A stretch of DNA of 40,568 nucleotides from a virus: positions 1 through 40,568 of IMG/VR virus record IMGVR_UViG_3300042546_000744. The stretch is one strand, 5' to 3'. Shown here in pieces: positions 1 through 40,568 of this stretch. The translations under genes and the position numbers were made by a program. The notes beneath the pieces were generated by a model that saw only the letters and a list, made by a program, of their open reading frames with translations, was not told where the DNA came from and did no database searches. Numbering within the stretch: the first letter of the stretch is position 1; the number at the start of each line of letters is the position of its first letter.

Positions 1-1
1 T

Positions 2-3000
2 GAAGAAGCTGGAGATAACATTGATGAAATTAAAAAAATTAAAGCAGAGTTTTTAAAAGAAAATTCACAAGTAATATCTGAAATATTAAAACTTGATAAC
101 CAGGATGTTAGTGTAATTGCCACCACGGATGTTATTAATAATGCTGTAGGAGATATATTTGACTATCTTCGTTTACAAACAGACTTTAAAGATGCTGTAA
201 GTTACTTTAATACTATTGCTAATCCAGCAGCCTTTGAAGGATTGCATCAAGCTCATCTTTCTGAAATTATGAAAATGATGGGTGATAATAAAATGTATGA
301 AGATGCTGATGAAAAAACTGATAAAAAATCAATTGAAATAGAAGTAACAGATAAAGATGGTAAATTACACAAAATTACTTTAATTGAAGGTAATGAATAT
401 ATTACAGAAACAAATCCTACAAAAAGAGTATTGCGTAAAAGTGGTAAAGTTATTACCACTCATAATCAAGATATTATAAAAATTAATTCTTTAGATTTAG
501 ATAATAAAACAGTAACTGTCACTATAAATAATGAAGAAGAAAGCATTACATATCTTTTAGATGAATTTGCTAAATTAGCAGGAAAGCTTTGGAATCTAAA
601 TAAAATGGATAAATCTGCTGCTTTATATTTTAGAAACCGTGATAGAGTTATTGTAATTAAAGTTAATAAAACTAATGGATTATTACATAGGATAGATGGA
701 GACAATGCAAAAAAAGATTACAGTAGTAATAGTCAAGAAGTTTTTGCAATGATTAAATATGAAAAAGATCCTGATGACCCTAAAAATAAAATTTTATTTT
801 TTGACTATAAAACCAAAGATGGTAAACGTCATACAGTTCCTTTTGATATAAATTATTATAATAAATATGGTGTTAAAACAAATATAAAATATTTATTGAA
901 TCTTGCTCCAACTGTAGAACAATATTTAAAAGAAAAATCACAGGAAAAAAAGTTAAATCTTTATAATAAACAAGTTCAAATATTTGAATTATTAATTAAA
1001 GAACAAGAACAAAAATCTGGACCAAGAGAACAACGTAAAAAAGAAATTGACAAGCAGATTGATCAGATAAAAGTTGATCTTGATGAAGCAGAAGAATATA
1101 TTAAGTTAGCTAATCAAGAAATAGATGATGTTATTTCTAATAAGAAAAAACTTAATTCTAAACAAAAGAAACAACTTGCTTCTTTAAAAGAACTTATAAA
1201 TGAATATAATAATAAACTAACATTATTAAAACAAACTAATGCTTTATTAAATGCTGAAAAAATAGAAATTGAAAAAGAGCTTAAAGTATTTGAAGAGCTT
1301 AGTGAAACATATTATACAGCATTAGATGAAATTAAAAAAACTGGAACTCCATTTTATAGAAGTGGTAAATCTCAAACTATATATGGTGAAGAAGAAGAAA
1401 GATTACAAGAAATAGAAAGCCAAAGAACAACATCATATGTTGAGATTGATGATTTTGAAAGAGTTTTAAATTCATTAAATCTTGAAAAAAATGATATTAA
1501 TAATAAACTTAAAGTGGTAGAAGATACTATTCAAAGAGTTGAAAAATTAATTTCAAGATTTACTAAGTATGATGATATTATAAATGCTATAGTGGGGACT
1601 GATCCAACAAGTAATAGATCAAAAAAAGAATTACAAACTGCTTTAGTTAAACTTAAAACCAAAGAATCAAGTAGTGCAAATCCAAATACAGAAAAAATTG
1701 AATTAATAAATAATTTATTATCTGGATTAAATACAAGATTTAAAGGATTTGATAATCAAGTTTTTGGAAAAGAAATTCTTGAAGCAATATCATTTGTTAA
1801 TTTATTTAGTATAGCTACAAAAGAAAAACAAAAATTAGAAGACCAGTTAAATTTTGTTTCTAAAGAAATAGAAGATATATCAAAAGGAAAAGAATACATT
1901 GAAAAAAATATTATTCCTATTAAACAAAAAATAGAATATCTTAAAAAAATTGAAACTATTTTATTAGAAGGACAAGCTAAACTATTATCTTTAAATCTTA
2001 TTGAAGCTACTAAAAAATCTGTTAAAGGACCAACAACTGAAGCGGCAGATGAATTTAAGGGATACAGTGATATAATGGATTATGAAGAAATAACTAATTT
2101 AGATAATGCTACTGATGATGATATTATATTATTAGATCATGATAGAGTTAACTTTTTAAATGCTTTATTTAAAACTGCTGGAAGACATTATAAAAACAGT
2201 GGTGATGCTCAAAGAGATAATGTGCCAGTTAGTCCAGAGCAAGATAGATTTTTTACATTTACAAGTAATTCTATAATTGCTGGTGAAAACTATTTCTTAA
2301 TACCAATTACAGAAGATAATGACAAATATGGTATTATTCAAAAATCATATGTTGATAATAACAATAACACTGTAGAAGTTAAAGATGATGTTAAGTTAAT
2401 TGTTGTTAAAAAAGTTGCTGGTGAATATATACCTGTTGACAAATATGGAAATGTATTACCAGAAGATCAACAAACAAAAGATAATCTTGTATTTAACAGT
2501 ATGGTTAATACTGTAGAATTAATGCAAGATGATGTTGATGCTGCTATTAAGTGGTTAAGAAGTGAAGCTAATAAAACATTTACAATAACCAAGAATAAAA
2601 TTGGAGCTAATGGAGTAGTTACAAAAGAAGAGTATACAGATGAAGAATTAAAAAATGAACTTAATACATTTAAAAAATTCAAAAATAGTATTATTAAAGA
2701 TATCAAAGAAGGTAAAGTTGTTAATCCATTAAAAATAGAAAAAAAATCAATTGGTAAACAAAGAAGAGAAATATTAGATGTAACTACAGGAAGACCTCAA
2801 GAACTTCCACTACAAGGAAGATTGCTAGAAGAAAATCCAGATTTTTCAGAATTTGGTGAGTTAAAGCATCCAGATGGAACTCCTATAACACTTAGAGTTT
2901 CTACAAAAAATAGTGGTATATCTAATACAATTAAACAAGGTAGGATGGTCATGCAAAAAGGTGATACATTTTATCAAGTTTATAATAGAAGAATTACTGA

Positions 3001-4186
3001 ACAAGAAATAAATAATACGTTTGATGTAATATTGGCAATTCTTCCTATGTTTGGTAGAAGATTTTTAAATGATAATAGAATAAAACGTCTTACAGAATTA
3101 TATGATAATAAAGTAATTACTTTAGATAGATTTACAGAGTTAACAACAAAGTTAACTCCTGAAGAAGAAAAACAATTTAAGATTGGTTTAGATTATTTAT
3201 TACACACTATATATTGGAGTCAAGTAAAAGAAGGTGGTAAAGTTGGAAATAAACAATTTTATATAAAAGGTGATAGCTTGTATGTTGGAGAAAAAGGATA
3301 TCAATTTGAAATAGATGGTGAATTAAATCTTCAAAACATAATTGATTCTAAGGATGAAATAATGAATTTTATTAAAAAAGATGACAAAGGTGAAATTATT
3401 TCAAAAGAACCTATGTTTCATTCTATTAATAGTGGATCTATTAATAAAAAAAATAAAAAATTTGTTACTGCTAAAGTGGTTGATGGAAAAATAGTAAAAG
3501 ATGAAGAATTTAAAAATTATTTAGAATATCTTTTATCAGACAAAAATAATAGAACTCCAATTGTATATACTAATATAGTTAAATACAATAAAGATGAACC
3601 GCAACTTGCTAATTCATACTTAATATACAATAGACCAAAAGAAGAAAACCCAGTTCCTCCAAAACCTAAAGAAGAACCTAAATCAACATCAAATGAAAAA
3701 TTAGGATTTACAAATATTGAACCTAATAGTGAAATTTCTATTACTAGGAAAATGAATAATAATGTATTATTAGAATTACATGGTATTTGGAATGGAACAT
3801 TATTTAAAGTAAATAAAGCAATAAGATTATCTGATAATATTGATAGAACAATAGATTTAACAAATAATGGAGTATTATTAACAATTGAAAATGAATTATC
3901 GGAACAAATAAATGATTTAATTCAACTTAGAAATGATTTTAAAGCTCTTGATTATTCTTTACAATTAAAATTAAAAAATGGAAAAATAGTAACTACAGAA
4001 GAAAATGAACTTTTAAAAAGTTTAAAAAATACTTATTTAGAATCTTATGATAAACTTTCAAATATTTATTCTGATATTAAATATGTTAATACTGAAAATA
4101 CATCTAGTATAAAATCAGATATAGAAGCACTTATAAAAATGGGTAAAATAGAATTTGTTGATGATACAACAAATGTTCAATGTTAA
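2..4186 (+). CDS. giant coiled-coil virion/cargo protein, 5'-truncated by the window edge
   Basis: The reading frame is open from base 2 with no start signal, so this is the C-terminal 1394 residues of a longer protein. A TTG at 242 could be read as a start, but in-frame coding sequence continues upstream of it. I recognise no enzymatic motif. The central part (about 940-2030) is rich in Lys, Glu, Gln and Leu and has the spacing of long coiled coils. A Pro/Lys/Glu linker (around 3640-3690) precedes a short C-terminal region. It ends 40 bases before the RNA polymerase gene on the same strand. In crAss-like phages such giant proteins beside the RNA polymerase are packaged in the virion and ejected with the DNA. 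Position, size and composition suggest that role; the specific function is unknown. The coding frame is certain, the role is inferred. Confidence 0.8.
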   Translation, partial: EEAGDNIDEIKKIKAEFLKENSQVISEILKLDNQDVSVIATTDVINNAVGDIFDYLRLQTDFKDAVSYFNTIANPAAFEGLHQAHLSEIMKMMGDNKMYEDADEKTDKKSIEIEVTDKDGKLHKITLIEGNEYITETNPTKRVLRKSGKVITTHNQDIIKINSLDLDNKTVTVTINNEEESITYLLDEFAKLAGKLWNLNKMDKSAALYFRNRDRVIVIKVNKTNGLLHRIDGDNAKKDYSSNSQEVFAMIKYEKDPDDPKNKILFFDYKTKDGKRHTVPFDINYYNKYGVKTNIKYLLNLAPTVEQYLKEKSQEKKLNLYNKQVQIFELLIKEQEQKSGPREQRKKEIDKQIDQIKVDLDEAEEYIKLANQEIDDVISNKKKLNSKQKKQLASLKELINEYNNKLTLLKQTNALLNAEKIEIEKELKVFEELSETYYTALDEIKKTGTPFYRSGKSQTIYGEEEERLQEIESQRTTSYVEIDDFERVLNSLNLEKNDINNKLKVVEDTIQRVEKLISRFTKYDDIINAIVGTDPTSNRSKKELQTALVKLKTKESSSANPNTEKIELINNLLSGLNTRFKGFDNQVFGKEILEAISFVNLFSIATKEKQKLEDQLNFVSKEIEDISKGKEYIEKNIIPIKQKIEYLKKIETILLEGQAKLLSLNLIEATKKSVKGPTTEAADEFKGYSDIMDYEEITNLDNATDDDIILLDHDRVNFLNALFKTAGRHYKNSGDAQRDNVPVSPEQDRFFTFTSNSIIAGENYFLIPITEDNDKYGIIQKSYVDNNNNTVEVKDDVKLIVVKKVAGEYIPVDKYGNVLPEDQQTKDNLVFNSMVNTVELMQDDVDAAIKWLRSEANKTFTITKNKIGANGVVTKEEYTDEELKNELNTFKKFKNSIIKDIKEGKVVNPLKIEKKSIGKQRREILDVTTGRPQELPLQGRLLEENPDFSEFGELKHPDGTPITLRVSTKNSGISNTIKQGRMVMQKGDTFYQVYNRRITEQEINNTFDVILAILPMFGRRFLNDNRIKRLTELYDNKVITLDRFTELTTKLTPEEEKQFKIGLDYLLHTIYWSQVKEGGKVGNKQFYIKGDSLYVGEKGYQFEIDGELNLQNIIDSKDEIMNFIKKDDKGEIISKEPMFHSINSGSINKKNKKFVTAKVVDGKIVKDEEFKNYLEYLLSDKNNRTPIVYTNIVKYNKDEPQLANSYLIYNRPKEENPVPPKPKEEPKSTSNEKLGFTNIEPNSEISITRKMNNNVLLELHGIWNGTLFKVNKAIRLSDNIDRTIDLTNNGVLLTIENELSEQINDLIQLRNDFKALDYSLQLKLKNGKIVTTEENELLKSLKNTYLESYDKLSNIYSDIKYVNTENTSSIKSDIEALIKMGKIEFVDDTTNVQC

Positions 4187-4226
4187 TAATAATAATTAAA
4201 ATAAAATAAACTAGCTTTACAGGATT

Positions 4227-7200
4227 ATGGCATGTGTATATAAATATAACAATCAATCATTTGAAACTTTGGAACAACTAGTTTCATATATTTCTGATAA
4301 TAAATTAGAAGTAAAAATTTCTGAATTAGTAAAACAATTAGAAACATCTGCACCATTTACAACTACAGATGCTAAATTTATTGGAATTGATTATGTAATA
4401 GAAAATAAAGAATTAACAATAGATCATCCTGAAAAAGAAACAGCTACACCAATAATTGATTATAATGCTGGATCAAAAGAATCATTTGAGGGAACAAAAG
4501 TAAAAATTTTAAATGTTACAGCCGATACTGTAAAAGTTGAAATAACTTATCCAGATTTTGAAAAATTTACAGAAACATTTGATAGAAAAGATTTTGAAAA
4601 TAAAGTATTTAAATTAAATGAATTAAAACAGAAACCTACTACACCAACTACTCAAACACAACCTACATCTGAATTAAGTTTAGAACAGAAAAAAGAAAAA
4701 TTAAAAAACTCAAATCCTGAATTCTTTAATGAAGATGGAAATATTTCTATAGCGGACATGAGCAATGATACATTTATCAAATTTATGTCAGGTGTAATAT
4801 TTGACATAAAAAATGAAATAGGTTCTGACAGTCCTTATGCTGTTATACAAAACTTAGTTTATGGTTTAGGTTTAAACAATAAACCTCAAGCATCTTCACT
4901 TTTATTAGCAGCATCAGAAGAAACAAAAAATTATTTAAAAGAAATATATGAGTTTTATAAAAATTCTAGTTCATCAAATACTTACCAATCAGAAATAGAA
5001 AGTTTAATTGAAAAGGAAGGTGTTAAAAAATTAATGGATGAAATTAATAAACTTAATAAAATTAATAAAACATTTAAAGAAATAGATAATTTATCACCTG
5101 ATGAATATTTAAAAATAAAATTAGGTTTTAGTTTTTTACATCAATTTCCTAATCAAAATAGAATATATAGTGATTTTAATTTTAATCCTGAAACAAATCA
5201 AACTTTATTTAGAATACCTTCAAAGCAAGTACTTGATGATTTTAAAAAGATTGCTGAAATTTATGAAAATAGTAATGTACCTGAATATTCTAAAATAAAA
5301 GAGAAGTTTTTAAAATTAGAAAATTTTAAAAATTTATCAAAAGAAGAATTATTAAATTTATATGATTCTAAAAATTTAAGTTTAGATGAATTTAATGCTA
5401 CAAAAAATAAATCTGAAATATTAAAACAACCAACTACAGCAAAACCTGCTACAACTCCTACTACAACATCTAAATATAAAATAATAGAATTTAAAACACC
5501 AGATGCACAAGGTCGTAAATTTGGAATTAATGATAATGGTTTAACCGTTGCTTTTTTTACTAAAGAAAAAGCAGAAGAATGGATAAAAAATAAAGAAAAA
5601 GAAAAAACTACACTACCAACACCATCTTCTGTAGATGAATTGTCTAATTTAGAAAATGCTAGTCAAAATGCGGTTGATAATGGTACTAAATCAACTTCTA
5701 AAAAATCTTATAGGAAATATTTTGAAAAAACTATAAAAGAAAAAGAAAATATTGAAGAATTTAAAAAATGGTTATCTAGTGTACTTCCTCAAGTAAGTTT
5801 AGAAATCTCTGATAAACTTATAGATGGTATAGCTTTTGGTAGTTTTGTTAATGGAGTTATTGCATTATATGAAGGTGCTGAAAAAGGAACAGGATATCAT
5901 GAAGCATTTGAAGCTGTATGGAATTCTTATTTAACTCCAGAGCAAAAGAAATCATTAATTGAAGAATATAAAACTAGGGAAAACTATCAAAAGCTTCCTG
6001 CATATATATGGGCTAATCAAACTTATCCTGATAGTAGTGAAAACAATAAAATAAAAGAAGCATTAGCTGAAGAATTTATTGATTATGTTAGAGATGGTGG
6101 TAAAACTACAATTGTTAATAATAGTCCTGTAAGGAATACATTATTCCGTAAATTTTTAAACTTAATTAAAAAACTTTGGAATCATATACAAGAAGCATTT
6201 GGAATAACAAATGTTATAACAAATCCAACTACTATTAATAGTTTATTTAAAGAAATAGTATCTGGTCAATATGCAAATAAAACAACTGTAAACACTACAA
6301 CATCACCTCAATATAGAGCTACTGTTAATGGGACATCTGTTAAATTTACACATGATTTAATGGAAGGAATGACATCTTATTTTTTCAGCATACTATATAA
6401 TCCAAATATCAATGATGAAAATAGTACAAGTGTAAAATCTTTATTTGATAAAAATAAACCAGAACTTTTTAATGATATTTTTAATAATGTAGTATTAAGT
6501 ATTAAAAATGATTTTGGATTAGAATATAAAAGAATTAAAGAAAATTATATTGCAGAAACAGGAGCAACTGACAATGAAGCAAAAAGTTTTATGGCTACTA
6601 TTCCTGAATTTCAATACAGAAATACAGTGTTAGAAAATTTTAATACTGATGTAAAAGAAAAATTTAAATTATATCTTTCTCAATTTGGATTAGAATTTAA
6701 AGAAATTAAACAAAAACAAGATGAAGAAGATATAAATCAAGCTGTTTCTAAAGAGGAAACATCTACAGATAGACTTGGAATTGTTGATGCTATTTATATA
6801 GATCCTAGAAATATGACTAAAAATGAAGTTAAATTGTTAATAGCTTCTATTGCATCATATAGTTATGAGGAAAATTCTAAAGATTTAGATATAGAACGTA
6901 ATGAATTAGGATTACCAGTTCTTAAAGATTTTGGTAAAAAAATTAATTTATTATTAAATGACCTTACTCAAATTGTTCCTTTAAAAATTTATGATAAAAA
7001 AACAAAAAGTATAGTAGAGTATCCTGTTATTAAACAAATGTTTGACAAACTTGACAACAAGTATAAAAATGATATTGGAAAATATAAACCTGGATATGAA
7101 TGGATATCTAATTTTAAATATAGACTTGCATATACTGATATTGATGGCAATGAAAAAAATATAAGTGAGTTAACTCATGATCAGATTTCTTTATTAATGG

Positions 7201-10200
7201 CATTTGAAACATCATTTACAACAAACAAAAATCTTCCGTATAAACTAATTGTAGGCAAAGATGGTGCTATTTATGCAGATAATACTTTAGATAGTATTAA
7301 TGCAAAAAGAATAAGAGAAAAATGGGAAAATAATGTTAAAGGTTTTGCAAAACCTTTTTTATATTTAACTCAAGAAGATCTTGTAAATGCACCAATGATA
7401 TATATTAATAAAGAAGGAATAATATCAATAAATAATCAATCAAAAGAATTTATAGATTTAAAAGACCCAAGACAAACTGAAATACAACGTCTTAAAAAAT
7501 TTGGTATTGAGTTTAGTGTACCAGAAGAATCACTAGATAGTGTTGCTGTTGGAGAGGCTTACAGAACAATATATGAATATATTAGAAAAGGAGATATTAA
7601 AACATTTGATGATTTATTTGGTAAACAAATTGTTAATTCATCTATTAACTATTTAACAAAAATTGAAGCTAATTTAACTGGAGATGAAACATTACTTAGT
7701 GTAAGAAACGCAGAAGGAAAACAACAATATTCTATTACACAAACTAATGCAATCAGTAATATTGTAAATTCATTTAATAGTTCAAAATCATTAGCTGATT
7801 TTATTGCTTCTAACGAACATCTTGGAACTGTAGATTTAAACACAGGTGAAGTAATGTTACACCCATATGTTCAAAATTCATTTGTTTTATTAAAAGGAGG
7901 AAGATATTTTGACAATAATGGAAATAAAAGAGATAATGCTCCAGCTTTAGAATACAGATATATTTTAGGAATGTCTGGAGAAATGGATTCAATAGGTGAA
8001 TCTACAGATGTATTAACTTTTCCTGATAAAATTGCACAAGAAATATATCATCTTCTTGATGGAACATTTTATACTATAATTAATTCAGATAAAGCTTCTG
8101 AATTTGGATTACATATGGATATGTTTGTTTCTTTTGATAATGTTATAGATGATTTTGTTGAAAATGAAAAAGTAATAAATTTTTATAAAAATGCTTTATA
8201 TGATGAAGTTGCTGTAGCATTATATGAAAAAACACAAGAAGGTAATATTTCTAAAATAAAAGACTATAGTGATAATGTACAAAAACTAGGTCATTTTAGA
8301 AATATTTTAAAACTAGAAAAAAACAGTAAATTAAATAAAAAATATGAAGATGTACTGAATAAAGAAATGAGTGTTGAAGATTTTGTTGATCTTCCAGAAA
8401 TAGAAACATTAATTGTAAACTATCTTAATTTTAAAGTAGAAAAAACTAAAAAATGGTTAGTTGATTCTGGTGTAGTAACTGAAATAGATGGTGGTTATAA
8501 AAGTAATTATTTACCAAAAGAAAAATTACAAGAATTAGGTTTAACTTCAAGCCAATTTACAAATTATCAATTTACTAATATAGTTAAATATTTAGTAATT
8601 AATAGACAATTAGGTGTTTTTGAACAACATAAATTAATATATGGTCATCCTGAATTATATAAAGATCTTGCAAAAAGAACTTCTGGTGCTAATTCTCAAA
8701 CACAAGTAATTTCTGAAAATTTATTATATCTTGAATGGATGGATGAAAATATGAAAAGATATGATGGTCTGTCTAAAAGAACAAATACATTTAGGTATAC
8801 ATCATATAATGATCCAGAAATTGCTTCTATTTATTATAAAGAAGTTGCAGAAAATATCTATAAAGACATGATAGCTCCTTTTAAAGGTGAATCATTTAAT
8901 TCTGATTTAAAAAAATCCTTTGAAAAAATAATTGGTGCTACTTTTAATGATGAAGGTATTATGACATCAATAAATGCCAAAAAAGGAACTTTAATGAATG
9001 GTTATATTAAAATGACAGAAAATGATGGTGGTTCTTATATTATGCCTGATTTTTTTAGAGATTTACATTTTTTAAGTGGAAAAGAAAATAAAGATCAAAC
9101 TGAGTTATTAGATTATGAAAATGCTTCTGAAATATTAGATAGAAGTAATCCTCAACATCCAATGTATAATATTCCTGGATTTGCTAAAACATATTCTAAA
9201 AATGAAATTGATAAAGCAAAAGAAATAAAAGCAAAAGGAAAACCTGCTGGTATAATGTTGCAAGTATTAAAACCATATGGTTTTGGATATAATAAAACAA
9301 CTGCTAAAAGAACACATACAAGTCTTTTAAAAAATTCAGTTGTACCATTAACTTGGAGTAGAGTTGTTGGAAAAGAAAACATGCTTGAAAAATATTTACA
9401 AGCTCAAAAAGACAATACAGATATTATTGCATTTGAAGGTAGTCAAAAAGTTGGATTTGTTCTTGAAGATAACAATGTTAAAGCACAAGATTTATATGAT
9501 AATAATGGTCATATAAACACTTCTCCTAATCCTATACAAGAAATGTATACTAGATATTTTGGATTACAGGTAGAAATGGCAAGTTTAGCAAAAGATAAAA
9601 CAATCTTCGGTACTCAGATGAAAAAAATTACCTTATCAAATTTACCAGAAGAATTAAAAGAAGCTGCTTCAGAATATAATAAATTAATTGATGCACTCAC
9701 TGAAATTGAATTTAAATCTTTATTAAGAGAAGTTGGTTTAAAAAAAGAAGGTGATACTTTTATTGTAGATGATATAAAATCTATGCTAGATTTATTACGT
9801 TCAGAAGTAGAAAGAAGAGATCTTCCAGAAAATATTAAAGATTTATTAGTAGAAGATATTGATAGTATAGACGGGATGCGTTTAAAATATAAACTTGATG
9901 CTTCTCCTATTAGTGAAAAATTAAATAATATACTTAATGCTGTTGTAGATAGTAGAATATTGGCTCAAGAAATGAATGGTAAAGCTGCTATTCAAATACC
10001 AGCTACAATGTTTGAAACAAGTGACCGTAAATTTACATATTTAAAAAATGGTTTATGGCAAGATCCTATATCTGGTAAAGAAATTCAAGAACTTCCTAAA
10101 GAACAAAAAGACACTGCTAAAATTGTTTCTTCAGATTTAGAGTTTTATAAAAAAACAACTAAAGATGGAAAAGAAGTTATTTCCAGTATGGAAGTATATG

Positions 10201-13200
10201 CTCCTTGGTTTTTAAAAGGTGTTAACCCAGAAGATGTAGGGTTTGAACTTAAAAATGGAATATGGATGGCTAAAGATCCTAAATCAATGGAATCTTTTTT
10301 AAAGTCTATTGGATTCCGTATTCCAACACAAGGAATGAACTCAATTGATAGTATTATAATAAAAGGATTTTTACCAGAAGATTGGGGTGATAGTGTTGTC
10401 GTACCTTCAGAAATTGTAGCTAAAGCAGGATCTGACTTTGATATTGATAAACTTAATATGTTCTTTAAAAACTTAACAGTTAAGGATGGAAAAATAGTTG
10501 AAGTAGAATATGATTCTAATCCAAAAAATGTTGAAACAAGATATAATAAATATATTAATAGTGAATATGCAGATATATTAAATCCATTAAGAAAAATATT
10601 ATCTAATATAAAATCTAAAACAAAAGAAAATGATACTGCTATAAAAAAATTAAAAGATGATATTGATTTTGCAGAAGAATTATTATTAAAAGGAGATAAA
10701 AGTGCCGGTAAGTTAATTGCTAAATTATTTAAATTAGAAATTAATAATTTTAATGATTTAATGAAAGCAGATATTGAATTGCAATCATTAACTTATGAAG
10801 GTGAATATTTATATTCTGTATTAGAAAATACTATTGATAAATACAATGATGCTTTAGAATCTGTTAAATCTAAATTTACATTAGAAGAATTTTCTAAACT
10901 TCCTATTGAACAACAAAATAGTAAAAAATCTATTCAAAATAAACTTATTGATTTAATGAGTGAAATATTAACTCATCCTTCTAACTTTAGACAATTAACA
11001 AGTCCTAATAGTACTAGTACTGCAAAGCCACTTGCTGAAGAAATTAGAAAAATCAAAAATTTAGAAAATTCAGAAACAGATAAAACTGCTTTATCTGAAT
11101 GGGATGTTATGGCTAATATTCGTGAAGCTTATATTACAGGTAAAAAATTAGTTGGTGTTATAGCTTTACAAATTACATCACATAGTATTTCTCAATATGG
11201 AGAAGTAACATTAACAGGTTATTATAAAGATGAAGAAGGTAAGCAACAACCTATTGTTATAAATTTAAATCATACATCTAAAGAAGATAATAAATTTATT
11301 TTAAATCTTATTAAAGATGAAAACTATCAACTTATATCTGAACTACTTTCTGAATCAATGAATGGTGCTGTAGATGCTGCAAAAGATCCTTTTATATTTG
11401 ATTTAAATCTTACATTAGATACTGCATCAACTTGGTTTTATTTACAAAAATTAGGAACTCCTATTAAAGATTTAGCTTATTTACATAATCAACCAGTAAT
11501 AGTTAATTATATAAAAGCAATTAATAAAAATAAATCTATTGTTAACAATGTAAATAATTCTAAAATTACTAATAAAAATATTAAATTAATTGCATTAACA
11601 CCATACATATTTAAAGCATTTCCAGAAAATTTAAAACTTTATGACCAAGAAGAAATGCTAGAATTATTAACTCTTAATGAAACAGAACTTTATGAAAGAA
11701 AAAAAGGTATTTATTTAAGAAAATATAAAAAAATATTAAACACTATAATTAACACTATTGGAAGTAAAAAATTTACACAAGAAGATTTAAAAAACATGAT
11801 TAACCCAGTTAACGGATTATCTGTTGAACAATCAAAAGATCAAATTGCTTTACTAAAAGATTATCTTGAATATCAAAAACAAGGACAACATCTATCTGAC
11901 TATATAAGAGGAGTGTCATATGATACAACAAGAAACAAAAATTTATCAGAAAATAAACTACAAGAAAATAGATATAGAAAAATAGTTAATGATGGATTTA
12001 TTGAGATATCTTCATTAGAAGGAATGATGAATAAAACATTTTTAAGTAAAATTAAATCTATTAAAGATTCTGTTCCTGATATGTTTAAAGATTATTTTGT
12101 AAGTTTACATCCTAAAGCAAGACCTTTCATGCAAAAAGTATTTGATATTATAGATAATACTGATGAGTTTATGACAGATGATGATAAAATATTACTTCTT
12201 AATAGATTTGAAAATTTCTTTTTAACATATTTAACACATGTAGTTAAAACAAAAGAAAATGGTAAAGAATCATCTTTAAATAGTAATTATTTAAAAATGT
12301 TTATGGGTGCAAATTCTATTGCTACAACATTAAAAAAATATCAAAAAATACATCCTGATAATAAAGCATTGCAAACATTATTTGGAATTATTAATTCTAA
12401 TGTAAATAGTACAAATAATGTAAAGATATTTAATACAAAAATGTCAACCTATGAAATTAATACTTTTGGTGAATCACTTGTAGAACTATATGATTATGCT
12501 GATAGAATAAATGATGAAGATTTGAAAAAATTTATACAAGAATTAAGTGTATTTTCTATTCTTCAATCTGGTGTTCAGCAATCTCCTATTTCATTTACAA
12601 AAATATTACCATTAGACTATTATTCATCTATTGTTGGAGATATATTTAATAACTTTTTAACTAATGATGATATTAACTTTACCCCAGATACAGTTTGGAA
12701 ACAATTTAATCAAAACAATTATAGTAATAGTAAACTAGTTGAAACAACAACTAAACAAACTAGTTTTACCAATGACAACAATGTTTCTATAGAAATAAAA
12801 AATAAATTTAATAAGTCTTTTAAAGATGATTATGTTGTTGTTAAATATCTTAAAAAAGAACTAATAGGTAAAAAAGCAGAAGTAGATAAATTAATAAAGA
12901 ATAAAAAATGGGATGATATATATGATGTAATTCTTTATCAAAAAATAAAATTATATGATTCAACAGGAAAAGATATTGGAAAAGAATTACCAGATGATTT
13001 TATTAAATACACCCCAATAAACATATTAGGAAATAGAATGTATTTAACAGAAGTATATGCAACACCAGATGTAGAATCAATAATTAAAAGTAATATTAAG
13101 ATAGATGAATCACAATATACACAAGCTATAGAAGATCACAAAAGAATTATGTTCCAAGCATATATGGCTAAACAAAATAATCAATCTACTAATGTTAAAA

Positions 13201-13847
13201 TAATACCTTTAAATGAATCACAAAGATTTACTAGAGAATCAGCTGAAAAAGATACAGAATATATGTATTTATTTACTGATAATGCTGGTAGAACATCAGG
13301 TTCAGGAGTTATTGACCCTAACGGTTGGTATGCTAAAAAATATGGTGCAGATAAAAAATATGCAGGTAAAACACAAGCTGTAGCAAGAGGTCTTAATAAT
13401 GTTTATCCTATTACTACAATGGTAGATGATAAGAAAACACAGTGGACAGATGTTCAATTTGATACCTATAAAAAAATTATTGATGATGAGATAGCAACTA
13501 TTAAAGAAGCATCTAAAAATTATAAAGGAATTAAGTTTGGTGCTGAAATGCCTTTTGGTAAAGGTGCTATTTCTAATATGAAAGATAGTGCTCCTAAAAT
13601 ATGGAATTATCTTAATACAAAACTTGCTGAAATAGGTATTGATAACACAGGAGATATACCTGTATCTATTCAAGAAGCTATAACATTTGATGAATTAACA
13701 GAATTCACTGATGAAAGAAAACAAGAAATTATAACTAACTTTGCAGCTAAACATAAAATGTCTGAAGAAGAAACTACTAATTATATTAACGAAGCATTAG
13801 CTAAAGACAAAGAAAACACAATTAACAAATTAAAAGAATGTTACTAA
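4227..13847 (+). CDS. giant virion-associated DNA-dependent RNA polymerase (crAss-like, DFDID family)
   Basis: This 3206-aa protein carries DFDID at residues 2070-2074 (context AKAGSDFDIDKLNMFF). That is the metal-binding DxDxD signature of two-barrel RNA polymerases and matches the crAss-like phage enzyme related to phi14:2 gp66 and eukaryotic QDE-1. A conserved stretch WDVMANIREAYITGKKL follows about 250 residues later. The N-terminal third includes a peptidase-like region with HEAFE at 558-562 and an EALAEEF segment at 611-617. This resembles an HExxH metallopeptidase, but the second His is Glu. The C-terminal region (from about residue 3010) has TDNAGRTSGSG, then AVARGLNN and PITT, reminiscent of the macro-like FGDN/GGQA domain seen in other phage giants. 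By family precedent it is packaged and transcribes early genes after ejection. The start ATG follows an A-rich leader, and the next gene begins one base after the stop. Confidence 0.88.
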   Translation: MACVYKYNNQSFETLEQLVSYISDNKLEVKISELVKQLETSAPFTTTDAKFIGIDYVIENKELTIDHPEKETATPIIDYNAGSKESFEGTKVKILNVTADTVKVEITYPDFEKFTETFDRKDFENKVFKLNELKQKPTTPTTQTQPTSELSLEQKKEKLKNSNPEFFNEDGNISIADMSNDTFIKFMSGVIFDIKNEIGSDSPYAVIQNLVYGLGLNNKPQASSLLLAASEETKNYLKEIYEFYKNSSSSNTYQSEIESLIEKEGVKKLMDEINKLNKINKTFKEIDNLSPDEYLKIKLGFSFLHQFPNQNRIYSDFNFNPETNQTLFRIPSKQVLDDFKKIAEIYENSNVPEYSKIKEKFLKLENFKNLSKEELLNLYDSKNLSLDEFNATKNKSEILKQPTTAKPATTPTTTSKYKIIEFKTPDAQGRKFGINDNGLTVAFFTKEKAEEWIKNKEKEKTTLPTPSSVDELSNLENASQNAVDNGTKSTSKKSYRKYFEKTIKEKENIEEFKKWLSSVLPQVSLEISDKLIDGIAFGSFVNGVIALYEGAEKGTGYHEAFEAVWNSYLTPEQKKSLIEEYKTRENYQKLPAYIWANQTYPDSSENNKIKEALAEEFIDYVRDGGKTTIVNNSPVRNTLFRKFLNLIKKLWNHIQEAFGITNVITNPTTINSLFKEIVSGQYANKTTVNTTTSPQYRATVNGTSVKFTHDLMEGMTSYFFSILYNPNINDENSTSVKSLFDKNKPELFNDIFNNVVLSIKNDFGLEYKRIKENYIAETGATDNEAKSFMATIPEFQYRNTVLENFNTDVKEKFKLYLSQFGLEFKEIKQKQDEEDINQAVSKEETSTDRLGIVDAIYIDPRNMTKNEVKLLIASIASYSYEENSKDLDIERNELGLPVLKDFGKKINLLLNDLTQIVPLKIYDKKTKSIVEYPVIKQMFDKLDNKYKNDIGKYKPGYEWISNFKYRLAYTDIDGNEKNISELTHDQISLLMAFETSFTTNKNLPYKLIVGKDGAIYADNTLDSINAKRIREKWENNVKGFAKPFLYLTQEDLVNAPMIYINKEGIISINNQSKEFIDLKDPRQTEIQRLKKFGIEFSVPEESLDSVAVGEAYRTIYEYIRKGDIKTFDDLFGKQIVNSSINYLTKIEANLTGDETLLSVRNAEGKQQYSITQTNAISNIVNSFNSSKSLADFIASNEHLGTVDLNTGEVMLHPYVQNSFVLLKGGRYFDNNGNKRDNAPALEYRYILGMSGEMDSIGESTDVLTFPDKIAQEIYHLLDGTFYTIINSDKASEFGLHMDMFVSFDNVIDDFVENEKVINFYKNALYDEVAVALYEKTQEGNISKIKDYSDNVQKLGHFRNILKLEKNSKLNKKYEDVLNKEMSVEDFVDLPEIETLIVNYLNFKVEKTKKWLVDSGVVTEIDGGYKSNYLPKEKLQELGLTSSQFTNYQFTNIVKYLVINRQLGVFEQHKLIYGHPELYKDLAKRTSGANSQTQVISENLLYLEWMDENMKRYDGLSKRTNTFRYTSYNDPEIASIYYKEVAENIYKDMIAPFKGESFNSDLKKSFEKIIGATFNDEGIMTSINAKKGTLMNGYIKMTENDGGSYIMPDFFRDLHFLSGKENKDQTELLDYENASEILDRSNPQHPMYNIPGFAKTYSKNEIDKAKEIKAKGKPAGIMLQVLKPYGFGYNKTTAKRTHTSLLKNSVVPLTWSRVVGKENMLEKYLQAQKDNTDIIAFEGSQKVGFVLEDNNVKAQDLYDNNGHINTSPNPIQEMYTRYFGLQVEMASLAKDKTIFGTQMKKITLSNLPEELKEAASEYNKLIDALTEIEFKSLLREVGLKKEGDTFIVDDIKSMLDLLRSEVERRDLPENIKDLLVEDIDSIDGMRLKYKLDASPISEKLNNILNAVVDSRILAQEMNGKAAIQIPATMFETSDRKFTYLKNGLWQDPISGKEIQELPKEQKDTAKIVSSDLEFYKKTTKDGKEVISSMEVYAPWFLKGVNPEDVGFELKNGIWMAKDPKSMESFLKSIGFRIPTQGMNSIDSIIIKGFLPEDWGDSVVVPSEIVAKAGSDFDIDKLNMFFKNLTVKDGKIVEVEYDSNPKNVETRYNKYINSEYADILNPLRKILSNIKSKTKENDTAIKKLKDDIDFAEELLLKGDKSAGKLIAKLFKLEINNFNDLMKADIELQSLTYEGEYLYSVLENTIDKYNDALESVKSKFTLEEFSKLPIEQQNSKKSIQNKLIDLMSEILTHPSNFRQLTSPNSTSTAKPLAEEIRKIKNLENSETDKTALSEWDVMANIREAYITGKKLVGVIALQITSHSISQYGEVTLTGYYKDEEGKQQPIVINLNHTSKEDNKFILNLIKDENYQLISELLSESMNGAVDAAKDPFIFDLNLTLDTASTWFYLQKLGTPIKDLAYLHNQPVIVNYIKAINKNKSIVNNVNNSKITNKNIKLIALTPYIFKAFPENLKLYDQEEMLELLTLNETELYERKKGIYLRKYKKILNTIINTIGSKKFTQEDLKNMINPVNGLSVEQSKDQIALLKDYLEYQKQGQHLSDYIRGVSYDTTRNKNLSENKLQENRYRKIVNDGFIEISSLEGMMNKTFLSKIKSIKDSVPDMFKDYFVSLHPKARPFMQKVFDIIDNTDEFMTDDDKILLLNRFENFFLTYLTHVVKTKENGKESSLNSNYLKMFMGANSIATTLKKYQKIHPDNKALQTLFGIINSNVNSTNNVKIFNTKMSTYEINTFGESLVELYDYADRINDEDLKKFIQELSVFSILQSGVQQSPISFTKILPLDYYSSIVGDIFNNFLTNDDINFTPDTVWKQFNQNNYSNSKLVETTTKQTSFTNDNNVSIEIKNKFNKSFKDDYVVVKYLKKELIGKKAEVDKLIKNKKWDDIYDVILYQKIKLYDSTGKDIGKELPDDFIKYTPINILGNRMYLTEVYATPDVESIIKSNIKIDESQYTQAIEDHKRIMFQAYMAKQNNQSTNVKIIPLNESQRFTRESAEKDTEYMYLFTDNAGRTSGSGVIDPNGWYAKKYGADKKYAGKTQAVARGLNNVYPITTMVDDKKTQWTDVQFDTYKKIIDDEIATIKEASKNYKGIKFGAEMPFGKGAISNMKDSAPKIWNYLNTKLAEIGIDNTGDIPVSIQEAITFDELTEFTDERKQEIITNFAAKHKMSEEETTNYINEALAKDKENTINKLKECY

Positions 13848-13848
13848 T

Positions 13849-16800
13849 ATGGCATGTATAAACCCAAATACCCCAGAATTTAAAGCTGCTCTTGAAAGAA
13901 CAGGTGGTAATCCACTATTAGCTGAAATAGAAGTTAGTAAAAGTTTAGAAGTAAAACCAGGAGTAGAAGAACTATTTGAAACTGACAGCAATATTACTAA
14001 TCAAGTATATGAAGCTTTAGGAGTAAAATCTGCAAACATTAGTCTTAATATTGAATCATTTGGAAAATCTATTGATAATATAGATATTATTAAAGATGGT
14101 AAAAAGATAGGGTATGTTCAAATATCTAAAAATAATACATCTAAAACATTAACTGTTACAGGTATAGAACTTAAAGAAAAAGGATTTGGTAAAAATGTAT
14201 ATCTAGAACTTCAAAGAAATTATCCTGATTTTAATATTAAAAGTGATAAAAAAGCATTAAGTTCTGATGCTATTAATATGTGGGATAGTTTAGTTTCTAA
14301 AAAACTGGCAATCAAAGAAGGAGAAAAAGAATATACTTTAGATACAAAACAAGCTTTACAACTATACTCTCAATACTTAGATACTATATTTCCTGATAGT
14401 AAAGTAAAAGATATTGTTAGACATGATACAGATAATAAGTTTTGGGAAGGTAAATTACCTAACGGAAAAGATTTTAAAAGTAAAAGAGGTATATATTTTA
14501 ATGCTACTTCTAATAATGAAGGCGGTTTTGTAGCAGCTTCTTATAAAATTAAAGCTATTATTAATCTAACAAATCCTGCAATAAAGGATATGGATAATGA
14601 TTATGGTGGGCAAAACACTAATGAGTTATATCCTAATAATGATGGAGTAATAGGTTATATAGAATCCCCTGAACAGATAGGAGAATATATAGTTTCTAAA
14701 CCAGAACAAATTCATATATTAGGAAACAAACAAGATATAGAAGGATTTAAAGAGTTTGTTGGTGGTAAAACAAATATACAATATCAACTTACATCTCAAG
14801 AAATAAAAGAAGCTGATAAAAAATTAGATGCAAAACTTTTAAATTTTTTGTCTGCATATGGTGTTCAATCTAATGAAATAAAAAACTTTAAAGAAAGATG
14901 GGGAGTTGATGCATTAGGTGCTACAGATGTTCTTAATAAAATTATATATCATTCTGTAGAAAAAAAATTAGATACAATACCAGAAGAAGCTGCTCATATG
15001 GTTGTAATGTTAATGGGTCAAACACATCCATTAATAAGAGATTTAATGGATAACATTAAAGATTGGTCAGGATATCAGGCAGTATATGATGAGTATATGC
15101 CAGTTTATAATAATGAAAAACAAGTTAAAGTAGAAGCATTAGGTAAACTTATTACAGAATCTTTATTACAACAATGGACAAATAAAACAAAAGAAGAAAG
15201 AAATTTATTATTAAAAATACTTAAAGCAGTAACTGGATTTTTAAATAAATTTACAAAACCATTTGTATTAAAAGAAGGAAGTTATTTTAAAGATGCTGCT
15301 GATAAAATTGCATTTAATATATTAACTGAAAATCAAAATTTTATTGGTTCACCTAATTCTAAAGTTGAAAAATTAAATTATGAACAAGCTGTTTCAGGAA
15401 ATAATTTAGCCAAAGATATAATTAGTAGATACACAGGTAAAGATTTTAATTATAAACTTGTAGGTAGTTTAGCTATTGCAGGTCAAGGTGAAACTATTTA
15501 TAGACCTTCTGATGCACCTATTCATGATTTAGATTTTACTGTTGATAGCGTTACAGAATATGAGAAAATAAATTCTCATATGCAAGATATAAATGCTGTA
15601 CCAATACATAATGGTTGGGGTAGTTCTGAAAAAAAATATAAAACATATGCTTATTTAATACCTGCTTCTGGTTATACTTTTAAAAATTTAAATAGAGATA
15701 ATAAAGGTTGGTTAACAGAATATACTTTAGTTAATTCTAATGGTGAGGTTGTTGCAAATATTAAACATATTTCTTCAAAAGAAACTATTTTTACTAAAGA
15801 AGATGGTTCTAATTTATCTGAAAAAGAAATAAATAATCTTGCTCAATATAATATACCTGTTGATTTTTTTATATACAATTCAGAATCAGAAGAACAATCT
15901 GTAGGTGGTTTTTCATCAGTACAAGATATATATTTTGGTAAATTAACACTTTCACCAAATGATGTAAATGAAAGAATGTTTCAACGTGAAAAAGATCAAA
16001 ATGATTATAGAACATCTAATTTTAATAAAAGAGATATAGAAAAAAAAGAATTTTTATATTTTCAAGAAGAACCACAATCAACAGAAAAACCTTCTGAAAA
16101 AATTGATAATAAAATTAAAAGTTTTTTAGCATCAATAGGAGTGAATATTAAATTAGTTCAAAATCTTACAGATAGCAAAGGAAATAAATTATCAGGAATT
16201 GCTGTTGCTGATATGCTTAATAAAATAATTCAAGTGGTAGAAGGCAAAGCAGACATAACAACTTTATCAGAGGAAGCAGCTCACTTTTTTGTAGAAATGC
16301 TTGGTGAAAGTAATCCTTTGTATAAACAAATGTTTGATAAAATAACAGGTTATAAAATATATTCTGAAACTGTTGATCAATATAGAAATAATAAAGCTTA
16401 TAAGAATGCAGATGGTACATTAAATATAAACAAACTTAAGAAAGAAGCAATTGGTAAGCTTATAATGACACACATTATTAAGAATGAAACAAATGGTGAA
16501 AACAAAGATAAAATAAATTCAGTTAAATCTTGGTGGGCTAAACTATTAGAATGGATTAAAAATGTTTTTAAACAAAATTCAACTAATCCTTTTGCAGAAG
16601 CAGCACAAAAAATAATAAATAATGATATTTCAGATTTAAATTTAGATGTAGAAAGTAATGAAACTTATTTTCAACTAGAAGCTCAATCTGGAATTGAAAA
16701 AGTTATAAAAGATCAAGATGTTATAAAACTAGATGAAAGTATAAATCCTAAAACAGGTGAGAAAAAACACATTTACACTGAAAACGGAAAAGACATCATT

Positions 16801-19800
16801 GATAAAAATGGTAATCCAAGAAGTGTAACAAACAATGTGGTTGATCCATGGTATAAAAATAGATTTCCAACTGATTCAAGAACAACCCTTAGAAAAACAA
16901 TTGATGAATTTTCAGCTGAAAAAGGTACAGATATACATGCTGATTTAGAAAGTATAGTAAGAAGATTTGTTGATAAAAATGGTGATATAAAAGCTACACC
17001 AGGTCCTATAACTAAAATAAAAACAAATGATGTTATTTATGGTAAGCTAGAACAATATGTTATGTCTTTGCTTAATGAATTCAAAGGTAAACCAGGAACT
17101 AAATTTTTAGCTGAAGTTAGATTGTATAGTAGAAAAAGAAATCTTCCAGGTACTATAGACTTATTAATAATGGAACCAGATGGAACAACTCATATTTATG
17201 ATTGGAAAAGTCAACAAATAGATAAAGATCAAACAGAATTAAAATGGTTTAAACCTTTAGCATATAGAATTCAATTAGGAGAATATAAAAAAATCTTAAT
17301 GGAAGAATATGGTATATACAAGTTTGGTAAAATAAGAGCTATACCAATAGCAACTAAATATATAATTTCTAATGTAAATGGTAAATTAACCCCAACAGCA
17401 CTTAAGGATATTGAAATGGAATATAATATTAAAAATATTCCAGCAGATAAAAATTATTTACTTCCTGTTGTTATGCTTGATGAATCTACAAATGATCCTA
17501 AACTTGATTCATTAATTGCAAAACTTAATGCTGTATATGAAAAAATTTCAATAGGTGATGTACAAGAAGCTGAAAAAGCATTTAAACATGATGAACTTAA
17601 TATTCTAAAAAAAGCTATAAATGATCTTCACATTAGAAAAGACATGACAATTTTTATAGAAAATGGTTTATATGAAATTAATAAGTATTATAGAAAAATA
17701 AAAGATGGTGCATTTGATTTAAAAGATGTTAAAGATTCTTTATTAATATTAAATGTATATGCTGAAGGAAGTGTTTATCTAGAAAAGCTATTTGTAGATA
17801 TTAAAAATCAATTAAAAACAGAAACAAATCCAGATGTAAAAGAATATTTACAAAACTTACAAGAAGATTTTTTAAAAATGAGTCAAAATGCAAAAGCATT
17901 ATTGATAGATATTAAAGGTATACCTGGTGAAAAAAATCCAAGTGGGATTATGGCAAGATTAGGAAATGAATTTGCACAAGAAGAAGGTATAACAACATTA
18001 TTAAATCCTGAAGTGCAAATGGATTTTTTGAAAAGAAATTTTAGATCATTGACTACATTAAGTACAGCAGCAATGAATACATTTGCTAAAATACTAAGAA
18101 GAGCACAAGCTCAAAGAAATATAAAAATAAAAGATTTAAATAGTAAATTACAAATTCTTAGAAAAGAACATGAAGAATGGGCTAGAAAAAAAGGATTAAC
18201 TGGAGAAAATATATTTAACCCACTTCTTGAACTAGATTCTAAAGGTAATTGGAATGGTGATTTTGTTAGAATATATTCAGCAGAGTATTTTAAACTTAGA
18301 GATGAAGCTTTAAGAAATGAAGATGTAAAATGGATTAAACAAAATACAGATTTTGATAATGATGGTTATAAAAAAGATTTAGAAAATTTTAAAAACAATG
18401 TAGAAGAAAGATATCCTGAAAAAGATGAAAAAACTCAAAACCGTAAACAAAATTTAATTGAAAGATGGGTAGAAAGACATAGTCCTGATAGTAAAGTGGC
18501 TTATCTTAACAAGAAAAACTTTTATATTAAACCTAAAGCTAAATGGCAAAGTGAAAAATATAAAACAATATATGCCAAAGACTCTTCAGGAAAATATATA
18601 AATGAACCTTTAAAAAACACATATGAATTTTTTCAAGAATTAATTAAATATTCTTCTAAAATAGGAATGTTAGATAAATATAGTAGTAGATTTATCCCAG
18701 GAGTATATCAAAGTGCTATTACAAACATATTAGGAAGTTCATTTAAAAACATATATGATATACAAAGTAAATTTGAATCACTGGTAGTAGATTCTGAAAG
18801 TGGTTTTGGAAACATTGATCCTTTAACAGGTGTTCTTAAAAAACAAATGAAAGTTTATTTTAAAAAGGATCTAGGTGTTCAAAATGAAGATGGTACATTT
18901 GATTATTCTAATAAATCAAAAGATTTGTTTAGTGTATTTTCTATATGGGGTCAGCAAATGTATAACTATGAGTCAATGGATTCTATAAGAGATAAATCAG
19001 ATGTTTTATTAGAAATAGAAAAAATTAAACCACGTCTTGAAACTAATATGTGGGGTGTAGTAAAACCTGATAAAACAACAATTGCTGAAAATACTATCAA
19101 TGCTGGTATACTAGAAGACTATATAAATTATTATATATATGGTGAAATAAAAGGATCGGATGTTGATAAAGCTGTAACTATTAATGGAAAAGATTATTCA
19201 TTAAAACAAGCAACTCAAAAAGTAATAAAAGCAGCAACTTTTAAAACATTGGCTTTAAATTTATTATCAGGAACAGCAACTTTTGTTGGAGGTACAGGTA
19301 ATGCTTTTTTACAAGCAAGTAAAAAACTAGTATTTACAGAAAAAGATTGGGTTCAAGGTGTTGCTGATTTTACTTCTAATAATGAAGTTACAAACTTAGG
19401 AATTGATTTCTTTGATTTAGGATTAGATGATAGAGAAAAAAGTGATGTTAGAAATTTATCAACTAGTTGGAAAAAAAGAAATATGAAATGGGATCATTTA
19501 TTATTTATGCAACGCTATGGTGATAAATGGGCAACATATCCTGTGGCTGCTGCAATGTTAAGAACATTTATGTTTGATGGTAAAAATATAGTTTCTATTA
19601 GAGATTTTGTTAAAAAACAAAATGATTATGATAATTTTTATAAACTTTCTGAAGGTGAAAGAAAAATAGTACAGAAAAAAATTGATAAAGAAATACAAGA
19701 TTTACAAAATACAAAATCATTAAAGGCTGTTGGGAAAGTTGAAAATGGTAAGTTTTCAATTCCTGGCTTAGAACAAAATAGTGATGCTGCAATTAATTTT

Positions 19801-20601
19801 AAAGCTGTTGTTCAAAAAACTCTTAAAGGTGTCATAGGTAATGCTACAAGAGATGATATGACTACATTAAGAATGGGATTAATTGGTCAAGTATTAATGC
19901 AGTTTAGGTCATGGATGCCACAAATGATGGCAGAAAGATTTGGTGATATGACTTATGATGTTGATTTAGAAACTTGGCAATATGGTAAAGCAAGATTATT
20001 TTTACAACACTTAATTGATGGAAGAATATTACCGTTAGTTAAAGAAATGGTATTTGGTTTTGGTAATAATACTATTGAAAAAGCTAAAGAAAAATATAAA
20101 GAATTTGTTGTTCAATTACTTGCTGAAGGAAAAATTACAAGTGAAAAAGAATTTATGACAGAAGCTGAATTTGTAGATATGTATATGGGAAATATAAGAT
20201 CTATGATAAGAGAAGTTTTATTATTAGCTACTTTTATGTTTTTATTATTCTTAGGTGCAGGAGATGATGATGATGATGATGATGATGTTTCAGGATTTAA
20301 AAAGTATGCTATAAAAGCATTACAAAAATATCAAAATGAATTTTCATTTTATTATCGACCAACAGAATTTACAAAAATGCTTAAAAATCCAGTACCTATG
20401 ATTGGGGTTTTAGAAGATTTTGAAAGATTTTTAACTCAAGGTGTAGGTCAAGTTTATAATTTTACAATAGGTGATGAAGAAGGAATGGAAAAAAATAAAC
20501 CTGCTAAATATTTATTTAAACTTCTTCCAATTACAAAAGAAGGATTAAATTTTTATGCTTTATATGATGATGAATTTAGAAAAGAATGGGCGATAAAATA
20601 A
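13849..20601 (+). CDS. giant polyvalent cargo protein with GNAT-, ART-, NTase- and PD-(D/E)XK-like domains
   Basis: The protein has 2250 aa and starts with MAC, like the RNA polymerase one base upstream. Motifs in order: a GNAT-like region (about 70-160) with EKGFGKNVYLEL and a typical MWDSLV ending; an ADP-ribosyltransferase-like region with candidate H192, Y216 and E286; EEAAH at 379-383; a nucleotidyltransferase-like domain with GS at 539-540, DLD at 560-562 and a third Asp at 672; a second EEAAH at 808-812; a PD-(D/E)XK nuclease with H1030, E1034, D1104, D1118-W-K1120 and a QxxxY motif from Q1142. The C-terminal half is unassigned. A hydrophobic segment (about 2120-2136) is followed by eight Asp residues (2139-2146). 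It is probably co-packaged and ejected with the polymerase. Frame certain, nuclease and NTase fairly clear, GNAT and ART tentative. Confidence 0.82.
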   Translation: MACINPNTPEFKAALERTGGNPLLAEIEVSKSLEVKPGVEELFETDSNITNQVYEALGVKSANISLNIESFGKSIDNIDIIKDGKKIGYVQISKNNTSKTLTVTGIELKEKGFGKNVYLELQRNYPDFNIKSDKKALSSDAINMWDSLVSKKLAIKEGEKEYTLDTKQALQLYSQYLDTIFPDSKVKDIVRHDTDNKFWEGKLPNGKDFKSKRGIYFNATSNNEGGFVAASYKIKAIINLTNPAIKDMDNDYGGQNTNELYPNNDGVIGYIESPEQIGEYIVSKPEQIHILGNKQDIEGFKEFVGGKTNIQYQLTSQEIKEADKKLDAKLLNFLSAYGVQSNEIKNFKERWGVDALGATDVLNKIIYHSVEKKLDTIPEEAAHMVVMLMGQTHPLIRDLMDNIKDWSGYQAVYDEYMPVYNNEKQVKVEALGKLITESLLQQWTNKTKEERNLLLKILKAVTGFLNKFTKPFVLKEGSYFKDAADKIAFNILTENQNFIGSPNSKVEKLNYEQAVSGNNLAKDIISRYTGKDFNYKLVGSLAIAGQGETIYRPSDAPIHDLDFTVDSVTEYEKINSHMQDINAVPIHNGWGSSEKKYKTYAYLIPASGYTFKNLNRDNKGWLTEYTLVNSNGEVVANIKHISSKETIFTKEDGSNLSEKEINNLAQYNIPVDFFIYNSESEEQSVGGFSSVQDIYFGKLTLSPNDVNERMFQREKDQNDYRTSNFNKRDIEKKEFLYFQEEPQSTEKPSEKIDNKIKSFLASIGVNIKLVQNLTDSKGNKLSGIAVADMLNKIIQVVEGKADITTLSEEAAHFFVEMLGESNPLYKQMFDKITGYKIYSETVDQYRNNKAYKNADGTLNINKLKKEAIGKLIMTHIIKNETNGENKDKINSVKSWWAKLLEWIKNVFKQNSTNPFAEAAQKIINNDISDLNLDVESNETYFQLEAQSGIEKVIKDQDVIKLDESINPKTGEKKHIYTENGKDIIDKNGNPRSVTNNVVDPWYKNRFPTDSRTTLRKTIDEFSAEKGTDIHADLESIVRRFVDKNGDIKATPGPITKIKTNDVIYGKLEQYVMSLLNEFKGKPGTKFLAEVRLYSRKRNLPGTIDLLIMEPDGTTHIYDWKSQQIDKDQTELKWFKPLAYRIQLGEYKKILMEEYGIYKFGKIRAIPIATKYIISNVNGKLTPTALKDIEMEYNIKNIPADKNYLLPVVMLDESTNDPKLDSLIAKLNAVYEKISIGDVQEAEKAFKHDELNILKKAINDLHIRKDMTIFIENGLYEINKYYRKIKDGAFDLKDVKDSLLILNVYAEGSVYLEKLFVDIKNQLKTETNPDVKEYLQNLQEDFLKMSQNAKALLIDIKGIPGEKNPSGIMARLGNEFAQEEGITTLLNPEVQMDFLKRNFRSLTTLSTAAMNTFAKILRRAQAQRNIKIKDLNSKLQILRKEHEEWARKKGLTGENIFNPLLELDSKGNWNGDFVRIYSAEYFKLRDEALRNEDVKWIKQNTDFDNDGYKKDLENFKNNVEERYPEKDEKTQNRKQNLIERWVERHSPDSKVAYLNKKNFYIKPKAKWQSEKYKTIYAKDSSGKYINEPLKNTYEFFQELIKYSSKIGMLDKYSSRFIPGVYQSAITNILGSSFKNIYDIQSKFESLVVDSESGFGNIDPLTGVLKKQMKVYFKKDLGVQNEDGTFDYSNKSKDLFSVFSIWGQQMYNYESMDSIRDKSDVLLEIEKIKPRLETNMWGVVKPDKTTIAENTINAGILEDYINYYIYGEIKGSDVDKAVTINGKDYSLKQATQKVIKAATFKTLALNLLSGTATFVGGTGNAFLQASKKLVFTEKDWVQGVADFTSNNEVTNLGIDFFDLGLDDREKSDVRNLSTSWKKRNMKWDHLLFMQRYGDKWATYPVAAAMLRTFMFDGKNIVSIRDFVKKQNDYDNFYKLSEGERKIVQKKIDKEIQDLQNTKSLKAVGKVENGKFSIPGLEQNSDAAINFKAVVQKTLKGVIGNATRDDMTTLRMGLIGQVLMQFRSWMPQMMAERFGDMTYDVDLETWQYGKARLFLQHLIDGRILPLVKEMVFGFGNNTIEKAKEKYKEFVVQLLAEGKITSEKEFMTEAEFVDMYMGNIRSMIREVLLLATFMFLLFLGAGDDDDDDDDVSGFKKYAIKALQKYQNEFSFYYRPTEFTKMLKNPVPMIGVLEDFERFLTQGVGQVYNFTIGDEEGMEKNKPAKYLFKLLPITKEGLNFYALYDDEFRKEWAIK

Positions 20602-20631
20602 AAAAAGGAGTGTATTAAACACTCCTTTTTT
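20601..20631. terminator. bidirectional rho-independent terminator at a convergent junction
   Basis: A perfect inverted repeat pairs AAAGGAGTGT (20604-20613) with ACACTCCTTT (20619-20628) around a 5-base ATTAA loop. Flanking A and T runs extend the stem to 13 bp. The T run after the stem on the plus strand ends the giant-gene transcript immediately after its stop codon, and the A run gives a U tract on the minus strand. It sits exactly where plus-strand and minus-strand transcription converge. Confidence 0.9.
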
Positions 20632-20782
20632 CATAAATTGAAATTTCTAAAATTAAAATCAATATTCCAATTGATATTTGATGACATACTTTGATATCTC
20701 CATCAACCATCATATTCATTTTTTCATAATTTATTCCTATTAATGTAAATGTTCTAGGTAACATGTTTATTATTAAATCCAT
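20615..20782 (-). CDS. hypothetical 55-aa protein with a hydrophobic segment
   Basis: A 55-codon minus-strand frame runs from ATG at 20782 to a TAA lying in the loop of the convergent terminator. The middle reads as ordinary protein (LPRTFTLIGINYEKMN) and an Ile/Leu-rich segment (ISIGILILILEISIY) near the C-terminus could be one membrane helix. I recognise no family. It is the most distal gene of the minus-strand block, and its end overlapping the terminator is consistent with a compact last gene. No clear ribosome binding site, as is usual in Bacteroidota phages. Confidence 0.4.
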   Translation of the reverse strand: MDLIINMLPRTFTLIGINYEKMNMMVDGDIKVCHQISIGILILILEISIYEKRSV

Positions 20783-20798
20783 ATTTGTTTTTTATTGT

Positions 20799-20867
20799 TT
20801 AAAATATATATCTGATGTTGTCTAGTGAAAAATATTTAGAATATAATTCTGCTGATATATGTGTCAT
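20799..20867 (-). CDS. 22-aa ORF repeating the C-terminal peptide of the radical-SAM protein
   Basis: This frame begins with ATG five codons after the stop of the 41-aa frame upstream, in the same phase. Its end, ELYSKYFSLDNIRYIF-stop, closely matches the C-terminus of the radical-SAM protein encoded at 21398-22249 (TLYSKYFNPKNIRYIF-stop). Twelve of the last fifteen residues are identical, and several codons differ synonymously (TCT/AGC, TTA/CTA, ATC/ATA, ATA/ATT). It is either a remnant of a duplicated gene end or a real small peptide sharing a tail. Too short to be sure it is translated. Confidence 0.3.
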   Translation of the reverse strand: MTHISAELYSKYFSLDNIRYIF

Positions 20868-20879
20868 AATTTTTCTATT

Positions 20880-21005
20880 TTAAAAGGAATCTTTGCCGTA
20901 TTTCTCAACGAATGCTTTTGTATGGATTTCGCGCTGTTTGGCTCTGTTTTCGGATAGTAAATTTTCCAGTTCCTGTTCTTGTTGTTGGAGTTGTTCTAAT
21001 GTCAT
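20880..21005 (-). CDS. hypothetical 41-aa charged helical protein
   Basis: A 41-codon frame starts at ATG 21005 behind an A-rich leader (CAACAAAAAGAAAAACT). The N-terminal half is Gln, Glu and Leu rich (TLEQLQQQEQELENLLSEN) with coiled-coil spacing; the rest is KQREIHTKAFVEKYGKDSF. The bases are visibly less AT-rich than the flanking genes, which could mean a different origin. No family is recognised. Codon structure and the composed protein sequence favour a genuine gene, although no neighbour helps to assign a function. Confidence 0.5.
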   Translation of the reverse strand: MTLEQLQQQEQELENLLSENRAKQREIHTKAFVEKYGKDSF

Positions 21006-21082
21006 AGTTTTTCTTTTTGTTGTTTATTCCCCACATTATCGGGGTTATTGTTGATAATATGCCACATTTTACGATTGCAGCA

Positions 21083-21211
21083 TTAATTTAGGATACGGCA
21101 CATGGAGTAAACATAGTTTCTCACTATATGCCAAGGTTTATATCCTTCTGGAGAATTATTTATTGGAGTTCTCATGTCATCAATATACAAAGCTTTTAAT
21201 TTTTTAATCAT
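21083..21211 (-). pseudogene. truncated cyclic-phosphate receiver-like (cREC) protein
   Basis: ATG at 21211 overlaps the TGA of the preceding gene as ATGA, a normal coupled start. The product begins MIKKLKALYIDDMRTP and continues PWHIVRNYVYSM. The ALYIDDMRTP and HIVRNY signatures resemble the N-terminus of the phage and bacterial cyclic-phosphate-processing receiver domain, which normally continues for roughly 50-60 further residues through an SFDHDL-type motif. Here a TAA stops it after 42 residues, and the following in-frame codons do not restore the family. I therefore read it as a truncated gene, though a functional short form cannot be excluded. Confidence 0.5.
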
Positions 21212-21396
21212 ATACATTTATTTTTATTTATTTCTAAATATTCTATTAAATATTTAGCATAATTAGTAAGTAATTCTTTATTGTAAAACAAAAAAACATC
21301 TTTTTTATTACAAACTGCTATTTTATATTCTTCTTTTAATTCATTAAATGTTTTTTCATTCATTTCAATAAAAGAATATTCTTGATTATTTTCCAT
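21208..21396 (-). CDS. hypothetical 62-aa protein
   Basis: A 62-residue frame starts at ATG 21396, just downstream of the radical-SAM gene stop (21398). The composition is Glu/Lys/Asn/Tyr rich, with no membrane segment and no recognisable motif. Its TGA overlaps the start of the truncated receiver-like gene (ATGA), which suggests translational coupling in the same minus-strand operon. Function unknown. Confidence 0.6.
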   Translation of the reverse strand: MENNQEYSFIEMNEKTFNELKEEYKIAVCNKKDVFLFYNKELLTNYAKYLIEYLEINKNKCI

Positions 21397-21397
21397 G

Positions 21398-22249
21398 TTA
21401 AAAAATATATCTTATGTTTTTAGGGTTAAAATATTTGCTATATAGAGTTTTAAACTCTTCAATCATTTTGTTTTTAAGCTGCCATTTATATCTAATGTTA
21501 TCAGCAGCATACTGAGAGTCTTTAGTTTCTTGTATATCAGGATTCCATAGAAGCTCTCTTACTTCTTCTGAATTCCTTTCATGCTGTAACTTATTGTGTG
21601 TCAAAAAGATACATTCACATTTAACATCTATACTAGCACTTTTAACTTCTTCAAATAGTTTTTTGTATTCATCTAACCATCCTTCTTTATAAATAATAGG
21701 ACTATAATTTATATGCACTTCCATATATTTTTGTAATCTAGGGATAGATTGTATGCGTTCAGATATAAAATCAGTTTTAGGTTCTAGTATATCAGAATAT
21801 TTCTGAGGCATTAAACTTACTCTAATCCTATGTTTATCTGGATTTAAACTATACTCTTCAGGTTTAAATTTTGTTGGATATTTAGTGGCAAATGTTGATT
21901 TAAGTTTAGGATGATTATTAAAGTAGTCAAATACTTTTTGCCAATCATATTGTTTTCTCATTAAAGGAACATCTGTACTACATCCTATATCTATTGTATA
22001 ATACTTATCATCTATTTGATTAGGGGTTTTAACATTAGGTTGTTTACTCACCCAGTTATCTATACTGTTAAATATATCTGCTCTATTCTCATTTATATAC
22101 ACTCTGTCATTGTTATATCTAGCAACATAACAATATGATGAAAGACATCCCCCGTTGCAGCCGTAAATAAAATTGGGAGAAATAGCATCACTACTTCTCC
22201 CATTATCTCTTGTTGTTAATGTTTTAGTTTTTTGGTGTATTATTTTCAT
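21398..22249 (-). CDS. spore photoproduct lyase-like radical SAM protein
   Basis: The Cys cluster CNGGCLSSYCY (C31, C35, C40 counted from the chosen start) is a variant of the radical-SAM cluster-binding motif with one extra residue before the third Cys. Together with ISPNF, YCYVARY and IDIGCSTDVPL it resembles spore photoproduct lyase-like proteins of phages. Such enzymes bind a 4Fe-4S cluster and S-adenosylmethionine; a DNA-repair or nucleotide-modifying role is possible but unproven. The chosen start is ATG at 22249 (MKIIHQKTKT), which overlaps the preceding dCTP deaminase-like gene by 26 bases. A start at 22279 would overlap it more and adds ten residues of unlikely N-terminus. The C-terminal peptide LYSKYFNPKNIRYIF recurs in the 22-aa frame at 20799-20867. 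Confidence 0.7.
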   Translation of the reverse strand: MKIIHQKTKTLTTRDNGRSSDAISPNFIYGCNGGCLSSYCYVARYNNDRVYINENRADIFNSIDNWVSKQPNVKTPNQIDDKYYTIDIGCSTDVPLMRKQYDWQKVFDYFNNHPKLKSTFATKYPTKFKPEEYSLNPDKHRIRVSLMPQKYSDILEPKTDFISERIQSIPRLQKYMEVHINYSPIIYKEGWLDEYKKLFEEVKSASIDVKCECIFLTHNKLQHERNSEEVRELLWNPDIQETKDSQYAADNIRYKWQLKNKMIEEFKTLYSKYFNPKNIRYIF

Positions 22250-22883
22250 TAAGATAATATTTTGATTCTTGAACACCAACTTGATTCATGTATTTAGATC
22301 CTGATTTAACATCATAAGATTCTAATATATCTCCTTCTACTCTTTCAAACTTGATTTGACATATCTTCATATTAGGATAGACAATGATAGGTCTTGTAGC
22401 TCTTAATTCTAATACTAAACTACCTTCAAATCCTGTATCAATAAAACCTGCTGGTCCAATAACAATATCTAATCCCAGTCTTCCTAAAGATGATTTAGCT
22501 TGTACTTGAGCACATATATTCTTTTTACATCCTATACGTTCATTACAAGCATATAAATACACCTCATTAGGAACTAATACATATCCTTCTTCAGGAATTT
22601 CTAATTCAATAGTTTTTTGAACTGCTCTAGGATCTAATGGTTTTTCGTATGAGTGTATATAATTATTACCATATGTAGTAACATTATAATCACCATAAGT
22701 TTTAACCCAAAAAGGTAATTCATCATAACTATTTACAAATAATTTTTCTTTTGGATATATTTTAACAGTGGGTGCTAATGTTAAATCTACACTGTTTGGA
22801 TTTAAATGTTCTTTTTTAAATCCATCTATAATAATATTTCCTGCTTCCATTTCTTGCAGGATCATGCTATCTGATAGTATCAT
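22224..22883 (-). CDS. dcd: dCTP deaminase / dUTPase-family protein
   Basis: The 219-aa product shows the trimeric dCTP deaminase/dUTPase core: AKSSLGRLGL (129-138), GFIDTGFEGSLVLEL (146-160, E153 at the position of the family's active-site Glu) and PNMKICQIKF (170-179). The N-terminus MILSDSMI is typical of Dcd. The enzyme would convert dCTP to dUTP, or hydrolyse dUTP, feeding thymidylate synthesis and limiting uracil in phage DNA. An extra segment of about 50 residues (45-95) separates the N-terminal part from the core. It lies in a run of nucleotide-related genes, overlapping both neighbours by a few bases. Motifs alone do not decide between deaminase and dUTPase. Confidence 0.85.
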   Translation of the reverse strand: MILSDSMILQEMEAGNIIIDGFKKEHLNPNSVDLTLAPTVKIYPKEKLFVNSYDELPFWVKTYGDYNVTTYGNNYIHSYEKPLDPRAVQKTIELEIPEEGYVLVPNEVYLYACNERIGCKKNICAQVQAKSSLGRLGLDIVIGPAGFIDTGFEGSLVLELRATRPIIVYPNMKICQIKFERVEGDILESYDVKSGSKYMNQVGVQESKYYLNENNTPKN

Positions 22884-23076
22884 CTTTTATTTCTTTAAGT
22901 ATTAATTCATATTTTTTTCCGTCTTTAGTTTCTACTATTGTAGGGTCATTATCATTATATCCTGGAGTTACAGATTTTATAGTTTTATAAACATCTGTCC
23001 CATGTATATTTAAAGATTTACAAACAGCTAATCTAAAGTAAATTCCTGCATTACTATTTAATTTATATGCATTCAT
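22867..23076 (-). CDS. hypothetical 69-aa protein
   Basis: A 69-residue frame starts at ATG 23076, overlapping the end of the upstream deoxyribosyltransferase-like gene by four bases (ATGA), and its own end overlaps the dCTP deaminase start by 17 bases. The sequence (LNIHGTDVYKTIKSV, then a short basic and acidic tail) has no motif I recognise and no membrane segment. Tight overlap on both sides supports a real operon member. Function unknown. Confidence 0.6.
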   Translation of the reverse strand: MNAYKLNSNAGIYFRLAVCKSLNIHGTDVYKTIKSVTPGYNDNDPTIVETKDGKKYELILKEIKDDTIR

Positions 23077-23441
23077 AATTTTAATTGTTTTGTTTTTGTA
23101 TTGTATTTAATCATTTTTAATTCTTTATTAAACTCTTTTGCCCATTCTATTTCTTGCATAACTCCTTTAGATTTATAAATTAAACCTGCACCATTTAGAT
23201 TTACAAGTTCAATTACATAAACTGCATCACACCATTGTACAAATTCTTTATCTTGTTCCATCCAAACTTCCCAACTATTCTCTACAACTCCTATTCCTGC
23301 TTTCCATATAGGATGAGAGTGAGATATAGGTGAAAATACACAAAAGCCTTCTGCAATAAGCATAGCAGCCACCTCATTAGCTGCTTTATAACTTATCTCC
23401 TGGAGGTTGGTATAGGGGATTGCTAAGTATACCTTTTTCAT
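23073..23441 (-). CDS. DUF1937 / nucleoside 2-deoxyribosyltransferase-like protein
   Basis: The 122-aa product begins KKVYLAIPYT and has FSPISHSHPIW (about 36-46) and a C-terminal GVMQEIEWAKE segment. This pattern fits the small Rossmann-like nucleoside 2-deoxyribosyltransferase/DUF1937 group, in which the YLAxPYT strand binds nucleotide and a late Glu acts in catalysis. It would salvage or exchange bases on deoxynucleosides, which suits its place between a dCTP deaminase-like gene and a dNMP kinase. Substrate unknown. Its 5' end overlaps the upstream hypothetical gene by 56 bases, a larger overlap than usual here, but the MKKVYLA start is typical of the family. Confidence 0.7.
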   Translation of the reverse strand: MKKVYLAIPYTNLQEISYKAANEVAAMLIAEGFCVFSPISHSHPIWKAGIGVVENSWEVWMEQDKEFVQWCDAVYVIELVNLNGAGLIYKSKGVMQEIEWAKEFNKELKMIKYNTKTKQLKL

Positions 23442-23652
23442 TTACTACTGGTTTTGATTTTTTAATAATATTAAATGTGCTATTTACATATATTTTGATT
23501 TGATCAGACATATAATGTCTAACATGACCGCCATCACATAAGACAACACACCATACATCATTCTCAAACATTCCTGAGTTGTTGACATATAATGCATAGC
23601 CTTCTTTGTTTCCTTCTACAATAACAGGAATAGGTTTAGAAAATTCTAGCAT
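23386..23652 (-). CDS. hypothetical 88-aa protein
   Basis: An 88-residue frame follows the dNMP kinase gene with a 17-base overlap and itself overlaps the deoxyribosyltransferase-like gene by 56 bases. The first 50 residues (VIVEGNKEGYALYVNN, WCVVLCDGGHVRHYM) read as a small beta-rich domain. The Pro-rich end (NPLYQPPGDKL) lies in the overlap. No family recognised. The order and overlaps indicate it is expressed with the nucleotide-metabolism genes. Confidence 0.6.
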   Translation of the reverse strand: MLEFSKPIPVIVEGNKEGYALYVNNSGMFENDVWCVVLCDGGHVRHYMSDQIKIYVNSTFNIIKKSKPVVNEKGILSNPLYQPPGDKL

Positions 23653-24277
23653 AATATTGTTTTAAAAAGTTTGTAACATTATTATAAAGATCGGAAATTG
23701 ATTCATTATTATTTATTACATAATCAAATTCATGATTATCAAGTGCCGTTTCACTTACATGATTATTTGTAATTGTATTATCTCTATTCACTCTGATTAT
23801 AATACCATTTTGTTTTTTAATAGTATCGTATTCATTTGGAAATCTAACATCTGTAATAATCCAGTTAGGCATTACATATTCTTCTTCACTGTTTTTAGTT
23901 TTTTTATAATCTACCATGAGTGCATTCACCCAAGTATTATAATGAAGTTTATCTCGCATTGCTTCTGTACCAATTTTTTGCAAAAAATCTCTCACTTTCA
24001 TTTTAACATGTCGTTGAGAATTATATGCTCCATTTTCAGAAAATAATGTTTTGTCTTCTTTAACATAAAGATCCCATACATCTGACATGTATGTTTCTTT
24101 AAAACTTTGATCTTCAAATAAATGTATTGGAATACCACTAATAATACTAGCTATTTGTTTAAGTTTATATGCAAACTTTTTAATTTGCCACTTGCTATCT
24201 ACATCCGTAGATTTAATAATATTCGCAGTGGTATCTTTACCACTAAATATTTTACCAGAAATGCCAATGATTGCCAT
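23636..24277 (-). CDS. deoxynucleoside monophosphate kinase
   Basis: The 213-aa product starts AIIGISGKIFSGKDTTANII, with a P-loop at residues 5-16 of the dNMP-kinase type (GxxGxGKDT). It continues with FAYKLKQIA, a VRDFLQKIGTEAMRD helix and IITDVRFPNE, all typical of the T4 gp1-like kinases and their many phage relatives. It would phosphorylate dNMPs released from host DNA to dNDPs. It is encoded among other nucleotide genes, three bases after the preceding gene's stop in transcription order. Length agrees with the family. Confidence 0.85.
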   Translation of the reverse strand: MAIIGISGKIFSGKDTTANIIKSTDVDSKWQIKKFAYKLKQIASIISGIPIHLFEDQSFKETYMSDVWDLYVKEDKTLFSENGAYNSQRHVKMKVRDFLQKIGTEAMRDKLHYNTWVNALMVDYKKTKNSEEEYVMPNWIITDVRFPNEYDTIKKQNGIIIRVNRDNTITNNHVSETALDNHEFDYVINNNESISDLYNNVTNFLKQYYARIF

Positions 24278-24279
24278 AT

Positions 24280-24609
24280 TTAATTAATTTTTTTATTTAA
24301 TAATTCTTCTGCAAAATTTTCAATTTTAATTCTGTCTTCATCATCAAGCTGTACCATCATACCTAAAACATTTTGAATAGAAATTAATTCCCAATTATCT
24401 CTAATTTCTTTTCTAATTATTTGACTATGTTCAAGACCTGCTAACATCATTAAATCATTAAAAACAGATTGTAATTTTTTTACTTCAAAATTTAAACTGT
24501 ATTTAACATGCATTGATGGTTTTGTTTCAATAATAAAATGTTCTAAATATTTTTCTGCATTAGCTAATAATATTAATACTGTTTTAATACATATTGTTGC
24601 GCTATCCAT
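24280..24609 (-). CDS. hypothetical 109-aa helical protein
   Basis: A mostly helical 109-aa protein with no recognised motif. Residues IQNVLGMMVQLDDEDRIKIENFAEELL at the end look like two amphipathic helices (stretch around 24285-24360). It is separated by four bases from the upstream zinc-ribbon gene and by two bases from the dNMP kinase, so it belongs to the same operon. Function unknown. Confidence 0.65.
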   Translation of the reverse strand: MDSATICIKTVLILLANAEKYLEHFIIETKPSMHVKYSLNFEVKKLQSVFNDLMMLAGLEHSQIIRKEIRDNWELISIQNVLGMMVQLDDEDRIKIENFAEELLNKKIN

Positions 24610-24613
24610 TTTT

Positions 24614-24952
24614 TTATTTTTTTAAAGAAATTTTTCCAAGTTCAAAAGGTAATGAGTTTTCTTTCCATTTTTCAACATTAATAGACATAAAAAATTTTCT
24701 TTTTAATAAAGATTTTTCTTCTGTTTTTTTATCTATTTCTTTTTTATTTTTTATTGATGTGAGATGATAACCGTTACAATATTCACAAAAATAACTTCTT
24801 TTTTGCTCCACTTTATTTTTAACTCTTTTGTTATTTTTAAATAATTTGTTATTATATATAGCTGATGATTTTAAGCTTATAAGTGCTTGATCAGCTTGTT
24901 GTTTATTTATAAACATTGTTTTTCCTGTTGCAGAACATTTGTTCTTTTTCAT
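24614..24952 (-). CDS. small zinc-ribbon protein
   Basis: This basic 112-aa protein has KNKCSATGKTMF at the start, then a Lys-rich region and YFCEYCNGYHLTS (about 54-66). The CxxC-x3-H arrangement, with the upstream Cys, fits a small zinc-binding fold common in phage early operons of this type; a DNA- or RNA-binding role is possible. The C-terminal 45 residues are charged and unassigned. The family is recognised only by pattern. Confidence 0.65.
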   Translation of the reverse strand: MKKNKCSATGKTMFINKQQADQALISLKSSAIYNNKLFKNNKRVKNKVEQKRSYFCEYCNGYHLTSIKNKKEIDKKTEEKSLLKRKFFMSINVEKWKENSLPFELGKISLKK

Positions 24953-25025
24953 ATTCTTTCCATTTAATAATAAACCCTATAGCAACAATAATATCTTCCA
25001 AATGCGGCAAGTATTTCATAAACAT
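24903..25025 (-). CDS. possible 40-aa protein overlapping the zinc-ribbon gene
   Basis: The frame MFMKYLPHLEDIIVAIGFII... runs 40 codons and overlaps the start of the zinc-ribbon gene by 50 bases in another phase. The non-overlapping part reads as plausible protein (KYLPHLEDIIVAIGFIIKWK), while the overlapping end is less convincing. It would be the first frame after the DNA polymerase. No homology is recognised, and the overlap makes it uncertain. Confidence 0.28.
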   Translation of the reverse strand: MFMKYLPHLEDIIVAIGFIIKWKEYEKEQMFCNRKNNVYK

Positions 25026-25041
25026 CTTTATATACATTTAC

Positions 25042-25102
25042 AGTGAGGTGGACATGACCTATCATCTAAAATGATATTAATAGATTCTCTGCCACCCACA
25101 CT
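25042..25102 (-). other. structured RNA-like double hairpin downstream of DNA polymerase
   Basis: The gap after the DNA polymerase stop contains nested inverted repeats. AGTG and GGTGG (25042-25051) pair with CCACC and CACT (25092-25102) around a small internal loop, and inside them TATCAT (25060-25065) pairs with ATGATA (25071-25076) around CTAAA. No U tract follows, so it is not a standard terminator. It could be a structured RNA, a processing site or chance. Confidence 0.35.
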
Positions 25103-25123
25103 ATAAAGTATTTAATAAATGTT

Positions 25124-26078
25124 TTAAAATAAGACACCTTGTACATAACCTGTCTTACTTTGAAATGTAATTGTTTCTATTTCTTTATAAATTCCATCTA
25201 AATAATACTGAAAATTAATATCAAGACTATCAAAATCAACCTCAAGTAAATCGGAAATATCATTACAAATGGTTTGCATCCATTTACCAGACTCTGCTTG
25301 AATTTCTCTACCATCAGGATGAACTTTTGTAATCTTTACACCATTGTTGCTGATAAAATATCTGTTTAATTTTTGTAGTTTATTTATAACAAAATTACCG
25401 TTGTCAATCTTCTTTTCTACAAAATTCCAAGCTCCTTTAGCTTTCACTGCACCGCAATAATCATAAAGATTTCTGTTGGTTTTAAGATAGTCTTCAGGTT
25501 TTATACCATCAACAAAGTATGCGTATATTGCTTTTGGTATCACTAAAAAACTTTTATTTTTATGTAATGCAAGGTCTTTATATTCAAAGAAACCTTTGCA
25601 TTTAGTTTTACCATTTTTATAAACTGCTATATAATTATTTACATCCCTAATAATTAGTTTACTGTATTCGTCATGTTCAAGCTGTAGTTTGGTCATCTGT
25701 TCCCATTCACTGCATATTTCCATATACAAATCTTTATATTGTACAGGAATCATCATTTCAAGACCATCAGTATTTTGCATAAGAGGTGTGCAATCAGGAA
25801 TTCTTTCTGCAAGCATCTCATACAGTTTAGATAGCCAAAGTTGACCATTGATGGTTATTTGCATAGTGAACATAGGATCATATAAAAAACTATTTTCATC
25901 ATTACTTAATCCATATGTGCTATTAAGAATAATCTTATATACATAATTTCTTGGATCAGATTTAGGAATTAATTTTCTTTCTTCAAAAAACCATTCATAT
26001 TGTTCCAGAAATTCTTTAGCAGGAAGGTGTTTTGGTGAGAATCCGTTTTTAATGGCTAAATTAGGATAATAACTAACC
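25124..26078 (-). CDS. DNA polymerase family B, exon 2 (palm motifs A-end, B and C)
   Basis: After the intron the frame resumes as V-SYYPNLAIKNGF, completing motif A begun in exon 1. Motif B is KIILNSTYG (368-376 of the spliced protein) and motif C is NTDG (422-425, with D424 as the second catalytic Asp). The segment VKAKGAWNF later in the protein matches the usual KxKG region of phage family B enzymes. The exon has no start codon of its own at the splice site; an internal ATG at 25873 would give a protein without motifs A and B. Joined to exon 1 the coding sequence is 1914 nt, exactly 638 codons including the stop, giving 637 aa. Confidence 0.9.
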
Positions 26079-27034
26079 CTTACTGTAATCTTTCATTACT
26101 GAAAGTGTCGGACTATATCTTCAGTTCTTTTTTCCATTTATATCCATATATACGTTTTTTATAACCGTTACATACAGAATAAATGTTTTGCCATTTATAA
26201 GTTGGATTTTCCTTAATTATTTCTTCTACAGTTTCGTAAATTTTAAATAAAGTTTCATCTTCATTTAACTGTAAAAATTTGTATTTTTTTTGTTTAGCAA
26301 GTTTAACATTTAATCTCATTAACTCTTTTTTATCAGGATTATTTTTCCAAAAAGCTTTACTTTTATCACCAATTTTTTTTCTTTCATTTGGCTCTAAATA
26401 TCTTTTATGCAAAGCTTCTTTTAATTTTAATCTAGTTTCTGCATGTGGTATCATACCACCTTTAGAATCTAATCTTTTATTATAACCTTTATTTGAATCA
26501 ATAGAATTATAAAAATGCATCCAATATAATTCTTTATCAGAAAGTTCATTAAATAAACATTCTTCTAAAACAATATATTCAAACGCTTCTTTTCCATATT
26601 TATGCCAAGCAGAAATAAAATGAGGATTTTCCTCTTTTTTTCTTTTTGCTGTCAACCCACATATATGAGCAACTATTCTTTTATAAATATTTATAGACTT
26701 ACCAATATATACTTTACCATTAATTAAATTTCTAATTAAGTATATACCACATTTATTTTTATCATATTTTTTTACTTTCATATAATAAATATACAAATAA
26801 TTAAGGTATTATCCTAATTTTTTAGGATAAAATCTTATTATAAATTTCAAAGAACTGTTCCACGCTTTTTCATTAGGTTACTAACCCTAACTACTTCCTG
26901 TTATTAAGCAAACTATATTGCCCAGGTAGTCTCTGAACCTTCTAAAAGTGTACTTTTAGCTTGGCTGCTGATTGCCCTTGCCGGCTGCAATAGGGTTTCC
27001 AGCAATTCATGGAATTAAGACGCAGTTTTAGTTT
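26079..27034 (-). ncRNA. group I intron in the DNA polymerase gene
   Basis: The RNA, read on the minus strand, has the conserved core: P-like AATTGCTGGAAA (within 26993-27007), Q-like AATCAGCAGCCAAGC (26959-26973), R GTTCAGAGACTA (26927-26938) and S AAGATATAGTCC (26110-26121). P7 forms from GACTA with TAGTC. The guide GCGTCT (27018-27023) pairs with exon end AGACGT through a terminal U-G wobble (P1), and AACT just before it pairs with exon 2 GGTT (P10). These place the splice sites after 27035 and before 26078, with G26079 as the terminal intron G. The endonuclease gene lies between R and S, and its stop codon is inside S. Confidence 0.93.
26113..26781 (-). CDS. intron-encoded GIY-YIG homing endonuclease
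   Basis: The 222-aa product has CGIYLIRNLINGKVYIGKS at its N-terminus, the GIY...YIG catalytic motif, followed by HKYGKEAFEYIVLEE, where the Glu residues are typical of the family. The C-terminus (around TLFKIYETVEEIIKEN and VCNGYKKRIYGYKWKK) resembles the NUMOD/IENR1 DNA-recognition modules. It would cut intronless DNA polymerase alleles and drive copying of the intron. I chose ATG at 26781; an upstream TTG at 26796 would add five residues. The stop codon TAG at 26113-26115 is part of the intron S element, so the gene and the ribozyme core overlap. Confidence 0.9.
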   Translation of the reverse strand: MKVKKYDKNKCGIYLIRNLINGKVYIGKSINIYKRIVAHICGLTAKRKKEENPHFISAWHKYGKEAFEYIVLEECLFNELSDKELYWMHFYNSIDSNKGYNKRLDSKGGMIPHAETRLKLKEALHKRYLEPNERKKIGDKSKAFWKNNPDKKELMRLNVKLAKQKKYKFLQLNEDETLFKIYETVEEIIKENPTYKWQNIYSVCNGYKKRIYGYKWKKELKI

Positions 27035-27993
27035 ACGTCTGAAGTCATAATAGTATACCCATATTTGGCTTCATACACTCCCGCTTTTCTTGCACCATGT
27101 ATCCCACCCAAACCATAAAAAGTTTCTACACCTTTATATTTAACACTGTAATTAAGACTTCCTTTTGTTTCTACAATCACCTTACTATTAAAATAATTCA
27201 ATACAGAATTGAATGTTTCTGTATCAAATTTAATATCAGGAATAATACAATCTTTTAATATGATGGATTTTCTTTTTGTTCTAAGTTGTTTAAGAGTTTG
27301 TTTGTCTATTTTAAGTTTATCTACTAAAAAATATGTAAACAACTCTTTAGATATCCGTGGTTCAGATGCACTATAAAGATCTATACCATATTCTTTTGTA
27401 AGGGTTTGTCTTAATGCTATTTGATCTCTACATAATGTCATAATCTTTTTGGTAGAAAGAATATCATTAATACAATATTTAATTATCTCATCTATTTGCT
27501 CAAGACTATCAATACTGGTTGAATGATGTATAGGCATTTCCAATACGTTTTCCCAATCCATACTATATTGTATCCATTTAAGACTGCTACTTTTAGCAGG
27601 ATTATCCCAATGATTCATTTTAAATAAATCAATCTGTTTAATTGACATTTTCCAAGATGGATAATCGCTAAATTCATTTCTATCTTGTTTATTTATAGTA
27701 CGCTGAGCATAACTATAAAGAAGTCGTGCAATAGTTTCAGGTTGTTGTTTTTTTATAGCATCTTTTTTTTCTAAAATATAATGAGTGATTTGTGAATCAA
27801 ATGCCAGTCCATTAAAAGAAATGTGCCATTCTTTATTTTTTATATTATTTTCTAAAAATTCTACAAATTCATTAAAATCGTTTCGTAGTTCATGAACAAC
27901 AAATGTTTTAATTTCAAAATTTATATAATGTACAAAACAAGCTACAAAACAATTGGATAAAGTTTCGTAGTCCATTACATAATGATTTGTCAT
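27035..27993 (-). CDS. DNA polymerase family B, exon 1 (3'-5' exonuclease domain)
   Basis: The exon encodes residues 1-319 and two bases of codon 320. The proofreading exonuclease motifs are visible: Exo I MDYET (D8, E10), Exo II NGLAFDSQ (D66) and Exo III YCIND (Y173, D177). It ends YTIMTSD-V, with D319 being the first catalytic Asp of polymerase motif A. Without splicing the frame would add one Asn and stop at 27028, giving an exonuclease-only protein. Spliced to exon 2 the motif reads D-V-V-S-Y-Y-P, matching DxxSxYP. This is the replicative polymerase of the phage, downstream of its helicase and primase genes. Confidence 0.92.
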
Positions 27994-28025
27994 ATATTAT
28001 ATTATTCAGTTAAGCTGTTTCCCGT

Positions 28026-28337
28026 TTATATTAATTCTAGTTCTTCTTTATGTAAAATTTCTTCTACATTGTCTTTATCTTTTTTTAATGCATTCACTAA
28101 GTTAAGAAAGTCTTCTTCAGTTAATGCAAATCTATTTATTCTAAAAGTTTTATAAGGATAGCAACAACCATCTTCTAAATCAATTTCTGCTAATGTAACT
28201 CCTTGTACACCGCCTTCTTGTATAGGATGAAACAAAACATTTGTTATATGATATTTTTTTTCTTTAACCACCCATTTAGATGCCGGAAATGCTTCTGGTC
28301 TAAAAGAATCATCAATGCAAATGCAAGGTATTTTCAT
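28026..28337 (-). CDS. conserved-looking hypothetical 103-aa protein
   Basis: The 103-aa product starts MKIPCICIDDSFRPEAFPA and contains GVQGVTLAEIDL and FRINRFALTEEDF. The pattern resembles a small conserved protein found near DNA polymerase in other Bacteroidota phages, but I cannot name a function. It follows a terminator and precedes DNA polymerase exon 1 by 32 bases, so it is probably co-transcribed with the polymerase. Confidence 0.65.
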   Translation of the reverse strand: MKIPCICIDDSFRPEAFPASKWVVKEKKYHITNVLFHPIQEGGVQGVTLAEIDLEDGCCYPYKTFRINRFALTEEDFLNLVNALKKDKDNVEEILHKEELELI

Positions 28338-28349
28338 AATATAATAAAG

Positions 28350-28380
28350 AAAAAAAAAGAGTGTGCAAATTACACACTCC
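28350..28380 (-). terminator. rho-independent terminator (minus strand)
   Basis: On the minus strand GAGTGTG (28373-28379) pairs with CACACTC (28359-28365) around a 7-base loop and is followed by at least eight U residues. It lies 20 bases after the stop of the 125-aa gene and 13 bases before the next start, dividing the long minus-strand block into transcription units. Read-through may supply the polymerase gene, because I see no clear promoter in the gap. Confidence 0.85.
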
Positions 28381-28399
28381 TTCTTTTCTTAAGTTGGTT

Positions 28400-28777
28400 T
28401 TATGGGTTAGCTTCTTTTTTTGTATATTGTTTCCAATTAAATTCTTCACTATTGCTAGCAAAGGTATTTATAAACTTTTCAATATCATCTTCATTTTCAA
28501 GATAATATTCGTAAAAGTTTTCCATAAGTTTCCTTTCTTGAACTTCAACAGGAGTTCCTTTTTCAACTGCTACTACAGGTTTTCCTTTGTCGTTTAATTT
28601 TGGAATTAATCTATAAGCTTGTTTTTTTTCTTTACCTACTATAGCAAGAATGTGATTTTGAGGATCATAAAGAACTTCATTAAACGGACATTCTTGTGTA
28701 AGAGGAATCATTTTAAAAGTGGGTTGAAAATTTGTTTCTGTACCCCATCCACTTTTATAAAGCATCATGTTTTTCAT
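28400..28777 (-). CDS. hypothetical 125-aa protein
   Basis: The 125-aa product starts MKNMMLYKSGWGTETNFQPT and has KMIPLTQECPFNEVLYD, then a KKQAYRLIPKLNDKGKP beta-type region and a Glu-rich helical end. It resembles a conserved small protein I associate with this phage group, but no function is known to me. It ends 20 bases before a strong terminator, so it closes a transcription unit. Confidence 0.65.
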   Translation of the reverse strand: MKNMMLYKSGWGTETNFQPTFKMIPLTQECPFNEVLYDPQNHILAIVGKEKKQAYRLIPKLNDKGKPVVAVEKGTPVEVQERKLMENFYEYYLENEDDIEKFINTFASNSEEFNWKQYTKKEANP

Positions 28778-28829
28778 TGATATTTTTTTGTAAATGTAAT
28801 TGTTATTTTGAAAATTAAAAAATAAAATT

Positions 28830-29366
28830 TTAAGTATTTTGATTATTTAACCATTCTTTTTCTAAATTATATTTATCACATAATTCTCCAACATAAAATA
28901 ATGATTCTTTATTTACATCTAAAAGTTCAGAATATTTATCAAAATATTCTACTGGATATAAAAAAGTATCTATATATGTATATTGTTGTGAATTTGCTCC
29001 AAAATATTTTTTAATAAGATTTTTTGATTTTTGCGTAAATTTAGAATAATGTCCTAATAAAAAACAATGATAATCTATTTTAAAAGCAGATAAATCAAAA
29101 ACAAATATATATGTTTTATCATTTAATTGTTTTTCAAAAATAAAATATGGTGATTTTAATATTTTTTCCTTTCTATAATTAAGAAAAAAATTTAAATTTT
29201 TGACATTAAATTGACAGATAATTTTACAGTCTTCTAATTTTACATTTTCGTATTTTAAAAATGTTTCAACAAAAAATTCATCTTTATCAACTTTAGGTAA
29301 TTCTAAAAGTGGATATAAGAATATTTTTGATTTTTGAAAATATTTATTATATAACTGTTTTATCAT
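28830..29366 (-). CDS. hypothetical 178-aa protein
   Basis: A 178-residue frame rich in Phe, Tyr and Lys, without signal peptide or membrane segment. Features include repeated aromatic beta-strand-like stretches (TYIFVFDLSAFKIDYH) and a helical end. No family recognised. It lies ten bases after the PD-(D/E)XK gene and 52 bases before the next start. The gap 28778-28829 is AT-rich without a visible hairpin. Confidence 0.6.
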   Translation of the reverse strand: MIKQLYNKYFQKSKIFLYPLLELPKVDKDEFFVETFLKYENVKLEDCKIICQFNVKNLNFFLNYRKEKILKSPYFIFEKQLNDKTYIFVFDLSAFKIDYHCFLLGHYSKFTQKSKNLIKKYFGANSQQYTYIDTFLYPVEYFDKYSELLDVNKESLFYVGELCDKYNLEKEWLNNQNT

Positions 29367-29376
29367 TAATTAAAAT

Positions 29377-30384
29377 TTATAAAATAAATTTTTCTTTGCA
29401 AAATTTATAAGGTAAAATATATTTTTTTTCTTCATAATGATATTTTGCTACAGAAATTACATCATCCATAAATCTTTCAAACCAATTTTTTTGAGTTGAA
29501 TCACTCACTTCAAAAGCATATGTCATCATGTTTCTATCAATAACAATAAAATGAAATTTTACTTTATAATTTTGATTAACAATATAGTTACTATAATTAA
29601 AATATACTAAAATCAAGTAGATGGTCATTTGTATCCAATATCCATAGTATTCTATACTTTCTGGAAAATCTTTAAGATCTTTACTTGTAGTTTTAAGATC
29701 ATTTATATAAATTGTTTTAGAGTCATGATCTATAACAACATTATCTAATATTCCTTTAAGTCCAAATGGAAATTTATCTAACATTTTATTTAGTTCAATT
29801 TCATTATATACTTCTTTATTATCAAATTCTGTTATATTTAATCCCATTAATTCTGAAATTTCAGGATTAGATTTAATCATATTGGTAGCATCTAAACAAT
29901 AATTATATGTTTGAATATCAATAATTTCTTTATTTCCTTTTGTTATAAGAAAATTCCAATAATTAATTACATCTGGGGTAATTATTTTATCAATTCTTTG
30001 CTGATCTGTTTTAAGAGTTTGATGATAATTCATATCTTTCATAATATCTAAAATAGCATTTTGATATTGATTAAGATCTGTTTTTTCTTCTTGCCCGTTA
30101 TCAACAAGTTCTTTATGATGAGCAAATAATCTATCAATTAAAATTTTAGGATTACCTGTTGGAAAATTATCTTTAGATATGATATACATATCATTAAAAT
30201 ATTTTTCACTTAATAACAAAGCATGTATTACTTTACCTTGTAATAAAAAAGGAGAAGATATTTCTTCTCTTTGTTGAAGTATGTATGTTTGATAAAAAGC
30301 TATAGGATTCCATAAAAGTTTATTTAAACTTGAATAAGAAAAATAAAATGGTTTGCTATAAAATATTTCTTCAGGATTGTTCAT
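29377..30384 (-). CDS. PD-(D/E)XK exonuclease
   Basis: The 335-aa product has the RecB/RecE-like nuclease order: SYSSLNKLLWNPIAFYQ, then LLQGKVIHALLL (His motif), FGLKGILDNVVID (catalytic Asp), IYINDLKTT (second acidic residue and Lys) and YWIQMTIYLILV (QxxxY). It would digest dsDNA ends from one strand and, with the SSB-like protein and the Sak4-like ATPase encoded further up this block, could form a single-strand-annealing recombination system. The gene overlaps the upstream thioredoxin gene by 14 bases. Substrate and polarity are inferred from family. Confidence 0.8.
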   Translation of the reverse strand: MNNPEEIFYSKPFYFSYSSLNKLLWNPIAFYQTYILQQREEISSPFLLQGKVIHALLLSEKYFNDMYIISKDNFPTGNPKILIDRLFAHHKELVDNGQEEKTDLNQYQNAILDIMKDMNYHQTLKTDQQRIDKIITPDVINYWNFLITKGNKEIIDIQTYNYCLDATNMIKSNPEISELMGLNITEFDNKEVYNEIELNKMLDKFPFGLKGILDNVVIDHDSKTIYINDLKTTSKDLKDFPESIEYYGYWIQMTIYLILVYFNYSNYIVNQNYKVKFHFIVIDRNMMTYAFEVSDSTQKNWFERFMDDVISVAKYHYEEKKYILPYKFCKEKFIL

Positions 30385-30634
30385 GTTTTTCTATTAAATT
30401 TATTATTTTTTGATGAGATAATACACCAACAAATCTTTCTACTTCTTTTTCATTATTTTTAATAATTACAGTGGGAACAGAAATAATGTTGTTTTTAATA
30501 AATTCTTCAGGATTAGAATCTGAATCATAAGAAATGTAAATGACAGATGTTTTAACATTTAATACATTTTTAATTATTTCATCAAGATTTTTACAAGGTG
30601 CGCACCATGTTGCACCAAACTTTATTAACTCCAT
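30371..30634 (-). CDS. thioredoxin
   Basis: This is a thioredoxin fold of 87 aa with the redox motif WCAPCK (residues 11-16) after ELIKFGATW and a cis-Pro loop SVPTVIIKN (53-61). Shorter than the usual 105 residues, as in many phage versions. It would reduce disulfides in the cytoplasm, possibly serving a phage ribonucleotide reductase outside this window, or act as a polymerase partner as in T7 (speculative). It overlaps the preceding 55-aa gene by ten bases and the exonuclease start by 14. Confidence 0.88.
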   Translation of the reverse strand: MELIKFGATWCAPCKNLDEIIKNVLNVKTSVIYISYDSDSNPEEFIKNNIISVPTVIIKNNEKEVERFVGVLSHQKIINLIEKHEQS

Positions 30635-30792
30635 ACTTTATGTTTAATTAAAAATTCTTTAAGTTTACTTGCTGTGTTTTTATCTGTTGTTGTAGATTCA
30701 ATTCTTTCTAAAAAATCATCATATTCCGCAATAATATTGCTAAGTTTAATTATTGTTTGCATAAGCTTTGTACCATTATCTAAATTTTCCAT
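30625..30792 (-). CDS. hypothetical 55-aa helical protein
   Basis: ATG at 30792 opens a 55-codon frame MENLDNGTKLMQTIIKLSNI... that ends by overlapping the thioredoxin start by ten bases. The product is an amphipathic helical protein without recognised motif. Its start overlaps the end of the upstream 55-aa frame by 17 bases. The chain of short overlaps supports a real coupled gene. Confidence 0.55.
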   Translation of the reverse strand: MENLDNGTKLMQTIIKLSNIIAEYDDFLERIESTTTDKNTASKLKEFLIKHKVWS

Positions 30793-30943
30793 TACTATTA
30801 TTTTTTTGTTCGTAATAAAATAAATAAAGTTGTTCTAAATTTTGATTTATAGAAACCAATATTTCATTAACTTTTTCTAAATTTTTAATTAATTTATTAA
30901 TTTGTTCATGAATTTGTTTATTATAATTTTGTTGATCATTCAT
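30776..30943 (-). CDS. hypothetical 55-aa coiled-coil protein
   Basis: The frame begins at ATG 30943, overlapping the TGA of the upstream gene as ATGA. The sequence (IHEQINKLIKNLEKVNEILV) has clear heptad spacing, so the product is probably a short coiled coil. Gln/Asn rich. No family recognised. It is part of a set of small overlapping genes between the HNH endonuclease and thioredoxin. Confidence 0.55.
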   Translation of the reverse strand: MNDQQNYNKQIHEQINKLIKNLEKVNEILVSINQNLEQLYLFYYEQKNNSNGKFR

Positions 30944-31155
30944 CTGTTTTTTTTTAATTTAAAATGTTCATTATAAAATCTTTCAGATACAAGATTTTTA
31001 ACAACTTCTAATGCATCTTTATCTCCCGTTAATTTATTATAATTTTTAATAAAATATTTATTTTTTGCAGGAAAAATATAATGACCTCCTTCTTGTAAAT
31101 AATCTAATATAGATATAAAAAAATTTTCATTGTCAATTTGTTTTTTTCTTTCCAT
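30940..31155 (-). CDS. hypothetical 71-aa protein
   Basis: A 71-aa basic protein (FFISILDYLQEGGHYIFPAK at its centre) that overlaps the HNH endonuclease gene by 23 bases and the next gene by four. No motif or membrane segment is evident. Its position in a compact operon is the only functional clue. Confidence 0.55.
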   Translation of the reverse strand: MERKKQIDNENFFISILDYLQEGGHYIFPAKNKYFIKNYNKLTGDKDALEVVKNLVSERFYNEHFKLKKNR

Positions 31156-31531
31156 TTTTATTTTTTAATTTTTCTTGTTTAGTTTTTATATTATGGCAGT
31201 CTTGGCAAAGCACTTGCAACCCATTAACTTCTACAAAAAGTCTTTCTACAAACTCTGGAAGATCATTAGCACAAGTGAGAGTTCCTGCTGGAATAATATG
31301 ATCTACATTAATATTTTTATCAGCATACCACTTTTTACAATAATTACACTGATATTCATACTGTTGACGTTTATTGGGACCTTTATAGTTTCTTTTGGCA
31401 TTTTGTTTACATAAACTTATAGGTTTCCACCATCTAGACTTTTGTCTTAATGCCGACCTTATAAATGACCAAAAAGCTGATTCTGTAAGTGTTCCGGCAT
31501 TTCTTGGTTTTATTGTATTTTTTCTAGGCAT
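31133..31531 (-). CDS. HNH endonuclease
   Basis: The 132-aa product has a zinc-bound HNH core: CNYCKKW (two Cys), NVDHIIPAGTL (catalytic DH) and LQVLCQDCHNIKTKQE (two Cys plus the HN). The N-terminus is basic (PRKNTIKPRNAG) and would help bind DNA. It overlaps the primase stop by eight bases. It may be a free-standing homing endonuclease or a replication-linked nuclease; it does not interrupt a neighbouring gene here. Confidence 0.85.
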   Translation of the reverse strand: MPRKNTIKPRNAGTLTESAFWSFIRSALRQKSRWWKPISLCKQNAKRNYKGPNKRQQYEYQCNYCKKWYADKNINVDHIIPAGTLTCANDLPEFVERLFVEVNGLQVLCQDCHNIKTKQEKLKNKNGKKKTN

Positions 31532-32516
31532 TCAACAAAGTTACTTCATCAATACATTTTTGCAATATAGGAACAAAAGTATATAACACTTTTTTAACCC
31601 CAAAGTCTTTAATGCTATCACTAATATCTTTACTCATAGGTAGTATAAAAACTTTAAAATTATATTGTTCTTTATACTTCATCATAGAAGCAATACCTGC
31701 ATCATCATTATCAAACATTACAGAAACTGTTTTATATTTTTTAATAATTTTTAATAATTCAGATTTTGGAATCATAGTGTTTTCACTATCAGGTGCTATG
31801 CAATCAACATTTAGTCCTAAACTTTTAATTGATATAATGTCTTTTAAACTACTGGTAATCAATAAATTAGTATGTCCTTCAAGTTGTTCAACACCCTGAA
31901 TATATTGTTTCACTTTAATAAACTTTTTTTTACTTTTTGGTTGATATATTTTATAAAGACTGCCATCAGATTTAAAATATCCATAAATATATTCTCCAGA
32001 AATAGTAATTGATTTTTCAACTTTATTTTCGTTCTTACTCATAGTGTATTCTAATAAAGGAAAAACATTATACATATTAAGAATTTTGCTTCCAATATTA
32101 TACTTCACCCAAAATTCTCTATCTAATGTATTCCATAATCTTATAGAATAATTTGTCACTTTATAATTATCATATTCCTTAAATTCATTTAACTTATATT
32201 CTTTATGATATAATAAATACTCTTGATAGTCGCTTATAATCTTATGTGCAGCACTACTAAAATCAATATTAAATAAATATTTAACTAAGTCTACACCAGA
32301 TCCAGAATACCCACTTGAAAAATCTTTAAATTTATAACAGTTAAATGTTTTGTCAAAATAAATACACATGCTTGGAATCTTATCTTTTTCATTAAACATG
32401 CTTTTTATCTTTTCATTTTGACCAATAAGCTTTTTATTTAATTTACAATAATGTTCAAATATCCATGTTTCAGGAACATCTTTATAATTAGTTATAATAT
32501 TTTTTGTACTTATCAT
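31524..32516 (-). CDS. DnaG-family primase with Toprim domain
   Basis: This 330-aa protein has a DnaG-like N-terminal half (PSMCIYFDKTFNCYKFKDF, GSGVDLVKYLF) and a Toprim domain at roughly 210-300, with LLITSSLKDIISIKSLGLN and VMFDNDDAGI. The Toprim Glu is replaced by Ser in TSSLKD, a variant also seen in other phage primases of this type, while the DxDxxG-type motif is intact. No N-terminal zinc finger is present. It would lay primers for the family B polymerase downstream. It ends eight bases into the HNH gene, and a strong terminator lies just upstream. Confidence 0.83.
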   Translation of the reverse strand: MISTKNIITNYKDVPETWIFEHYCKLNKKLIGQNEKIKSMFNEKDKIPSMCIYFDKTFNCYKFKDFSSGYSGSGVDLVKYLFNIDFSSAAHKIISDYQEYLLYHKEYKLNEFKEYDNYKVTNYSIRLWNTLDREFWVKYNIGSKILNMYNVFPLLEYTMSKNENKVEKSITISGEYIYGYFKSDGSLYKIYQPKSKKKFIKVKQYIQGVEQLEGHTNLLITSSLKDIISIKSLGLNVDCIAPDSENTMIPKSELLKIIKKYKTVSVMFDNDDAGIASMMKYKEQYNFKVFILPMSKDISDSIKDFGVKKVLYTFVPILQKCIDEVTLLNA

Positions 32517-32536
32517 TTTTTTTAAATGTATAATAA

Positions 32537-32575
32537 AAATAACAAAGGGGAGGTGTTATCTCCCCTTTGTTATTT
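32537..32575. terminator. strong terminator hairpin after the SSB-like gene
   Basis: A perfect stem pairs AACAAAGGGGAG (32541-32552) with CTCCCCTTTGTT (32560-32571) around a 7-base loop and extends by four more A/T pairs on the outer side. On the minus strand it follows the SSB-like gene by about 15 bases and ends in a U-rich tract. It separates the SSB-Sak4-helicase unit from the primase, which may then be expressed by read-through or from its own promoter. Confidence 0.88.
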
Positions 32576-32589
32576 AAAAAAAATAACAA

Positions 32590-33237
32590 TTAAAACATAT
32601 CAAAGTCACTTTTTACATCTGGTTCAAAACTTTCTATAGATTCTTTCTTTTTTTCTTTAATAATATGATCAGTTTCTTTAAAAGTAACTACACTAGCTGC
32701 ATCATTAGAAAATGCATATTTTTTGTTATTCATTTTAGGAAGAAAACAATCATATGCTGTATATCCTTCTTTGTTAGTGTATTCTTTACCTGCAATGCAG
32801 AAATGAAGAAATATATCATTACAAAGAACATTTTTAGCTTGTTCTACAAGTTCTTCAATTGTATTTACTTCAATTTCATTAAGTTCATCTTCAAGTTTTT
32901 GAGCTTTTGCAATGTTTAAAAGAGTTCTCATAATATTTTCATCTCTGTTAATCTTTACACCACTAGGTAAAGTTTTATCTTCAAAAGCATATTGAGATGC
33001 TCTTACACGACCAACCTGACCTGCAAATCTTCCTTTAGATTCATTGCTAGGATCAAGATAAAAACCTTCAAAATTTTCAAGAGGTTGTGTCTCAATGTTT
33101 AATACAAGATAATAACTACCGGGATTATATCCTGGTTTCAGACTAATGTCATAAATTCTACCTTCAATATTTCCAGGAAGAATTGTTTTAGAAAGTTTGC
33201 TTTCTGTAGTTTTGATGTTTGCTGTGCTTAATGCCAT
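32590..33237 (-). CDS. putative single-stranded DNA-binding protein
   Basis: The 215-aa product has an N-terminal half of beta-rich character (PGNIEGRIYDISLKPGYN, YYLVLNIETQPL) and ends in an acidic tail, SFEPDVKSDFDMF, of the type by which SSB proteins recruit partners. It directly follows the Sak4-like ATPase gene and lies in the replication operon, the usual place for a phage SSB. I cannot verify an OB fold by eye, so the call rests on the tail, size and context. Confidence 0.62.
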   Translation of the reverse strand: MALSTANIKTTESKLSKTILPGNIEGRIYDISLKPGYNPGSYYLVLNIETQPLENFEGFYLDPSNESKGRFAGQVGRVRASQYAFEDKTLPSGVKINRDENIMRTLLNIAKAQKLEDELNEIEVNTIEELVEQAKNVLCNDIFLHFCIAGKEYTNKEGYTAYDCFLPKMNNKKYAFSNDAASVVTFKETDHIIKEKKKESIESFEPDVKSDFDMF

Positions 33238-33261
33238 GTTTTTTAAAATTTAAAATGTTAA

Positions 33262-33945
33262 TTAATTTTCGTAATCAAGAATTGCTTTTCTAACTAAGAG
33301 TAAATCATTAGGAACTTCAGATGTTTCAAACATACCTTTTGGAGATTTGCATGTATTATCACCTGAGTTTTGAGTTTCAAATATATAATTAATTACACCA
33401 TCTTTAGTTTTCTTTGCTTTACAAAATAAAACAATGGTAAATAATCCTTCTAATGTAAGTTTTTCATCTACAAGCCGTCCAATTGTTTTGGCTTTATATC
33501 TTTTTCTGTTTTCAATATCAGTGCCTTCTTCAACATGAGTAAGAAAGAAAACCATCAAGTCATCTCTCAAAGTCATAGGCAGTCTAGAGATTTTTGCTAA
33601 TGTTGCACCAATTTGAGTGAATTTTTCAAAACCTTTTTCTTCTGCTCTGTCAAAGAATTCAAAAGACGAAATGTATTGAAAATCATCAATAATCAGATTT
33701 TTAATTTCAGGTCTTTTTTCTGAAACATATTTCATACATGCCTCAACAGATTTAGGATCTGGAGATTTAAAAAGATTACCTGTAGGATTATCTTTTGACC
33801 ATTCAATATAATTTTTTCTCCATCCTTTAAAAGACAAAGGTTTACATGAAACATTAATAATAAATGTTTCTTTTGGATCTAATAGTTCAATACTTGTGGT
33901 TTTGCCAGATCCTGACTCACCAACAATTAGTACACCGTGTGCCAT
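33262..33945 (-). CDS. Sak4-like P-loop ATPase (recombination mediator)
   Basis: The 227-aa product begins AHGVLIVGESGSGKTTSIEL, with Walker A at 9-16, and has Walker B NLIIDDFQYISS (about 84-95). The FFLTHVEEGTD segment and length match the single-domain RecA-like Sak4 group of phage recombinases. Such proteins promote single-strand annealing and work with SSB, and the SSB-like gene is next in the operon. It shares one base with the preceding gene's stop. A helper role in replication is also possible. Confidence 0.78.
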   Translation of the reverse strand: MAHGVLIVGESGSGKTTSIELLDPKETFIINVSCKPLSFKGWRKNYIEWSKDNPTGNLFKSPDPKSVEACMKYVSEKRPEIKNLIIDDFQYISSFEFFDRAEEKGFEKFTQIGATLAKISRLPMTLRDDLMVFFLTHVEEGTDIENRKRYKAKTIGRLVDEKLTLEGLFTIVLFCKAKKTKDGVINYIFETQNSGDNTCKSPKGMFETSEVPNDLLLVRKAILDYEN

Positions 33946-34532
33946 TATTTTTTGTTTATTTGTTTTATTAAATTATTAAGCCAAGTTTTGTTAGATACGG
34001 GAAGTTTCCATTGAATTGCTGCATGATCTCTAATAGTGAGCTTAGACATTAAAGCATCTTCATTTTCATCATCTTCATCAAGTGTAATGATATTTTCTTC
34101 TGACGACACATTTTCTTTTTCACTAATTTCTATATTAAGAAGTTCTTTTATATCTACTTCTTGAAACTCTTGTAAAGGTACAAAATATCTAGAATATTCT
34201 CCAAATTTACCTACTTCCTTTTTTTCAAAATATTCGTTAATACATTCAGCATTTCCATAAAATTTTAATAATATTCTATCTTCATTTTTTGGAGAATAAT
34301 CATTATTAACAAGTTCTGTATAAAAATTTTTTGCAATAATTTCACTCTTAAATAAAGATACATGAAGCTCATCATCCCACGTAAAAGGAGTTTTAGGATA
34401 AAAATTTTCAGGTTTTGATCCAAGTAACATTAATGCTGTTTCATGATAATTTTTTATTTCTTGTACTTTGTCTTTAATATTATCATCTTTTTTATTTAAA
34501 TCTTTAAAAGATTTTGTTGATAATTTTTCCAT
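33945..34532 (-). CDS. hypothetical 195-aa replication-operon protein
   Basis: This acidic 195-aa protein lies between the helicase and the Sak4-like ATPase genes, sharing one base with each neighbour. The first part (PENFYPKTPFTWDDELHVSL) looks like a small globular domain, followed by an Asp/Glu-rich linker and a conserved-looking end (IQWKLPVSNKTWLNNLI). No family recognised. Position suggests a replisome accessory role such as a helicase partner, without sequence proof. Confidence 0.6.
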   Translation of the reverse strand: MEKLSTKSFKDLNKKDDNIKDKVQEIKNYHETALMLLGSKPENFYPKTPFTWDDELHVSLFKSEIIAKNFYTELVNNDYSPKNEDRILLKFYGNAECINEYFEKKEVGKFGEYSRYFVPLQEFQEVDIKELLNIEISEKENVSSEENIITLDEDDENEDALMSKLTIRDHAAIQWKLPVSNKTWLNNLIKQINKK

Positions 34533-35509
34533 TATGGTATTTTTTTAAATTGAATTTTATTTTTAGTTGGAGCAGGTGCTTCTTGCACTTCAAAATATTT
34601 TAAATCTTGTTTAAAGAACAACATACATTGTTCTCCAAATCTATTTTTAATAAGATGAAATACCACCATACCGTCTTCCACTTTGATTTTTTCTGGCCCG
34701 TATTCAGATATACCCATTAAATCTGGTCTGTTTATTAGAATTACAGCATCTGCATTTTGCATTAATGCATCTGCTCCAAATAAATCAGATGATGTTGGAT
34801 AGTTTCCAATAGTTCCAGATTGTCTACGCATGTGATCTTCAATAGTTCTATTCATTTGAGATAACACAATATAAATACTTTCAGGTATTTTCTTTTTTAA
34901 ATAAACCATTTCACTAGACAGATTATATAATGCCTCAATCTGAGATGTTTCATCAATACCCTTTTTAATTAAGATTGAGTGATCAATAGTAACAATAAAA
35001 GGTTTTTGTACAACATTATGAAATTTAATCACTTCTTTAGTAAAATCTTTTGCGGTTAATGGTTCAGTGATATAATAAATTTCATCTTTACTTTTATTTT
35101 TATGAAATTCTTCTATTTGTAAAATTTCTGTATTAGAAAGTTTATCTGTTGGATGAGCACTGAATATCTTTTTCATATCCATACTTAAAGGTTTGGTTAA
35201 CTCTCTTGCACCAATTACTCTATCACCCATCTCAAATTGAAAATTTAAGACAAAAAATTCTTGTCCAGGATTATTAAAATGCGCCATATTAGTGATTTGA
35301 CTCACTACACTTGTTTTACCCGTACCTGGTCTACCGCCAATAATGTAAATACTACCCCACTCAAGTCCGTCCATTAATACATTATTTAATTTAGGCCATG
35401 GTGTTCTTACAGATTTTATAATACCAAGCCTTCGTTTCTTAATATAATTAAGAGTTTCTGCTCGGATGTCAGATACATGTCTCCATTTTTTTATTATTTG
35501 TTCACTCAT
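34532..35509 (-). CDS. DnaB-type replicative DNA helicase (ATPase domain only)
   Basis: At 325 aa this is a RecA-like hexameric helicase core without the N-terminal DnaB domain. Walker A is GGRPGTGKTS (58-67), FVLNFQFEM follows, IVTIDHSILI is the Walker B region and YIVLSQMNR is the DNA-sensing motif typical of DnaB and T7 gp4. It would unwind the fork for the polymerase and primase encoded downstream. It shares one base with the next gene. The QFEM in place of the usual SLEM is a mild variant. Confidence 0.88.
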   Translation of the reverse strand: MSEQIIKKWRHVSDIRAETLNYIKKRRLGIIKSVRTPWPKLNNVLMDGLEWGSIYIIGGRPGTGKTSVVSQITNMAHFNNPGQEFFVLNFQFEMGDRVIGARELTKPLSMDMKKIFSAHPTDKLSNTEILQIEEFHKNKSKDEIYYITEPLTAKDFTKEVIKFHNVVQKPFIVTIDHSILIKKGIDETSQIEALYNLSSEMVYLKKKIPESIYIVLSQMNRTIEDHMRRQSGTIGNYPTSSDLFGADALMQNADAVILINRPDLMGISEYGPEKIKVEDGMVVFHLIKNRFGEQCMLFFKQDLKYFEVQEAPAPTKNKIQFKKIP

Positions 35510-35539
35510 ATTAATGTTTATATTTAATGCTAGAATTAA

Positions 35540-35839
35540 TTACCATGAATTAATATTATTTAGATAATTTTGATTTGTTCTTAAAACATCATTACAGGCC
35601 TTACGGATTTCATCATTATCAACAGTAAAAGCACGGTATGTACCATAAGAACCACCATATGTAGAGAAAGTCAGTATTCCTTTATATTTTTTACAATATT
35701 CCTCAACCTCATCTTTTTTTATGCCAAAAATAGAAGGTGTAAAATTATGCATTCCAACTTGTCCATATTTGTCTGTAGTGCATGTTTTATAAAAATTAAC
35801 TAAAGTGTCTTTAATATATTCAAATATTCTGTGTTCCAT
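35540..35839 (-). CDS. hypothetical 99-aa protein
   Basis: A 99-aa frame with a helical N-terminus (EHRIFEYIKDTLVNFYK) and a Gly/Tyr-rich centre (FSTYGGSYGTYRAF). No known motif is recognised; a small winged-helix-like fold is conceivable. It lies 30 bases before the helicase start and 32 bases after the preceding gene, in the replication operon. Confidence 0.6.
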   Translation of the reverse strand: MEHRIFEYIKDTLVNFYKTCTTDKYGQVGMHNFTPSIFGIKKDEVEEYCKKYKGILTFSTYGGSYGTYRAFTVDNDEIRKACNDVLRTNQNYLNNINSW

Positions 35840-35871
35840 TTTATCTGTTTAAATTAATTTGTACGTAATGT

Positions 35872-36441
35872 TTAATATATCTTATACATATTTACATCAT
35901 TTTTATCTGTTGGTATTTCTCCGTTTTCTATTCTTTCAAGATATTCAAGAATAGGATAGGTGTTTATACCACTTCTTTGAACCATAATAAAATTAGAAGC
36001 TTTGTAAATATATTTTTCTTCTCTTTGTTCTGAAAAATATAATTCTGTTGCTTTAAATAATTTATCCCACTGTAGTCCTGGATTCTCTAAAAAAAGTTTA
36101 GCAAATTTAGCCTTCACTTCAGCTGGAGTAGATTTTTTTTCTTTTGGAAAATAATCTCTAAATTGTACAATATTTGATAAATAATCAGCACCCATTAATT
36201 TTTCAGTAGCATTTGTTTTTGTTTTTCTAAATACATCAGATAAATTTTCTAATGCTTTTTCTGCTTTTTCTGTTAGTTTATATTGAGCATTTAAAAATCC
36301 AGACTTTTGTAATAATAACACATCAGAACTTGTATTATATAAAAGTCCAATTTTTATACTGTTTTTACAACAAAACAGAATGTAGTGTTGATTTGGTGTT
36401 ATCTGGTTTTTTAGCAGTAGGTTGTAATAATTCAGCTCCAT
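35872..36441 (-). CDS. winged-helix-like hypothetical protein of the replication operon
   Basis: The 189-aa product begins MELNYYNLLLKNQITPNQHY and continues through LQKSGFLN and KLTEKAEKAL. This is the layout of an N-terminal winged-helix domain seen in related phages just after the DnaA-like gene. The second half has a KAKFAKLFLENPGLQWDKLF region and a conserved-looking PILEYLERIENGEIPT end. It may act in origin recognition or helicase loading; that is inference. Its start overlaps the preceding gene by 77 bases, but the start fits the domain well. Confidence 0.6.
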   Translation of the reverse strand: MELNYYNLLLKNQITPNQHYILFCCKNSIKIGLLYNTSSDVLLLQKSGFLNAQYKLTEKAEKALENLSDVFRKTKTNATEKLMGADYLSNIVQFRDYFPKEKKSTPAEVKAKFAKLFLENPGLQWDKLFKATELYFSEQREEKYIYKASNFIMVQRSGINTYPILEYLERIENGEIPTDKNDVNMYKIY

Positions 36442-36868
36442 TTTTATATATTAATTTAATATTTGTATATATTTCTTCATATAAATTTATAAATGAAGAA
36501 TCAGTTTTAATCAAATTTTCAGCTTGATTACAGGCATTAATGACAGTTGTTCTGTCTTGTTTTAAATATTCACCAATTGTTTTATGTTTAAATCCATATT
36601 TTTTATTAGCAATATAACAAAATATAAATCTTAAATCACAAATTTCTCTTTTTCTCAAAACTACTTTAATAGTTGCTATATTTTTTTTAATTAAATTACT
36701 TGGAATATACGTATTTACAATAGATTCTATTTGTCTTAAATTTATTGATGCCATACATGATAACTCGGTAATTTTAACTTCTGGATAAAATCCTGTTAAT
36801 TCTCTATAATCAGATTTAAATTTCATTATTATTTTTTCTTTTTCGTTAATTAAAATATCTTCTTTCAT
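36365..36868 (-). CDS. DnaA C-terminal-domain-like DNA-binding protein
   Basis: The 167-aa product has a central region KREICDLRFIFCYIANKKYG followed by HKTIGEYLKQDRTTVINA. It corresponds to the DnaA domain IV helix-turn-helix; the DRTTVINA stretch parallels DHTTVxHA of cellular DnaA. There is no AAA+ ATPase domain. It would bind specific sites, perhaps at the phage origin, or regulate transcription. It is the first gene of the minus-strand replication block, next to the divergent intergenic region. The start may be ATG at 36868 or the internal ATG at 36826. Confidence 0.72.
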   Translation of the reverse strand: MKEDILINEKEKIIMKFKSDYRELTGFYPEVKITELSCMASINLRQIESIVNTYIPSNLIKKNIATIKVVLRKREICDLRFIFCYIANKKYGFKHKTIGEYLKQDRTTVINACNQAENLIKTDSSFINLYEEIYTNIKLIYKNGAELLQPTAKKPDNTKSTLHSVLL

Positions 36869-36946
36869 ATTGTTTATTTTGTTTATTTTTTTGTATATTA
36901 GTATTAAGATGTTATTTATTTTTTTTAATTTTAAATTTATACAAAT
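36869..36946. promoter_or_regulatory. divergent intergenic region, probable promoters and possible origin
   Basis: This 78-base gap separates the minus-strand replication block from the plus-strand lysis block, so promoters for both directions should lie here. It is almost entirely A and T, with long T runs and repeats of TTTATTTT/TTGTTTATT. I could not fit the Bacteroidota -33/-7 promoter pattern with confidence. Easily melted DNA beside a DnaA-like gene is compatible with an origin, which is an inference only. Confidence 0.45.
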
Positions 36947-37261
36947 ATGTTTGCAATTACTGAAAAAAATGTAATTAACACAGTTAAAAACTGGTTATTT
37001 CCTTCAGTTCTAAGTGTTTTAGCTATTATTCTATATGATGATATTAAAGAAATTAAAACAGATGTTAAAAGATTGTTAGCACAATCGGCTGCTGATCATG
37101 TAGAAATTAATAATTTAAAACAACAAGTTAACTATTTAAATAATAAAGTGTTTGTTAACATACCGTTAAATGATATTCCATCAGTTCCAGATAGTAGTTA
37201 TTCCCGTTTAGTTGCAGCAATTATAAGTAATGATGAAACTAAAAAGAAAAAAAGCATATGA
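36947..37261 (+). CDS. small membrane-anchored protein of the lysis cassette
   Basis: The 104-aa product has one hydrophobic helix (about 15-31, LFPSVLSVLAIILY) followed by a coiled-coil-like region and a Lys-rich tail. Its stop overlaps the holin candidate start by four bases. It is the first gene of the plus-strand lysis unit. It could be a holin partner, antiholin or inner-membrane spanin component; no family is recognised. A single TM at the N-terminus with the rest soluble is consistent with an N-in membrane protein. Confidence 0.6.
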   Translation: MFAITEKNVINTVKNWLFPSVLSVLAIILYDDIKEIKTDVKRLLAQSAADHVEINNLKQQVNYLNNKVFVNIPLNDIPSVPDSSYSRLVAAIISNDETKKKKSI

Positions 37262-37467
37262 AAATAAAAGATAATATTATAAAATCTTGGAAAACAAGTT
37301 TAATAGGATTTATTATACTTGTTTGTGCCATCTTATCTGTATTTTTAGAAGATAGATCTTGGTCAGAAATATATGTTACAATGTCTATTGGTATATCTTT
37401 GTTATTTGCACCAGATACAATTATAAATAAAATTATAAAATTCTTTAAACCAAAATCAGATGAGTGA
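37258..37467 (+). CDS. putative holin
   Basis: The 69-aa product has two hydrophobic segments (about 14-30, SLIGFIILVCAILSVFL; about 38-52, YVTMSIGISLLFAPD), a short loop with charged residues and a basic C-terminus (FFKPKSDE). Size, topology and position just before a lipoprotein-type spanin candidate and an endolysin are those of small phage holins, which permeabilise the inner membrane. Homology is not recognised, so the call is topological and contextual. Confidence 0.62.
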   Translation: MKIKDNIIKSWKTSLIGFIILVCAILSVFLEDRSWSEIYVTMSIGISLLFAPDTIINKIIKFFKPKSDE

Positions 37468-38026
37468 TTCTTTAAAAATCTTTTGCTTCTATTTAATTAT
37501 TTTATTTGTTATAATTATTTCTTCTTCTTGCAATCCTGTAAAGCAAGTGCTAACAAACGAAAAGAAATTCAATATTGTAGCAAAAGAGGTAGTTAAAAGA
37601 GGTTATTGTGTTAATGATACAATTGTTATTGATAGTACAAAAGTGGATACATTTATTCATAATAGTTATGTTTATGATACTCTTGTCCTATCTAATGATA
37701 TTGACACTACATTTCCGTCTGGTGCATCGCTAGTTGTAAAAGAAGGCTATATTAGTTTAAAATGCCCTAAAAAAGAGATTATTAAAACTGTCTATAAGAC
37801 AAATTATATCAGAGATATTAAACTTGAAAATATTCTTAAAGAAGAAAATAAAAATAAATCGGATAGTATTGCTAGTTTGTTTATTGTTATAAAACAAAAA
37901 AATGAAACTATTCAACAACAACAAATAAAAATAATTAAAGAAAAAACTAAATTTATTATTTTTATTTGTGTATTAATACTTTTTAGTATAATTTATTTAT
38001 TTTATAAATTTAAATCTTTTCGATAA
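37460..38026 (+). CDS. putative unimolecular spanin (lipoprotein with C-terminal membrane helix)
   Basis: The 188-aa product starts with a hydrophobic signal (LKIFCFYLIILFVIIISSSC), whose last residue C24 fits a lipobox for signal peptidase II. A periplasmic domain with coiled-coil-like Lys/Glu/Gln repeats follows, and it ends in a transmembrane helix (about 165-182, FIIFICVLILFSIIYLFY) and basic residues. Outer-membrane lipid anchor plus inner-membrane helix in one protein is the architecture of a u-spanin, which fuses the two membranes at lysis. It is encoded between the holin candidate and the endolysin, overlapping the first by eight bases and the second by one. Confidence 0.66.
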   Translation: MSDSLKIFCFYLIILFVIIISSSCNPVKQVLTNEKKFNIVAKEVVKRGYCVNDTIVIDSTKVDTFIHNSYVYDTLVLSNDIDTTFPSGASLVVKEGYISLKCPKKEIIKTVYKTNYIRDIKLENILKEENKNKSDSIASLFIVIKQKNETIQQQQIKIIKEKTKFIIFICVLILFSIIYLFYKFKSFR

Positions 38027-38538
38027 TGGATAAAATTACAATTGAAAGAATTAAAATTCTTCATCCTAATCTTATAAATGAAGCAAATAAAATCTACGAA
38101 GAAATTTCTCAAGCTCTTACAGGAAATGTAATATGTAGATTTAGTCACACTCTTAGAACATTTGATGAGCAAAGTCAATTATATGCTCAAGGTAGAACCA
38201 AACCTGGTAAAATTGTAACTAATGCTAAAGCTGGTCTATCTTTTCACAACTATGGCTTAGCAATAGATATTGTACTTCTTATAGATAAAAATAAAGATGG
38301 TAACTATGAAACAGCTTCTTGGGATAGATTTTTAGATGGTGATAATGACAAAAAAGCTGACTGGCAAGAAATTGTTACAATATTTAAACAATATGGATGG
38401 GAATGGGGAGGTGATTGGAAATTTAAAGACTATCCACATTTTCAAAAAACATTCGGATTTAGCGTTAGAGAATTACTAAATAGATATAATAAAAAAGAGT
38501 TTGTTTCAGGTAGTAAATATGTAAAACTTTCTAAATAA
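38026..38538 (+). CDS. M15-family endolysin (L-alanyl-D-glutamate peptidase type)
   Basis: The 170-aa product has the VanY/CwlK-type peptidase core: FSHTLRTFDEQSQLYAQGR, LSFHNYGLAIDIV (zinc ligands H74 and D81) and DYPHFQ (135-140, zinc ligand H138). These enzymes cut L-Ala-D-Glu or similar peptide links in peptidoglycan. There is no signal peptide, so it depends on a holin. It follows the spanin candidate with one shared base and precedes the next gene by a one-base overlap. Confidence 0.88.
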   Translation: MDKITIERIKILHPNLINEANKIYEEISQALTGNVICRFSHTLRTFDEQSQLYAQGRTKPGKIVTNAKAGLSFHNYGLAIDIVLLIDKNKDGNYETASWDRFLDGDNDKKADWQEIVTIFKQYGWEWGGDWKFKDYPHFQKTFGFSVRELLNRYNKKEFVSGSKYVKLSK

Positions 38539-38810
38539 TGAATCAATCTAAATTATTAACTAGACTTTCTTATTTTGCTACATCTAATAATGTAAATCAA
38601 ATTATTAATATATTAAATCAAATAATTTTTGATTTGGAAGCAGAGTTAAATTCTTTATCTGGTATTTCTTTATATATAGGAAGAGGTGTTAATACATTTC
38701 CTTTTATAAATAATTCTGTTGGTCGGATTGGTATAGATGTTTCAACTTCAAAAATTTATAGTTTTAATGGCGAAATTTGGAATCAAATAATAAGAGGAGT
38801 TGCACCTTAA
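38538..38810 (+). CDS. hypothetical 90-aa protein
   Basis: The 90-aa product has a helical first half (NVNQIINILNQIIFDLEAEL), then a beta-type end (GRIGIDVSTSKIYSFNGEIWNQI) that resembles the short head or fibre-associated repeats of phage structural proteins. It shares one base with the endolysin stop. Function unknown; a minor structural or fibre-associated role is possible. Confidence 0.6.
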   Translation: MNQSKLLTRLSYFATSNNVNQIINILNQIIFDLEAELNSLSGISLYIGRGVNTFPFINNSVGRIGIDVSTSKIYSFNGEIWNQIIRGVAP

Positions 38811-38843
38811 CCATCATAAAATTTAAAATAAATAATTAAATTA

Positions 38844-39203
38844 ATGTATTTATCAAATACAAATGAATCCATAGAGTTAGTTTTAAAAGATCCTGTAACA
38901 ACTAATCAAATACAGTGGATGTCTATTTATAATAATGTTACATCAAACAATACCATTATAACTCCATCTTTTACTGATCAAGGTTTGTCAAATAATACAA
39001 CACCTGTAACTATTGTATTTCCACCTACAGGTGTAACTAAAAGAGAAGTAATACATTTATTTATATTTAATAACGACACTGTTGCACAAACAGTAATAAT
39101 TAGAAAAAAAGTAGGAGCTAATACATATATATTGTACAAAAATTCTGTTCCTATTAATACTACATTAGAATGGTCAAAAAACACTGGATGGCAAATTAAT
39201 TAA
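38844..39203 (+). CDS. hypothetical small beta-rich probable structural protein
   Basis: This 119-aa protein is rich in Thr, Asn, Val and Ile with alternating beta pattern; its end, VPINTTLEWSKNTGWQIN, resembles the tail-associated beta-sandwich proteins in which an ExLxWxxxxGWQ-type strand is conserved. No signal peptide. It lies 33 bases after the preceding gene. A structural or decoration role is inferred from composition only. Confidence 0.58.
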   Translation: MYLSNTNESIELVLKDPVTTNQIQWMSIYNNVTSNNTIITPSFTDQGLSNNTTPVTIVFPPTGVTKREVIHLFIFNNDTVAQTVIIRKKVGANTYILYKNSVPINTTLEWSKNTGWQIN

Positions 39204-39214
39204 AACTACACAAT

Positions 39215-39328
39215 ATGAAAAACAACTCAGATAAAATTAATTTTGGAAGACGTAAAAATGGTAAAGCAAGAAAGTCTTCTGGTCCTAAAGATAAAAATAA
39301 GTCTAAAAACAAAGGACAAGGAAAATAA
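39215..39328 (+). CDS. very basic 37-aa protein
   Basis: ATG at 39215, 11 bases after the preceding stop, opens a 37-codon frame containing FGRRKNGKARKSSGPKDKNK and a Lys/Gly/Gln-rich end. The unbroken basic composition and GRRKNGKARK core resemble a small basic protein I associate with Crassvirales genomes. Nucleic-acid binding or virion DNA association is plausible but unproven. It ends at the convergent terminator. Confidence 0.65.
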   Translation: MKNNSDKINFGRRKNGKARKSSGPKDKNKSKNKGQGK

Positions 39329-39356
39329 AAAGGAGGAATTTAATCCTCCTTTTTTT
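39328..39356. terminator. bidirectional terminator between the lysis block and the VWA gene
   Basis: GGAGGA (39332-39337) pairs with TCCTCC (39344-39349) around ATTTAA; flanking A and T bases extend the stem by four pairs. The plus strand ends in a run of at least seven T. On the minus strand the A run gives a U tract after the VWA gene, whose stop lies at 39355-39357. It serves both converging transcripts. Confidence 0.88.
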
Positions 39357-40568
39357 ATTCAATTGCTTCTCCATAACTATTTACATTATAAATTTTTTGA
39401 TTATTAAAAATAATCAATTGTTTATTTTGTAGATATTGTTTAATATTTTTTTCATCCATCCTAAATCTTGTATCACCAATTCCAATAAAATATGCTTTAT
39501 CAGAATAATCATTGATGTAATCATCAGCATCAGTGATTACAATTGCATTTTCATCTTTTTCTATAATATGTTCAACAACAGTGTCAATACTAGTTCCACC
39601 ACTAACAGAAATATAAAGAATATCTTCTAAATCATTTTTTCTCTTTTTGATTTTTGTATTAAAGGTGTATACATCCTTTAATACATCCATTTCTTTTAGT
39701 TTGAGAATCAATGCTTTAGCAAAAGACAATCTGCTTACATTTTTTATTCCAACACTACTAGACATAGATCCAGAAATATCTACATAAACATTAATTTTAC
39801 CAATTTTTCTTACATCTTTAATTTGTACATCTTCAATAAAAATATTTCTAAGTTTTGGATGTAAAAATTCATATTCAAGAATATCACTAGCAATTGGATT
39901 ATTTAAAAATTCATCATAGATGTGTTCTTCTTTTCCATTAAAAAATGAAAAACTTTTATCAAGAATCTTTTTCAAAAATGGTTTAATAACATGCGCATTA
40001 CATTCGATATCTTTTAGTTCATTAATAATACCTTCAATTTTATGTTTGTCAAATTTACCAAGACCATTTATTAATGCATCACTCCATTCTTTTTCCATTT
40101 CATTTTCACTTATCAATTTATCTATCATTTCACATGTTTGCTTAGCATCATCCATGATTTCTTCATATAATGCTGATGAATTTAATTGATCATTAAATAT
40201 ATCTTCTAAACTACTATTATCACCAGCTTCGCTACTAATTGACTGTTGTTCACTGTCATTGTTTTCACCATCATTATTCTGCTGATTGTTTTGCTGATTG
40301 TTCTGTTGTTGACTTTCTTGTTGTTGATTATTATTAAGATTATTCATCATCTTTTCATACTTATCAGTATCTGTCATTTTCAGCAGCGCAAGCATATACA
40401 TGTAATATTCAATTGTATTTCTTGCATACACCATACTTTTTACATGAGATTGCTTTGTAATCACTTTGGATACAGGATCATTAGATTTATCTAAAAATCT
40501 ATACCTGTTTTTATTTAAACCTGTTCGATCTTGATATTTAATCTTTGTTACATCAGTGTAATATTGAT
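39355..40568 (-). CDS. VWA-domain protein with Gln/Asn-rich linker, 5'-truncated by the window edge
   Basis: The frame is open to the edge, so the N-terminus lies outside; a GTG at 40464 is not the true start because coding continues upstream. The C-terminal part has a von Willebrand A fold: NVYVDISGSMSS (MIDAS DxSxS), SGGTSIDT (MIDAS Thr) and IVITDADDYI (MIDAS Asp). An Asn/Gln tract (around 40255-40350) separates it from the N-terminal part. Such phage and bacterial VWA proteins (CobT or MoxR-associated) usually pair with an AAA+ MoxR-type ATPase, possibly encoded upstream beyond the window. Remodelling of a phage or host complex is the inferred role. Confidence 0.82.
   Translation of the reverse strand, partial: QYYTDVTKIKYQDRTGLNKNRYRFLDKSNDPVSKVITKQSHVKSMVYARNTIEYYMYMLALLKMTDTDKYEKMMNNLNNNQQQESQQQNNQQNNQQNNDGENNDSEQQSISSEAGDNSSLEDIFNDQLNSSALYEEIMDDAKQTCEMIDKLISENEMEKEWSDALINGLGKFDKHKIEGIINELKDIECNAHVIKPFLKKILDKSFSFFNGKEEHIYDEFLNNPIASDILEYEFLHPKLRNIFIEDVQIKDVRKIGKINVYVDISGSMSSSVGIKNVSRLSFAKALILKLKEMDVLKDVYTFNTKIKKRKNDLEDILYISVSGGTSIDTVVEHIIEKDENAIVITDADDYINDYSDKAYFIGIGDTRFRMDEKNIKQYLQNKQLIIFNNQKIYNVNSYGEAIE

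Follow-up and report, generated by a model that had tools for sequence, protein, structure and literature searches.

How does a phage make its replicative DNA polymerase when the gene is broken next to a catalytic aspartate? This question is raised by the 40,568-nt stretch of viral DNA analysed here (the window; positions 1 to 40,568 of IMG/VR record IMGVR_UViG_3300042546_000744), in which the gene for a family B DNA polymerase (PolB) is interrupted inside motif A. An earlier note had attributed the interruption to a group I intron that carries a GIY-YIG gene, and homologs, Rfam matches, and covariation at the splice sites uphold this attribution. The insertion is almost certainly a mobile, self-splicing group I intron whose exons are joined in frame and which was spread by GIY-YIG homing. 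The features of the locus are collected in Table 1.

Exon 1 ends with the codon of the motif A Asp and the first two bases of the following Val codon. Joined to exon 2, it gives a 1914-nt open frame encoding 637 aa (...TSDV|VSYYP...), which reproduces the in-frame join and the rebuilt D-V-V-S-Y-Y-P proposed previously. The spliced protein matches the PHROG profile phrog_1252 of phage DNA polymerases over residues 3-628 (E 1.3e-139) and contains Exo I-III and motifs A, B, and C of family B DNA polymerases; a Pfam search with it gave no match. Motif C, in exon 2, reads QNTDG instead of the usual DTD, as it does in nearly all relatives. All 80 viral PolB relatives that we retrieved (nearly all of them 57-77% identical, with a minimum of 52%) cross the junction uninterrupted and gap-free, and their motif A, SDV[TVI]S[FY]YP, agrees with that of the spliced PolB; the family B motifs as a whole are conserved among them. 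Read without splicing, the exon 1 frame closes at ...SDVN-stop, after the exonuclease domain, as the earlier note had stated.

Table 1. Coordinates of the PolB exons, the intron, and its elements in the window.
Feature	Position	Strand	Remarks
PolB exon 1 (959 nt)	27035..27993	-	3'-5' exonuclease domain: MDYET, FNGLAFD, YCIND motifs
PolB exon 2 (955 nt)	25124..26078	-	VSYYP (rest of motif A), KIILNSTYG (motif B), stop
Group I intron, 956 nt	26079..27034	-	phase 2 insertion, terminal G
Internal guide sequence GCGTCT	27018..27023	-	P1 partner: exon AGACGT, 27040-27035
P10 strand AACT	27024..27027	-	partner: first bases of exon 2, GGTT, 26078-26075
P3 5' strand TTCCATG	27008..27014	-	partner: CGTGGAA, 26864-26858
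P4 (TTGCTG / CAGCAG) and P5 hairpin; P and Q elements	26965..27005	-	
R element GGTTCAGAGACTA	26927..26939	-	P7 5' strand
P7.1/P7.2 hairpins	26865..26926	-	from R to P3 3' strand; subgroup IA trait
P8 5' strand AGTTCTT	26850..26856	-	partner: AAGAACT, 26129-26123; strands flank the ORF; read from sequence
GIY-YIG homing endonuclease ORF, 222 aa	26113..26781	-	in P8; stop codon within S element
S element AAGATATAGTC	26111..26121	-	P7 3' strand
P9 hairpin CTTTCAGTAATGAAAG	26090..26105	-	

The splice boundaries, P1, P10, and the core elements are exactly those that had been assigned before. P1 places a U-G pair at the 5' splice site, P10 is formed with exon 2, and the intron ends in G, with ...TAAG|GGTT at its boundary with exon 2. 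The P/Q/R/S core of a group I intron, with P3, P4, P6, P7, and P8, is recovered from the Rfam matches, the fold, and the covariation. The minimum-energy fold of the 5' part, obtained independently, contains P1, P3, P4, P5, P6, P6a, and the P7.1/P7.2 hairpins, and it is more stable than most shuffled sequences (z = -2.5; one of 200 shuffles equally stable). We observe P7.1/P7.2 between P7 and P3, a GUA linker, and no P2 stem, the traits given for the Pf-WMP3 intron of subgroup IA2, to which this intron probably belongs.

The Rfam model RF00028 finds the interval, as had been predicted for a covariance-model search, but in two halves and only when the region searched is restricted; a default scan of the whole window gave no hit. 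The 5' half (27064-26811) scores 47.8 bits (E 9e-11), just below the gathering score of 50 bits, and the S/P9 end (26123-26091) scores 21.9 bits (E 0.005). The match is split, and each half stays under the gathering score, because the ORF lies between the halves, so that the standard threshold misses an intron that its endonuclease gene divides. In the relative L103, whose intron at the identical site has no ORF, RF00028 scores 83.2 bits. Rfam revealed no further introns in the window.

With the endonuclease protein as query, and with two sequence patterns (one combining the S element with motif A, the other P1 with P4), we recovered introns inserted at exactly this position in many IMG/VR phages and in several independent lineages of PolB. 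Those of L103 and L114 are without endonuclease. P10 and P1, whose strands are fixed by the splice sites, can be compared among them. In P10, 32 of 36 cells are paired over nine distinct rows, against 19.2 after strand reassignment, and none of 10,000 reassignments pairs equally well. P3 is paired in 63 of 63 cases, with both sides changed in six of its seven pairs, for strands chosen manually with an eye to their pairing. Compensatory changes are also present in P1, where A-U becomes G-C in three introns (that of L114 among them), and in P4, and shuffles of P1 and P4 on their own are not significant (three distinct rows each). The P7 strands are invariant and hence carry no information on covariation.

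Two side observations concern the guide sequence and the sites it fits. The insertion site reads GATGT in 53 and GACGT in 27 of the 80 intron-less PolB genes, and the exact AGACGT that fits the guide sequence of this intron occurs in only five. Four relatives have introns with the same GACGT/GCGTC P1 at PolB residue ~467 (RDV|NN), a second Asp-Val codon pair, as if one guide sequence served two sites; this set is biased by a search pattern that demanded GACGT. In L092 and L109, the PolB exonuclease domain is interrupted near residue 141 by a further insertion that carries a GIY-YIG gene.

Since splicing is something we infer and the record is a metagenomic contig, the insertion could in principle be degenerate and non-splicing, leaving a PolB pseudogene, or be an assembly chimera. 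We consider this very improbable: both exons are open up to the last codon, the core helices are all intact and covary, the identical base is occupied in independent contigs and in the cultured phages Fpv1 and phi14:2, and the endonuclease gene is under purifying selection (see below). A production of PolB at the protein level, by assembly of separately translated exonuclease and polymerase halves or by an intein, would fit the way in which databases annotate the split PolBs of phi14:2 and Fpv1, as two genes. The chance of this is nearly nil, given that the break falls inside a motif A codon and that the RNA between the exons has a complete group I core, its P1 and P10 matched to them. The domain search found no intein, the ORF being GIY-YIG only.

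We therefore return to the self-splicing intron, for which the following course can be proposed. The element interrupts the Val codon directly after the motif A catalytic Asp in the replicative PolB gene of a probably crAss-like phage. In the transcript, the guide sequence of the ribozyme would pair with AGACGU of exon 1 (P1), and GGUU of exon 2 would be held through P10. The ribozyme would then excise itself and ligate the exons, so that D-V-V-S-Y-Y-P is restored in frame. Intron-less polymerase genes may be cut at the conserved site by the GIY-YIG protein, whose gene lies in P8, and recombination would copy the intron in (homing), allowing its spread between phages.

The intron might in addition act as a regulatory switch, the unspliced mRNA giving a free 321-aa 3'-5' exonuclease ending in D-V-N and the splicing efficiency setting polymerase output. 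This would agree with the presence of the entire exonuclease domain in exon 1 and with the in-frame stop that follows the junction within 1 to 17 residues in all same-site introns checked. Nevertheless, A+T-rich introns are expected to contain an early stop by chance, and its position is not conserved; we regard such a switch as very unlikely. Hardly more probable is the broader proposal in which the motif A Asp-Val pair is a recurrent hot spot for PolB introns of Bacteroidetes phages, the guide tracks both exons, and the unspliced mRNA yields a functional exonuclease as a replication switch.

Mobility, which is part of the preferred reading of a homing group I intron, is addressed by the endonuclease gene and by the distribution of the intron. 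The ORF product matches the GIY-YIG domain PF01541 (39.7 bits, E 6e-10; cut-off 22.6) and the homing endonucleases of phrog_314 (5e-27). With a dN/dS of ~0.27 (0.064/0.235), the gene is under purifying selection. Compared with L092, the DNA of the intron is 92.0% identical and that of the exons 67%; compared with L087, the values are 86.7% and 75-77%. The three nearest intron-less relatives are 71-77% identical, so the presence of the intron is patchy. Exon identity rises only slightly near the junction, where a co-conversion tract was looked for. The excess identity of the intron and its patchy presence together bear the signature of homing between phages, as judged from sequence comparison.

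The intron-bearing phage probably belongs to the crAss-like phages or to allied phages of Bacteroidetes. A plus-strand protein of 2250 aa weakly matches crAss cr108_1 (23% identity, E 3e-33) as well as putative RNAP subunits of cr85_1 and cr112_1, and the top matches of the helicase of the window, also weak, are crAss phages. This 2250-aa protein belongs to three giant ORFs on the plus strand at 242-20601 (1314, 3206, and 2250 aa), which have no PHROG match in the parts scanned; the 3206-aa one contains DFDID. On the minus strand, an ORF at 21398-22279 resembles spore photoproduct lyase (PF20903, 2.6e-8), which is unexpected in a phage replication region. We found no additional PolB or PolA in the window, a 40.6-kb fragment, or in six related records, all of which may be incomplete, and crAss-like phages carry one polymerase according to Yutin et al. 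2021 (PMC7886860). The phage would thus depend on splicing for its polymerase.

The case shows how gene callers can miss a replicative polymerase. Same-site introns with and without endonuclease, in PolBs that are 27-79% identical, also form a good natural dataset for homing and for the coevolution of the guide with both exons. The rarity implied at first is not supported, as many phages, some of them cultured and present in GenBank/RefSeq, have the same site filled, and PolB introns of crAss-like phages were published in 2021. That paper (Yutin et al. 2021, PMC7886860) describes self-splicing group I introns with endonucleases, as proposed here, in PolB and further core genes of crAss-like phages of the Delta and Zeta groups, in human gut genomes; as far as the main text goes, the exact PolB insertion site is not given.

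Cultured Flavobacterium phages such as Fpv1 share a related intron at the same PolB site. In Fpv1 (Fipvunavirus, RefSeq NC_031914), PolB, split into gp70/gp69/gp68, is broken at the identical place in the codon (GAT GT | T GCT GGA TAT TAT CC), the intron matches RF00028 at 45.8 and 22.3 bits and encodes a homologous GIY-YIG protein (47% identical to that of the window), and the helices are P1 AGATGT/GCATCT, read from the sequence, and P10 AGCA/TGCT. Its PolB, in contrast, is only 27-39% identical, and the record lists three separate genes, 'DNA polymerase / homing endonuclease / DNA polymerase', with the intron unnamed. In Cellulophaga phage phi14:2 (Crassvirales, Steigviridae), the DNA polymerase is split (gp029/gp031) at the corresponding point of motif A, VDF|ASYYP, by a group I intron that RF00028 matches at 41.5 bits (E 3e-9). 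Its intron is shorter (427 nt), has a P1 with one mismatch, and includes only a small ORF (gp030), whereas the GIY-YIG gene is absent. Our literature search found no paper naming an intron in phi14:2 or Fpv.

The intron-bearing polymerase genes of SPO1 and Bastille belong to family A. As is probable for the intron described here, those of SPO1 (I-HmuI), Bastille (I-BasI), and Pf-WMP3 (I-PfoP3I, PMC3428280) are of IA2 type; like it, they carry a homing endonuclease gene and lie in a conserved region of a replicative polymerase, but their endonucleases are HNH proteins and their insertion site differs. For Pf-WMP3, whose host gene is a family A polymerase as judged from its T7-like comparison, splicing was demonstrated in vivo and in vitro (PMC3428280). 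The observation made at this locus is confirmed as real and correctly interpreted, and it overturns no existing view. It is ordinary in kind, adding one more to the well-known class of phage polymerase genes whose group I introns encode homing endonucleases, and its novelty is low, as the arrangement is already present at the same position in sequenced and cultured phages.
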